Positions 1 to 48,781 of a stretch of DNA of 48,781 nucleotides are shown piece by piece. The first letter of the stretch is position 1. Every line of letters begins with the position of its first letter. This DNA comes from an uncultured Truepera sp. GTDB lineage: Bacteria; Deinococcota; Deinococci; Deinococcales; Trueperaceae. Both the position numbers and the translations under genes were made by a program. The stretch lies in NCBI GenBank assembly GCA_902806425.1, contig CADCWP010000296.1, forward strand, positions 1 through 48,781, read 5' to 3'. Below the pieces are notes generated by a model. The model did no database searches. It worked only from the letters and a program-made list of their open reading frames with translations, and was not told the origin of the DNA.

Positions 1-171
1 GTACCCAAAGATAAGCTCCTGGTTTACGAGGTCAAAGAGGGATGGGAACCGCTCTGTGCGTTTCTGAGTGTGCCCGTCCCAGACAAACCCTTCCCCCGGC
101 TCAACGACTCGGCGGCGTTCAACCAGCAGGCGGGTCCGAGGCTCTTCAGGCGGAGGCGCTCGAGTACATAA
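1..171 (+). CDS. C-terminal end of a sulfotransferase-like protein (5' end outside window)
   Basis: Reading frame 1 is open from the first base to a TAA at 169-171 and encodes 56 residues. The stretch KEGWEPLCAFLSVPVP followed by PFPRLND is the C-terminal signature of P-loop sulfotransferase-family proteins (Sulfotransfer_4 type), in which the enzyme ends shortly after this motif. The catalytic P-loop and PAPS-binding residues would lie upstream of the window, so activity and substrate cannot be judged. The tail after the motif is arginine-rich and ends in RRRRSST. The family call rests on recognising this short motif only. Confidence 0.7.
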   Translation, partial: VPKDKLLVYEVKEGWEPLCAFLSVPVPDKPFPRLNDSAAFNQQAGPRLFRRRRSST

Positions 172-314
172 GCCTGAGAGTAGCCAATCCTCAGCATAGT
201 TACAACCCTCCATAAATCAGTGGTTTACGAAGTCAACATAACAACACTGAAATAGAATCTTCTAGCGCGTCAGCAGTGACAGACGCTTCCTCATCGTGAC
301 TGCAAACAGACGGG
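172..314. other. intergenic, convergent gene ends
   Basis: This AT-richer gap separates the end of the rightward sulfotransferase fragment from the end of the leftward Clp-N gene. I see no open frame and no clear terminator hairpin in it. Confidence 0.4.
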
Positions 315-821
315 TCAGGCTCCAACCGTGGTAGCCAATATCTTTGCAAGCTTCAACCTTGCCGGGTGCCCCGAATAACCACGGACCGTGACCGCTTCGC
401 TGGGCAGCGCGGCCTCTAAGATGCGCCGCCGCACGGCCTCCGGTTCAGCGAGCCCCGCCAGAATGCGGTAGGCCGCCCCATCACCCTCGCCGAGGAGGGC
501 GAGCAGGATGTGCTCGGTGCGGATGCGTTTGCTGCCCAAACGCTCAACCTCAAGCCCCGCTCGTTCCATGACGCGGTTCGTCCGCGGGGTGATAGCGGGT
601 TCATCGTTTGCCCCTGTACCCCGCCCCGTCAGTTCTTCAGTGAGGCGGCGCGCTCCGTCCAGCGTTACGCCCGCGCCTACCAGCACGCGGCTTGCCGTAC
701 TGCCCTCGCGGAGCAACCCAAGCAGCAGGTGCTCGGGGCCGATGGACGCGTGACCGAGTTTTTCACCCTCTTCACGGGCGAAGTGGAAGACCAACCGTGC
801 GCCAGCGTCAAATTTATTCAT
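315..821 (-). CDS. stand-alone Clp N-terminal (Clp repeat) domain protein
   Basis: The 168-residue protein consists of two Clp_N repeats, one near residues 5-65 (GPEHLLLGLLREG) and one near 80-140 (TEHILLALLGEGDG), followed by a short tail. In ClpA/ClpC these repeats form the substrate- and adaptor-docking N domain, but here no AAA+ module follows. It may act as a free docking or decoy domain for a Clp ATPase or bind the same adaptors; this is inference. The start is chosen because the ATG lies six bases after a TACACT -10 box, which predicts a leaderless transcript. No clp gene lies nearby. Confidence 0.85.
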   Translation of the reverse strand: MNKFDAGARLVFHFAREEGEKLGHASIGPEHLLLGLLREGSTASRVLVGAGVTLDGARRLTEELTGRGTGANDEPAITPRTNRVMERAGLEVERLGSKRIRTEHILLALLGEGDGAAYRILAGLAEPEAVRRRILEAALPSEAVTVRGYSGHPARLKLAKILATTVGA

Positions 822-827
822 GATGCG

Positions 828-856
828 AGTGTAGAGTAAACCGGCCCCAAAGTAAA
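828..856 (-). promoter_or_regulatory. promoter of the Clp-N gene, leaderless type
   Basis: On the minus strand TTTACT (851-856), a 17-base spacer and TACACT (828-833) precede the ATG at 821 by six bases. The transcript should begin at or next to the A of the ATG. Confidence 0.6.
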
Positions 857-923
857 CACGGACGCCTGCTTCGCTACATATAACGAAAGTCAGGGTTGCA
901 CCTCACCCAAGCTCCGGTAGAGG

Positions 924-1382
924 TCAGAAGTAGAAGTTGATACCAACCCTGGCTTTGAGGGCAAGGATGGGCGCGCTGAGCAGTCCATAGGGCTGCACCT
1001 CGCCGTAGAGCCCGACCGCGCCGGTGCGGTACTCGAGCCCCGCCGTACCGTGCAGGGCGAACGCACTTCCGGCAGCAAGGCCGGGAATAAAGATGTAGGC
1101 AAAGTCCACGCCGCCGCCCGCGTAGCCTTCGACTTCAGGCGACACGTCAAAGGCGTAGAGCAGATCAGCGCCGAGGTTGGAGAGAAAGAGCAGCGTGTCC
1201 ACGGTGCCGCGAAGCTCGAGCGTGTCGGCTACTGGCCCCCCAAACTGCAAGTTGAGCAGCGGCGCGGCACCGTCGGTAAAGTTGGTCAAAACCGACGCAC
1301 CTACCCCGAAATAGCTCTCCTGCGCCTGAGCGACGCCCAGCCCTAACACCGCGAGTACGCTCAGCAACCACGCTTTTTTCAC
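924..1382 (-). CDS. small outer-membrane-type protein with signal peptide
   Basis: The 152-residue product begins with a type I signal peptide (MKKAWLLSVLAVLGLGVAQA, cleavage likely after AQA). The mature part has alternating hydrophobic/polar strands rich in Gly, Tyr and Phe and ends ...INFYF, with a terminal aromatic residue typical of outer-membrane beta-barrels. An eight-stranded barrel or periplasmic lipocalin-like fold is plausible. The start is GTG with a GGAGGG Shine-Dalgarno sequence five bases upstream. I do not recognise a named family. Confidence 0.7.
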   Translation of the reverse strand: MKKAWLLSVLAVLGLGVAQAQESYFGVGASVLTNFTDGAAPLLNLQFGGPVADTLELRGTVDTLLFLSNLGADLLYAFDVSPEVEGYAGGGVDFAYIFIPGLAAGSAFALHGTAGLEYRTGAVGLYGEVQPYGLLSAPILALKARVGINFYF

Positions 1383-1464
1383 TACACCCTCCGTGAGGTG
1401 GCTTACAGGGTCAGCTTAGCAGCTGTCTCACCGAAATCGAACGAGCCCTTCGTGCCAACACCTG

Positions 1465-2703
1465 TCAGCGCGTCAGCAGCGACAGCAGTTCGATGTGGTG
1501 CGTCTGCGGGTAAAAATCGAAGGGTTGCACCCGGTCCAGCTGCCAACCCGCCGCTTCAAACTCAGCCACGTCCCGAGCCCACGTCGCCACGTCACACGAC
1601 ACGTAGAGAAGCCGCTTCGCCTTAGAACCCGTGATGGCCTGCCGCGCACCCTTAGCGAGTCCGGCCCTGGGCGGGTCGACAGCGATCAGCTCGGCGTCCG
1701 GCAACTCGGCGAGCTTGCGGGCGTCGGCGTGGACGAACGTGAGATTGGCTACCCCTAAGCGTTCGGCGTCACGCTCTCCCCGCACGACGCTGCTGCGGTC
1801 GAGCTCCAAGGCTGTAACCCGAGAGAAGACCTCCGCCAGATGTAGCCCGATCACGCCGCTCCCCGCGTAGAGGTCGAGGGCCGCCTCGCCCCGCCCGGCC
1901 CAACGCGTCAGCTCACTGTAGAGGCGCGCCGCCGCCGCCGGATTGGGTTGGGCAAAGCTCGTCGCCGTGACGCTCAGCTCAAAGGCTCCGTACCGCTGCC
2001 TGATGACGCGCGCGCCCGTAAGCCGCTCCGACCCGCCGCGAAAGCGCCCACGCGCGTCAAAAGGGGCGTAACTCACCCCGGTGACGCCTTCACGGACGAG
2101 GCTGTGCGCGACGTCCAGATAGTTTTTAACCGAAGCGCTGGCGATCAGACAAAGGAGCACCTCGCCTTCAGGGTTGCCGCGAAAAGCAACCTCACGGACA
2201 CCCTTGGGAACGCCGCCCTCACGCAGCTGCGCCCAAACCCGGTTGATGCTTCCGTAGGCGGTCGGGTCGTGTGTCAGCGGCGCGAAGGTGGCGCTCTCCG
2301 GCATTCGGTAGCCGAGTGTGGTCCCTAGCGGGGTACGGGAGACGGCGGGTTGAACAGCGCTGCGGTACCCCCACGGCTCGGGCGCGGCCAGCGTCGGCGG
2401 CACCCGGACGGGTCGCTTAAGACTGCGCGTCAGCGCGTCCTCGACAACGCTGCGTTTAAGCTCGAGCTGATGTGCGTAACTCATATGGCTGTAGTCGAGA
2501 CCGGGATGGGTGCTCGGCGGGACACGGTGCGGGCTGGGGTCGACGATTTCGCTCACCGCGCCCTGCAACACGCCCGAGCGTTCTTTGAGGTCAGCTTTAA
2601 CCCGTTCACCGGGCAACCCGCCCCGGACGAGCGCGAGCCGCCCTTCTGAAAGGCGAGCGAGCGCGACGCCGCCATGAACCATTTTTTCGAGCTTAAGGAG
2701 CAC
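1465..2703 (-). CDS. class I SAM-dependent RNA (uracil-C5) methyltransferase, TrmA/RlmC/RlmD family
   Basis: The product (412 aa) has an N-terminal TRAM-like domain (about 1-60), then a Rossmann methyltransferase with SAM motif LDLYAGSGVIGLHLA, the VDPPRAGL motif, and YVSCD, whose Cys is the nucleophile that attacks uracil C6. The C-terminal HHIELLSLL supplies the usual glutamate base. It should make m5U in tRNA or 23S rRNA. Most relatives carry a four-cysteine Fe-S cluster after the TRAM domain; here that stretch (THPGLDYSHMSYAHQLELKR) has none of the cysteines. The GTG start sits five bases after TAAACT, again leaderless. Confidence 0.85.
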   Translation of the reverse strand: MLLKLEKMVHGGVALARLSEGRLALVRGGLPGERVKADLKERSGVLQGAVSEIVDPSPHRVPPSTHPGLDYSHMSYAHQLELKRSVVEDALTRSLKRPVRVPPTLAAPEPWGYRSAVQPAVSRTPLGTTLGYRMPESATFAPLTHDPTAYGSINRVWAQLREGGVPKGVREVAFRGNPEGEVLLCLIASASVKNYLDVAHSLVREGVTGVSYAPFDARGRFRGGSERLTGARVIRQRYGAFELSVTATSFAQPNPAAAARLYSELTRWAGRGEAALDLYAGSGVIGLHLAEVFSRVTALELDRSSVVRGERDAERLGVANLTFVHADARKLAELPDAELIAVDPPRAGLAKGARQAITGSKAKRLLYVSCDVATWARDVAEFEAAGWQLDRVQPFDFYPQTHHIELLSLLTR

Positions 2704-2708
2704 GGAGC

Positions 2709-2714
2709 AGTTTA
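2709..2714 (-). promoter_or_regulatory. -10 box TAAACT of the RNA methyltransferase gene (leaderless)
   Basis: TAAACT on the minus strand ends five bases before the GTG at 2703. No convincing -35 is visible. Confidence 0.55.
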
Positions 2715-2837
2715 ACCTATAGGTTTATAAGTGCCGTCGTACCAAGTACGTAACTTTAGAGATAGAAGCGCCGCCCCCAACCTGAGCCAAATCACAATTT
2801 GGGGGATGTACTGCACAACAGCCCATACAGTGTTTGC

Positions 2838-2843
2838 TATACT
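2838..2843 (+). promoter_or_regulatory. -10 box TATACT of the membrane-protein gene
   Basis: TATACT ends eight bases before the ATG at 2852 and there is no Shine-Dalgarno sequence, so the transcript is predicted to be leaderless or nearly so. Confidence 0.55.
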
Positions 2844-2851
2844 CTGGCGAT

Positions 2852-3523
2852 ATGAAACGCTCTCTGCAAGAGATTGTCGAACTCGTGGTCTTCGGCCTTA
2901 TCGCGCTGCTCGTCGGAACCGGTGTTCTCTGGCTTTTAGGTTGGATTATCGGCCTCGTCGGCTCGCTGTTTATGTGGATCGCGGGCATTTTGTGGCTGCT
3001 GCTACGCTGGATCATCCCAGTCGTCGTCATTATCGCGGCGGTGTACGCGCTTTTCCGGTTGCTGCAACGTCAGAGCAAAAAACGCGCCGAAGGGTCACAA
3101 GAGGGCTCATCGGGCGGGTCGAGTGGGGCTGGGGCTACGGTCAGCAGTTCGCCCGTGACCGGTGGGGCAAGCGTCGTGAGGGTCTCGGAAGGTACCGCGC
3201 CCGACACGACCAACTCGCTGCCGCCTAGCGTGGTCGCCGGTAGGCCCGCAGGCTACACACCTGCGGCCGCGCCCATCACGACGCCCACCCCGGTGTCCGC
3301 GTCCGGTGAGCCGGTCAGCCCGCTGAGCGTCGCCCCCGAAGTGAAACCGCTCGCCGACGAGCCGGTGCTGGCGTCCGGCGAACCTGTCGTCGACCTCGAG
3401 CCGACCCCGACACCCTTAGACGTGGACGTTGTGGACGCGTCTACGGAGCCGATAGCGGTCGAAGTCGTCGACGCCGAAGCGGTCGAAACTGAACCAGAGA
3501 GTGACGAGAAACCCAAGAAGTAG
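2852..3523 (+). CDS. membrane protein with two N-terminal helices and a long Pro/Val/Glu-rich tail
   Basis: From the ATG at 2852 the protein is 223 residues. Residues about 8-75 form two or three hydrophobic segments (ELVVFGLIALLVGTGVLWLL, then a Trp/Leu/Ile-rich second block). The remaining 140 residues are low complexity, rich in Ser, Pro, Thr, Val, Asp and Glu, and end in a charged EKPKK. This looks like a membrane anchor with a disordered, acidic soluble tail. A TTG 18 bases upstream is also in frame, but the -10 box overlaps it. A strong intrinsic terminator follows within 15 bases. Family unknown. Confidence 0.75.
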   Translation: MKRSLQEIVELVVFGLIALLVGTGVLWLLGWIIGLVGSLFMWIAGILWLLLRWIIPVVVIIAAVYALFRLLQRQSKKRAEGSQEGSSGGSSGAGATVSSSPVTGGASVVRVSEGTAPDTTNSLPPSVVAGRPAGYTPAAAPITTPTPVSASGEPVSPLSVAPEVKPLADEPVLASGEPVVDLEPTPTPLDVDVVDASTEPIAVEVVDAEAVETEPESDEKPKK

Positions 3524-3536
3524 AGGCCCGACTCAG

Positions 3537-3567
3537 AAAACCCCGAGTGTCAAAGCTCGGGGTTTTT
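3537..3567 (+). terminator. Rho-independent terminator
   Basis: A nine-base stem (AACCCCGAG / CTCGGGGTT) with an eight-base loop is followed by a T run directly downstream of the membrane-protein gene. Confidence 0.9.
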
Positions 3568-3690
3568 GCTGCCGTCGGGCGGAGAACCCAAACACCTTAT
3601 TGGCGCGTTGGGTCGTTGCAAAGAGGCGACGCCGTCAGTCCGTTATGTCCCAACAACCTCTGAGGATGTACCAGCCCGACCCCGATCCGG

Positions 3691-3879
3691 TTATATAGAG
3701 CTCGAGCCCCTCTCTACCGCCTCGACCTCACCACACCTCGAGCACCGCCGCTGACGCTTTATTATCAGGCCGCTGCCCGCACCCAACGTCCGCCGCGCTC
3801 TATACGCGGCGTACTTGGGCGGCTCCCACCTATGGCCAAAGATGCGGCAGGCGGAGCGGGACAGCTCTTTGTCGAGCAT
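3691..3879 (-). CDS. small zinc-ribbon-like protein
   Basis: The 62-residue product has a Cys near its start (SACRIFGHRW, with a following GH..W) and a C-terminal CSRCGEVE pair, giving a Cys-His...Cys-x2-Cys arrangement that could bind one zinc. The start ATG at 3879 is set by a perfect AGGAGGA Shine-Dalgarno sequence five bases upstream; an in-frame start 33 bases further upstream lacks one. Similar short C..GH.W...CxxCG proteins occur in phages and Deinococcota, with no assigned role. Its 5' end overlaps another short ORF (3830-3961) in a different frame. Confidence 0.65.
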   Translation of the reverse strand: MLDKELSRSACRIFGHRWEPPKYAAYRARRTLGAGSGLIIKRQRRCSRCGEVEAVERGSSSI

Positions 3880-3961
3880 AGTTCCTCCTGTGCGACCTGT
3901 GCAGCTCCTCAAGCGCGTCTCGAAGAACAGCCCGCACCACCCGCCCGTTACGGGCAGCCAT
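3830..3961 (-). CDS. possible leaderless 43-residue ORF overlapping the zinc-ribbon gene
   Basis: An ATG at 3961 follows TAAACT (3969-3974) by seven bases, the same geometry as the well-supported leaderless genes here. The frame encodes a basic peptide with an apparent amphipathic helix (VVRAVLRDALEELHRSH), stops at 3830-3832 and overlaps the start of the zinc-ribbon gene by 50 bases. It could be a real small protein or a leader ORF that controls the downstream gene. No homologue is known to me. Confidence 0.35.
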   Translation of the reverse strand: MAARNGRVVRAVLRDALEELHRSHRRNYARQRAVPLRLPHLWP

Positions 3962-4105
3962 AGAGGCCAGTTTACTAAAAAGTCAACCTATAGAGGCCGC
4001 TATAGACGAGAATCTGCCCCACCATACCCAGTTACAAGGGCGTTTGTACTCATGATTCGTTAGCATGTAAGGTTGGGTTGGCGGCACGCCTGAGATAAAC
4101 CGTTC

Positions 4106-5161
<1,056 letters not shown>

Positions 5162-5255
5162 CTAGGTCTCATCAAGCTATCTTCCAGCAACCGGGCGCTC
5201 GCCGCGGGTTCGCGTGGAAGCGCACTTCCATCACACCGTCTTCACCGGCTGCGAC

Positions 5256-5261
5256 TAAACT
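5256..5261 (+). promoter_or_regulatory. -10 box TAAACT of the subtilase gene (leaderless)
   Basis: TAAACT ends six bases before the ATG at 5268. Confidence 0.55.
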
Positions 5262-5267
5262 GAAGGG

Positions 5268-6722
5268 ATGAGGTTTTTTAGTCTGTTCTTGCTGCTGCCC
5301 GCGTTAAGCGCCTGCGACCTGTTCCGCGGCCCCACCAGCCCCCTTTCCGAAACGTGCTACACGACCCCGCAAACCGCCGAGGCCGCGTTGCCCCCCGGCA
5401 GCGTGAAGGCCGCTTACGTCCCCGGCAGGCTGCTGGTGTCGTACCGGGGCGGCGCGGTACCGAGGAGTGGGTCGCAGAAAGGTGCGTCTGAGCGCCAAAC
5501 ATCCCCTCAAGCTACAGCGCCCCAAATAGCACGCAGCGTCCGCGAGCGCTACGGGCTCGAGGTCGTGAGCCAGCTTGGCGGCGGCACTCTGAGCGAGATC
5601 GTCCGCGTTCCGACCGGCGTGAGCGTCACGGAACTTGCCGAGACGCTGAGGCGCGACCCGCGCGTTCGCTACGCCGAACCCGACTACTACCTCTACCCGC
5701 TCGGCGTGCCGGAGGGAACGCTGCCCGACGACCCCTATTTGGGTGAGCAGTGGCACCTGCTGGACTTCGGCGCGCCCGCCGCATGGAGGCTCGAAACCGG
5801 CGAGAGCAGCGTCGTTCTGGCTGTTCTCGACAGCGGCGTCGACCTTTCCCACGAAGACTTGGTGGGCCGAACGCTCCCCGGTTGTGACGTCTATAACGGC
5901 GACAACGATCCTAACCCCGGCCCGCCCTCACAGTTAGGGGCGAACCAGCGTCACGGCACCCACGTCGCCGGAATCGCGGTCGCCAGCGGGGATAATGACA
6001 AGGGGGTCGCAGGCGTCGCCTATACCGGCGTGCAGCTTCTGCCGGTCAAGGTCTTTGACGATAGCGGCGCGGACTCGCAGCGCACCGCGACGAGCGTCGT
6101 GATTAGAGCGATCCGTTGGGCGGCGGGCGAGAGCGTTGATGGGATGAACCGCAACCCCTACCCGGCGGACATCATCAACTTGAGCTTGGGCGGCAAAGCC
6201 GACACCCCGGACGGTACTATTCAAACCCTGAGCGACGCGGTGCAGGAAGCTCGGGACGCGGGCGCACTCGTCGTCGCCGCGTCGGGCAACGCGGGTAGCG
6301 CGGACGCCATCTACGCCCCGGCCAACGCACCGGGGGCGCTCGCAGTGGGGTCGGTGGACGCCGACTACGCCCGCTCGTATTTTTCTAATTACAGCGCCAC
6401 AGGCCGCTCGGTCGACCTTATGGCTCCCGGCGGGATGGGGGACAACCGTTGCGGCAGCATCTACAGCACCATCTCTCCGGCCTTCGAGGGCGCAACCGAG
6501 AGCGCCTACGACTGTGAACGCGGCACCTCGATGGCGTCGCCGTTTGCCGCGGGTGTCGCAGCACTTATCTGGAGCCAGAACCCGGAGCTGACCGACGATG
6601 AGGTGGAAGCGAGGCTGCTCAGCTCAACCCGGTATACGCCCGCGATGAACAGGGCCGAGTACGGCGCGGGCGTGATCTGTGCTGACCGGGCTTTGGGGGC
6701 GGCGACGCTATGCGGGGAGTAG
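5268..6722 (+). CDS. subtilisin-like serine protease (peptidase S8), lipoprotein
   Basis: The 484-residue protein starts with a lipoprotein signal (lipobox LSAC, Cys16), so it is probably anchored outside the cytoplasmic membrane. Residues about 45-145 resemble a fervidolysin-type propeptide (VPGRLLVSYRGG ... RYAEPDYYLYP). The catalytic triad is visible: Asp188 in AVLDSGVDLSHEDL, His229 in RHGTHVAGIA and Ser421 in GTSMASPFAAGVAAL, with the oxyanion Asn in AASGNAG. The protein ends soon after the catalytic domain, so there is no C-terminal sorting domain. Extra cysteines could form disulfides. It stands alone, divergent from fni. Confidence 0.93.
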   Translation: MRFFSLFLLLPALSACDLFRGPTSPLSETCYTTPQTAEAALPPGSVKAAYVPGRLLVSYRGGAVPRSGSQKGASERQTSPQATAPQIARSVRERYGLEVVSQLGGGTLSEIVRVPTGVSVTELAETLRRDPRVRYAEPDYYLYPLGVPEGTLPDDPYLGEQWHLLDFGAPAAWRLETGESSVVLAVLDSGVDLSHEDLVGRTLPGCDVYNGDNDPNPGPPSQLGANQRHGTHVAGIAVASGDNDKGVAGVAYTGVQLLPVKVFDDSGADSQRTATSVVIRAIRWAAGESVDGMNRNPYPADIINLSLGGKADTPDGTIQTLSDAVQEARDAGALVVAASGNAGSADAIYAPANAPGALAVGSVDADYARSYFSNYSATGRSVDLMAPGGMGDNRCGSIYSTISPAFEGATESAYDCERGTSMASPFAAGVAALIWSQNPELTDDEVEARLLSSTRYTPAMNRAEYGAGVICADRALGAATLCGE

Positions 6723-6723
6723 C

Positions 6724-7152
6724 TTAGCTGAGCAGATGCAGGTAGTCGCCCATGTGGCTCAGAACGCGCTTCGCTTCAGTCACACCCAGCCAGCTATACT
6801 CAAAAACCATCCCTTTATCGAGTTTGCCGTCGCTGACGGTATGGTTCCTGGTATCGGGAACGTCTGCGTGGACCCTAAACTGGTAGAAGAACCTCTCGGT
6901 CACTTCGGTCGGATAGCTGCGAACATCGGTCGCTAGGTGAGGAACAGCGGCAAAGCCGTCTACCCCTGACTCTTCAAGAGCCTCGCGCAACGCCCCAACT
7001 TCAGGCGTCTCCTCAGGTTCTATCGTCCCGCCGGGAACCTGAATACCGAGCGTCATCGCCTCGAAATCCGGGTGGCGAAAGACGGCGGCCTCGAGGCCCA
7101 GCTCCCCCAATCCGGTGAGGTAGATGTAGGCGCGGCGGCGAATCTCAGTCAA
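6724..7152 (-). CDS. NUDIX hydrolase
   Basis: The 142-residue protein carries a Nudix box, GTIEPEETPEVGALREALEE followed by SGV, which fits GX5EX7REUXEEXGU apart from Ala at the first U. It would hydrolyse a nucleoside diphosphate linked to some moiety with Mg2+; the substrate cannot be read from the sequence. The TTG start overlaps the sulfurtransferase stop by four bases (TTGA), so translation is probably coupled. It is the third gene of a leftward MFS - sulfurtransferase - Nudix operon. Confidence 0.88.
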   Translation of the reverse strand: MTEIRRRAYIYLTGLGELGLEAAVFRHPDFEAMTLGIQVPGGTIEPEETPEVGALREALEESGVDGFAAVPHLATDVRSYPTEVTERFFYQFRVHADVPDTRNHTVSDGKLDKGMVFEYSWLGVTEAKRVLSHMGDYLHLLS

Positions 7153-7979
7153 GTATCATCTCCGGTCGCGACCGGGTTCTCGTCATGGCTGCTCCAGTCG
7201 CTCCACGAGCCGACGTAGAGTTTGACACCCCTAATCCCAGCTTCCTCGAGGGCGAGCGCGTTGTGCGCCGCCGACACGCCCGAGCCGCAGTACAAGATGA
7301 CCTCGCCCGCAGCCTCGGCAAAGCGCGCGCTCAGCGCCTCGGGGGATTTGAAGTGGCCGTGCTCGAGGTTCTCTATAAACGGTTTGTTGATCGCCCCCGG
7401 AATGTGACCGGCCTTTTTGTCGAGGGGCTCGACCTCGCCGCGGTAGCGTTCGGGCGAGCGGGCGTCGATAAGCGTGACGCCCGCGTCGCCGAGTTTCGCC
7501 TGCACCTCAGCCATGCTCGCCACCATTCCGGGCCGCAGCCGCAGCGTCAGCGGCACCGGGTCAAACGTGGGCACGGCTTGCGTCACAGCCAACCCCGCCT
7601 CCGTCCAGGCCGAGAAGCCGCCGTCGAGCACCCGCGCACCGCCAAACCCGGCGTAGCGCAGCAGCCACCACAGGCGCGCCGCGATCATCCCGCCGGAATC
7701 GTCGTACACGACCACCTCGCTCTCGTCACCGACCCCGTGCGTTCGCAGCGTCTCGGCGAAGGTGAACATATCAGGCAGTGGGTGCCGCCCACCGTGCTCT
7801 TGAGCCCTCCCGGAAAGGTCGTCTTCCAGACTTAAAAAGACGGCCCCCGGAAGGTGACCGGCTCCGTAGAGCCGCCTCCCGGCCTGTGGGTCAGTCAGCG
7901 ACGCCCGCACGTCGATGACGCGAAGCTCCGGCGCGCTCAGCCTTGCGCCGAGTTCTCTCGCTGAAATCAGGTTCGACAT
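7149..7979 (-). CDS. thiosulfate / 3-mercaptopyruvate sulfurtransferase (tandem rhodanese)
   Basis: The product (276 aa) has two rhodanese domains. The first (about 1-125) is the inactive one and holds VIDVRASL and VVYDDSGGMIAARLWW; the second has IDARSPERYRGE and the active loop LYCGSGVSAAHN, whose Cys carries the persulfide. The loop CGSGVSA is usual for the mercaptopyruvate/thiosulfate group but does not separate the two. The ATG at 7979 is chosen for its AAGGAGGA Shine-Dalgarno sequence; an ATG 24 bases upstream lacks one. It follows the MFS gene by 13 bases. Confidence 0.92.
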   Translation of the reverse strand: MSNLISARELGARLSAPELRVIDVRASLTDPQAGRRLYGAGHLPGAVFLSLEDDLSGRAQEHGGRHPLPDMFTFAETLRTHGVGDESEVVVYDDSGGMIAARLWWLLRYAGFGGARVLDGGFSAWTEAGLAVTQAVPTFDPVPLTLRLRPGMVASMAEVQAKLGDAGVTLIDARSPERYRGEVEPLDKKAGHIPGAINKPFIENLEHGHFKSPEALSARFAEAAGEVILYCGSGVSAAHNALALEEAGIRGVKLYVGSWSDWSSHDENPVATGDDT

Positions 7980-7992
7980 GTTGTCCTCCTTG

Positions 7993-9246
7993 TTAAGACC
8001 CATCCAGTTTAGCCGCAGGCAGGGTGGGTTCGGTCGCTGGAATTCGTCTGAAAAGCCGCGCGATCACGACAAGACCTGCCAAGAAAAAAGCTGTCCCTAA
8101 GAAAAACGGTGCCCCCGGCAGCTTGAAGGGGGCCGCGTCCGAGGTGAAGTAGCTGAACAGCCCGCTGGTAAAGATCAGCGGCGCGAAGATGCTGCTAAGC
8201 GAGATGAGCGAGGTGAGCGCGCCCTGCACCTTGCCCTGCTCGTCGGGTGGTACCGACCCCGCGACAAGCCCCTGCACTGCCGGTCCCGCTACCCCGCCAA
8301 GCGCCCCGACAACGATCACGGCGATCATCATCCAGCCTTCCGAGGCGAGGCCGTAAAAAAAGAACGTCAGGGTCGAGACGGCCAGACCGACCAAAATCGT
8401 GCGGCGCTCGCCGAGCCAGCGGATCGTCGGGCGGATTAAAAAGCCCTGGACAAGCACCGCCATCACCCCGACCAAGCCGAGCGTGAGGCCGTTCGCCTGC
8501 TCGCCCCAGCCGAAGCGGTAGCCGGTATAGAGCACCCAGACGGTCTCTAAACCTCGCTGCGCGAGCGAGATAAATATAAACGCCGCCGCCAGCCCTGCTA
8601 CCAGCGGATACGCGCCCAACAGCCCGATGCTGCCGATAGGGTTGGCCTTGCGCCAGCTGAAACCGCTGCGAAGGGCCGGGGGCAGCGATTCGGGCAGCAC
8701 GAAAAACCCGTAGAGCCAGTTTAGAAGCGCGAGCACCGCCGACATCAGAAACGGCAACCGGATGTCCACGCCGCCCAGCAGCCCGCCGAGCGCCGGTCCG
8801 AAGATAAAGCCGAGCCCGAAGGCGACCCCTACCAAGCCGAAGTTCTGCGCCCGCGTCTCGGGGGTCGAGATGTCGGCGATGTAGGCGTTTGCGGTGGTGA
8901 TGCTCGCCCCGGCAATCCCGGCAATCACGCGCCCGACGACCAGCCAGGTAAGGTTCGGGGCGACGCTCAGGATGAGGTAGTCTACACCCAAGCCGAAAAG
9001 CGACACCAGCAGGATGGGGCGGCGGCCAAAGCGGTCGGAGAGCGCACCTAAAAGCGGCGCGAACAAAAACTGCATGAGCGCGTAGACCGAGGCGATGAGG
9101 CCGAAGTAGCGCGCCGCCGAGACGGCGTCGCCACCCAAAAACTCCTTGATGAGTTCGGGCAAGATGGGGATGACGATGCCGAGCCCCAAGATGTCTAGAA
9201 ACAGGGTGATAAGGATAAAGACGATGCCAGCCTGACGCGGTTTCAT
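7993..9246 (-). CDS. MFS transporter of the TetA-like drug efflux type
   Basis: A 417-residue, 12-helix major facilitator. Helix 1 reads LDILGLGIVIPILPELI and loop 2-3 contains GALSDRFGRRPILL, the family A motif that tetracycline and multidrug antiporters share. LPESLPP after helix 6 is also typical of TetA-like proteins. It exports an unknown small molecule by proton exchange; resistance to tetracycline should not be assumed. The ATG at 9246 has a GGAGAG Shine-Dalgarno sequence. It heads the operon with sulfurtransferase and Nudix genes and is divergent from the SpoU gene. Confidence 0.88.
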   Translation of the reverse strand: MKPRQAGIVFILITLFLDILGLGIVIPILPELIKEFLGGDAVSAARYFGLIASVYALMQFLFAPLLGALSDRFGRRPILLVSLFGLGVDYLILSVAPNLTWLVVGRVIAGIAGASITTANAYIADISTPETRAQNFGLVGVAFGLGFIFGPALGGLLGGVDIRLPFLMSAVLALLNWLYGFFVLPESLPPALRSGFSWRKANPIGSIGLLGAYPLVAGLAAAFIFISLAQRGLETVWVLYTGYRFGWGEQANGLTLGLVGVMAVLVQGFLIRPTIRWLGERRTILVGLAVSTLTFFFYGLASEGWMMIAVIVVGALGGVAGPAVQGLVAGSVPPDEQGKVQGALTSLISLSSIFAPLIFTSGLFSYFTSDAAPFKLPGAPFFLGTAFFLAGLVVIARLFRRIPATEPTLPAAKLDGS

Positions 9247-9308
9247 AGCGCTCTCCAATGCAACACTCAACTCTAAGCGCCCGACGGCCTCCCCTGCAAG
9301 ATAGCGGG

Positions 9309-9314
9309 TATGGT
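9309..9314 (+). promoter_or_regulatory. -10 box TATGGT of the SpoU methyltransferase gene (leaderless)
   Basis: TATGGT ends six bases before the GTG at 9321, supporting that start over the in-frame ATG at 9258, which lies inside the divergent promoter region. Confidence 0.5.
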
Positions 9315-9320
9315 GAGTGG

Positions 9321-10109
9321 GTGAAGCGGATCAGCTCGAGCCACAACCCCGAAGTTCGGGCTAGGGCCAAGCTTAAGGAGCGGCGCGGGCGCGAGCGGGA
9401 GGGCCGTTTTTTGATCGAAGGGGCTAGAGAGGTCTTACGGGCCCTGGAGGCGGGGGTGAGTCTCGAGGCCCTCTACTTCTGTCCAGACTTTTTGGGCGAC
9501 TCCGGTCACAGGGTTGTTCGCAGGGCTGAAACCGAGGGCATCCCCCTGACCGAGCTTGCAAAAGCCCCTTTTAACGTGCTCAGCTACCGCGAAAATCCCG
9601 ACGGCGTGGTGGCAGTGGCCAAACGTCAAGAAAAAAAGCTCAGCAATTTGTCACTTCCGGACGACGCGCTCGTCATGGTGGTTGAGGGGCTCGAGAAACC
9701 CGGCAACTTGGGCGCGCTTCTGCGAACCGCCGACAGCGCGGGCGCGCACGCCCTCTTTACAACCGGACGTGGCACCGACCTCGAAAACCCGAATGTAATC
9801 CGCTCGAGCATGGGCAGCGTCTTCAGCCTGCCGGTGCTGGCGGTAGACGACGCCGTGCTGCGAACTTGGCTCCGGCAAGAAGGGTTTGCGCTAGTCGCCA
9901 CCACGCCGCACACCGACACCCTCTACTGGGACGTGAGCTACCGGGGCCGCACCGCGATCTTGCTGGGCGCGGAGCATAACGGTTTGTCACCGGAATGGTT
10001 GCTGGGTACGCCTGTGCAGATTCCCATGCAAGGGCTTGCGGACAGTCTGAACGTGGCGACGACCGGGGCGCTGCTTCTATATGAAGCGCTGCGGCAGCGG
10101 CGAGAATAG
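9321..10109 (+). CDS. TrmH/SpoU-family RNA 2'-O-methyltransferase
   Basis: From GTG 9321 the product is 262 residues. An N-terminal L30e-like substrate-binding domain (SSHNPEVRARAKLKERR ... FLIEGAREVLRALEAG) is followed by the knotted SPOUT domain with motif 1 NLGALLRTADSAGA, motif 2 LGAEHNGLSPEW and motif 3 SLNVATTGALLLYEA. Such enzymes 2'-O-methylate rRNA or tRNA riboses using SAM; the layout is closest to rRNA enzymes of the RlmB/TsnR type. An in-frame upstream ATG would add a tail with no family resemblance. Confidence 0.9.
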   Translation: MKRISSSHNPEVRARAKLKERRGREREGRFLIEGAREVLRALEAGVSLEALYFCPDFLGDSGHRVVRRAETEGIPLTELAKAPFNVLSYRENPDGVVAVAKRQEKKLSNLSLPDDALVMVVEGLEKPGNLGALLRTADSAGAHALFTTGRGTDLENPNVIRSSMGSVFSLPVLAVDDAVLRTWLRQEGFALVATTPHTDTLYWDVSYRGRTAILLGAEHNGLSPEWLLGTPVQIPMQGLADSLNVATTGALLLYEALRQRRE

Positions 10110-10168
10110 GGGGGAGTGACGGCCAAAAACACTCGAAAACCAAAAACGCATGTTTGGAGGTACTTACC

Positions 10169-10585
10169 TTGAGAAGCAACGCCGAGCGTGTACACCAGTT
10201 TCACAGTGCGGTTGAGTACGCTGACCCGCCCGTACCCACGTCACCGAACGAGGCCGTTTTATCCCTTCGCCACGCCCTCATCGCGGAGGAGAGCCGAGAG
10301 GTGTTAGAGGCTTTCGCACGTTTTCAAACAGCGTCTTCGGAAGATTGTAAAGAAACCGAGTTTCACGCTCTAGTCCACGAACTCACCGACCTGCTCTACG
10401 TCACCTACGGTGCTCTGGTCGCCTTCGGGGTAGAACCCGACGCTGTTTTCGCCGAGGTCCACCGGGCAAACATGCAAAAAGTGGCTGGCCCTCAGCGTGA
10501 AGACGGCAAACAGCTGAAGCCCGAAGGGTGGCGTCCTGCGGACGTTTCAGGTGTGCTCAGGGAGCAAAAAGTGCGCTTGCGGTGA
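10169..10585 (+). CDS. MazG-like / phosphoribosyl-ATP pyrophosphohydrolase-fold protein
   Basis: The 138-residue all-alpha NTP pyrophosphohydrolase has the helix pair EESREVLEAF and ELTDLLYVTYGALVAFGVEP, which supply the acidic Mg2+ ligands (EE..E and E..D), and the C-terminal block EVHRANMQKV ... DGKQLKPEGWRP typical of the AF0060-like group. It should clean up non-canonical or surplus nucleoside triphosphates. TTG 10169 is taken as start because GGAGGT lies seven bases upstream. It stands alone between the SpoU and nitrilase genes. Confidence 0.82.
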   Translation: MRSNAERVHQFHSAVEYADPPVPTSPNEAVLSLRHALIAEESREVLEAFARFQTASSEDCKETEFHALVHELTDLLYVTYGALVAFGVEPDAVFAEVHRANMQKVAGPQREDGKQLKPEGWRPADVSGVLREQKVRLR

Positions 10586-10677
10586 CGCCCGGACCCTGCT
10601 CCAAACAGCTAACGGTGAGAGGCCCGCATAGGGCAGTCCTGTAAGGGTAAAGTACCCTCGAGACGCAACCAGCTCAG

Positions 10678-10683
10678 TAAGAT
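10678..10683 (+). promoter_or_regulatory. -10 box TAAGAT of the nitrilase-nadE operon (leaderless)
   Basis: TAAGAT is followed by seven bases and the ATG at 10691. It overlaps an in-frame ATG at 10682, which excludes that codon as start. Confidence 0.55.
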
Positions 10684-10690
10684 GGTGGGG

Positions 10691-11560
10691 ATGATACGTC
10701 ACGCGCTGGTGCAGTTTAAGCCGCACAAATCGCAGCTTCCGCGAAACTTAGAACGCCTGTCGGCCATTATTCGGCAGTTGGGGGATGAAGGCGTAGACGT
10801 GCTGACGCTGCCCGAAACGGCCCTGACCGGCTACTTTTTGCAGGCCGGAGTCCGTGAACAGGCGCTCACCGCGTCCCAACTCTTTACGGCGTTGCAGGAG
10901 GCCGTGCGCGGTGCGGGCCGCCGCGACCCGCTAGACATCTGCGTCGGCTTTTACGAGCGCGACGGCGGCAGCTTTTTTAACAGTGCCCTCTACGCCGAAC
11001 TCGGTACCCAGAACGCGGGCGTCCGTCACGTCCACCGCAAGATGTTCCTACCGACCTACGGCGTCTTCGATGAGGAGCGTTACGTCTCTCGTGGCTGGCG
11101 TCTGGACGCCTTCGACACCCGTTTTGGTCGCGTCGGGATGCTTATCTGCGAGGACGCGTGGCACGCTTCGACGGCGGCGGTCTTGGCGCTTAAAGGGGCC
11201 GACATCTTATACATCCCGACCGCCAGCCCGGTCCGTGACCTTACCGGCGTAGAGCCCGCCAACGCCCAGCGCTGGGAGGACACCGCCAAGGGTATCGCCG
11301 CCGAGCACGGCGTTTATGTGCTGACGACCTGCCTGAGCGGCTTTGAGGGCGGCAAAGGCTTTTCGGGCATGTCGCACATGATGGACCCGTACGGCGTGGT
11401 GGTCGCCAAAGGTGAGCTGTTCAGTGAGCAGATCATTATCACCGACGTGCATCTGGAAAGCATCCAGGCCGCCCGCTACGAGAGCCCGCTCCTGGCCGAC
11501 CTGCGCGCGAATCTGCCGGAGCTGGTGCGGGCCTTTCAAGAGGTCGGTGAGGTGCGGTGA
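10691..11560 (+). CDS. carbon-nitrogen hydrolase (nitrilase family), putative glutaminase partner of NadE
   Basis: The 289-residue protein has the nitrilase-superfamily triad in order: Glu in LPETALTGY, Lys in HRKMFLPTYGVFDE and Cys in MLICEDAWH. It hydrolyses a C-N bond in an amide. Its frame ends in GGTGA, where the GTG of nadE begins, so the two are translationally coupled. In glutamine-dependent NAD synthetases a nitrilase-type domain releases ammonia from glutamine for the synthetase domain; a split version of that enzyme is the simplest reading of this pair, but glutamine specificity is not proven. Confidence 0.88.
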   Translation: MIRHALVQFKPHKSQLPRNLERLSAIIRQLGDEGVDVLTLPETALTGYFLQAGVREQALTASQLFTALQEAVRGAGRRDPLDICVGFYERDGGSFFNSALYAELGTQNAGVRHVHRKMFLPTYGVFDEERYVSRGWRLDAFDTRFGRVGMLICEDAWHASTAAVLALKGADILYIPTASPVRDLTGVEPANAQRWEDTAKGIAAEHGVYVLTTCLSGFEGGKGFSGMSHMMDPYGVVVAKGELFSEQIIITDVHLESIQAARYESPLLADLRANLPELVRAFQEVGEVR

Positions 11561-12435
11561 GCGAGACGTTAGACCGTAGCGCCGCTCTGCCCATCTTGAG
11601 AGCAGAGGGCCGACCGCGCAAATCGCTTTCGCTCGACCTAGCCGTGACGACAGACTTTTTGGTAGCGTTTCTGCGCGACGAGGTGGAGCGGCGCAAGGGG
11701 TTTAAGCGGGTAGTGGTGCCGCTCTCGGGCGGAATCGACAGCGCCGTGACGATCTATCTGGCGGTGCGGGCGTTTGGAGCCAAAAACGTCCACGCGTTGC
11801 GGCTACCCTACCAGACCTCACACGCCGATTCGCTGGCGCACGCGCAGCTCGTCATCGACGCTCTTGGCGTGCCGTCCGAAACGGTCGATATCACCGGGAT
11901 GGTCGACGGCTACGCGGCGCTCGAGCCCACCATGACCCCGCACAGGCTGGGCAACATCATGGCGCGGGCGCGGATGATCATCGCCTTTGACAAGGCTGCC
12001 GAGCTGGGCGCGGTGCATCTAGGGACCGGCAACAAGACGGAGCGATTGTTCGGCTACTATACCTGGCACGACGTCGCCGACGCCGCGCCGGTCAACCCCC
12101 TGGGCGACCTTTTCAAGACGCAGGTGCGCGCGCTCGCCGAGCACCTGGGCGTCCCGGAGGAGATAAGCCGCAAACCGCCGTCGGCGGACCTGGTCGTCGG
12201 GCAGTCCGACGAAACCGACCTGGGCATCTCGTATGGGCGGGCCGATACCATCTTGATCCATCATCTGGCCGGGTTTGAAGACGCGTATATTCAGGGTCTA
12301 GGTTTTGACGAAGCTGAGATCAAACTCGTCAAGGGGCTCGTCGCACGGACGCACTGGAAACGCGAGCTGCCGATCCAGGCGACCGTCTCGAGTACCGCCA
12401 TCGGCGAGTTTTATCTGAGACCTGTGGACTACTGA
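11557..12435 (+). CDS. nadE: NAD+ synthetase, ammonia-dependent-type
   Basis: This 292-residue ATP-pyrophosphatase enzyme adenylates nicotinic acid adenine dinucleotide and amidates it to NAD+. Visible motifs are the PP-loop VVPLSGGIDSAVTIYLAV, the NaAD/dimer region NIMARARM, GTGNKTERLFGYYT, and PSADLVVGQSDETDLGISY near the C terminus. It lacks its own glutaminase domain; the coupled nitrilase-family gene upstream (four-base GTGA overlap) may supply ammonia. Confidence 0.95.
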   Translation: MSETLDRSAALPILRAEGRPRKSLSLDLAVTTDFLVAFLRDEVERRKGFKRVVVPLSGGIDSAVTIYLAVRAFGAKNVHALRLPYQTSHADSLAHAQLVIDALGVPSETVDITGMVDGYAALEPTMTPHRLGNIMARARMIIAFDKAAELGAVHLGTGNKTERLFGYYTWHDVADAAPVNPLGDLFKTQVRALAEHLGVPEEISRKPPSADLVVGQSDETDLGISYGRADTILIHHLAGFEDAYIQGLGFDEAEIKLVKGLVARTHWKRELPIQATVSSTAIGEFYLRPVDY

Positions 12436-12508
12436 AAGGCGTCCGCGCCTAGAGCTTCAGCACCGAAGTTGGTCGTTTTGCCCACTTTTTAGCCCACAGG
12501 GGTGCCGC

Positions 12509-12514
12509 TATACT
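12509..12514 (+). promoter_or_regulatory. -10 box TATACT upstream of the 68-residue gene
   Basis: TATACT is followed by five bases and an ATG at 12520 that opens a 13-codon ORF; the main gene starts 16 bases later with its own Shine-Dalgarno sequence. Confidence 0.6.
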
Positions 12515-12519
12515 GCCGG

Positions 12520-12561
12520 ATGAAAGGGGGAAATTATGTCTCAAGCAACAGGAACGCATGA
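12520..12561 (+). CDS. 13-codon leaderless upstream ORF
   Basis: The ATG is where the transcript is predicted to begin (TATACT-N5-ATG). The peptide reads MKGGNYVSSNRNA and ends in a TGA inside the downstream gene. Its codons 2-4 (AAA GGG GGA) also serve as the Shine-Dalgarno sequence of that gene, so the two starts must compete or couple. A nearly identical arrangement sits at 28715-28756. Confidence 0.35.
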   Translation: MKGGNYVSSNRNA

Positions 12562-12742
12562 CGCCCAGTACAACCTGATCAGTGTTCTCTACCACGCGCT
12601 ACAAGGTGGGGACACCATCAGCCAGTATATGAGCGACGCACAGGGTGATCCCGAATTGTCGGAGTTTTTGCAACAGGCGCAGGGGCAGTACAAACAGATA
12701 GCCGACCAGGCCAAAAAGCTCCTCGCACAACAGTTAGGTTGA
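12536..12742 (+). CDS. small helical protein, 68 residues, unknown function
   Basis: The product is mostly alpha-helical and Gln-rich (QYNLISVLYHALQGGDTISQ, ELSEFLQQAQGQYKQIADQA, KKLLAQQLG). It has no signal peptide, no membrane segment and no cysteine. An AAAGGGGG Shine-Dalgarno sequence precedes the ATG. It is a single-gene unit with its own promoter and terminator, which suggests an abundant small protein. Two short helices of this kind are also seen in ferritin-like and coat-type small proteins, but I cannot assign a family. Confidence 0.8.
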   Translation: MSQATGTHDAQYNLISVLYHALQGGDTISQYMSDAQGDPELSEFLQQAQGQYKQIADQAKKLLAQQLG

Positions 12743-12770
12743 GTTAAGCGGTTTTAAATGTTGACAGGCG

Positions 12771-12798
12771 AGCAGACGACCTCAAGGTCGTCTGCTTT
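12771..12798 (+). terminator. Rho-independent terminator of the 68-residue gene
   Basis: An 11-base perfect stem (AGCAGACGACC / GGTCGTCTGCT) with a TCAA tetraloop is followed by TTT and then AACTTTCT. Confidence 0.85.
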
Positions 12799-12914
12799 AA
12801 CTTTCTAAGGGTACTTAAGCGTTATTAAACGCTGCTCGAGCCTCAGCGCTTCACCGAGTTAAATGTTCGGGCCGGTAGGGTCAGCCTATCACGCTGCACG
12901 GACATCCCGAACCG

Positions 12915-12920
12915 TAAACT
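12915..12920 (+). promoter_or_regulatory. -10 box TAAACT of the DUF2256-HIT operon (leaderless)
   Basis: TAAACT is followed by five bases and the GTG at 12926. Confidence 0.55.
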
Positions 12921-12925
12921 AGGAC

Positions 12926-13078
12926 GTGGCCAAAGCGCGCAAAAAGTCCGACCTGCCGAGCAAAATCTGCGCGCACTGCGGCCTGCCGTTTAGTTGGCGT
13001 AAAAAGTGGGCGCGCGATTGGGACGGGGTGCGCTACTGCTCGGAGCGTTGCCGCCGCGAGGCGAAGCGGGACAGGTGA
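12926..13078 (+). CDS. DUF2256 zinc-finger-like small protein
   Basis: The 50-residue protein fits the DUF2256 pattern: [20 protein letters not shown] followed by RYCSERCRR. The two Cys-x2-Cys/Cys-x3-Cys pairs should bind zinc. The role of the family is unknown; its arginine/lysine content suggests nucleic-acid binding. The GTG start follows TAAACT by five bases, and its stop overlaps the GTG of the HIT gene (GTGA), so the two proteins are made together. Confidence 0.85.
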
Positions 13079-13485
13079 CGCCCTGCGTATTCTGCAACAT
13101 TCTAGCGGGCCGCGCCGAGGCGAGTTTTGTCTACCGGGACGCGTCCGTGGCAGCGTTTATGAGCCTGGAGCAACCCAATCCTTACAAAGTTCTGGTCGTC
13201 CCTACCGCACACGTCGAAACGCTGTACGACCTGACCGACGCGCAGACCGCCGAGCTTTTTCAGGTTGTAGTCAAGGTTGCGCGGGCTATCCGGCTCGTTT
13301 CGGGCTGTGAGGGGCTCAACTTGGTGCAGAGTAACAGCACGGCGGGACAGCAGGATGTGCCGCACCTGCACGTGCACCTGCTGCCGCGCTGGTCGGGCGA
13401 TGGTGTCGTGCTCTCGTGGCCGCACGTTGAAGAACCACGGGCGGCGCTCGAGCGTCTCGCCGCGGAGCTTAAAAGCGCGTTCTAG
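13075..13485 (+). CDS. HIT-family protein (histidine-triad nucleotide hydrolase)
   Basis: The 136-residue protein shows an N-terminal CVFCNILAG (first Cys pair of the Hint/HIT zinc site), the buffer helix [15 protein letters not shown] and the triad [12 protein letters not shown]. The middle His is the nucleophile that attacks the alpha-phosphate of nucleotide conjugates such as AMP-lysine or ApppA. The GTG start is in the four-base overlap with the DUF2256 stop. The gene ends four bases into the convergent uspA gene. Confidence 0.92.
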
Positions 13486-14321
13486 CTGTGGAGCAGCAGC
13501 GGCACGTTCGCTCTGCGGATGATGTCACCCGTTGTCGAACCCCGAAAAAACTCGGCCAAGCGCCCTGCTCCAAACGCGCCGATAGCGACGACGTCGCCTT
13601 CTCTCGTAGCCGACAAAATAGCCTCTACGGGGTCGCCGTAGCGGTACTCGGTCTCGAGGCGCAACCCTTCCCGCGCAGCACGTTCTCGCACCGCCTCGAG
13701 CTGCGTCTGCCCCACCGCCTCGTCTTCATGAGCGTTAAGGGCTACCACCGGCAGCCGAAGCGCCTGCGCGAGCGCGACGACGTACCCGAGCGCCCCTTCA
13801 GCCTCCACCGAACCGTCGTAACCGAGCAGCAGGCGCTTCGGCTCCGCAAAGGTTTCGGGAACGAGCAAGACTGCGCCTTCGGCGCGGCGCACGACCCGTT
13901 CGGCGACCGTGCCGAGCTTGGCAGCGTCCGTCACGCTGGCGGTTTCCCCCTCTTTACCGAGCACACTCAAGGTTCCAGCCGTCGACCTGGCTAAAACTTC
14001 GGCTGCGGGAAGTCCGGCGGAGAGTTCGACGTCAGCCTCGAGCCCTAAACTCCGCAGCAACACCTCAGTCCTCGATTTAACCGCTTCGCCCCGTTCTTGC
14101 AACACCTTTTGCAAACTGGCGTCGAACTGCGGCGTGAGGAGCGTCAGGTCGTCTATCCCGACGTCTACAGCGGCGGGCGCACCCGCGGCCCGGCTGTCCA
14201 GCACGTGCAGAATCCGAAGCGGCAGGCGCAACCGCTCGCTAAAAAAGCTGGCGTAACGGGTTGCAGCTGTGCAGTAGGGTGAAGCGTCTACCGCGAGCAG
14301 AACCGAGGTCGGGGAAATCAT
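13482..14321 (-). CDS. universal stress protein with two Usp domains
   Basis: The 279-residue product has two UspA-like alpha/beta domains (about 1-145 and 150-279). The first opens with SVLLAVDASPYCTAA and the second with LLLGYDGSVEAEGAL. The C-terminal domain has the ATP-binding pattern G-x2-G-x9-G-[ST] in GAFGAGRLAEFFRGST; the N-terminal copy is degenerate, so only one site may bind ATP. The ATG at 14321 follows TATACT (14327-14332) by five bases; in-frame upstream extensions are unlikely. Confidence 0.9.
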   Translation of the reverse strand: MISPTSVLLAVDASPYCTAATRYASFFSERLRLPLRILHVLDSRAAGAPAAVDVGIDDLTLLTPQFDASLQKVLQERGEAVKSRTEVLLRSLGLEADVELSAGLPAAEVLARSTAGTLSVLGKEGETASVTDAAKLGTVAERVVRRAEGAVLLVPETFAEPKRLLLGYDGSVEAEGALGYVVALAQALRLPVVALNAHEDEAVGQTQLEAVRERAAREGLRLETEYRYGDPVEAILSATREGDVVAIGAFGAGRLAEFFRGSTTGDIIRRANVPLLLHS

Positions 14322-14326
14322 AAACC

Positions 14327-14332
14327 AGTATA
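14327..14332 (-). promoter_or_regulatory. -10 box TATACT of uspA (leaderless)
   Basis: TATACT on the minus strand ends five bases before the ATG at 14321. Confidence 0.55.
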
Positions 14333-14421
14333 TAGCAGGCGTCGTTTGAGCTGGGTCCGAATTATCTTTCCAAAAACCGTCCAGCACGCATACTAGAAGA
14401 TGAGGTCTGCATCAGACCAAC

Positions 14422-14508
14422 ATGGCAGCTAAAAACGTCGCCGAAAGCAGTGTTTTGCAGGGGCGTACTTACGGTCAGCACCACTACAAATACCGCAAAG
14501 CACCGTAA
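14422..14508 (+). CDS. possible 28-residue basic peptide
   Basis: An ATG opens a short frame encoding a peptide that begins MAAKNVAESS and ends in a Tyr/His/Lys-rich tail (YGQHHYKYRKAP). It overlaps a ten-codon ORF starting at 14400, five bases after CATACT, an imperfect -10 box. The peptide sits alone in a 250-base gap between the uspA start and the DUF3084 end. There is no clear ribosome-binding site, so the call is weak. Confidence 0.25.
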   Translation: MAAKNVAESSVLQGRTYGQHHYKYRKAP

Positions 14509-14568
14509 ACGGTCCGCGTTGGCGGGCAGCTGCTACCTGTTAAAAGTGTGCACCTTTACCCACCAACG

Positions 14569-15867
14569 TTAATACAAGATGACGAACTCGAGTTCAGCCG
14601 GACCCGCCACGTAGACATCCTCGCGGGCAACCGCCCCGATCATTACCGGCCCCGAGAGCCGTGCCAGCGACGCCGTAAACACCTCGAAATCGGCCTCCGA
14701 GGGAGTAGGCCGCACCTGTTCAAAAAGGCCGCCACGCTGCAAGCGGTTTAGGCTCACCTGCGCCAGCCGGACTACCTCGGTGCGGAGGGCGACGCGGCTT
14801 ACGGGCGCGCCGGGACCCCCTACGTGGATGGGGCGGCTGGCGATCAGCTGACCTTTTTGCAGCAGTTTAGAGTTTGGAAACGCCTCGACGTTGACCTCGA
14901 TGGGCGTACCGACGAAGTTGTCCGCCGCGACGAGCACCACCAAATCTTCACCGGGCGACGCGGCGAGCGCGCCTGAAAGACCCCGCAGCTGGTCGGTTCT
15001 CAGCTCAACCCCACTTGCACCCCGCGCGAAGACCGCCTCCTGCGCGTCCGAAACGAACCGCTCGAGCGCCGCTAAGATGGCCTCTTCGTTCTGCGCGGCG
15101 ACAAGACCGTAGTGAACGATTTCGCCCTTTCGGTAGCTTAGTTCGCGGCCACTGGTCGCCTCGAACAGGGAGAGCGTGTCACGCAGATTTTGCGCCTCGC
15201 GGTTGGAGGTCAGCCGCAAATCTTGCAACCGGGTCTGAAGCGTCACGAGCTGATTTTGAAGGTTGTTAAAGCGGCTCTGATACGCCGCGTTTTGCTCGCT
15301 CAACTCCGCGTTGCCTGCCATCAGGGTCTCGTTTGAAAGCGCGAGCTCGGCGTTTTCTTCTTGCAGGCGCGTCTGTTCGGCACTCAAGGTATCTACACGC
15401 GCTTCCAGTCCGGCCAGCTCGGCGCGCAGCGCAACCTGGTCTTCTAACAGGCGCGCGCGAATACGCAGGGCGGCGCTCCGCGCCTCACGCGCCGCGTCGC
15501 GGGCCGCTTCGGCGCTGATGATGGTCGTTTGCGCCTGAGAAAGTTCCGCTTGGGTGGTGGCAACCTGCTCCTCGAGCGCCCGCCGCTGACCGCGCAGCGC
15601 GTCAAGCTCCTCGGCGACCCTTTGCGACCTTAAGATCACCCCCGTCGCGTCCCGAAAAGCCAGGCTCAAAATGCCCATCGTGCTGAGCATGATAAGCACC
15701 CCCGCTACTATGCCAACAACCCGCCCGGTGCGTTTGGGCCGCCATCCGAATAGGCTCAGCCGTCGCCGCCCGACGGTCGTCCCGAGAACGTCGCCCGCAT
15801 AGGCGATAACACCCGCCAACACCACGAGCAGCGCGAAGAGGGTGAGGGGGTACACAAAGGAATACAC
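14569..15867 (-). CDS. DUF3084 membrane protein with coiled coil
   Basis: The 432-residue protein has two N-terminal membrane helices (about 5-25 and 48-70) separated by the DUF3084 motif GDVLGTTVGRRRLSLFGWRP. A coiled coil follows, rich in Glu, Gln, Leu and Ala (about 80-210), then a globular C-terminal domain. DUF3084 proteins occur mainly in Cyanobacteria and Deinococcota; their role is unknown, and the layout suggests an envelope scaffold with a periplasmic coiled coil. The GTG start lies 14 bases after the lptB stop, so it is probably co-transcribed with the LPS-export ATPase, pointing to outer-envelope assembly. Confidence 0.88.
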   Translation of the reverse strand: MYSFVYPLTLFALLVVLAGVIAYAGDVLGTTVGRRRLSLFGWRPKRTGRVVGIVAGVLIMLSTMGILSLAFRDATGVILRSQRVAEELDALRGQRRALEEQVATTQAELSQAQTTIISAEAARDAAREARSAALRIRARLLEDQVALRAELAGLEARVDTLSAEQTRLQEENAELALSNETLMAGNAELSEQNAAYQSRFNNLQNQLVTLQTRLQDLRLTSNREAQNLRDTLSLFEATSGRELSYRKGEIVHYGLVAAQNEEAILAALERFVSDAQEAVFARGASGVELRTDQLRGLSGALAASPGEDLVVLVAADNFVGTPIEVNVEAFPNSKLLQKGQLIASRPIHVGGPGAPVSRVALRTEVVRLAQVSLNRLQRGGLFEQVRPTPSEADFEVFTASLARLSGPVMIGAVAREDVYVAGPAELEFVILY

Positions 15868-15881
15868 TGCGCCGCCCGCGC

Positions 15882-16646
15882 TCAGAGCTGAAAATCGCTG
15901 CCCAGATAATGTGTGCGAACGGTTTCATCGGCGGCGAACGCGTCCGGCGAACCCTCAAAGAGCACCTGGCCGTCGAACATCAGGTACACCCGGTCGGCAA
16001 TCGAGAGCGTTTCGCGGACGCTGTGATCGGTCAGCAGGACTCCCAAACCTCGCCGCGCGCGCAGCTCAGCGATCAGGAGCTGAATCTCGCGGATGTTTTT
16101 AGGGTCGACCCCGGTAAAGGGCTCGTCTAGGAGGATGAAGGCGGGGTTGGTGGTGAGGCTGCGGGCGATCTCGAGGCGGCGACGCTCACCGCCCGAGAGC
16201 GTGTCGGCGCGGCTGCTCGCCAGTCGCGTAAGGCCGAACTCGTCTAGCAGCTCGTCGGCCCGGCGGCCCTGTTCGCTTTTGGAAAGTTTTTGAAACTCCA
16301 AAATCGCCATCAGGTTGTCGCGGACTGAAAGCTTGCGAAACGCGCTCGGTTCCTGCGCCAAGTACCCGAGGCCACGCCGCGCCCGCCGATACATCGGCCA
16401 CTTCGTAATGGTCTCGCCCCCGATAGCGATGCGCCCGGCGTTGGGACGGACAAACCCCACCATCATGTAAAACGAGGTGGTCTTTCCGGCCCCGTTAGGG
16501 CCTAAAAGGGCCACGATCTCCCCGCGCTTTAAGCTGAAGCTGGCACCACCGACGACCGTCCTGCCCCCGTAACGCTTGACGAGATGCTCAGCCTCGAGCT
16601 TTAGGGTGGCCGCCGTTTCGGGTGGGGGAGCGCTGAGGACGGACAT
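15882..16646 (-). CDS. lptB: LPS-export ABC transporter ATP-binding protein LptB
   Basis: The 254-residue ATPase has Walker [20 protein letters not shown]-loop [17 protein letters not shown], signature [15 protein letters not shown], Walker [14 protein letters not shown] and the switch [19 protein letters not shown] and the FRKLSVRDN segment are characteristic of LptB rather than branched-chain amino-acid ATPases. With LptFG it drives lipopolysaccharide-like lipids to the outer membrane. LptF/G are not adjacent. The ATG follows TAGCAT (16653-16658) by six bases. Confidence 0.92.
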
Positions 16647-16652
16647 AGGGCG

Positions 16653-16658
16653 ATGCTA
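16653..16658 (-). promoter_or_regulatory. -10 box TAGCAT of lptB (leaderless)
   Basis: TAGCAT ends six bases before the ATG at 16646 on the minus strand. Confidence 0.45.
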
Positions 16659-16936
16659 TCACGGGTCGGGTGAGAATCAGGACACGCTCAGCCTATAAAG
16701 ATGCCCGAGCCACCTTCGGCACATAGCGAGCGCAGCTCGGCCTGTCACCGAACAACACGCGCAGCCAACCGGAGTTTTATGTAAGTGCCATGAACTTAAG
16801 ATTAGCTTAAGCTTTTAGACCTAGACTAGCTCTACAAATCAGGTGAGAGGAATTGAAGGAGTCGGCGGGAGTGTCGTAGGTAGCTTGGTGTGTCTAGCCG
16901 CGTAGTTAGACCTCATTTTCAACTTAGGAGAGAATT
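16659..16936 (+). other. intergenic region upstream of the beta-propeller lipoprotein
   Basis: The gap holds an AT-rich patch (16790-16840) with AACTTAAGATTAGCTTAAGC, an imperfect inverted repeat around CTTAAG, and AGGAGAG just before the ATG at 16937. A promoter and a leader of about 80-100 bases are likely, but no single -35/-10 pair stands out. Confidence 0.35.
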
Positions 16937-18115
16937 ATGTACCGCACACACCCACTCGTCCTCGCCGCCGCTGTTCTCACGCTCGTCATCTCCGGTTGCG
17001 GCCAAACCCCCGAAAGCCTAGACGCGCCGACGCTCGAGCCGCAGCTCGGCTCACCAGACACGTTCGGTGCTGTCGACGTTGCCGTGAACCGAGGTGGACA
17101 CCTATATGCCCTCACTCAGGGCGAACACTCTGACGGCTACTTTTCTACTCAAGAAGCGACGCTCAGCCGCTATGACCGGAACGGCAAGCTGCTATGGGAG
17201 TACAAGCCTTATAACAGCACGTGTGACACCGAGTACTACTGGGAAGTGTGCGACAGCTACCGCGCACTTGGCGTAGGCGTCGACAGTGTTGGTAACTCCT
17301 ACAGCTTGACCCACTATCAGGGTGAGTCCTGCGACGCTGCTAATGTCTACTACTCCTCTAGAGTCACCAAGTTAAATGCGGCTGGAACGTGGCTTTGGAG
17401 TGAAGGTGTTGTTAATGCCACGAACTTCGCTGTAGATGCGGGTGGCAATATCTACACTGTTGGGAACAACGATACGGGCTACGAATATTGTGACGGCGAT
17501 ATAGACAACGACCCACCCTACGCGGAGGTCGTCCGCAAATACCGTACTGACGGCACCTTGCTGTGGGAGCGGAAGTTGAACGCCGTCTTCGGTACACCTA
17601 CCGATGTTGCGGTGTCCGGCAGCGGCAGCGTCTACGTAGCAGGCGACGCCGGGATGAGTCGCTACAGTGGCAGCGGCAGTTTGACCTGGGAAAAAGCCGG
17701 TGCCGTCAGCGAAGTAGTCGTGTCCGGCTCGAGTCTCTACACCCGCACCGGCACCACACTGCGCAGACTCGACGGTACTGGCAAACAGCTATGGTCGAAA
17801 AGCGTTGCGGGCCTCAACAGCCCTGAACCCCTCAGGTCAGCAGGAGACAGTGCGGGCAACCTCTATGTCGCGGGTGCCTACACGACCACGAGTCGTGGGC
17901 GCGACGCATTCGTCCGCAAATACAGCAGCAGCGGTTCGCTGGTCTGGAGCAAGGGCTTCGGCACTACGGCTAGCGACAGTGCACGGGGCGTCACCAGCTA
18001 CGACGGTTCCGAGGTCTACGTCGTAGGCGAAGCACCAGGATGGATAGCTGAAACCAAAAGCAGCGGCTACTTACGCAAAATGGACAGAAACGGTAACCGC
18101 GTCTGGGCACGCTGA
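16937..18115 (+). CDS. lipoprotein with SBBP/PQQ-like beta-propeller repeats
   Basis: The 392-residue protein has a lipobox (LVISGC, Cys21). The mature part repeats a unit of about 50 residues of the form G-N-x-Y-V-x-G ... KYSSSGSLVWSK, as in KLNAAGTWLWSEGV, KYRTDGTLLWERKL, RLDGTGKQLWSKSV and KMDRNGNRVWAR, so a beta-propeller of about six blades is expected. Such proteins bind partners or carbohydrates at the envelope; no catalytic residues are apparent. Cysteine pairs in the first third may form disulfides. It has AGGAGAG upstream of the ATG and a strong terminator downstream. Single gene. Confidence 0.83.
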   Translation: MYRTHPLVLAAAVLTLVISGCGQTPESLDAPTLEPQLGSPDTFGAVDVAVNRGGHLYALTQGEHSDGYFSTQEATLSRYDRNGKLLWEYKPYNSTCDTEYYWEVCDSYRALGVGVDSVGNSYSLTHYQGESCDAANVYYSSRVTKLNAAGTWLWSEGVVNATNFAVDAGGNIYTVGNNDTGYEYCDGDIDNDPPYAEVVRKYRTDGTLLWERKLNAVFGTPTDVAVSGSGSVYVAGDAGMSRYSGSGSLTWEKAGAVSEVVVSGSSLYTRTGTTLRRLDGTGKQLWSKSVAGLNSPEPLRSAGDSAGNLYVAGAYTTTSRGRDAFVRKYSSSGSLVWSKGFGTTASDSARGVTSYDGSEVYVVGEAPGWIAETKSSGYLRKMDRNGNRVWAR

Positions 18116-18256
18116 CGCTGGTCAGGTATCATCTGGTTGGCTACACGCTCAGCTTGAAAAGAGTTGCCCAGAACGCGCATTAAGGGCTGACCTGTGCCCT
18201 CGGGGTATACCTATATCTGCGGAAAAATGGTGTCACTCGATGTTTCAATGCCATAT

Positions 18257-18289
18257 AAAAGGGGTTGCCGACCGCGCAACCCCTTTTTT
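18257..18289 (+). terminator. Rho-independent terminator, probably bidirectional
   Basis: A 12-base stem (AAAAGGGGTTGC / GCAACCCCTTTT) is followed by T residues on both strands. It lies between the convergent ends of the beta-propeller and BamA genes. Confidence 0.9.
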
Positions 18290-18302
18290 GTCAGTTTGAC
18301 AG

Positions 18303-21107
18303 CTAGAAGTTAAACCCGAGCCTAAAACCAAACACCCCCGTCGGGTTTTTTAGGCTAAGCCCGTAATCAAAACGCAGCGGCGGCAGCGCCAACCCGCCCC
18401 CGAAGCCGACGTTGAGCTGCAAAGCTACCCCGACGCTGCCGAGAATCGGCGTATTGTAGTCGTCAAAGCCAGCGACGCTCGAGGCGTAACCAATGTCCAA
18501 AAAGCCGATGCCCACGACCGTCTGTGTGACCGCCGTCGACAACCCGAAGTCGTAGCGGTACTCAGCCGTCGCCGCCGCGTAGGTTTGCGACGGGCCGATG
18601 TCCTCACGGCGATGACCGCGAAGCTGCGTCGCCTCGTTGTTGGTGTCGCCGACGATAAACAGGCGGCTGTCCGGATACGCATCGCCAAACTGGTGACCGG
18701 CGTCAAAGCGGAAGGCAAAGACGTGGTTGCGGTTTTCAAAGGGTGTTGCGTAGGTGCGCGCCCCGACCTCGAGCTGCTGAAAGGTGTAGCCCTGCTGAAC
18801 CCCGTTTACGTCGTAGTCGTTGCCGAACCCAACTCCACCGCCCACCGTAAAGCGGTAGCCTTCGCGGGCGAACTGGGGGTTGTCGCGGGTGTCGTAGGCC
18901 ACGGTCGAGCCCAGAAAGCTCGAGAACCCGCTCTGCGGCACGTAAGCGAGCGCGCCTGCGAGCGGCAACGAACAGGTGTCGTTTAGGGCTGGCGGGTCGC
19001 AGGGTTCCTCCGGGTTTTCAGCGTAGTAGTCGCTCTGTGTAAACCGCGACGAGACGTTGAGCGACACGTTGGGGATGAGGGGACGCCCGACGCTGAACCG
19101 GAAGCCTGTATCGCGCTGGGTATATTCACCGATGCGGACGAGCTGCGGGTCGGTGCAGTCCGCCACCGGATCAGCGTCCGGGTCAGCGTCATCGTCTTGG
19201 CTGCCGTCTAGGCTGTCGTTCGGGTCGTCGTCTGGACCCGCACCGTTCAAGGGAACACACTGCCGCCCGTCGTCGCTCAGCGGCTGGTTGCTGACCGTAT
19301 CGCTAAAAACTTCAGCGCTGACACTGGTCGCTACTTCCTTAAAGTCCAAAAAGTCGACGTAGAGCCACGGAACCGTGTAGCTGAGGTTGCCGCCGAGCAA
19401 AAAGCCGATGTCCGAGGTTCCGGTATTGAGCGACGCGCTGGCGCTGTGCGCCTCACCGAAGAGGTTGATGTCCGACACGGCGACGTCGGCCCCGAAGCTC
19501 ACCCCACCCTCGGTCGACAGCTCCGCCGACGGGGTGATGGTGCGCGACGGCAGCTCCTGCGCGATAAAGCGAACGGTCTGCCGCGCCGGGTCGTCGGTAG
19601 GGATGAGCGCGTGCGACACGCGGGTACCGACCTGGCCGAGCCGGACGATCTGGAGCTGGCTGATCTGCACGATGCCACGCTCCATCTCACCCTGGTTATA
19701 GACGCTCCCGACTGCGGGCAGATACCGGGTGATGACGCTCTCTTTGGTACGGGGGTCCGTGGTCTGAAGGTCGACCTGGTAACCAGCGATCTCGACCTCG
19801 CGGACGCGCTGCACGTAGGCCCCGTCGACAAACCCAAAGTTGGGCTCGGGGACGAGCACGTAGCCCTCCTGGCTGTAAAACTCGAGCAGCCGCGCAAAGT
19901 CCTCCGTCGCCAAGGCTGAGGTGAAGGTTTCGCCCGCCCTCAGCTGAAGTTGCAGCCGCAGCTCGGCGTCGGCAAAAACCGTGTTGCCCTCTACCTCGAC
20001 GCGCCGAATCGGACCTGCCGAATCGGGGGCTCCTGAGGTAAAGACGACCTGAACACCGTCGCCGATAACCTGGGGCTCTTCGATACTAATGTCCTCGCGC
20101 CGCCCCTCGGCTAAGCGCTGCACGTCGGCTAACAGCGTGTCGTAGTTGTACAGGTCGCCCGGTTCGAGCGAGAACTGCGCCGGGTCGACGCCGATGGCGG
20201 TGGTGTCAAGGCTCAAGATAGTGAGTTCACGCAGATCGACGCTGAGGGTGCCATCTACGAGCTGCGTCTGCGCGGCGTCGACGCCGCTACCCCGAAAGCC
20301 GCGCTCGCTGTAGGCAGCGCCGACGCCCTGCACCGCAGTGATGTAGCTGCGGAGGTCGAAGGTCTCGGCGGTCTCGACGGGCCGGAAAACGTCCCTCAGC
20401 TCATCCTCGCTTAGGACCGTCCCGCCCGCAAAGGTCACGGTGTCGATAGGGGGCGCTTCATTGACGGTGTAGATGAGCCGCACCGCGTCGGCGTCCTCGA
20501 GGGTCACGGGGGCAGCGCCGCCTGCGGAAGGCTCGGCGATTTCAGGCGCTACCGCTTGGGTGTCCGCCGAAACGGGGCGCACCTCGAGGGTCACCGGAAC
20601 CGCGCCGGGAAAGCCGATCTGCTCCCGGTAGAGGGCCTGCAAGGTACCGACGGCCTCCTGGGCACGGACGCTGTTATAGATTTGCCCCGCTCGAATCAGG
20701 TTTTCTTGCGCCAGAATCTCGCGCACCCGCCTTCGCTGCGGCCCATCGAGGATCGCGAGCCCGCGCAGCGCAACCTCACGGATCGGTGGGTTTTCTTTAA
20801 CCCGCACGAACAGCACCGGCCCCACCGGACGGTTCTCGATAGACAAGCTTACCTGTGCAAAGGTTCCCAGCGCATCGACACGGTTGCGTTCCGCCGCGAG
20901 GTCGATGTCGGACACAGAAACACCCGGTCGGGAAATCAACCGCACCTCTACCAAGCTCTCGATTGAAGGGTCACTGATGCCCTCGAAGCGGATTTCCGCC
21001 AGTTCGGCACCCGCAGGTAGCTGCTGGACGGTCTGTGAGGGTTGCGGCGGCTGCGCGCTGGCGAAGGCTAGTAAAAGACAGAACAACACGAGGGGGTACC
21101 TGGGCAT
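18303..21107 (-). CDS. bamA: BamA/Omp85-type outer-membrane assembly protein
   Basis: The 934-residue protein has a signal peptide (MPRYPLVLFCLLLAFASAQ), several POTRA domains (about 35-490; note IREVALRGLAILDGPQRRR and RRVEVEGNTVFADAELRLQ), and a C-terminal 16-stranded surface-antigen barrel with the Omp85 lid motif VRGY-like segment TQLRGHRREDIG and a final GVFGFRLGFNF ending in Phe. It would fold and insert beta-barrel proteins into the outer membrane. The length exceeds the usual 750-850 residues, largely because of an Asp-rich, cysteine-flanked loop in the barrel (coded near 19155-19265) and a second cysteine-flanked loop (near 18960-19005). Confidence 0.88.
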   Translation of the reverse strand: MPRYPLVLFCLLLAFASAQPPQPSQTVQQLPAGAELAEIRFEGISDPSIESLVEVRLISRPGVSVSDIDLAAERNRVDALGTFAQVSLSIENRPVGPVLFVRVKENPPIREVALRGLAILDGPQRRRVREILAQENLIRAGQIYNSVRAQEAVGTLQALYREQIGFPGAVPVTLEVRPVSADTQAVAPEIAEPSAGGAAPVTLEDADAVRLIYTVNEAPPIDTVTFAGGTVLSEDELRDVFRPVETAETFDLRSYITAVQGVGAAYSERGFRGSGVDAAQTQLVDGTLSVDLRELTILSLDTTAIGVDPAQFSLEPGDLYNYDTLLADVQRLAEGRREDISIEEPQVIGDGVQVVFTSGAPDSAGPIRRVEVEGNTVFADAELRLQLQLRAGETFTSALATEDFARLLEFYSQEGYVLVPEPNFGFVDGAYVQRVREVEIAGYQVDLQTTDPRTKESVITRYLPAVGSVYNQGEMERGIVQISQLQIVRLGQVGTRVSHALIPTDDPARQTVRFIAQELPSRTITPSAELSTEGGVSFGADVAVSDINLFGEAHSASASLNTGTSDIGFLLGGNLSYTVPWLYVDFLDFKEVATSVSAEVFSDTVSNQPLSDDGRQCVPLNGAGPDDDPNDSLDGSQDDDADPDADPVADCTDPQLVRIGEYTQRDTGFRFSVGRPLIPNVSLNVSSRFTQSDYYAENPEEPCDPPALNDTCSLPLAGALAYVPQSGFSSFLGSTVAYDTRDNPQFAREGYRFTVGGGVGFGNDYDVNGVQQGYTFQQLEVGARTYATPFENRNHVFAFRFDAGHQFGDAYPDSRLFIVGDTNNEATQLRGHRREDIGPSQTYAAATAEYRYDFGLSTAVTQTVVGIGFLDIGYASSVAGFDDYNTPILGSVGVALQLNVGFGGGLALPPLRFDYGLSLKNPTGVFGFRLGFNF

Positions 21108-21212
21108 GGCGCTCAGTCTACCCTTGCCCCCGGTGAGAACAGGTGAAGCGTCCGGGACAGTTTAGTGGGCGCTCCAGCCGCGTTTTTTAGGTGGTACCCA
21201 CAAGGTGCGGGT

Positions 21213-21218
21213 TATGAT
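21213..21218 (+). promoter_or_regulatory. -10 box TATGAT of the purine phosphorylase operon (leaderless)
   Basis: TATGAT ends six bases before the ATG at 21225, which excludes the longer in-frame start at 21165. Confidence 0.55.
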
Positions 21219-21224
21219 GGCGGT

Positions 21225-22070
21225 ATGGACGCCCGTACGACCTCGCCTTACCCACCACTTCGAGAGACCGTGAGGGCAGCGGTCGCAGCCGTTCGGGAGC
21301 AGAGCGGGCTAAAACCCGAACTCGCCCTGGTGTTGGGCTCCGGGTTGGGGCCGCTCGCCGACGAGATCGACGCCGACGCCACCCTACCCTACAGTGAGCT
21401 TCCCGGTTTTGCGCCGAGCACGGCTCCCGGGCACGCCGGACGGCTCGTGCTCGGCACGCTTGCCGGTCGCCGGGTCGTCGCTATGCAGGGGCGTCTACAC
21501 TTTTATGAAGGCGTCACGGCGGGGCAGGCGGCCTTTCCGGTGCGCCTGATGCACGCGCTCGGCGCGCAGACGCTGATCGTTAGCAACGCCTGCGGCGGCC
21601 TCAACCCGAACTGGCGCGCCGGTGAACTGATGCTTCAGCTCGACTTTATCAACTTCACCTTCGCCAATCCACTTCTTGGCCCTAATGACGAAACGAGAGG
21701 GCCACGCTTTCCGGTTACCTTTGACGCGTACGACCCCGCATACCTCGAGCTGGCCCGCAGGGTCGCCCGCGCCGAAGACATAGGGCTGCGCGAAGGGGTA
21801 TACCTGGCCGTCAGCGGCCCGAGTTACGCAACCCGCGCCGAACTGCGGATGTTCCGGGCGTGGGGCGCGGACACTATTGGCATGTCAACGGTACACGAGG
21901 TCCTGGTCGCGCGGCACGAGGGGATGCGGGTGCTGGGCCTGTCGGTTGTAACCGATATGGCGCTTCCCGACGGGAGCCACCACGCGGACGAGGCCGAGGT
22001 GCTGAGCACCGCCGCCGAGAGCGGCCCGACCTTTCGCCGCCTCGTCAAGGCGCTCGTAGCGCAGCTTTGA
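21225..22070 (+). CDS. punA: trimeric-type purine nucleoside phosphorylase
   Basis: The 281-residue enzyme belongs to the PNP/MTAP family: LVLGSGLGPLADEI (phosphate loop), GHAGRLVLG, MQGRLHFYEG, VSNACGGLNPNWRAG, GPSYATRAELRMFRAWGAD and GMSTVHEVLVA. It cleaves purine nucleosides with phosphate to base and ribose 1-phosphate. The base-recognising Glu of classical guanosine/inosine enzymes (GPSFET) is Ala here, and the Asn in VTN is Asp (VTDMALPDG), so base preference may be altered. The stop overlaps the next gene by three bases. First gene of a PNP - YggS - DivIVA operon. Confidence 0.9.
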   Translation: MDARTTSPYPPLRETVRAAVAAVREQSGLKPELALVLGSGLGPLADEIDADATLPYSELPGFAPSTAPGHAGRLVLGTLAGRRVVAMQGRLHFYEGVTAGQAAFPVRLMHALGAQTLIVSNACGGLNPNWRAGELMLQLDFINFTFANPLLGPNDETRGPRFPVTFDAYDPAYLELARRVARAEDIGLREGVYLAVSGPSYATRAELRMFRAWGADTIGMSTVHEVLVARHEGMRVLGLSVVTDMALPDGSHHADEAEVLSTAAESGPTFRRLVKALVAQL

Positions 22071-22723
22071 CGAAGGCTCGTGTGTCCGGGCTGGTCGCGG
22101 TCAAGGCGCGGCTCGAGCGGGCCTGCCTCCGCGTAGGCCGCGACCCCGCCGAGGTGAGGCTCATCGCCGTCAGCAAAGGCTACGACGCGGCGTCGGTTCG
22201 GGAGAACGTCCTCGCACATGGACATCACCTGCTGGGCGAGAGCCGAATTCAGGAGTGGCGCGCTAAGTCAGCCGAACTAGCGGACGTCCAGTGGCACCTC
22301 ATCGGCACCCTGCAAACCAACAAGGTCAAGTATTGCAGGGCGTTTCACACGCTGCACTCGCTTAATTCGGAGCGGTTGGCGGACGCGCTCGAGGCGTACG
22401 GCGAGCGGCATGACCATACCTTCCGGGTGCTGCTCGAGGTCAACGTCGCGGGTGAGGCGAACAAGCAGGGTGTAGCACTCCCTGATGCCGAAGCGTTGGT
22501 GCGTTACGCGCACTCTCTGCCGCACGTAGATGTTGCGGGCCTGATGACCATCGCCCCTTACGCAGGCGACCCGGAGGCCGCGCGCCCGGCCTTTCGGGCA
22601 CTCAGGGGGCTGCGTGATAAACTCGCGCTCAGGGAGCTGTCGATGGGCATGAGCGGCGACTTCGAGGTCGCCGCCGAAGAGGGTGCGACCTACGTGAGGG
22701 TCGGTTCGGCACTATTCTCGTAA
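22067..22723 (+). CDS. yggS: YggS/PLPBP-family pyridoxal-phosphate homeostasis protein
   Basis: The 218-residue TIM-barrel protein binds PLP through the Lys in LIAVSKGYDAASV. Other family motifs are LLGESRIQEW, WHLIGTLQTNKVK, LLEVNVAGEANKQGV, GLMTIAPYA and LSMGMSGDFEVA. It regulates PLP supply and amino-acid balance rather than catalysing a known reaction. The TTG at 22067 overlaps the PNP stop (TTGA) and gives a normal N terminus; GTG 22082 is an alternative. YggS next to DivIVA echoes the ylmE-divIVA clusters of Gram-positives. Confidence 0.92.
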   Translation: MTKARVSGLVAVKARLERACLRVGRDPAEVRLIAVSKGYDAASVRENVLAHGHHLLGESRIQEWRAKSAELADVQWHLIGTLQTNKVKYCRAFHTLHSLNSERLADALEAYGERHDHTFRVLLEVNVAGEANKQGVALPDAEALVRYAHSLPHVDVAGLMTIAPYAGDPEAARPAFRALRGLRDKLALRELSMGMSGDFEVAAEEGATYVRVGSALFS

Positions 22724-22742
22724 GGCCCAAGTTGGAGGCGCG

Positions 22743-23219
22743 GTGAAGCTAAGCCCACTAGATATTCAGCACCACGAGTTTTCGACCACCATGCGTGGCT
22801 ACGATAAGTCTCAGGTACGAGACTTTCTCGAGGAAGCCGCAGAGGCGCTCGAGGGCCTTGCCCGCGATAATCAAACGCTCAGGGCCGAGCTGACCAAGCG
22901 CGACGCACTTATAGACGAGCTGCGCTCGGGCGAGAGCGAGCTGCGCCGCGCGGTCGTCTCCGCCGAACGCCTGGGTAGCGAGCTTAAAACGCGCGCCCAA
23001 GGCGACGCCGAACGGTTGCTCCAGGACGCGCGTGGCGAACGCGCCGTGATCTTGCGCGACGCCGAGTTGCAACTGCGCGAACTCAAGGCTGAGTTCGCCC
23101 GAACCGAACGCGAACATCGGCTTTTTAGAGAGCAGTTTCGGGGGATGCTGCGGGCGTATGAGCGGAGTTTAGACAGCGTGCCGGATACGCTGGCAATAGA
23201 CTTGGAACCGCGCGACTAG
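22743..23219 (+). CDS. divIVA: DivIVA-domain protein
   Basis: The 158-residue protein opens with the DivIVA lipid-binding motif (SPLDIQHHEFSTTMRGYDKS, then QVRDFLEE), followed by a coiled coil of about 100 residues. DivIVA recognises curved membrane at septa and poles and recruits partners in cell division. It is shorter than most homologues (about 160-230 residues). GTG start with GGAGG ten bases upstream, 19 bases after the yggS stop. Its end overlaps the convergent lipoprotein gene by four bases. Confidence 0.92.
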   Translation: MKLSPLDIQHHEFSTTMRGYDKSQVRDFLEEAAEALEGLARDNQTLRAELTKRDALIDELRSGESELRRAVVSAERLGSELKTRAQGDAERLLQDARGERAVILRDAELQLRELKAEFARTEREHRLFREQFRGMLRAYERSLDSVPDTLAIDLEPRD

Positions 23220-23647
23220 CGCACCTCAACGGTTCTCGACTCAGAGGTAGCGGTAGCTCCGTTTACAGTCACTTGCCGCCCGTGAAAGAGAACCGTCGCC
23301 GTTCCTCTTTCCGCAAAACTTAAGGTGGCTGTGTGTATGTAGTCCTGGCCGTAAAGAGGGCAAACTGCCCCAAATGGCGGCGTGATTTTGTAGTCGTAAG
23401 GCGTGACCTCCGCCCGCAACCCTTGAACCTTGACTTCCGTCTCACCCTGCTCCATACAACCGCCGCCTAAGGTGATGACGGTCGCTGTGAAAGACGTTCC
23501 CTGCTGCACCACAGCGGGCACGGTAATCGCATCCTGCTCACTAAACGATGTGATCTCCCCGACGACGCGCTCTCGCGTTTCAAAGATGCCACAACTCGTG
23601 AGAAGCACAAGAAGTGCCGCTGTAACAACAAGGTTTTCATGGCACAA
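23216..23647 (-). CDS. small lipoprotein, signal peptide disrupted by a probable one-base frameshift
   Basis: The frame encodes a lipobox (LLTSCG) and a mature domain of about 120 residues with VTAT-type beta strands and two conserved cysteines (GGGCMEQGETEVKV and GAVCPLYG). As written it must start at TTG 23647 and would lack the positive N-region. The ATG at 23638-23640 is out of frame because it is followed by four A; five A would give MKNLVVTAALLVLLTSCG, a textbook lipoprotein signal. The mature part is paralogous to the gene at 23711. Function unknown. Confidence 0.65.
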   Translation of the reverse strand: MCHENLVVTAALLVLLTSCGIFETRERVVGEITSFSEQDAITVPAVVQQGTSFTATVITLGGGCMEQGETEVKVQGLRAEVTPYDYKITPPFGAVCPLYGQDYIHTATLSFAERGTATVLFHGRQVTVNGATATSESRTVEVR

Positions 23648-23710
23648 TCTAGCATACAGGAACGAAGCTGTGGCTTTTTATACTGTGCTAAAGGGCATGT
23701 TTACGACCCT

Positions 23711-24214
23711 TTAAGGCGACTGACGTACCTCGAGGGTCCGCGTCACACCCGTTTGAGTGACGCCGCTTGCGTTCTTCTTCTGCCCGTAAAAAACGATCTC
23801 AGCCATACCAGCCTCGGTGAAGGTCACAGTTGTAGTATGTTCGTACAAGTTCAGCTCGTCGGTACATCCTCCATTAGCGGGCAGGGCAGGCGAGATGTCG
23901 TAGTCATAAGGTCTGACCTCGGCTCGCAACGCCTCGACCTCGACCTCGACCTCGACTTTCGTCTCCCCTTTTTCGATGCAGCCGCCGCCGTAGGTTATCA
24001 CCGTTACGACAAAAGGTTGCCCTAGCTCGGCTGTAGTGGGCACCCCTACCCGGACAGGATCACCGTAAAACTCGATAGTGCCGAACACCCACTCGCTGGG
24101 GCCGCTACCGTCCACAACCCCATCCGCAGGGCTACCGGGCAGCTTACCGCCACTCGGTGACGCCGCGCAGGCTGTAAGGATCAGACAAGTTACGCCCGCC
24201 AAGGGGTAGTTCAT
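23711..24214 (-). CDS. small lipoprotein, paralogue of the neighbouring one
   Basis: The 167-residue product has a lipobox (LILTAC) in a signal that lacks a basic residue (MNYPLAGVTC). Its mature domain shares VTVITYGGGCIEKGETKVEV, LRAEVRPYDYDISPALP, and a C-terminal strand pattern (EIVFYGQ ... RTLEVR) with the gene at 23216, including both cysteines. A four-copy CCTCGA repeat lengthens one strand to VEVEVEVEAL. The ATG follows TACACT (24221-24226) by six bases. The domain looks like a single Ig-like beta sandwich; no function is known to me. Confidence 0.78.
   Translation of the reverse strand: MNYPLAGVTCLILTACAASPSGGKLPGSPADGVVDGSGPSEWVFGTIEFYGDPVRVGVPTTAELGQPFVVTVITYGGGCIEKGETKVEVEVEVEALRAEVRPYDYDISPALPANGGCTDELNLYEHTTTVTFTEAGMAEIVFYGQKKNASGVTQTGVTRTLEVRQSP
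23932..23955. repeat. CCTCGA x4 hexanucleotide repeat inside a coding region
   Basis: Four perfect copies of CCTCGA encode alternating Val-Glu in the lipoprotein at 23711. The paralogue has only KVQG at this place, so the tract has expanded in frame. Confidence 0.85.
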
Positions 24215-24220
24215 AGCGAG

Positions 24221-24226
24221 AGTGTA
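24221..24226 (-). promoter_or_regulatory. -10 box TACACT of the lipoprotein gene (leaderless)
   Basis: TACACT ends six bases before the ATG at 24214 and begins two bases after the upstream terminator's T run. Confidence 0.5.
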
Positions 24227-24228
24227 GC

Positions 24229-24264
24229 AAAAAGCGCACACGGTTCGTCCAGCGTGCGCTTTTT
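24229..24264 (-). terminator. Rho-independent terminator of the Crp-family gene
   Basis: An 11-base stem (AAAAAGCGCAC / GTGCGCTTTTT) with a 14-base loop lies 35 bases after the stop of the leftward regulator gene and ends in T residues on the minus strand. Confidence 0.8.
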
Positions 24265-24298
24265 GTACTTGACTGCTGGGGTCAAAAACCAATTTTTA

Positions 24299-24943
24299 TC
24301 AAAAACCCTGTGAAATCTCGTCCAACTCGTCGGGTTGCAAGAGCACGATGGAGCGGTAGCCCGACTCGATCAACCCTTCGCTGCGGAGTTCGGTGATGAT
24401 CTTCGAAACGCTTTCACGCGTGCTCGCGGTACCCTCGGCGATAAGCTCATGCGTCGCCGAAACGACCATGTGACCGTCACCGTTCTCAGCAGCTAGCGGC
24501 GTCTCGGACAAGCTGATGAGGTAGCGGGCGACGCGCTGGCGCAGGTCGCCGGTCTGGAGGTGGTACTCATAGTCCATCAGGCGCTGCATCTGACGCGACA
24601 GGGACTGCGTTATGGTCATCAGGTCGCCGTGGTTGATGAGTTTAGGATCGATGGCCTCGACGTGCGCGTTGGTCAGGGCTTCGGCAATCTCCTCGCGGCG
24701 ACCGTCCATAAACGCCTCTTCGCCGAAAAAGTCGCCGGGCATCACGTGGCGCACGGTCAGGATGCGACCCTCGGGGGTCATCCGGGTGATGCGAATGAGG
24801 CCGTCGCGGACGCGAAAAACCGACTGCGCCGGGTCACCGTTATGGTACAAGGTCTGCTTGCGCTGGAATTTTAGCGGCTGGCTCGGGGCCTCTAGTGCGG
24901 CCTGCGGGTTCTGCCTGCTGATCTCGTTAAGGATGTTGTTCAT
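24299..24943 (-). CDS. Crp/Fnr-family transcriptional regulator
   Basis: The 214-residue protein has an N-terminal cyclic-nucleotide-like beta roll (residues 15-110, with MPGDFFGEEAFMDG), a dimerisation helix and a C-terminal winged helix whose recognition helix reads ASTRESVSKIITEL. The cAMP-contact Arg-Ser pair is replaced (GRREEIAEA) and there is no cysteine, so neither cAMP nor an Fe-S cluster is a likely ligand. Deinococcota have Crp-like regulators of stress genes (SdrP/DdrI type) that act without ligand; this may be one. GGGGAGG precedes the ATG. The 150-base upstream gap has GTGTGTGAC-like half sites. Confidence 0.87.
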   Translation of the reverse strand: MNNILNEISRQNPQAALEAPSQPLKFQRKQTLYHNGDPAQSVFRVRDGLIRITRMTPEGRILTVRHVMPGDFFGEEAFMDGRREEIAEALTNAHVEAIDPKLINHGDLMTITQSLSRQMQRLMDYEYHLQTGDLRQRVARYLISLSETPLAAENGDGHMVVSATHELIAEGTASTRESVSKIITELRSEGLIESGYRSIVLLQPDELDEISQGF

Positions 24944-25094
24944 GGTCTGCCTCCCCTAATAGGGTGTGTGACGTGAAGTGTGTGTAACGGCCCTACCCAA
25001 ATACGTGTGGTCTATCTTGCGACCTCTCGAGGCCGTCACATCGGCGTCCACTCAATCATGGTTGCCCCCTCTAGGCATACCTTGTAAGTACGCT

Positions 25095-25982
25095 TTAAGC
25101 GCTTAGCGCGCCCCGCCGCACAAGTTCACCAAACCGACGAACCGTGCCGTCCGCGTCGGCAGCGAGAAACACGCCCGACAAGCTTTCAGCGAGTTCGGGA
25201 TGGCGGTTAAACGCAGCGCCACTGAAGGCGACGACGGCTGCCAACCCTGAAAAATAGCTCCGCGCGTCCATAAGGCACGCGACCGACTCGGGTGAGGACG
25301 CCGAGATCACCACCCCCCCAGGTCTCAACTCACGGGCTAGCACGCAGAGGTCTCTAACCGGCGTGTCCGCCCCAAGGTAGAGGACGCGAAATCCTGTTCG
25401 GCGCAGGAGTACGGCTAGGATCAGCGCCCCGAGTTCGTGATGCTCGAGCGGCGCGCAGGCCACGACTACGGGGGCTCCGCCTACAGGGTTGGCGGTTGCG
25501 CGCATTACCGTTTGCAGACGGCCCTGTAGGTAGGCGCGGGCAAAGCGTTCGGTCGTAACCGCTACCTCACCCTGACGCCAGAGCGTTTCGACCCTGGCCA
25601 CCACGCGCTGCGCGAGTTCGCAGTGCACCGCCTCCACGCTGTAGAGACTGTACGCCTGACCGAGCACCTGATCGGCTTTAGACTCGTCGAGCTGCAAAAG
25701 CGCGTCTGAAAGCGCCGCTTGCAGTCCCGCAAGGGAGTTCGGTAACGCCTCAGCCCCCTTTTGACCGACGAGTTCGGCTGCGCGCGAAGCCGATACCCCT
25801 TCGGCAATATGACGTTTCATCGCCTCGATGCTGCGGATATCGCCGTCACAGTAGAGTCGGTAACCCGAATCCGAACGTTCCGGCTTGGGAAACCCGTAAC
25901 GGCGCTCCCACTGGCGCAACGTGCTCGCAGGTACCTTTGTGCGCTCCTCAACTTCGTTGACAGTGTAACGTCCACGGGTCAC
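25095..25982 (-). CDS. MerR-type regulator with B12-binding domain (CarH/LitR-like)
   Basis: The 295-residue protein has an N-terminal MerR helix-turn-helix (YTVNEVEERTKVPASTLRQW, then RRYGFPKPERS), a helical cap (about 85-160) and a Rossmann B12-binding domain with EHHELGALILAVLLRRTGF, whose second His in ExHxxG would be the lower cobalt ligand. CarH/LitR proteins repress light-induced genes and release DNA when adenosylcobalamin is photolysed. The Wx9EH motif of the cap is changed here: Trp and Glu remain, but the residue after Trp and the one after Glu are Arg instead of His. GTG 25982 is chosen for its GAGGAGAG; ATG 26003 is an alternative. Confidence 0.85.
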   Translation of the reverse strand: MTRGRYTVNEVEERTKVPASTLRQWERRYGFPKPERSDSGYRLYCDGDIRSIEAMKRHIAEGVSASRAAELVGQKGAEALPNSLAGLQAALSDALLQLDESKADQVLGQAYSLYSVEAVHCELAQRVVARVETLWRQGEVAVTTERFARAYLQGRLQTVMRATANPVGGAPVVVACAPLEHHELGALILAVLLRRTGFRVLYLGADTPVRDLCVLARELRPGGVVISASSPESVACLMDARSYFSGLAAVVAFSGAAFNRHPELAESLSGVFLAADADGTVRRFGELVRRGALSA

Positions 25983-26046
25983 GTCAAGCTCTCCTCGGGT
26001 CATTGTGCGGTTTAGGGCCGTACAAGCTCTATACAAACGTGAGTCA

Positions 26047-26075
26047 AGTATAGCCCTTCCAAAAAAATGCGTCAA
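26047..26075 (-). promoter_or_regulatory. promoter of the CarH-like gene
   Basis: On the minus strand TTGACG (26070-26075), a 17-base spacer and TATACT (26047-26052) form a near-consensus sigma-A promoter. Transcription should start near 26040, giving a leader of about 58 bases. Confidence 0.8.
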
Positions 26076-26082
26076 TGCTTAC

Positions 26083-26102
26083 AAATGTACCTAAATGTAC
26101 CT
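26083..26102. repeat. tandem 10-bp repeats abutting the CarH-like promoter (candidate operator)
   Basis: AAATGTACCT occurs twice in perfect tandem just upstream of the -35 box; the next ten bases (26073-26082) share only AATG and overlap the -35. A row of direct repeats over the -35 is how CarH tetramers are known to bind in Thermus, so autoregulation is likely. Confidence 0.6.
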
Positions 26103-26228
26103 AGAGATGGGTGTTACACGCTCGGTACAAAGAGGTTGATCTGAGGATTCTCATCCATCCGTTCGAAAAGCTTAGACCAAACCTTATACAATTGTGAAAG
26201 ATTTTACAGCATAAAACTTTATTTTGGG

Positions 26229-26256
26229 TTGATAAAGCTCTGCTGGACGTTAAACT
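26229..26256 (+). promoter_or_regulatory. promoter of rnhA, leaderless type
   Basis: TTGATA (26229-26234), a 16-base spacer and TAAACT (26251-26256) lie seven bases before the ATG at 26264. Confidence 0.75.
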
Positions 26257-26263
26257 CAGGATT

Positions 26264-26722
26264 ATGGACGCCGAAATCAAGAAACAAGTAGACATTTTTA
26301 CCGATGGGTCGTGCGATACTATTTCGAGGCGCGGCGGCTGGGGATACCTGCTACGGTGCGGCGAGCAGCGGAAGACAGCCTCAGGATTCGAGGCGGATAC
26401 GACGAACAACCGCATGGAGCTGACCGCGGCGGTCGAGGCGCTGTCAGCGCTTAAAAAGCCCTGCCACGTCACCCTCATCACCGACTCGCAGTACCTAAAA
26501 AATGCCTTTACGGCAGGCTGGCTCAAAAATTGGCAGCGCAACGGCTGGAAAACCGCCGCTAGAGAACCCGTCAAAAACAAAGATTTGTGGGAGCGCCTCC
26601 TGGAGCTGAGCGCGTTGCACGACCTTACCTGGAGCTGGACGAGAGGGCACGCCGGGCACGCTGAAAACGAGCTGGTCGACAGGTTGGCGCTGCAAGCTAG
26701 ACGGCGCGGCGAAGGTCTCTAG
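26264..26722 (+). CDS. rnhA: ribonuclease HI
   Basis: The 152-residue enzyme cuts the RNA strand of RNA-DNA hybrids. The four metal-binding acids are visible: Asp in VDIFTDGSCD, Glu in NNRMELTAAVEAL, Asp in LITDSQYLKNA, and Asp in NELVDRLALQA; the WTRGHAGHAEN segment gives the catalytic-loop His. WLKNWQRNGWKTA matches the basic handle region of E. coli-type enzymes. It is divergent from the CarH-like gene and its last 26 bases overlap the convergent M20 peptidase gene. Confidence 0.95.
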   Translation: MDAEIKKQVDIFTDGSCDTISRRGGWGYLLRCGEQRKTASGFEADTTNNRMELTAAVEALSALKKPCHVTLITDSQYLKNAFTAGWLKNWQRNGWKTAAREPVKNKDLWERLLELSALHDLTWSWTRGHAGHAENELVDRLALQARRRGEGL

Positions 26723-27809
26723 GCGCTAAGGCGCTGACCGCAGCGAGAAGCCGGGTCAGCGCCTCTAAACCGACCGTGAGCGACGCAGGCTCGAGCCATT
26801 CGCTCAGGCGGTGCGCGTCCCCGCCCCGGTAGACGCCGAACGCTATTGCAGGGAGACCTGCGGCCATCGCTGCGTTCGCGTCGGTGCTGCTCGCAGCTAA
26901 ACGCGGGCGCACCGCCACCTCCTGCAAGGCCTGCTGTCCGGCCCGCACGAGCCCCTCGTTGGGGACGAACGCCGTCGGGCGGTCGCCGACGCCTCGCGTC
27001 TCGAGCTGAACGCCGTGTCTAGCCGCAACTTTATGAAGCCGCCCCAAGGCGTCCCGGCTAAGACGCCCCAACACGTCCGCGTCGGTGCTACGCAGGTCAA
27101 GGTTAAAACCCGCGGCTTCAGCGATGGCGTTGACGCCGGTGCCCCCCCACACCTGACCGACGTTATACGAACTGCGCGGCTGCTCAGACAGCGGCAGCTT
27201 AGCGAGAGCCGTGATCCCTTCGCCGAGAGCGTGCGTGGCGCTCGGGCTGGGAAAGTCGCCCCACGAGTGTCCACCCCGCGCCCTAAAGGTCACCTCGAAG
27301 CGTTTGGAACCGACCGAGGCGTGGATGAGGCCGCCCAAATGCCCATCTAGAGCGATGACGCCGTCGAAGTCGTGAGCGCGCCCGGTCATAAGCGCCCGCA
27401 TCCCACGTAGGTCGCCCAACCCCTCCTCACCAACCGTGGCGGCGAAGCTCAGGCGCGGGTGACAAGCCCCCGCGCCATGTTGGAGGTCGCGCAGATAAAA
27501 CAGCGCGACCGCCAGACTCGCGCTGTTATCGCCGATGCCGGGAGCGGCGAGCCGCCCCTCGCGCTCGCGGACGCGCACGTCGGTCTCGGCGGCAAACACG
27601 GTGTCGAGATGCGCGGCTAGGAGGATGCGCGGCCCGCAGCCACCCGGTACTTCGGCGGTGACGTTGCCGACCGCGTCGGTGTGGGGCGACAAACCCATAT
27701 CGCGAAGCATCCCGGCCACGAGCGCCCCCCGCGTCCCCTCAGCGAAGGTGGGCGCGGGTGTTTCGCAGACCCGGCGGAGAAGGTCGGTCAGCTCCTGAAG
27801 CTGACTCAC
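26697..27809 (-). CDS. M20-family metallopeptidase / amidohydrolase
   Basis: The 370-residue protein has the di-zinc ligands of M20 enzymes: His and Asp in LLAAHLDTVF, Asp in PGIGDNSASLAV, Glu-Glu in TVGEEGLGD and a C-terminal His in GGDAHRLSEW. The dimerisation (lid) domain starts near FEVTFRARGGHSWGDF. Relatives hydrolyse dipeptides, tripeptides or N-acyl amino acids; PepT/YgeY-like annotations would fit, and substrate is not readable. Third gene of a leftward operon, with an ATGA overlap to the small cysteine protein upstream. Confidence 0.88.
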   Translation of the reverse strand: MSQLQELTDLLRRVCETPAPTFAEGTRGALVAGMLRDMGLSPHTDAVGNVTAEVPGGCGPRILLAAHLDTVFAAETDVRVREREGRLAAPGIGDNSASLAVALFYLRDLQHGAGACHPRLSFAATVGEEGLGDLRGMRALMTGRAHDFDGVIALDGHLGGLIHASVGSKRFEVTFRARGGHSWGDFPSPSATHALGEGITALAKLPLSEQPRSSYNVGQVWGGTGVNAIAEAAGFNLDLRSTDADVLGRLSRDALGRLHKVAARHGVQLETRGVGDRPTAFVPNEGLVRAGQQALQEVAVRPRLAASSTDANAAMAAGLPAIAFGVYRGGDAHRLSEWLEPASLTVGLEALTRLLAAVSALAPRDLRRAV

Positions 27810-28012
27810 TCCACGACCTCAAGTAGCCCGGCAAGTGCCGCGAACGGGTGCGGCGCGTCTTCCAGCCTCCAGCGGCAAAAACTCGGGGCTCCTTCGGGCT
27901 CGAGCCGGTGCTCGCAGCCCGGGCACTCGGGATAAGCGAGCGCCGTGTAGGCGAGGTCTCCCTCATCCGGCCCCTCGCAGACGCGCCCACACCCGGCCCG
28001 AAAGCGCCTCAC
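27806..28012 (-). CDS. small cysteine-rich protein between response regulator and peptidase
   Basis: The 68-residue protein has Cys8-x3-Cys12, Cys30-x2-Cys33 and Cys47 ([35 protein letters not shown]), suggesting a zinc site. Its ATG overlaps the response-regulator stop and its TGA overlaps the peptidase ATG, each by four bases (ATGA), strong evidence that it is a real, coupled gene. A Pro-rich C-terminal helix follows. Family unknown to me; a metal-binding accessory or nucleic-acid contact is possible. Confidence 0.78.
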
Positions 28013-28671
28013 GAACCCCCTTTAAGCGTAGCGATGCCCTCGCGCAGGGCGTACAGAGCCGCCTGTGTGCGGTTGTTGAGCCGCAGCTTCGAGAAGATTT
28101 CTGAAAGGCGGTTGCGCACGGTTTTTTCGCTGACGCCGAGCGTGTCGGCGATCTGGGCGTTCGACGCGCCCTGCGCCAAAAGCCTGAGGATCGCCTCCTC
28201 GCGCTCGGTCAGCTCCGACAAGCGGTGCTCTGGATGCGCGGGTACCGCCTCGGCGCGCCGAAACTCGTCGAGTACCGAGGCCGCGAGTTCGGGGCGTAGG
28301 AGCGTTTCGCCGTCAGCGACGCGGCGGATGGCGCTTATAAGGGCGTCGGCGTCGGCGTCTTTTAAGAGGTAGCCACGCGCCCCGGCCTTGATAGCCTCGA
28401 AGACGTAGCGATCCTGGCGGTACATGGTGAGGATGATAACCTTGGCGTCGGGAAACTCCTCTAAGATCGTTTTGGTCGCGGCGACCCCGTCGAGCTCGGG
28501 CATCTGGATGTCCATCAGGATGATGTCGGGATGGGTGGAGAGGGCGTAGCGCACCGCCTCACGACCCGTGGCGGCTTCGCCAATCACGCGAAAGCCCTTT
28601 TCAGTTTCTAAAATGCTGCGCAACCCCTGACGAAACATGGCGTGGTCGTCACACAGCAGCAGGCGAATCAT
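28009..28671 (-). CDS. NarL/FixJ-family response regulator
   Basis: The 220-residue protein has a receiver domain (1-120) with the acidic pair in [16 protein letters not shown], the phospho-acceptor Asp in [14 protein letters not shown] and the Lys in GYLLKDAD, followed by a LuxR-type helix-turn-helix ([20 protein letters not shown], then [20 protein letters not shown]). Phosphorylation by a histidine kinase would drive dimerisation and DNA binding. No kinase gene is adjacent. It heads the operon with the small cysteine protein and M20 peptidase. Confidence 0.93.
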
Positions 28672-28701
28672 GCTCTTATGCTAACGCAGGCGCGCGCGCG
28701 G

Positions 28702-28707
28702 TAAGAT
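28702..28707 (+). promoter_or_regulatory. -10 box TAAGAT upstream of the dsRNA-binding gene
   Basis: TAAGAT is followed by seven bases and an ATG (28715) that opens a 13-codon ORF; the main gene starts 17 bases further on with AAAGGAG before it. Confidence 0.6.
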
Positions 28708-28714
28708 GGTGGGA

Positions 28715-28756
28715 ATGACCAAAGGAGCCTCATGCAGCACCCCAAAGGCGTACTGA
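28715..28756 (+). CDS. 13-codon leaderless upstream ORF
   Basis: The predicted first codon of the transcript opens a peptide, MTKGASCSTPKAY, that ends inside the dsRNA-binding gene. Its codons 3-5 contain the AAAGGAG Shine-Dalgarno sequence of that gene. It has the same length and design as the ORF at 12520-12561, with a different reading-frame offset (17 versus 16 bases between the two ATGs). Confidence 0.35.
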   Translation: MTKGASCSTPKAY

Positions 28757-29247
28757 TCGAACGGAGTAAACAGTTGGGCCTCGGTAAACCAAGTTTTAGC
28801 ACCCGTAACAGCGGCCCCGAACACGAGCCTCTTTTCCAGAGCACCGTGACGGTTCGCGGCGAGGTGCTCGGGCGCGGTGAAGGCGGCACCAAACGCGACG
28901 CCGAACGCCGCGCCAGCGAGGAGGCGCTCATGGCACTCAGCAGGGACCGTCCAACCAAAAACTCGGAGGGGCGGGAGCCCACACCAGCCGACCCCTACGA
29001 CACTGCGGGCGTTACTGCGGGCGCTACCGTGGACGTTAGCGACGAGCCGTTTAACGGCCCCTGGCCCATCTTCGCCGAGGTGTTGGCGGCCAGCCTAAAC
29101 GTCGCCCACGCCCGCATCAACCCGACGCTGACCGGCCCGGACGTGATTGACGAGGTGCAGGCGCTCGCGCTTCAGCTCTATAAGGGTACCTTGGAAAACC
29201 TCGGCGAAGTCGTTGAGCTAGACGAAGCGGGCGAGGTGCTCGAGTAA
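28732..29247 (+). CDS. stand-alone double-stranded RNA-binding domain protein
   Basis: The 171-residue protein begins with a dsRBD (about 4-70): PKGVLIERSKQLGLGKPSF, a strand with STVTVRGEVLGRGEG, and the lysine/arginine helix GTKRDAERRASEEALMAL, whose KxxA pattern contacts the RNA minor groove. After an acidic, Pro/Thr-rich linker a second helical part (110-165; IDEVQALALQLYKGTLENLG) follows. No RNase III catalytic domain is present, unlike the usual bacterial dsRBD protein. AAAGGAG sets the start. A role in RNA protection or processing is inference. Confidence 0.82.
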   Translation: MQHPKGVLIERSKQLGLGKPSFSTRNSGPEHEPLFQSTVTVRGEVLGRGEGGTKRDAERRASEEALMALSRDRPTKNSEGREPTPADPYDTAGVTAGATVDVSDEPFNGPWPIFAEVLAASLNVAHARINPTLTGPDVIDEVQALALQLYKGTLENLGEVVELDEAGEVLE

Positions 29248-29422
29248 AACCAGCCGCAGCTCGAGATGTACCAGCCATCACGTTGACAGAACGATGCTAC
29301 TCGTAAAGGCTAGAAAACGCTGACGGTGGGCGCGGTCGGACAAACGAGCATGGGCGGTTAGCAAAAAAGCTGCACCCCTAAAGGATCAAGGCTACAACCC
29401 GCGGCCCAGGGACGGATTTAGG
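29248..29422. other. intergenic gap, convergent gene ends
   Basis: It separates the ends of the dsRNA-binding gene and the 99-residue gene. I see no ORF and no strong terminator. Confidence 0.35.
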
Positions 29423-29722
29423 TCAGGCGAGGTTGGCTTTTGCCCAGCGTTCAATGCGGGTAAGTTCTTCGGTAGCTTTTTCCATTTTGAGCAGTTCCAT
29501 AACCTTGGGTTCAGCCCTAAAGTCGCCCGTACCGAGGCCCTCGAGGATGTCGAGCACCTTGGCGCTAAAGGCGCTCAGCGGCACCTCGAAGGGCGCATCT
29601 TGCCGCGCTTCGGGGGTGGGGCGGCTCAGCCTAAAGAGCGGGCCGTCGAGCGCGTTGCGCTCACTTTCGTCGAGTTCGGCCAAAACGTCGCCGTAGTCGG
29701 TCGAGATGAGATAGCGTTTCAC
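29423..29722 (-). CDS. hypothetical 99-residue protein
   Basis: The acidic product begins MKRYLISTDYGDVLAELDES and has a helical C-terminal half (KVMELLKMEKATEELTRIER followed by WAKANLA). There is no signal peptide, membrane segment or cysteine. GTG start six bases after TAGGCT (29729-29734). I do not recognise the family. Confidence 0.65.
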   Translation of the reverse strand: MKRYLISTDYGDVLAELDESERNALDGPLFRLSRPTPEARQDAPFEVPLSAFSAKVLDILEGLGTGDFRAEPKVMELLKMEKATEELTRIERWAKANLA

Positions 29723-29728
29723 CTAGCG

Positions 29729-29734
29729 AGCCTA
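29729..29734 (-). promoter_or_regulatory. -10 box TAGGCT of the 99-residue gene (leaderless)
   Basis: TAGGCT ends six bases before the GTG at 29722 on the minus strand. Confidence 0.4.
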
Positions 29735-29882
29735 TCACTTGTAGGCGCACCTAAATGGACTGAGCCTGATTTAAAGCGTACGCCTTGGCAATTTTGGTAC
29801 GCAAGGGCCATCGCACGATGCTGTGATCTCTCTTTAGCGTGCGACGGCAACGGGGTCTGCGTTTATAGCCGGTAAAAGAACG

Positions 29883-30587
29883 TTAGTCGGTTGAATCGTC
29901 TAAAAACTGCTGCAACTTGGCCTTGTCGACGGCAATCGGCGCGCGGCGGCGGCGTACCGCTCCGTACTCGAGCAGTCTCGCCAGACAGTGCGACACCGTC
30001 TCGCGGGTTGCACCGATCATCTTCGACAAGTCTTGCTGGGTCAGGTTGAGGTCGATAATGGTTCCCCGGTCACCTTCTTTGCCGAAGTCGTGAGCGAGGC
30101 GCAGCAGCAGGTTCGCCAGACGCCCCGGCGCGTCGAACGCCCCGACCTCGGCAAAACGCGTTTGGGCCTGCCAGAGGTTCGTCGACATCACCTGAATAAA
30201 CTTCATGGCGATCTTGGGCTGCTGCGCCAGCAAGTGCTGAAAATCCCCCTCCGGTAACACGATAAGCGTCGTGTCCATGACCGCTTCGGCCTGGTTGGGG
30301 CGGCGCTCGGACGGCAGTAGGAGAAGTTCGCCGAAGGCGTCGTACTTGCCGAAAAGCGCTAGGATCATCTCTTTGCCGTTGGGAAAGTACATCGAAATCT
30401 TGACCATGCCCTCGCGGATAAAGTAGAGCGCGTCGGCGGGGTCTTCCATGCGGTAGATGACCTCACCGGCCTTGAACCGCTTGTAGGGGGTGATGCGCGC
30501 GAGTTGCTCGAGCTCCTCCTCCGAAAGGTCTTCAAACAGTTGGGTGTTTTTAAGGTGCCAGACCAGACTCGGATACTCTTGCATCAT
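29883..30587 (-). CDS. second Crp/Fnr-family transcriptional regulator
   Basis: The 234-residue protein has a cyclic-nucleotide-like beta roll (15-120, with GEVIYRMEDPADALYFIREG), a long dimer helix and a winged helix with LTQQDLSKMIGATRETVSHC and LARLLEYGAV. The cAMP Arg-Ser motif is absent (ERRPNQAEA) and the single Cys lies in the recognition helix, so no Fe-S cluster is expected. The DNA-binding segment resembles Thermus/Deinococcus Crp-type activators. The ATG at 30587 follows TACACT (30594-30599) by six bases; a GTG two codons upstream is ignored. Confidence 0.88.
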   Translation of the reverse strand: MMQEYPSLVWHLKNTQLFEDLSEEELEQLARITPYKRFKAGEVIYRMEDPADALYFIREGMVKISMYFPNGKEMILALFGKYDAFGELLLLPSERRPNQAEAVMDTTLIVLPEGDFQHLLAQQPKIAMKFIQVMSTNLWQAQTRFAEVGAFDAPGRLANLLLRLAHDFGKEGDRGTIIDLNLTQQDLSKMIGATRETVSHCLARLLEYGAVRRRRAPIAVDKAKLQQFLDDSTD

Positions 30588-30593
30588 GCCCAC

Positions 30594-30599
30594 AGTGTA
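30594..30599 (-). promoter_or_regulatory. -10 box TACACT of the second Crp-family gene (leaderless)
   Basis: TACACT ends six bases before the ATG at 30587 on the minus strand. Confidence 0.5.
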
Positions 30600-30684
30600 C
30601 TGTAGGAAAAATTCAACGCCTTCACATTCCTCACATGACGAACCCCATCCACGCAGCTACGGCTTGTACGACTCAGTTCAGCAC

Positions 30685-31038
30685 TCAGGGTTCATCATCT
30701 ACTCCGACCTGCGCGCCGCACGCGTCCCACTCGTCGACGCTGCCCGCTTCCCGGTAAAAGGGCAGCCCGCGCAGGTAGCCGGAGCGCGCGATCATATAAG
30801 CTGAGAGCGGCGCGGTCAGGAAAAAAAACGCCGTGATCAGGACCATGCGGGAAACCGCCAGCGGCGTGCCGAAGTCCAGCGCCGCCGCCACGAACACCCC
30901 GATACCGCCGAGCGTCACGAGCTTCGTCGAGGCGTGCAAGCGGGTGTAAAAATCCGGGAAGCGGAGCACGCCGACCGCCGCTGCCAAGATAAAAAAGCTT
31001 CCCAGCAGCAAAAAAAGGTCGCTGATGAGCGCCTTCAC
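30685..31038 (-). CDS. mrpG: Na+/H+ antiporter subunit G
   Basis: The 117-residue membrane protein has three helices with the MnhG signature VGVLRFPDFYTRLHASTKLV. It ends in a soluble acidic tail. It is the last gene of the mrp operon and is needed for the assembled cation/proton antiporter. GTG start 13 bases after mrpF. Confidence 0.93.
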   Translation of the reverse strand: MKALISDLFLLLGSFFILAAAVGVLRFPDFYTRLHASTKLVTLGGIGVFVAAALDFGTPLAVSRMVLITAFFFLTAPLSAYMIARSGYLRGLPFYREAGSVDEWDACGAQVGVDDEP

Positions 31039-31051
31039 CTGAGCACTCGCC

Positions 31052-31309
31052 TCACCTGAGCACCCGGTTGAGGAGCAGGTAACGGGTAAGGGCTACCGTC
31101 GTCAAAAAGCCCAATATAGAGACCAGCAGCGCGACGTCGAGAAGGCTCTCGAAGCCGCTTCTCATCGCCAGGACAACGATCAGCACGGCTAAGTTGACGG
31201 TCAAAAAATCAAACGCGGTGATGCGGTCGCCCCACGACGGGCCCCTCATAACCCGGTAGATAGCAAGCGTAAACGAGACCACAAGGCAGATCAGCGCAAC
31301 GGTCGTCAC
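31052..31309 (-). CDS. mrpF: Na+/H+ antiporter subunit F
   Basis: The 85-residue protein has three helices and the MrpF pattern YRVMRGPSWGDRITAFDFLT. GTG start; 17 bases after mrpE. Confidence 0.92.
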   Translation of the reverse strand: MTTVALICLVVSFTLAIYRVMRGPSWGDRITAFDFLTVNLAVLIVVLAMRSGFESLLDVALLVSILGFLTTVALTRYLLLNRVLR

Positions 31310-31326
31310 CTAAAACCCCTCCCTTG

Positions 31327-31791
31327 TCACCGCATAAATCCCATGATGTGCGTTTCCATCTGCGTCACGCTGTCCCTCGCTGTGGCGACGTCCTCGAGAT
31401 TGATGGCGTGCGCGTAGAGGAGCTTGCGGTCCCCCGACACGCCCATCGCCACCGTTCCCGGCAGGAGCGTGATGGTTGCGGAGAGAAGCGAGATGGCGGC
31501 GTCACTTTGAAGCCGCAGCGGCACGGCGATGATGTAGGGGTAAAACGTCGGGCGGGGCCGCAGCGCTAAAATGGCAATCAGTACATTTGCCCGCAGCAGC
31601 TCCCACAAGAACGCGCCCAGAAAGCGCACGAACGCCCACACCCGGCCCGCGAACGACCCGCCGCCGCTCCGCACGGCGCTGAGCAGCACGAGCGCCAGCG
31701 CCCCCCCGACGAGCAGGTTGTAGGCCGTCAACTCGCCGACCAGAACCGGCCACAGGAGGGCGAACAGCAGCAGCACGAAAATCTGCCTCAT
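31327..31791 (-). CDS. mrpE: Na+/H+ antiporter subunit E
   Basis: The 154-residue protein has N-terminal membrane helices and a C-terminal domain with SATITLLPGTVAMGVSGDRK, the hallmark of MrpE. Its ATG overlaps the mrpD stop (ATGA). Confidence 0.92.
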   Translation of the reverse strand: MRQIFVLLLFALLWPVLVGELTAYNLLVGGALALVLLSAVRSGGGSFAGRVWAFVRFLGAFLWELLRANVLIAILALRPRPTFYPYIIAVPLRLQSDAAISLLSATITLLPGTVAMGVSGDRKLLYAHAINLEDVATARDSVTQMETHIMGFMR

Positions 31792-33305
31792 GGCGCGTCA
31801 CCCTCTGGCACAACGTGCGAGATGTAGTCCGCCGGACGTTCGAGCTGCACCGCCACCCGCTCGGCGAGCGCGTAGACGGGGCCACTTGCAATCGCCAGCA
31901 TGACCAGCAGCCCACCCGCCGCCCCCGTCACGCGCAGCATTCCTTTGGGCAGCGGGGGCCGGTGAACGGCGTCGTCCGCGCCCCAGAAAAACCCGCGCCA
32001 GATACCCATAGCCGCGTAGAGCAGAAGCAGCCCCGACGCGACCGCGACGACCGAGGCAAAGACGCGAAGCAGTCCACCGCTGCCTAGGAGCACCTGGACG
32101 AGCGCGAACTTGCCGATAAACCCGCTTGTCGGCGGCAACCCGGCGAGCGCAAGTGCCGAGACAAAATAAACTGCGCCCAAAAGCGGGTATGCCCCTAGAT
32201 GCCCCTCGCTGTGCCCATCACCGAAGCGCCCACCGGCCACCAGCTCGGCGAGACCGGCAAGCGAAAAGAGCGTAAAGATGACCAAAACTGAGTGGATTAG
32301 ATAGTAGAGCGTAGGGGCTAGAGCGCCGCTCGAGAGCCCCAGCACCAGATAACCGACCGACGCCACGTTGGCAAACGCCAGCAGGTGCCGCCAGCGCCGC
32401 TGCGACACGGCCCCGAGCGCCCCGATAAGGATGGTCAGCGTGGCCAGTATCAGCAGCCCGTTCTTTAGGGCCGTCTCACCCGGCGTCAGCAGCGTAAAAA
32501 GCCGCAAAAGCGCGTAGACGCCGACTTTGGTCAGCACCGCGCCGAAAAATGCGCCCACCGCTCCCGGTACCACCGGGTAGCTGTACGGCAACCAGAAACC
32601 GAAGGGAAAGACCGCGGCCTTGGTCGCAAAAACCAGCGCCAGCAGGAGGACGATCAGCGTCACGCGCGGGTCGCCCGAAACGTCCTGAAGGCGCGCGGCG
32701 ATGTCGGCCATGTTGAGCGTTCCGAAAAGCCCGTACGCCAGCCCCGCCGCCGCCACAAAAATGGCCGACGCGACGAGGTTGACGACCACGTACTTGAAGC
32801 CCTCGCGGAGCTGCGGCAGCTCGCCGCCGATAAGGAGCAGGCCGTACGACGCCACCAGCATCACCTCGAACGAGACGAACAGGTTGAAGAGGTCGCCGGT
32901 TAAAAACGACATGTTGACGCCCATCAACAGAAACTGGAGGAGCGCGGGCGTCCCGAGGCGTTCGCGGGCGCGGCTCAGAACGGGCGTCCCGCCCCGGCGC
33001 GGCGCGTGCTGAAGGCTCGAGGCGGCGTAGATCACCGTCATGAGCCCGGTCACCCCCGAAAGCAGCAGCATGACGCCTGTGAGGCCGTCCGCGACCAGCG
33101 TGATACCGTAGGGCGCGGGCCAGCCGCCGAGCTGCGTCACGAGAACCGTGCCCGAAAAACTCCGAACGGCGATCCAGCACGACGCCAGGAGCGTCAGCAG
33201 GGCCGCGGCCGTGCCTACGCCCGCGCGCCCCTGCGGCCTTTTAATCAGGAGCAGCAGCGTCCCGCCGAAGAGTGGCAACAGCACGGGCAGGGTAAGGACG
33301 TTCAC
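31788..33305 (-). CDS. mrpD: Na+/H+ antiporter subunit D
   Basis: The 505-residue proton-channel subunit is homologous to NuoM/NuoN of complex I: LFNLFVSFEVMLVASYGLLL with the key Glu, the lysine helix ATKAAVFPFGFWLPYSYPVV and a C-terminal half with AGLPPTSGFIGKFALVQVLL. It is one of the two large subunits coupling proton influx to sodium export. GTG 33305 lies seven bases after the mrpC stop and gives the normal N terminus MNVLTLPVLLPLFGG; an in-frame upstream start would overlap mrpC. Confidence 0.94.
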   Translation of the reverse strand: MNVLTLPVLLPLFGGTLLLLIKRPQGRAGVGTAAALLTLLASCWIAVRSFSGTVLVTQLGGWPAPYGITLVADGLTGVMLLLSGVTGLMTVIYAASSLQHAPRRGGTPVLSRARERLGTPALLQFLLMGVNMSFLTGDLFNLFVSFEVMLVASYGLLLIGGELPQLREGFKYVVVNLVASAIFVAAAGLAYGLFGTLNMADIAARLQDVSGDPRVTLIVLLLALVFATKAAVFPFGFWLPYSYPVVPGAVGAFFGAVLTKVGVYALLRLFTLLTPGETALKNGLLILATLTILIGALGAVSQRRWRHLLAFANVASVGYLVLGLSSGALAPTLYYLIHSVLVIFTLFSLAGLAELVAGGRFGDGHSEGHLGAYPLLGAVYFVSALALAGLPPTSGFIGKFALVQVLLGSGGLLRVFASVVAVASGLLLLYAAMGIWRGFFWGADDAVHRPPLPKGMLRVTGAAGGLLVMLAIASGPVYALAERVAVQLERPADYISHVVPEGDAP

Positions 33306-33312
33306 GGCCTCT

Positions 33313-33735
33313 TCACAACGGTCCCTGGGCACGTGGCGCGTCCTGCGTTTCCGGCGAGACCGAGGGGCGCTCGGGGTCGGCGTAGATGCGCTGCCGAAGC
33401 ACCGGATCGGGTTTTTCCAGAAGCTCCTGCACGTGGTCGGTGCCGGTCGCCCCAAAGGCGCGCACCGCCAAGACCAGCAGCAGCGAGGTCGTCCCGAAAC
33501 CGATCACGATGGCGGTCAGGATCAGCGCCTGCGGCAAGGGGTCGACGTAAGGACCGTCCAGGTTCAGCAGCGGTGGCGTCCGCAGGGCCGCGCCACCTGC
33601 CAGCAAGATGGACAGGTTCGCCCCGTAGGCGATCAGCGATAACCCGATAATCAGACGGATCATCGCGCGGGTCAGCACCAGAAAGACCCCGGTAGCGACC
33701 AAGACCGCCGCGAGTAGCGGTAGCAGCACCTCCAC
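33313..33735 (-). CDS. mrpC: Na+/H+ antiporter subunit C
   Basis: The 140-residue NuoK-like subunit has three helices and the pattern LIIGLSLIAYGANLSILLAG, then DPLPQALILTAIVIGFGTTS. The hydrophilic tail after residue 105 is longer than usual. The start GTG shares a base with the mrpB stop. Confidence 0.93.
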   Translation of the reverse strand: MEVLLPLLAAVLVATGVFLVLTRAMIRLIIGLSLIAYGANLSILLAGGAALRTPPLLNLDGPYVDPLPQALILTAIVIGFGTTSLLLVLAVRAFGATGTDHVQELLEKPDPVLRQRIYADPERPSVSPETQDAPRAQGPL

Positions 33736-34193
33736 TACGCGTCCTCGGTCTCGCCTATGGCGACAAGCCCGGCGTCGGTGTCCTCAGCCAGAAGTTCAAT
33801 AATGGTCAAGGTCACACCGACCACCACCAGAAACACCCCGGCGTCGAATACCACCGCCGACGCCCACTCGAACTCACCGATCAGCGGCCAAGTAAGGTAG
33901 CCGTACGTACTTTTTAAGAACGCCTCACCGAAGAGCATCGGCACCACGCCCGGCACGAGTCCCAGAAGCAGTCCCAACGGCAACAACCGCTGCGGCGCGA
34001 CGTTTAGAAAGGGCCGGTCGAGGACGATCCGAGAGAGCAGCGCCGCCACCGCCACCACCAGTCCGGCAATAAAGCCGCCTCCCGGCGCGTTGTGCCCGCG
34101 CCAGAAGAGGTGAAAACCCAGAAAAACCAGCACGAACACCACCGGCCTGGCGAATGTTTGAAAATACAGCTCGAGACCCCGTTTATCCGTCAC
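33735..34193 (-). CDS. mrpB: Na+/H+ antiporter subunit B
   Basis: The 152-residue MnhB protein contains FHLFWRGHNAPGGGFIAGLV, the family signature, and four membrane helices. GTG 34193 is preferred over GTG 34205 because GAGGAG lies five bases before it; it overlaps the mrpA end. Confidence 0.92.
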   Translation of the reverse strand: MTDKRGLELYFQTFARPVVFVLVFLGFHLFWRGHNAPGGGFIAGLVVAVAALLSRIVLDRPFLNVAPQRLLPLGLLLGLVPGVVPMLFGEAFLKSTYGYLTWPLIGEFEWASAVVFDAGVFLVVVGVTLTIIELLAEDTDAGLVAIGETEDA

Positions 34194-36465
34194 CGTGCTC
34201 CTCACCCTTTACCGGAGTTGTTTTAATCTTTAAAAGTGCGTAGACGCTCATCCCCACAATCGCCAGCACGGTGATTTCGCCCAGCGTGTCGTAACCGCGA
34301 AAATCGACCAGAATCACGTTGACGACGTTGTAGCCGCCCCCCTCAGTTTTGCTCCGCTCTAAAAAGAAGTCCTGAATGCGCGCCGCGACGGGCGTCTGCA
34401 CCGCGAGCAGCGCGCTGAACACGGCGAGCCCAACCGACCCCGCGAGGAGCGCGTCAAGGAGGACGGTGCGCGCTTCGCGGCGGTAGCGGGTCAAAGGGGG
34501 CAGATAGCGAAAGACCGACAAAAACAAGATGACCGTGACGGTCTCGATGAGAAGCTGTGTCAGCGCCAGGTCGGGGGCGCGCAGCATCACAAAAAGCGCC
34601 ACCAGCGACAACCCGGCCAGCCCGGTGAAGATAAGCGCCGACAGCCGCGTTTTAGCGACGAGCACCCCGTAACACCCGGCGAGCACCAGCAGCGCGGCGG
34701 CGAGGAACTCGAGCGGGGGCGGGGTCAGACCCGTCGGCAGATACGCGCCCAAGGCCTGAAAGCCGAAGACGATCCCTGCGAGCGCGACCGGCCCCCACAA
34801 AATCCGCAATTGGGCGGCGAACGGGGCGTTTTGTGTGTTCAGCGTGACGAGGCGGGCGAGGCGCTCCATACCGGCTACCGCCGCGTAGTAGAGGCTGTTG
34901 GCGTTCCAGACGGGGGTCAGCGCGCGCTGCATGTTCACGAACGGCTCCCGCATCGCGTACAACAGCACCCCCACCCCCCAGGTAACAAACGACCACATCA
35001 GCGCGGGCGTAAGACCGTGCCAGAGGTAGAGCGCTTCGGCGTCGAAGCCCAGCGCCGGGGCCGCGAGCGCCACCATCGGCGTCGCCAGCGTCGCGTCCCA
35101 CGGAACGGTCCCGAACAGGGTGACGAGAACCGTCAGGAGCGCGGGCGGCAGCAGCATCCACACGGGCGCTTCGTGCACGTGGGGCCGCAAGCAGCGGTAC
35201 GGCCCTATAAACACGCCTAAAAACTTTAGACTGTACGCAAACGTCATCACGCTGCCGACGACGGCGATAACAATGGGGAGCGTTCCGGCGCGGAGCATCG
35301 CCTCGTAAAAAAGTTCTTTGGAGATAAAGCCGCCGAAGGGCGGCAGCCCGGCCATCGAGAGCGCCGCTGGGACGGTCACAGCGAATGTCAGCGGCAGCTT
35401 GCGCCCGAGCCCGGAAAGCTCACGAACGCTGCGGCTGCCCGTCTCATGGTCGATGATGCCCACGACCAAAAAGAGCGCCGCCTTAAAGGCCGCGTGGTTG
35501 ACCAGGTGCGCGGTCGCCGCGAACGGGTAGCCCGCGCCGTAGAGGGCCGTCAGAATACCCAGCTGCGAAACCGTCGAGTACGCCAGCAGCGCCTTGAGGT
35601 CGTCTTGCTTGAAGGCCGAGTACGCCCCCCAGAACATCGTCAGAAGCCCCAGGTAGAGGAGCCCGTCGGACCACGCGCTCAGGACAAAGAGCGGGGCGAA
35701 CTTCGCCAGCAGCACGATCCCGGCTTTGACCATCGTGGCCGAGTGCAAAAACGCTGAAATCGGCGTGGGCGCTTCCATCGCGGTCGGCAGCCACAGATGG
35801 AAGGGCACCTGCGCCGACTTGGTCAGGGCCGCGAGGAGCAGCAGCGCAAGCGTCGGAACGAAAAGCGGGCCTTCCCGGACGGCGGCAAAATCGAGCTGCG
35901 AAAGGTTGACACTGCCGCCCGCCAGACTCAGCAAGATCACGGCGGCCAGCAGCGCCAGCCCACCCGCCGCAGTGATGAGAAGCGCCTTCATGGCCCCGTC
36001 CTGCGCGGCGCGGCGCTCATCCCAGAAGCCGATCAGCAGAAACGAGGCGATGGAGGTCAGTTCCCAAAAGGCGAACATGGCGATCAAGTTGTCGCTCAGG
36101 ACAAAGCCCAGCATCGCGCCGCCGAAAAGGAGCAGGTAGCTGTAAAAGCGCCCGTGCCGCTCCCCAGGCCCGAGGTACGCCGACGCGTAGATCATCACCA
36201 GTACGCCGATGACGGCGACCAGGAGGGCGAACAGAAGCGAAAACCCGTCCGCTCGAAACGCGAGCGAGAGGTCGATGCCCGGCACCCAAGCCACGCTGTT
36301 CGTCGCGGGCATCCCCGAACGCGCCGCCGGAATCAGCGCGACGAGCGCCAGAGACGGCGCGAACGCGAGCGCTAAAGGCCACCCTGCCCGCGCGCCTAGG
36401 GGCCGCGTCAAAAGCGGTGCGAACAGGGCCACGACGAACGGTGTGAAAACCGTGAAGACCAGCAT
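34183..36465 (-). CDS. mrpA: Na+/H+ antiporter subunit A
   Basis: The 760-residue NuoL-like subunit has about 20 helices. The proton-channel segment includes MFAFWELTSIASFLLIGFW, the lysine helix TKSAQVPFHLWLPTAMEAPT and HSATMVKAGIVLLAKF; the C-terminal part (about 600-760) carries the MbhD/MbhE-like domain with APDLALTQLLIETVTVILFL. Together MrpA-G exchange cytoplasmic Na+ (or K+) for H+ and support pH and salt tolerance. The order A-G is that of group 1 operons. ATG abuts the DsbA stop (TAG-ATG). Confidence 0.95.
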   Translation of the reverse strand: MLVFTVFTPFVVALFAPLLTRPLGARAGWPLALAFAPSLALVALIPAARSGMPATNSVAWVPGIDLSLAFRADGFSLLFALLVAVIGVLVMIYASAYLGPGERHGRFYSYLLLFGGAMLGFVLSDNLIAMFAFWELTSIASFLLIGFWDERRAAQDGAMKALLITAAGGLALLAAVILLSLAGGSVNLSQLDFAAVREGPLFVPTLALLLLAALTKSAQVPFHLWLPTAMEAPTPISAFLHSATMVKAGIVLLAKFAPLFVLSAWSDGLLYLGLLTMFWGAYSAFKQDDLKALLAYSTVSQLGILTALYGAGYPFAATAHLVNHAAFKAALFLVVGIIDHETGSRSVRELSGLGRKLPLTFAVTVPAALSMAGLPPFGGFISKELFYEAMLRAGTLPIVIAVVGSVMTFAYSLKFLGVFIGPYRCLRPHVHEAPVWMLLPPALLTVLVTLFGTVPWDATLATPMVALAAPALGFDAEALYLWHGLTPALMWSFVTWGVGVLLYAMREPFVNMQRALTPVWNANSLYYAAVAGMERLARLVTLNTQNAPFAAQLRILWGPVALAGIVFGFQALGAYLPTGLTPPPLEFLAAALLVLAGCYGVLVAKTRLSALIFTGLAGLSLVALFVMLRAPDLALTQLLIETVTVILFLSVFRYLPPLTRYRREARTVLLDALLAGSVGLAVFSALLAVQTPVAARIQDFFLERSKTEGGGYNVVNVILVDFRGYDTLGEITVLAIVGMSVYALLKIKTTPVKGEEHGDG

Positions 36466-37455
36466 CTACTCGGTAAAGGCCTCGAGCCGCGCTATCGCCC
36501 GCTCATACCCTGCTAGCGTCCCGGCAGCGCCTGCCGGAACGCGGTAGCCCCCCACAAAGACCGACGGCGTGCTGTTAAGACCCAGCTCCTGCGTGGCGAC
36601 CTGGAACGCCTCCCTCACCTCTCGGGTGTAACGGCCTTGCGTCAAACAGGCTGCCATCCCGTCGTTCGAGAGACCAATCTCTTGGGCCAGCCGGACAAAA
36701 TACGGTTGGACGTCAGCCAAGTTCGCCCACGCCCGCTGCCGCGCAAAGAGCGCGTCGTGGTACCCCCAAAAGTCCTTCGGTGTATTTGCCGCCACCACGC
36801 ACTCGGCGGCTTCGGCGGCGAGCTGCGCGTTAGCGTGGATGCTCGTCAGGGGCAGGTGATGGTACTCGAAGCGCACGTCGCCGCGGGCGAGCAGCGTCCT
36901 CTTGAGTTCGGGCAAGATGCCGGTCGCGTACTCCGCGCAGTAGGGGCACTGAAAGTCCGAAAACTCGCGGATGACGACCCTAGCGTCCTTCGGGCCCAGC
37001 AGGTGCCGCGAAGGTGGAAAGGACTCCGCCGGAACCACGGGCAGCTCGAGCCCAAACTGCACCCCGTAGGGGGCCGCGTCGCCCGTCACGTTCAGCGTAA
37101 GCACAAACTCCTCAACGGCTAAGCCGACCTCACCCTGTCCGGCCAACTCGGCGACTCTCGAGCCCAAAAACTCGGCGACCGGCCCTGCGATGCCCGCGCC
37201 GTAACCCGTCGCTGCGCCGACAAGCTGCGCCAGCGCCCGCTGGCCCTGCGGGTTCAGCGTCGCGGTGCCGGAGACGCTGTAGAGCAGCCCGCTCCGGTTC
37301 TTGGTGGTGAAGCGCACGCCGTCGGCCCTAAACCCCTCCGCCGTCTCAGCCGGGTTCAACGTTGACAAGCTCTTTACGAGTTGCGTGCTCGGCTCGCCGA
37401 TCTGTGCCGTCGCCACGCCGAAAAGCAGAGTCAGCGCTAGAAGGGGACGCTTCAC
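36466..37455 (-). CDS. exported DsbA-like thioredoxin-fold protein
   Basis: The 329-residue product has a signal peptide (MKRPLLALTLLFGVATAQ). Residues about 20-160 form an N-terminal domain without a recognised motif; the C-terminal half is a DsbA/DsbG-type thioredoxin fold with EFSDFQCPYCAEYATGILPE, whose CPYC is the redox pair, and the cis-Pro in STPSVFVGGY. It would form or exchange disulfides outside the cytoplasm. The GTG start overlaps the carboxypeptidase Taq stop (GTGA), and the gene directly abuts mrpA, so it is part of the antiporter transcript. Confidence 0.9.
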   Translation of the reverse strand: MKRPLLALTLLFGVATAQIGEPSTQLVKSLSTLNPAETAEGFRADGVRFTTKNRSGLLYSVSGTATLNPQGQRALAQLVGAATGYGAGIAGPVAEFLGSRVAELAGQGEVGLAVEEFVLTLNVTGDAAPYGVQFGLELPVVPAESFPPSRHLLGPKDARVVIREFSDFQCPYCAEYATGILPELKRTLLARGDVRFEYHHLPLTSIHANAQLAAEAAECVVAANTPKDFWGYHDALFARQRAWANLADVQPYFVRLAQEIGLSNDGMAACLTQGRYTREVREAFQVATQELGLNSTPSVFVGGYRVPAGAAGTLAGYERAIARLEAFTE

Positions 37456-38957
37456 CGTTCGATCCCGTAGAGCGCCCGGAACTTCCTGTTCAGGTACGCG
37501 ACGTAGGGTCCCGCGTCGAGGTCGCTGCCGGTCGCGCGCCTCAGGAGTTCGGCGGGTTCAAACCGTGAGCCGTGTTGATGCACGTTCTCCCGGAGCCAGC
37601 CGAGCAGCCCGTCGAAACGCCCCCCCTCGATATCGGCCCCTAGGGTCGGCACCGCCGATGCAGCCGCCTCGAAAAGTTGCACGCTCATGATGTTGCCGAG
37701 CGTGTAGGTGGGAAAGTAACCCATCATCCCGAGCGACCAGTGGATGTCTTGCAAGCAGCCCTCGGCGTCGTTCGGAGGGGTGATGCCCAAATACTCCCCA
37801 TATTTGGCGTTCCAGGCTTCGGGCAGCTCCGAGATTTTGAGCGAGCCCTCGAGCAGCGCCAGCTCGAGCTCAAAACGCACCATCACATGCAGGTTGTAGG
37901 TCACCTCGTCCGCCTCGACCCGGATAAAACTCGGCGCAACTTTGTTGATGGCAGCGTAAAAGTCGTCCAAGGGGACGTTGCCGAGTTGCGCCGGGAACGT
38001 CTCTTGCACCTGCGGATACGCCCAGCGCCAGAAACCGTATGAGCGCCCGACCAGATTCTCCCACATACGCGACTGCGACTCGTGAATCCCTAAGCTGACG
38101 GCAGCGCCCAGCGGGCTGCGATCAAAGCTGCTCGAGATGCCCTGCTCGTACATGGCGTGCCCGGCCTCGTGGAGCGTCCCGAAAAGCGCCGGACTCAGAA
38201 AATTGGGGTCGTAGCGCGTGGTGATCCGCACGTCGTACTTGCTAAAGCTGGTAGCGAACGGATGCACCGTCCGGTCGAGCCGTCCGTGCCTAAAGCTATA
38301 CCCGAACGCCTCTACCATCTTCACCGCGAACGCCTCTTGTTCGGGTTCAGAGAACACCTGACGCAGCGGCGCGTCCGAAACGTCACGACCCTCCGCGATG
38401 TCGCGGACCAAAGGCACCGTCGCGTCACGGAGGTCGGCAAAGACCGCGCGCACCTTTTCGGTGGTGCTGCCCATCTCGTAGAGGTCGTGCAGGGCGTCGT
38501 AGGGGTGCGTGTCGTAGCCCAGATAATCGGCTTGGCGGAGGTTCAGGGCGACGATTTTCTCTAGGTGCGGGGCGAACTGCGAAAAGTCCGAGGCGGCGCG
38601 CGCGCCTACCCACGCCGCCTGAGCGGCGCTGCGGATGCGGGTAAAGTCCTCGACAAAATCACCGGGAAGTTTGGTCGACAACCTATACTCGCGCCGCGCG
38701 ACCCGGGCGAGCGCGGCCTCATCGGCGCTGCTGGGCTCACCGAGCGCGTCCAACCAGCCCCCGATCTTGGGGTCGGTCGCCCTCTCGTGGATGACTCTAC
38801 TCAGGGTGGCGAGCTGCTGGCCGCGTGCCGGGGCCGCGCCTTCGGGCAAATAGACGTTCTCGTCCCAGCTCAGCACAGCCTGCGCCTGCGCGAGGTCGCT
38901 GATAACGGCGAGGTGCGCCTTTAGGTCGGTTAGGGGGTCTTGCGGTGCCTTGGTCAT
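37452..38957 (-). CDS. carboxypeptidase Taq (peptidase M32)
   Basis: The 501-residue zinc carboxypeptidase shows GTLHEAGHAMYEQG (HExxH, the metal and catalytic Glu site), SLGIHESQSRMWENLVGRS, containing a further zinc-ligand Glu, and ITTRYDPNFL. M32 enzymes remove C-terminal residues of broad specificity and were first described in Thermus aquaticus. The ATG follows TAAGCT (38964-38969) by six bases, so the whole nine-gene unit taq-dsbA-mrpABCDEFG appears to start as a leaderless mRNA. Confidence 0.95.
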   Translation of the reverse strand: MTKAPQDPLTDLKAHLAVISDLAQAQAVLSWDENVYLPEGAAPARGQQLATLSRVIHERATDPKIGGWLDALGEPSSADEAALARVARREYRLSTKLPGDFVEDFTRIRSAAQAAWVGARAASDFSQFAPHLEKIVALNLRQADYLGYDTHPYDALHDLYEMGSTTEKVRAVFADLRDATVPLVRDIAEGRDVSDAPLRQVFSEPEQEAFAVKMVEAFGYSFRHGRLDRTVHPFATSFSKYDVRITTRYDPNFLSPALFGTLHEAGHAMYEQGISSSFDRSPLGAAVSLGIHESQSRMWENLVGRSYGFWRWAYPQVQETFPAQLGNVPLDDFYAAINKVAPSFIRVEADEVTYNLHVMVRFELELALLEGSLKISELPEAWNAKYGEYLGITPPNDAEGCLQDIHWSLGMMGYFPTYTLGNIMSVQLFEAAASAVPTLGADIEGGRFDGLLGWLRENVHQHGSRFEPAELLRRATGSDLDAGPYVAYLNRKFRALYGIER

Positions 38958-38963
38958 AAGGCA

Positions 38964-38969
38964 AGCTTA
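38964..38969 (-). promoter_or_regulatory. -10 box TAAGCT of the taq-dsbA-mrp operon (leaderless)
   Basis: TAAGCT ends six bases before the ATG at 38957. No other promoter-like gap occurs before mrpG. Confidence 0.5.
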
Positions 38970-39032
38970 ACGCAAAGCCCCCCTAGAACGCCGCCGGTTG
39001 GAAGGGCAGCCGGGGGGCCAAAACGCGCGTGT

Positions 39033-39038
39033 TACCAT
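39033..39038 (+). promoter_or_regulatory. -10 box TACCAT of the dynamin-like gene (leaderless)
   Basis: TACCAT is followed by seven bases and the ATG at 39046; it overlaps the in-frame codons further upstream, so these are not translated. Confidence 0.5.
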
Positions 39039-39045
39039 CTACACT

Positions 39046-40791
39046 ATGAATCTCCCTATGTCTGGGGCGGCGCGCGCGCTTCTCAACCGTGAGCGCCTGG
39101 TCATTGCCGACCTGAGTACGCTTTTGGGCAGGCTCGAGGCGCGTTCGGGCGACCTGAGCGAACTCCAGACCGCCCTAAAGGACCTTGAAGGACTCTTTTT
39201 GCTGGTGGTGTGCGGCGAGTACAACGCGGGCAAATCAACATTCCTAAACGCGCTGCTGGGTGAAAAGGTGATGTTGGAGGGCGTAACCCCGACAACCGAC
39301 CGCATCACTATCGTCACCTACGGCGACGAAAAGCGCGACGTTGAGGAGGGCGACTTCATCTTGCGCCGCGAGTTTCCGGCGGACATCCTGCGCGAGCTGG
39401 CCTTTGTCGATACCCCCGGCACAAACGCCGTGATCAAACAGCACCAAGAACTCACCGAACGCTTCGTCCCGCGCGCCGACCTGGTCTTGTTCGTTACCTC
39501 CGCCGACCGTCCCTTTACCGAGTCCGAGCGGCAGTTTTTAGACCTTATCCGCTCGTGGGGCAAAAAAGTCGTGGTGATCGTTAACAAGATCGATATTTTG
39601 GAGGACGACGAACGGGACAAGGTTTTGGCGTTTGTGCAAATACACGCCGCCGAGACCCTGCAAACGCGCGGCGACCCGCCGCAGGTCTTCGGAGTCGCGG
39701 CGCGGAGCGCGTTTCGGGCGCGGGGGGTGGGGGACGACGCGGCCTTGGCAGCGAGCGGCGTGCCCGCTTTGGAGGCGTTTATCAGCACTACCCTGGCCGG
39801 AGCGCGCCTCAAACTCAAACTCGGTACGCCTCTAGGCGTCGCGCAGCGCCTCGCCGAACGCTACGGAGGCGTGACCGAGGAGGAACTCGGACTTTTGGCG
39901 GGTGACCGCCGCACCTTGGACGAGGTCAAGCGGCAGACGGAGCAGTTCAAACGGGACATGCGCCGCGAGTTTGAATCGTACCTCGCCCGCGTCAAAACCG
40001 TGCTCTTAGAGGTCGAGCGGCGTGGTGACGTGTTCTTCGACGACACCGTGCGCCTGCACAAGATTTTGCAGCTCATCGACGCCGAGCGGATGCGCGACGC
40101 GTTCCGGACGCGCGTGATCCGGGGCGCGGACGCGGAGATCGACCGGGCGGTTTCCGAGATGGTCGACTGGTTTTTGGCCCGCAACGTGCAGCTCTGGGAG
40201 GACGTGACGGCGTTTGTTCAGGAGCGGCGGCAAGCGGGGGGCGAGCGGGTCATCGGTGAGGTCGGCGGGCGGTTTCAGTACGACCGTGACGCGCTGATCC
40301 GGGGGCTTAGTGAAAGCGCCGAGACGGTGATGGCGAGCTATAACGAGGACGCCGAGGCGCGCCGCTTGGCCGACGCCATGCAGAGCTCGGCGCTACAAAC
40401 CGGACTTATTCAGGTCGGTGGGTTGGGGTTAGGGGCGGCGGCGGTGGCGTTTTTGTCGGGTGCCGCCCTCGACGCGACCGGGATTTTAGCCGGGCTGACG
40501 GTCGCGGGGCTTGGATTTCTGGTGCTGCCCAACCGCCGCCGCAGCGCCAAACGCAACCTGCACGAAGAGATGCAGCGACTGCGCGATGGCCTCTCGGAGA
40601 GCCTGAACGGTCAGTTTGAACGGGAGCTGGACCGGGCGGCTGAAAAGTTAGGGGCGGCGATAGGCTCGTACACGCGCTTTGTAAAAAGTGAAGTGCGGCG
40701 GCTCGAGACCCTCCACGCGGAACTAGAGACCGTAGGCACCGAGCTGCGCGCCCTACGGCGCGAGGTAGACGCACTATCCGAGACCGGCTGA
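39046..40791 (+). CDS. bacterial dynamin-like GTPase
   Basis: The 581-residue protein has a helical N-terminal lead, then a GTPase domain: G1 VVCGEYNAGKSTFLNALLG, G2 Thr in GVTPTTDRITI, G3 AFVDTPGTNAV and G4 VIVNKIDILEDDERD. A long helical stalk follows (about 270-460) and a pair of hydrophobic segments near 465-505 (GLGLGAAAVAFLSGA, LTVAGLGFLVLPNRRRSA) that would insert in or tether to membrane, then a closing helix. Dynamin-like proteins remodel or repair membranes. It is a single copy; many bacteria carry pairs. Confidence 0.92.
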   Translation: MNLPMSGAARALLNRERLVIADLSTLLGRLEARSGDLSELQTALKDLEGLFLLVVCGEYNAGKSTFLNALLGEKVMLEGVTPTTDRITIVTYGDEKRDVEEGDFILRREFPADILRELAFVDTPGTNAVIKQHQELTERFVPRADLVLFVTSADRPFTESERQFLDLIRSWGKKVVVIVNKIDILEDDERDKVLAFVQIHAAETLQTRGDPPQVFGVAARSAFRARGVGDDAALAASGVPALEAFISTTLAGARLKLKLGTPLGVAQRLAERYGGVTEEELGLLAGDRRTLDEVKRQTEQFKRDMRREFESYLARVKTVLLEVERRGDVFFDDTVRLHKILQLIDAERMRDAFRTRVIRGADAEIDRAVSEMVDWFLARNVQLWEDVTAFVQERRQAGGERVIGEVGGRFQYDRDALIRGLSESAETVMASYNEDAEARRLADAMQSSALQTGLIQVGGLGLGAAAVAFLSGAALDATGILAGLTVAGLGFLVLPNRRRSAKRNLHEEMQRLRDGLSESLNGQFERELDRAAEKLGAAIGSYTRFVKSEVRRLETLHAELETVGTELRALRREVDALSETG

Positions 40792-40899
40792 GTTCTGGCA
40801 GCCGCTACGCTCATGTAAGCTGTAAACTTAACTCATCTACGCTCATCCTAATTAAAGATTTGATTAAAATTTCCTCTAGAGGCTCCCTCACGAAAACGC

Positions 40900-40905
40900 T
40901 ATACT
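40900..40905 (+). promoter_or_regulatory. -10 box TATACT of the 57-residue gene
   Basis: TATACT lies 51 bases before the ATG at 40957. The AT-rich gap between it and the dynamin stop contains no ORF. Confidence 0.5.
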
Positions 40906-40956
40906 TTTGTTCAGGATAAGCTAGACGCCTTCGGGCGATCATAAGGAGCTGTAGTC

Positions 40957-41130
40957 ATGAGTCAGATGAGCAGATGGCTTACAGTAGACGCCGAGTTTAG
41001 AGAACAGCTTCAGCGCTGGGCCAACACGCAGCGGCTTGAGGGCAACTACGTCGCTGCCCAGACCACCGAGCAGATGCTCGCTAAACTCCAGCTGCCCAAA
41101 CCTGCCAGCCAGCCCTTTTCCCGTCTCTAA
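40957..41130 (+). CDS. small protein, 57 residues, unknown function
   Basis: AAGGAG lies eight bases before the ATG, and a strong terminator follows 23 bases after the TAA, so this is a complete transcription unit although short. The peptide is helical and amphipathic (WLTVDAEFREQLQRWANTQR, then YVAAQTTEQMLAKLQ) with a Pro-rich tail. No cysteine, signal peptide or membrane segment. It lacks homologues known to me. Confidence 0.72.
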   Translation: MSQMSRWLTVDAEFREQLQRWANTQRLEGNYVAAQTTEQMLAKLQLPKPASQPFSRL

Positions 41131-41153
41131 CCAAGCAGGGCAAAAATGGGCAA

Positions 41154-41185
41154 AAAAAGCGCAGCCCCTAAAGGCTGCGCTTTTT
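41154..41185 (+). terminator. Rho-independent terminator, bidirectional
   Basis: A 13-base stem (AAAAAGCGCAGCC / GGCTGCGCTTTTT) with a six-base loop separates the convergent 57-residue gene and the Ig lipoprotein gene. Confidence 0.92.
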
Positions 41186-41194
41186 AACTGCTTG

Positions 41195-42031
41195 TTAAAC
41201 TGACTCGCTGTTGACGTAACCGCGGTTCGAGATGCCGTTGTCAGCACCCGCAGAGTCCGTAACAACGGTGCGGAAAACGTAGGCGAACTCGCCGCCCGCG
41301 CCATCAAGGTCCTCGATGTCCTCTACGTCCGAGCCCACCGTGATCGGGTAGACGCAGGTGTAGGTGGCGCTGCCCAACGTGCAGTCGCTCGTCGGGTCGC
41401 CGAGGGTGAAGCCGCCGACCGGCGTATCGCCGAGCGTACCCGCGAGGCCTTCAGGCGTTCTATTGACAAGGCGGATCTCAACGTCTTCAATAGTCGCGCC
41501 CTCAGCAGCGGCGTAGTTGACCTGCGCGTAGAAGGTATCGCCGGGGGCCACGGTGATGATGTTTTCATCGTCGTTGCTAGTGATGTTGCCACCCACATCG
41601 CTCAAGAAGGGACCGGTCTCGGTGGTGCTGACGCCGAAAGCTCCGTCGGGTCCTTCACCGGGAAGGGGCTCGGGAATAGGCTCACTGGAACCGCCACCAG
41701 TCTCCGTACCACTCACCGTCACAGTCGTCGATTCTTCTGAGCTACCTTCGTCGCCCACAGCCGTCAGGGTGTATTCGGTCGTCGTCGAGGGCGTCACCGT
41801 AACGCTCGTTTCACCCGTAACGTCGCCGACTCCGGGCGTGATCGTGAGGCTAGTCGCGGTGCTGTCGACAGTCCAGCTCAAGGTCGAGCTTCCACCCGCC
41901 TGAATGGATTCTGGGCTGGCCATAAAGCTCGAGATTTCCGGGCCATCGCCGCCGAGTCCAGGGACGTCGGGGCAAGCCGTCAACCCAAGCACGAGCGCGA
42001 CGGACGCGAGTCCTAACTTCATTGACTTCAT
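41195..42031 (-). CDS. Ig-like lipoprotein A (shortest of a tandem family)
   Basis: The 278-residue protein has a lipobox (GLTAC, Cys20), one bacterial Ig-like domain (about 30-108: ISSFMASPESIQAGGSSTLS ... TPSTTTEYTLTAVG), a Gly/Pro/Ser linker and a C-terminal module of about 145 residues. That module (GPFLSDVGGNIT ... PVGGFTLGDPTSDC ... GGEFAYVFRTVVTDSAG) recurs in the next two genes. ATG 42031 has AGGAGGA upstream. Surface-exposed binding or adhesion is likely by architecture; the partner is unknown. Confidence 0.82.
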   Translation of the reverse strand: MKSMKLGLASVALVLGLTACPDVPGLGGDGPEISSFMASPESIQAGGSSTLSWTVDSTATSLTITPGVGDVTGETSVTVTPSTTTEYTLTAVGDEGSSEESTTVTVSGTETGGGSSEPIPEPLPGEGPDGAFGVSTTETGPFLSDVGGNITSNDDENIITVAPGDTFYAQVNYAAAEGATIEDVEIRLVNRTPEGLAGTLGDTPVGGFTLGDPTSDCTLGSATYTCVYPITVGSDVEDIEDLDGAGGEFAYVFRTVVTDSAGADNGISNRGYVNSESV

Positions 42032-42242
42032 ACAGTTCCTCCTACGCATTGATTAGCAGTCCTACCAGGGTACTTTACAGCACACGAGAGTAAGATGCTG
42101 CCACTACTCCACTACCTTACAGTATCGGAGATGAAAAATACATGACATCTGCACACGTTTTTCGTAAAATCTATGGCAACAGTCACGCGAAGTTGGTATA
42201 AAGGGTCACAGTACATCCCCCAAATCACCCACAGTCGGCAGC

Positions 42243-42272
42243 AGGAGGGCTCAGCCAAAACCGAGCCCTCCT
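42243..42272 (-). terminator. inverted repeat after Ig lipoprotein B
   Basis: A ten-base perfect stem (AGGAGGGCTC / GAGCCCTCCT) with a ten-base loop lies just past the gene's stop, but no T run follows, so it may be a Rho-type or processing hairpin. Confidence 0.5.
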
Positions 42273-42277
42273 AACCT

Positions 42278-43723
42278 TTACTCAACCGTGACCTCTACCG
42301 AGGGCGGGTCTTCGGTGCTGCCGTCGGTAGCCGAAAGTTCGTAGACGGCGCTCTCCTCCGCCTCGAGCGTCACGCTATCGGATCCGGCGGGTATCCTGCG
42401 TTCGTTTGGCGGGTCGTCCCCTACGGTTTCTGTCAAGAGTAAAAAGCTGGGTTCGTCCCCTGAAAGCGTCCAGGTAAACTCGAGGTCGTCCCCCTCTTCT
42501 ACCGTCACCGACGCTTCGCCGTTGACCAAGAAGGACTCGATGATAAACCCCTCGTCGGGTTCTTCGGGTGGCGCGTCGTCCTCCACATTGACCTCTTCGG
42601 TCGTGCTGTCGTCTAAGCCCTCGGGGTCGGTGACCGTCAGCGTGACCGAGTAAGTGTCGGCGTCGTCGTAACTTTTGGTCACGGTGCTGTTGTCAGCCGT
42701 TGAACCGTCGCCGAAACTCCAGGCATAGCTGAGGGTGTCGCCTTCGGGGTCGGAAGAGTCGGTGCCATCGAAGGTGAAGGTGTTCTCATCCTGGGCCGTC
42801 ACCGTAAACGCGGCAGTCGGGGCCTCGTTGTCGTCAGGCTCGGGTTCAGGCTCCGGCGGGGTCGGGGTGCCACCGCCCGCCTCGCCGACCGTCACGTAGC
42901 CCCGCGGCGGCGTGTTGGACCTGTTGCCCGAGGTATCGGTAACGTTCGTGCGGAAGACGTAAGCGAACTCACCGCCCGAGTCGGGCAGCTCGGTAATGTT
43001 CTCCACGTCGTCCCCGACTTCGATCTCGTAAACACAGGTGAGGTTCGTCGGGCGAGACGCGAAGTCGCACGCCCCAACGGTGCCGACCAAGGTAAAGCCA
43101 CCAACCGACTGCCCCTCGACGAGGTCGGCGGCGAGCCCGGCGGGGCTGCGGTTAGCGAGCCGCACGGTGATTCCGGCGATTCCCACATCATCCCCGTAGG
43201 CGACCTGCGCGTAAAAGGTATCGCCGGGGTCAAGCTTCAACACGCGCGCGTCGGTGGGGCTGCTGATGTCGCCGTCACTGTCGTTGAGAAAAGGACCCTG
43301 CGGGTCGGCGCTGACGCCGAAGCTACCCGATGGGGGCGTGGTGTCGGTACCCGGGGGCGTGGTCGGCGGTGGTGTGGTCGGGGGCGGCGTGGTGCCGCTC
43401 ACCGTTACGGTGGTGGACGCCGTATCGTCACCGGTGCTGTTGCGAGCGGTCAGCGTGTAGGTGGTGGTCGTAGGCGGGGTGACGGTAAAGCTCGTGCCCG
43501 ACACGCTGCCTATACCTTGGTTGAGCTCGAGGCCCGTCACCGCGCCTGAAACAGTCCAGCTCAAGACGGTGCTCGTCCCCGCCGTGATGGTGCTCGGCTC
43601 AGCGGTAAAACTCGTAATTACAGGTGCGCCACCCTGCCCGCCGTCCGGCCCGCCCCCACCGAGCAGGTCGCAGCCGACAAGCGAAAAAAGCGCGAGCAGC
43701 GGGAAAATCTGTCTGAGTGTCAT
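42278..43723 (-). CDS. Ig-like/PKD lipoprotein B
   Basis: The 481-residue lipoprotein (lipobox LVGC, Cys18) holds an Ig-like domain (35-110), a Thr/Pro linker, the shared two-cysteine module (about 130-275; GDTFYAQVAYGDDVG, SVGGFTLVGTVGACDF, CVYEIEVGDDVENI, GGEFAYVFRTNVTDTSGNRS), one PKD domain (about 305-385, with YAWSFGDGSTADN) and a final Ig-like domain. AGGAGG precedes the ATG. It lies between two paralogues on the same strand, each with its own end signal. Confidence 0.85.
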   Translation of the reverse strand: MTLRQIFPLLALFSLVGCDLLGGGGPDGGQGGAPVITSFTAEPSTITAGTSTVLSWTVSGAVTGLELNQGIGSVSGTSFTVTPPTTTTYTLTARNSTGDDTASTTVTVSGTTPPPTTPPPTTPPGTDTTPPSGSFGVSADPQGPFLNDSDGDISSPTDARVLKLDPGDTFYAQVAYGDDVGIAGITVRLANRSPAGLAADLVEGQSVGGFTLVGTVGACDFASRPTNLTCVYEIEVGDDVENITELPDSGGEFAYVFRTNVTDTSGNRSNTPPRGYVTVGEAGGGTPTPPEPEPEPDDNEAPTAAFTVTAQDENTFTFDGTDSSDPEGDTLSYAWSFGDGSTADNSTVTKSYDDADTYSVTLTVTDPEGLDDSTTEEVNVEDDAPPEEPDEGFIIESFLVNGEASVTVEEGDDLEFTWTLSGDEPSFLLLTETVGDDPPNERRIPAGSDSVTLEAEESAVYELSATDGSTEDPPSVEVTVE

Positions 43724-43762
43724 AGTCCTCCTTTAAGGCACAGCTTAAACGGTCAGTAGTCA

Positions 43763-43797
43763 AAAAAGGGCGCGTTCAGCACGTTATAGCGCACCCT
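43763..43797 (-). terminator. Rho-independent terminator after Ig lipoprotein C
   Basis: On the minus strand an imperfect stem (AAGGGTGCGC / GCGCCCTT, one bulged base) precedes six T residues just downstream of the gene's stop. Confidence 0.75.
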
Positions 43798-43815
43798 TCG
43801 CAGCGTTGGGAGTCG

Positions 43816-46116
43816 TTAGTCGGGAACCGTGACCGCCTTGTTTGCCCGCGCCGTCACGCCGTCGTCGGTGCGAACGGTGAGGTAGACCGTGTACACGCCC
43901 GCCTCCGCGTAGGTATGCGTGGTTTGCGACCCCGCGCCCAAGCTGCCGTCGCCAAAGTCCCACGAGTAGCTGAGGACGTTGCCGTTAGAGCCCTCCGTCG
44001 TCGAGGTAAACGTCGCGCTCATCCCCTCGACGTCGTGGTCGAAGTCGGCTCTCAGGTCACTCTCGTCGCCGCCCCCGCCACCTTCCGCGACGGTCACGGT
44101 CACCTGCTTCGGCTCAGCCGCCCCGGAGCCGTTTCTGGCGTGCAGCGTGTAGGTCGTGTCGGTCGTCGGGGCGACCGTCATCGCCCGGTCGGGGTCTGCG
44201 GTGACGTTCAGCTCATCCGGACTCAGCCACACCTCCGTCGCCTCTCCGGAGATGTCCCAGGCCAAAACGACCTCCGCGCCCGCCGCGACCTCTATCCCGT
44301 CCTGACCGTCAGCCGTAAACGACGTGATAGACGGCGTTGGCGGCGTTACAGGTGTCGGCGGCGTTACAGGTGTCGGTGGCGTCACGGGTGTGGGCGGCGC
44401 GTTATCGTCGTCCTCTTCCTCGGCAGCAAAGGTCTCTTCAGCCACCTCGGACACCTCACCCTCGTCGTCGGTCACGACCAAGCTGACGTCGTAGTCGCCC
44501 TCCGACACAGCAGGAAACTTAGGCCTGGGGCCGGTGTACAGTCTTGTTCCACCACGCGGGCCGCGGACTACCCACGCGTAGGCCGTGATATCCCCACCGT
44601 CGGGGTCGCTTGAAGCCGAGCCGTCGAGGGTGACGATGTTACCTACAGCAACTTCTTCAGGCGCGTAGTCAATGCGCGCTACCGGAGCCTCGGACGGTGT
44701 ACCACCGCCGTCATCGTCGTCCGTGACGGTAACGGTAGCGGAGGCCGTGTCGCTGCCCGCCGCGCCCTGCGCCGTCAGCGTATAGGTCGTCGTCTCGTCC
44801 GGGCTGACCTCAACATCTTCGTCACCCATCACGCTGCCCACACCCTGATCGATGCTCAGCGAGGTTACGGTGCCTGAAACGCTCCACGAAAGCTGCGCGT
44901 CGTCGCCCTCCTCGACCGTCGAAGGCGTGGCGGTAAAGGCGTCTATGGTCGGGGCCTCGGGCTCGGGGGGTGGCGGCGGTGATGGCGGCGGGGCGGTGTC
45001 GCCCGGTACGTCGACCTCGAGGGTCTTCGTCTCGGTATCCGACCCGCCCGCCCCGTCGCTCACCGTCAACGTGACCTCGTAGGGGCCGTCCTCCGTGTAC
45101 CTTTTCGTAAAGTCACGGGTGTTCGCCTCCGTGCCGTCGCCAAAGCTCCACGCGTACGAGAGCGGGTCGCCGTCCGGGTCGGTACTGCCGACGCCGCTGA
45201 ACTTGACGGTGACGCTGCCCTCGTCGGAAGCGGTCTCGGTGCTCGTAAAGGCTGCAACCGGGTCGCGGTTGCCAGGTGGGTCGCCGGGTGGGTTGGGCGT
45301 GCCGCTGCCATTACCGACGATCACGTAGCCACGAGGCGGCGTGTCGGACCGGTTGCCCGCAGCGTCGGTCACGTTCGTGCGAAAGACGTAGGCGAACTCG
45401 CCGCCCGCGCCGTCGAGCTGGTCGATGTTGGGGATGTCGCCGACGCCGATCTCGTAGATGCAGTTCACCGTCGTTCGCGTACCGTCGAGGACGCAGCCAC
45501 TGACTTCACCGACTAAGGTAAAGCCGCCCACCTCCTGACCCTGCACGAGGTCGGCCTCGAGTCCGGGAGGGTTGCGGTTGGCGATAAAGATGTTTACCGC
45601 AGCGATACCACCCGGGTCGGTGTACGAGACGAGCGCGTAGAAGGTGCCACCTGGCTCCACGCGGATGATGCGCGGGTCGTTCGGGCCGGTGATGTTGCCG
45701 CCCTGGTCGCTCTGAAAGTTCGTCTGGTCGAGCGAGACGCCGAAGTCGCCGGAAGGGGGTAGGCCGTCCTCTACGGGCGTGCCGCCGCCACCCGGGCCGA
45801 GCGTGACCACAGCGGTCGCCTCGGCGTTGCCGCTACTGTTGGTCGCGGTCAGGGTGTAGGTCGTGGTGGCCGCCGGGTAGACCACCTTGCTGGTACCCGA
45901 AACCGCGCCTACACCCTGGTCGATCTCGAGGCCCGTCACGCCGCCCGTGATGTCCCAGGTGAGCGTCACCGGCTGCCTCGCCGCAGTGATATTTGCCGGG
46001 GTCGCGGTAAAGCTGACGATGGTCGGCGCGCCCACGGGTCCGGGTGCGCTCGGGCAGGCGGTCAGGGCCAACATCAAGATAACGAGAGAGGGCCAGAAGG
46101 TGGCACTTTTTCGCAT
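43816..46116 (-). CDS. Ig-like/PKD lipoprotein C (multidomain)
   Basis: The 766-residue lipoprotein (lipobox ALTAC, Cys21) runs: Ig-like (30-110), the shared two-cysteine module (about 118-275; GGFTLVGEVSGCVL, CIYEIGVGDIPNI, GGEFAYVFRTNVTDAAGNRS), PKD (about 290-370; YAWSFGDGTEANTRDF), Ig-like (about 385-470), PKD-type (about 485-565), a PPTPVT repeat linker (about 575-600), Ig-like and a last PKD (about 685-766; YSWDFGDGSLG). GGAGG precedes the ATG. A cell-surface adhesin or structural protein is expected; no enzyme domain is present. Confidence 0.85.
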   Translation of the reverse strand: MRKSATFWPSLVILMLALTACPSAPGPVGAPTIVSFTATPANITAARQPVTLTWDITGGVTGLEIDQGVGAVSGTSKVVYPAATTTYTLTATNSSGNAEATAVVTLGPGGGGTPVEDGLPPSGDFGVSLDQTNFQSDQGGNITGPNDPRIIRVEPGGTFYALVSYTDPGGIAAVNIFIANRNPPGLEADLVQGQEVGGFTLVGEVSGCVLDGTRTTVNCIYEIGVGDIPNIDQLDGAGGEFAYVFRTNVTDAAGNRSDTPPRGYVIVGNGSGTPNPPGDPPGNRDPVAAFTSTETASDEGSVTVKFSGVGSTDPDGDPLSYAWSFGDGTEANTRDFTKRYTEDGPYEVTLTVSDGAGGSDTETKTLEVDVPGDTAPPPSPPPPPEPEAPTIDAFTATPSTVEEGDDAQLSWSVSGTVTSLSIDQGVGSVMGDEDVEVSPDETTTYTLTAQGAAGSDTASATVTVTDDDDGGGTPSEAPVARIDYAPEEVAVGNIVTLDGSASSDPDGGDITAYAWVVRGPRGGTRLYTGPRPKFPAVSEGDYDVSLVVTDDEGEVSEVAEETFAAEEEDDDNAPPTPVTPPTPVTPPTPVTPPTPSITSFTADGQDGIEVAAGAEVVLAWDISGEATEVWLSPDELNVTADPDRAMTVAPTTDTTYTLHARNGSGAAEPKQVTVTVAEGGGGGDESDLRADFDHDVEGMSATFTSTTEGSNGNVLSYSWDFGDGSLGAGSQTTHTYAEAGVYTVYLTVRTDDGVTARANKAVTVPD
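44336..44398. repeat. 18-bp tandem repeat coding a PPTPVT linker
   Basis: Three and a half copies of an 18-base unit (GTCGGCGGCGTTACAGGT and variants) at 44336-44353, 44354-44371, 44372-44389 and a partial copy encode Pro-rich hexapeptides in Ig lipoprotein C. Confidence 0.9.
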
Positions 46117-46388
46117 AGGTCATCCTCCGATTAACGTGTCTGCTCGCACTCTGAACTGCACGTATACGAGCGTGGAGGGTTTTATTGTACGCGGATTTTG
46201 GGCGCTGCCGCCATCTTCTTGACAATTTCTGCTGGCGGTTCGAGCTTCGGCGCCCTTTTTGGCGGCGCAGACAGCTCTACGGGCAGAGCCGGTACGCTCG
46301 CCGAACTGCGCGGTGAGCACCGTCCCTTACACCGTCGCAGTGACCCTTTGTACAGATATCACGTGTACAAATATCACGATCTGCTCGC
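46117..46388. other. intergenic region with a 15-bp tandem repeat
   Basis: The gap between the start of Ig lipoprotein C and the end of the GGDEF gene contains candidate -10 boxes TACAAT and TATACG on the minus strand at about 46160-46185 and the tandem repeat at 46349-46378. No convincing gene. Confidence 0.4.
46349..46378. repeat. two tandem copies of a 15-bp element
   Basis: TGTACAGATATCACG (46349-46363) is followed at once by TGTACAAATATCACG (46364-46378), one mismatch. Each copy contains the palindrome TGTACA. Confidence 0.85.
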
Positions 46389-47312
46389 TCAGGCGTCCCC
46401 ATAAAAGGCGAGACCTACCCCCCGCCGCTTAGCCTGGTAGAGCGCTGCGTCCACACACCGCAGGAGTGACCTCAGATCACCGCTATGGCGAGGAAAAAGT
46501 GCTACCCCAAGGCTGGTTTTTACCTCGAACGTCCGACCTCTAAGGGCGTAGGGCTCGTTGAGGTGCCGGAGGTCACGGATGAGTGCGTCGTTTAGGGCGG
46601 CGGTGTTTCGGAGCGAGAGCACTGCCGCGAACTCGTCCCCGCCCAGACGGGCCACCACGTCACCCCGCCGAAACACCCCCCTTAAACGTTCGGCGAAGGC
46701 CACAAGCAGCGCGTCCCCCACGTCATGACCGTAGCTGTCGTTCACCCCTTTAAAGCCGTTTAAGTCGGCCATGACGAGCGCAACTTGGTGACCGTTGCGC
46801 GCTGCCGCCGCGAGGGCTTGGGTAGCGAAATCCATAAAAAGGCGGCGGTTGGCTACACCCGTGAGCGGGTCGGTATAGGCCATATCCACGTACCGCTTCT
46901 GTTCGGACACGTTGGCGTGAGAAACGATGACGCTGCCTGAAAAAAGAGGTGTGACCGTCACCTTGAACCACAACAGCTCGGTCGGCGTCTTACAGGCGTA
47001 CTCGAGCGAGAACTGGGGCAGCGCCCCGCCCATAACAGCCTGCATTCCGTGTAGGGCGGCGCGGGCCTCGCTGCGTGCTGACCCCGTAGCTCTCTGGCAC
47101 ACCTCGAAGTAGTTAGACGCCACACCTATATGTTCCGGACAGCCGCCGTTTTCCCGTCCGAAGCGTCGCCAAGCCTCGTTGACTAGGGAGACCGTACCGC
47201 CTCCCGTGACAATCGCTACGTGTTCCGGCAGCGTGTCCAAAACGGCCTGAAGTGGCGCGTTACGTCCTAGCCCTAGCTCAGCGTCCTCCGTCATAGGCTC
47301 CCGTACCCCCAT
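46389..47312 (-). CDS. PAS-GGDEF diguanylate cyclase
   Basis: The 307-residue protein has an N-terminal PAS domain (about 15-130; VLDTLPEHVAIVTGGGTVSL, VNEAWRRFGRENG) and a C-terminal GGDEF domain (140-300): YTDPLTGVANRR, MADLNGFKGVNDSYGHDVGD and VARLGGDEFAAVL. The active-site GGDEF is intact and a product-inhibition I-site RxxD (RRGD) lies five residues upstream, so it should make c-di-GMP and be feedback-inhibited. The PAS domain probably senses a small ligand. No EAL domain is present. ATG 47312 or the ATG six codons later may be the start. Confidence 0.9.
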   Translation of the reverse strand: MGVREPMTEDAELGLGRNAPLQAVLDTLPEHVAIVTGGGTVSLVNEAWRRFGRENGGCPEHIGVASNYFEVCQRATGSARSEARAALHGMQAVMGGALPQFSLEYACKTPTELLWFKVTVTPLFSGSVIVSHANVSEQKRYVDMAYTDPLTGVANRRLFMDFATQALAAAARNGHQVALVMADLNGFKGVNDSYGHDVGDALLVAFAERLRGVFRRGDVVARLGGDEFAAVLSLRNTAALNDALIRDLRHLNEPYALRGRTFEVKTSLGVALFPRHSGDLRSLLRCVDAALYQAKRRGVGLAFYGDA

Positions 47313-47526
47313 TGCAACAAGCAGCGCCGAACGTCAGCCGTTATATCCGCATGGCCTTTACACCGCTTAGCCCGCCACAGTCTAAGTCGCTTTGTGTAGA
47401 AATTAGAGCTAAAACCGTGCTATGTCAATAGATAGTGAGTTGGGGCGCGGTGGGGCCAATGGGCGGGTGCTGCGACGAGGATATAGGTTGCCACCACGAC
47501 CACAACTAACCGCACGTTTGAGACTA

Positions 47527-47590
47527 CCGAGTCAGGTGAAGTTGGCAAAAGAACCGAAAAAGCTCGAGCCCCACACACCAGGCGGCGGGG
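47527..47590. repeat. direct repeat flanking vapBC, left copy
   Basis: Contains CCGAGTCAGG and a 40-base core from GAACCGAAAAAGCTCGAGCC onward, ending in CCAGGCGGCGGGG. About 37 of 41 core positions match the right copy at 48336-48401. Confidence 0.75.
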
Positions 47591-47662
47591 TTTCAGAAAA
47601 GCTGTTCGTGACTCCGTAGGGCGTGCAAGCGCAAAACGCTGGTGGATAACCGTTCGCTGGCC

Positions 47663-47668
47663 TATACT
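47663..47668 (+). promoter_or_regulatory. -10 box TATACT of vapBC
   Basis: TATACT ends ten bases before the ATG at 47679 and no Shine-Dalgarno sequence is present, so the leader is very short. Confidence 0.5.
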
Positions 47669-47678
47669 GAACTGAATA

Positions 47679-47906
47679 ATGGCTCAGCTGACCCTCGACC
47701 TGGACGCAGACACGGCCTCTAAAGTGCGGAGAGCCGCTGAGCGTGAAGGGCTGAGTCAAGATGAGTGGGTCTCTCAGCTTATCAAAGTTCGCTTAGCAGC
47801 AGTCTGGCCCGACTCGGTAGTACGGCTTGCAGGTACTTGGCCCGACTTTGAAGCGGAGAGCGTGCGACAGCGTGGAGAGAAAGACACTCCCCGCGAAACC
47901 TTGTAG
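47679..47906 (+). CDS. vapB: VapB-like antitoxin
   Basis: The 75-residue protein has a ribbon-helix-helix start (LTLDLDADTASKVRRAAERE, then GLSQDEWVSQLI) and a C-terminal tail with WPDSVVRLAGTWPDFEAESV, the toxin-binding motif W-P-x2-V-x2-LAG-x-WPDF seen in antitoxins next to PIN toxins. It should repress its own promoter and block VapC. The stop shares a base with the toxin GTG. Confidence 0.88.
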   Translation: MAQLTLDLDADTASKVRRAAEREGLSQDEWVSQLIKVRLAAVWPDSVVRLAGTWPDFEAESVRQRGEKDTPRETL

Positions 47907-48310
47907 TGTTCGCGCTCGATACAAACACGGTCATCTATTATTTCAAGGGAGTGGGCGGCGTAGCTGAACGTCTACTCGCCACGCCACCTTATGATGTAGC
48001 CCTGCCGAGTATCGTCGTTTATGAATTAGAGCGCGGCGTCCTCAAATCCGGATCAGAGGGACGCCGAGAGCAGTTCGCTGCATTTTTAGACGCCTTTACG
48101 ATTTTGCCGTTAGGACGCGCCGAGGCGGAAACAGCCGCGCGGATAGGAGGGGCGCTCGAGCTGCGTGGTCTCCCCATCGGTCCGATGGACGTACTGATTG
48201 CAGGTACCGCTCTCGCACATGGCGCAACGCTCGTGACGCGCAACCTTCGGGAGTTCAGCCGGGTTGAAGGTTTAAAGCTGGAGAACTGGTATGACGAGGC
48301 TGAGCGTTAG
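47906..48310 (+). CDS. vapC: VapC-type PIN-domain toxin (ribonuclease)
   Basis: The 134-residue PIN protein has the metal-binding acids Asp in FALDTNTVIYYFKG, Glu in IVVYELERGVLKSG and Asp in GPMDVLIAGTALA, with TRNLREFSRVEGL near the end. VapC toxins cleave tRNA or rRNA and stop translation. The usual D in TxNxxDF is Glu (NLREF), a conservative change. GTG start overlaps the antitoxin stop by one base (TAGTG). Confidence 0.92.
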   Translation: MFALDTNTVIYYFKGVGGVAERLLATPPYDVALPSIVVYELERGVLKSGSEGRREQFAAFLDAFTILPLGRAEAETAARIGGALELRGLPIGPMDVLIAGTALAHGATLVTRNLREFSRVEGLKLENWYDEAER

Positions 48311-48335
48311 GAGCAGATATGAAGCTCGAGCCTCT

Positions 48336-48401
48336 CCAAGTCAGGCGCACCCGGTAGAAAGAAACGAAAAAGGCTCGAGCCCCACACACCGGGCGGCAGG
48401 G
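48336..48401. repeat. direct repeat flanking vapBC, right copy
   Basis: Contains CCAAGTCAGG and a core from GAAACGAAAAAGGCTCGAGC to CCGGGCGGCAGGG. Its left part runs directly on from the toxin gene's end. Confidence 0.75.
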
Positions 48402-48409
48402 GGCTCGAG
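48366..48409 (-). terminator. Rho-independent terminator of the leftward Ig-domain gene
   Basis: A ten-base perfect stem (CTCGAGCCCC / GGGGCTCGAG) is followed on the minus strand by CC and five T residues (TTTTTC). It lies 20 bases past the Ig gene's stop. Confidence 0.8.
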
Positions 48410-48429
48410 AAAAATTTACAGAGTGCTTA

Positions 48430-48781
48430 TTACGGAGTTGAAGGTGAATTCACAACTAAGGTGGTTTTAGCTGTATCATCGTCACCGGAGGCGTTTACAA
48501 CTCTAATCGTGTACTCGCCATTGTTAACGGCTTGAACGTTGTTAAAGGTCGTAGACCTCTTATCAGCAGTAAGGTCTCTACTGAAGCTAGGGCCAGTGAT
48601 TTGTATAGACCCGCCGCTTAAATTAGAGACTTTCCACGTGAAGGTTACCCCGTCGCCTACGTTCACCGTACTAGGTTTTGCAACGAAGTCAAAGACATCC
48701 GGTCCGCTTGTTACATCAACCGTATCATCGTCACTAACTGCCCCGTTTCTTGCAGTGAGCGTGTAAGTGGTGTTAGCAGTA
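48430..48781 (-). CDS. 3' end of a fourth Ig-like domain protein (5' end outside window)
   Basis: The minus frame is open from the window edge to a stop at 48430, about 116 residues. It holds the end of one Ig-like domain (TTYTLTARNGAVSDDDTVDV) and a complete one (FDFVAKPSTVNVGDGVTFTW ... NGEYTIRVVNASGDDDTAKT). The internal GTG at 48666 is not the true start. Domains match those in the lipoproteins at 41-46 kb, so it is probably a further family member. AT content is higher than in its neighbours. Confidence 0.85.
   Translation of the reverse strand, partial: TANTTYTLTARNGAVSDDDTVDVTSGPDVFDFVAKPSTVNVGDGVTFTWKVSNLSGGSIQITGPSFSRDLTADKRSTTFNNVQAVNNGEYTIRVVNASGDDDTAKTTLVVNSPSTP

Follow-up and report, generated by a model that had tools for sequence, protein, structure and literature searches.

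Results

Three tandem lipoproteins with a common module

The DNA analysed here (the window) is a stretch of 48,781 nucleotides from an uncultured Truepera species, in which three lipoprotein genes, here called A, B and C, lie in tandem on the minus strand; all of their parts described below lie on that strand as well. Protein A (41,195–42,049; 284 residues) consists of a signal peptide with the lipobox LTAC (Cys26), one N-terminal Ig-like domain (residues 37–113; 41,711–41,941), delimited by eye and by alignment, and, at its C-terminus, the module that is the subject of this study. Protein B (42,278–43,723; 481 residues; lipobox LVGC, Cys18) carries an Ig domain, the module, a PKD domain (residues 299–378; 42,590–42,829; Pfam PF18911, E=4.5e-19) and a C-terminal Ig-like stretch, and protein C (43,816–46,116; 766 residues; lipobox LTAC, Cys21) has the order Ig, module, PKD, Ig, PKD, PTPVTP-rich linker, Ig, PKD. 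PF18911 matches three stretches of C (E=1.1e-43), the first at residues 283–369 (45,010–45,270), and one of B. While the PKD domains of these two proteins are clear, the Ig domains of the window proteins score below the Pfam cut-offs. The linker of C, in the C-terminal third of the protein, is rich in proline and made up of PTPVTP repeats; a relative of C in Truepera radiovictrix, the C24 orthologue introduced below, has a long PPSPPSP linker at a different position.

A first-pass annotation of this DNA had described a series of motifs in the same order in the three lipoproteins, and we recovered this order in each of them. Their alignment defines a homologous region of 147–155 residues with about 60 invariant columns, which include the blocks GGFTL, C..C-x-Y-x-I-x-VG, GGEFAYVFRT-x-VTD and RGYV. 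The module measures 147 residues in A (41,210–41,650; from the sequence alignment and a structural model with A as target), 155 in B (42,884–43,348; predicted to be an all-beta Ig-like sandwich) and 152 in C (45,313–45,768; from the sequence alignment). Each copy contains a single cysteine pair with a spacing of 8–10 residues: C-x8-C in A (residues 223 and 232; 41,354–41,383), and C-x10-C in B (residues 219 and 230; 43,034–43,069) and in C (residues 208 and 219; 45,460–45,495). Pairwise alignment scores between the three copies lie 41–68 standard deviations above those of shuffled sequences. With 59% identity between B and C against 53% between A and C and 51% between B and A, the earlier impression that B and C are close and A is more diverged holds only to a mild degree. 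Similarly, the placement of the module between Ig and PKD domains applies to B and C, but not to A, in which the module comes last and a PKD domain is absent.

Relation to known domain families

In Pfam and NCBIfam scans of A, B and C, no family reached its cut-off on the module (best E about 0.015–0.1), and a Pfam scan of all 11 copies found in the searches described below likewise gave nothing at cut-off on it, in agreement with the initial view that the module corresponds to no named domain. Searched by sequence, solved protein chains yielded no match to the module, and PHROGs yielded no meaningful one.

The module resembles bacterial Ig-like domains such as Big_3_2 (PF12245) and Big_7 (PF17957) in that it, too, is predicted to form an Ig-like beta-sandwich, and its F-strand-to-turn motif, Y-x-F-x-x-x-V-T-D-x-x-G-N, aligns weakly to Big_3_2. 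In the scan of the window proteins, this family scores 14.9 bits against a gathering threshold of 23.3 (E=0.03), covering profile positions 96–117 only, and in the scan of the 11 modules it weakly touches three (best E=0.1). The weak matches fall on the VTD-x-x-GN turn, where the F–G turn of an Ig-like domain would be expected. However, with E-values of about 0.03–0.1 the module lies far under the gathering cut-off for such domains, is longer (about 150 residues) and has a conserved cysteine pair. PKD domains (PF18911/PF00801) are beta-sandwiches adjoining the module in the same proteins, and its V-T-D-x-x-G turn is similar to theirs, but the module lacks the W-x-F-G-D-G core, the hhalign comparison is not significant (E=0.28), and the Pfam scans of the window proteins and of the 11 modules returned no PKD family at cut-off on it. 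A derivation of the module from the Ig or PKD domains of its own proteins was also considered and found no support: the comparison with their profiles, in which short pieces in equivalent strands are aligned, is not significant.

Distribution and family types

We found 11 copies of the module in two species, six in the window genome (A, B, C and one each on contigs 24, 153 and 4) and five in T. radiovictrix. In 37 other genomes of the family Trueperaceae there was no significant match, and a profile of the 11 members, searched against 111 genomes, gave none in the 109 others of the phylum. Its weak matches (E 0.08–0.34) cover short stretches, and the two that we read (L024 and L026) are unrelated proteins. 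A search with the reduced E subfamily in 39 genomes of the family produced matches outside the genus with E-values of 0.003 or worse; among those read, L036 contains an internal stop, while L038 and L041 bear no relation to the module proteins. Across 84,980 species genomes, two pattern scans revealed no confirmed relative; as such scans demand that a single short conserved segment be matched exactly and may omit genomes near the window, they exclude close relatives only. Two pattern scans of viral contigs likewise revealed no confirmed relative, and a plasmid collection held no match to the module. Judged by sequence, the family is restricted to Truepera among the genomes searched, and the presence across Deinococcota that the first-pass annotation had in mind did not materialize, the module being found in the window genome and T. 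radiovictrix only. A literature search for Ig/PKD lipoproteins of Deinococcus found nothing, and one for lipoproteins of Truepera found incidental mentions only.

The copies trace back to five ancestral types, A, B, C24 (named after the contig-24 copy), D and E, represented by five syntenic genes at four loci, A–B, C24, D and E, in both species. In both species, A and B adjoin the genes of a dynamin-family GTPase and of an M32 carboxypeptidase, as named by Pfam. As named by reading their sequences, the neighbour of the C24 type is a metallophosphoesterase-like gene, and the E type lies between endonuclease III-like and ferredoxin-NADP reductase-like genes. The D type is part of a long conserved block.

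The module as the constant part

The module is the sole part common to all 11 members. In A, D and E it stands at the C-terminal end, without PKD domains, and in E without an Ig domain as well. In the C-terminal part of the T. radiovictrix orthologue of B, no match to PKD is seen, whereas the C24 orthologue of this species is extended by two PKD domains and two divergent InlB B-repeats; the contig-24 copy of the window genome (L002, bases 1–2166) runs off the end of its contig. As the module persists in E in the absence of Ig, and in A, D and E in the absence of PKD, it is, from these domain assignments, the constant part of the family. This fits the original proposal of a core module with Ig and PKD domains as spacers that come and go. 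The varied partners also foreseen there are seen at the C-terminal side within the genus, but not beyond it.

A signal peptide with a terminal lipobox cysteine can be read in A, B and C and in the two E copies. In the D subfamily (L004:1015–1965, plus strand; L012:1495–2385, minus strand), the N-terminus resembles a signal peptide but shows no clear lipobox; these members are possibly secreted without being lipidated.

All 11 modules retain a Cys-x(8–12)-Cys pair, and the remaining cysteines belong to the lipobox, lie at another point in the signal-peptide region or ahead of a more likely start, or occur in added C-terminal parts. This pattern suggests a disulfide bond, which would probably link a loop to the strand that follows. 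Separately, a gene for a DsbA-like thioredoxin (Thioredoxin_4) with a signal-peptide-like start is found at 36,466–37,455 of the window, 4–9 kb from the lipoprotein genes, an observation of proximity only.

Predicted fold

With an input alignment of just the three window copies, AlphaFold2 predicted module B as a compact all-beta domain of eight strands (mean pLDDT 82, pTM 0.81), in keeping with the compact fold that had been anticipated; three of the five models were good and two failed (pLDDT 33). With module A as target, the main strands appeared in the same order (pLDDT 72). In a Foldseek comparison with the PDB, the model of B matched mostly Ig-like sandwiches (NPC2, RhoGDI, antibody and other V-set domains, neuroplastin), with 15 matches below an E-value of 0.001 and NPC2 first (E 2.7e-4). 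The list for A, again made up mostly of Ig-like sandwiches, is weaker, with a best E-value of 1.7e-3; an agarose-binding carbohydrate-binding module (CBM) comes first, Siglec-like adhesin domains, antibodies and RhoGDI are present as well, and NPC2 is found at rank 36. Viral fold matches were weak only, several of them being viral membrane glycoproteins. As the TM-scores are low (about 0.3–0.5, by query length) and the rmsd values are mostly 5–8 Å, these matches indicate a fold class and no specific relationship. At this level, the module is predicted to match solved Ig-like domains, and its fold is predicted to be Ig-like rather than new.

Discussion

What could be the role of this module at the cell surface? 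With five to six copies per genome, the family would provide Truepera with a set of surface proteins, mostly lipoproteins, in which a lipid-anchored N-terminus is usually followed by an Ig-like stalk, then by the module of about 130–155 residues and, in some members, by PKD, Ig or InlB B-repeat domains. This order, and the fact that the module stayed while other domains were lost, suggest that it is the displayed head domain. Exposed on the cell envelope, it would contact proteins or glycans, in adhesion or in the organization of the envelope; both the surface exposure and the adhesive role of the module proteins are what we infer. Thus phrased, our favoured reading is that the module is a diverged, genus-restricted Ig-like beta-sandwich that forms the constant head of a Truepera surface-protein family with a likely part in adhesion or envelope organization, and we regard this reading as probable. 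A more far-reaching version, which we put forward only tentatively, has the module as a receptor or adhesin invented within the genus: an Ig-like head, stapled by a disulfide, would recognize a ligand of its own, such as a glycan, a lipid or an envelope partner, and would have been duplicated into a small set of surface proteins whose stalks and extensions can be exchanged.

In the main rival reading, the module is a mere spacer, an Ig-like rod segment that itself binds no ligand, and its proteins fill or scaffold the envelope. The predicted Ig-like fold, the company of Ig and PKD domains and the diverged, genus-restricted sequence would all agree with this, but the module is the one domain that all 11 members retain, and it comes last in A, D and E. 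Moreover, long conserved blocks such as EFAY(V/A)FR and the cysteine pair are kept while the adjoining domains change, so that we see in the spacer an alternative to be taken seriously, if an unlikely one. The structural matches raise two more specific possibilities. One is a lectin-like, carbohydrate-binding domain akin to CBMs or to the Siglec-like domains of streptococcal serine-rich-repeat adhesins, which are Ig-like as well. The agarose-binding CBM heads the list for A, a Siglec-plus-Unique domain structure of such adhesins (6eff) is present in both lists, and 6efi and Hsa are in that of A. However, the E-values in the A list range from 1.7e-3 to 5e-2, the TM-scores with the Siglec-like domains are low, at about 0.4–0.5, and the module has no detectable sequence relation to any CBM or Siglec family. 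The structure matches are weak, and an arginine that invariably follows EFAY(V/A)F in the module may or may not correspond to the sialoglycan-binding F-strand arginine of the Siglec fold. We consider a lectin-like domain improbable and keep the Siglec resemblance as a lead. The other possibility, a lipid-binding sandwich of the E-set/ML type that would hold a lipid or carotenoid between its sheets, is a weak lead and the least probable of all. It takes its appeal from the Ig-like E-set sandwiches NPC2, at the top of the list for B, and RhoGDI, which recurs in the lists for A and B. Yet the scores of V-set Ig domains, those of antibodies included, are about as good, TM-scores reach only 0.45–0.5, and NPC2 drops far down the list for A. 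The module has no sequence match to NPC2 or RhoGDI, and their cysteine pattern is unlike its own; NPC2 has three disulfides, compared with a single cysteine pair in the module. The constant, displayed Ig-like head remains the reading that we prefer.

The module is a modest new, unnamed sequence family of an ordinary kind, predicted to be Ig-like, and not a new kind of system. It illustrates that a signature without a Pfam hit in surface proteins can stand for a lineage-specific Ig-like domain. With six and five copies in the two species, the family is defined well enough that it could seed a Pfam entry, and it offers a cheap test case for the turnover of surface proteins in Trueperaceae.

Protein A is 54% identical to its syntenic T. 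radiovictrix orthologue. In the tree, C groups with the contig-24 copy (support 93/92), to which it is about 70% identical, the two being in-paralogues, and the pair then groups with the T. radiovictrix C24 orthologue (98/98). As C is also absent from the A–B locus of T. radiovictrix, it appears to have arisen by a recent duplication and to have been inserted next to A and B. Ratios of dN/dS between orthologues and close paralogues of 0.15–0.38, rough values because dS is mostly above 1, indicate that the module family is under purifying selection. Beside the array, the gene for the dynamin-family GTPase occupies positions 38,998–40,791 of the window, and its counterpart at the corresponding place in T. 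radiovictrix is 76% identical.
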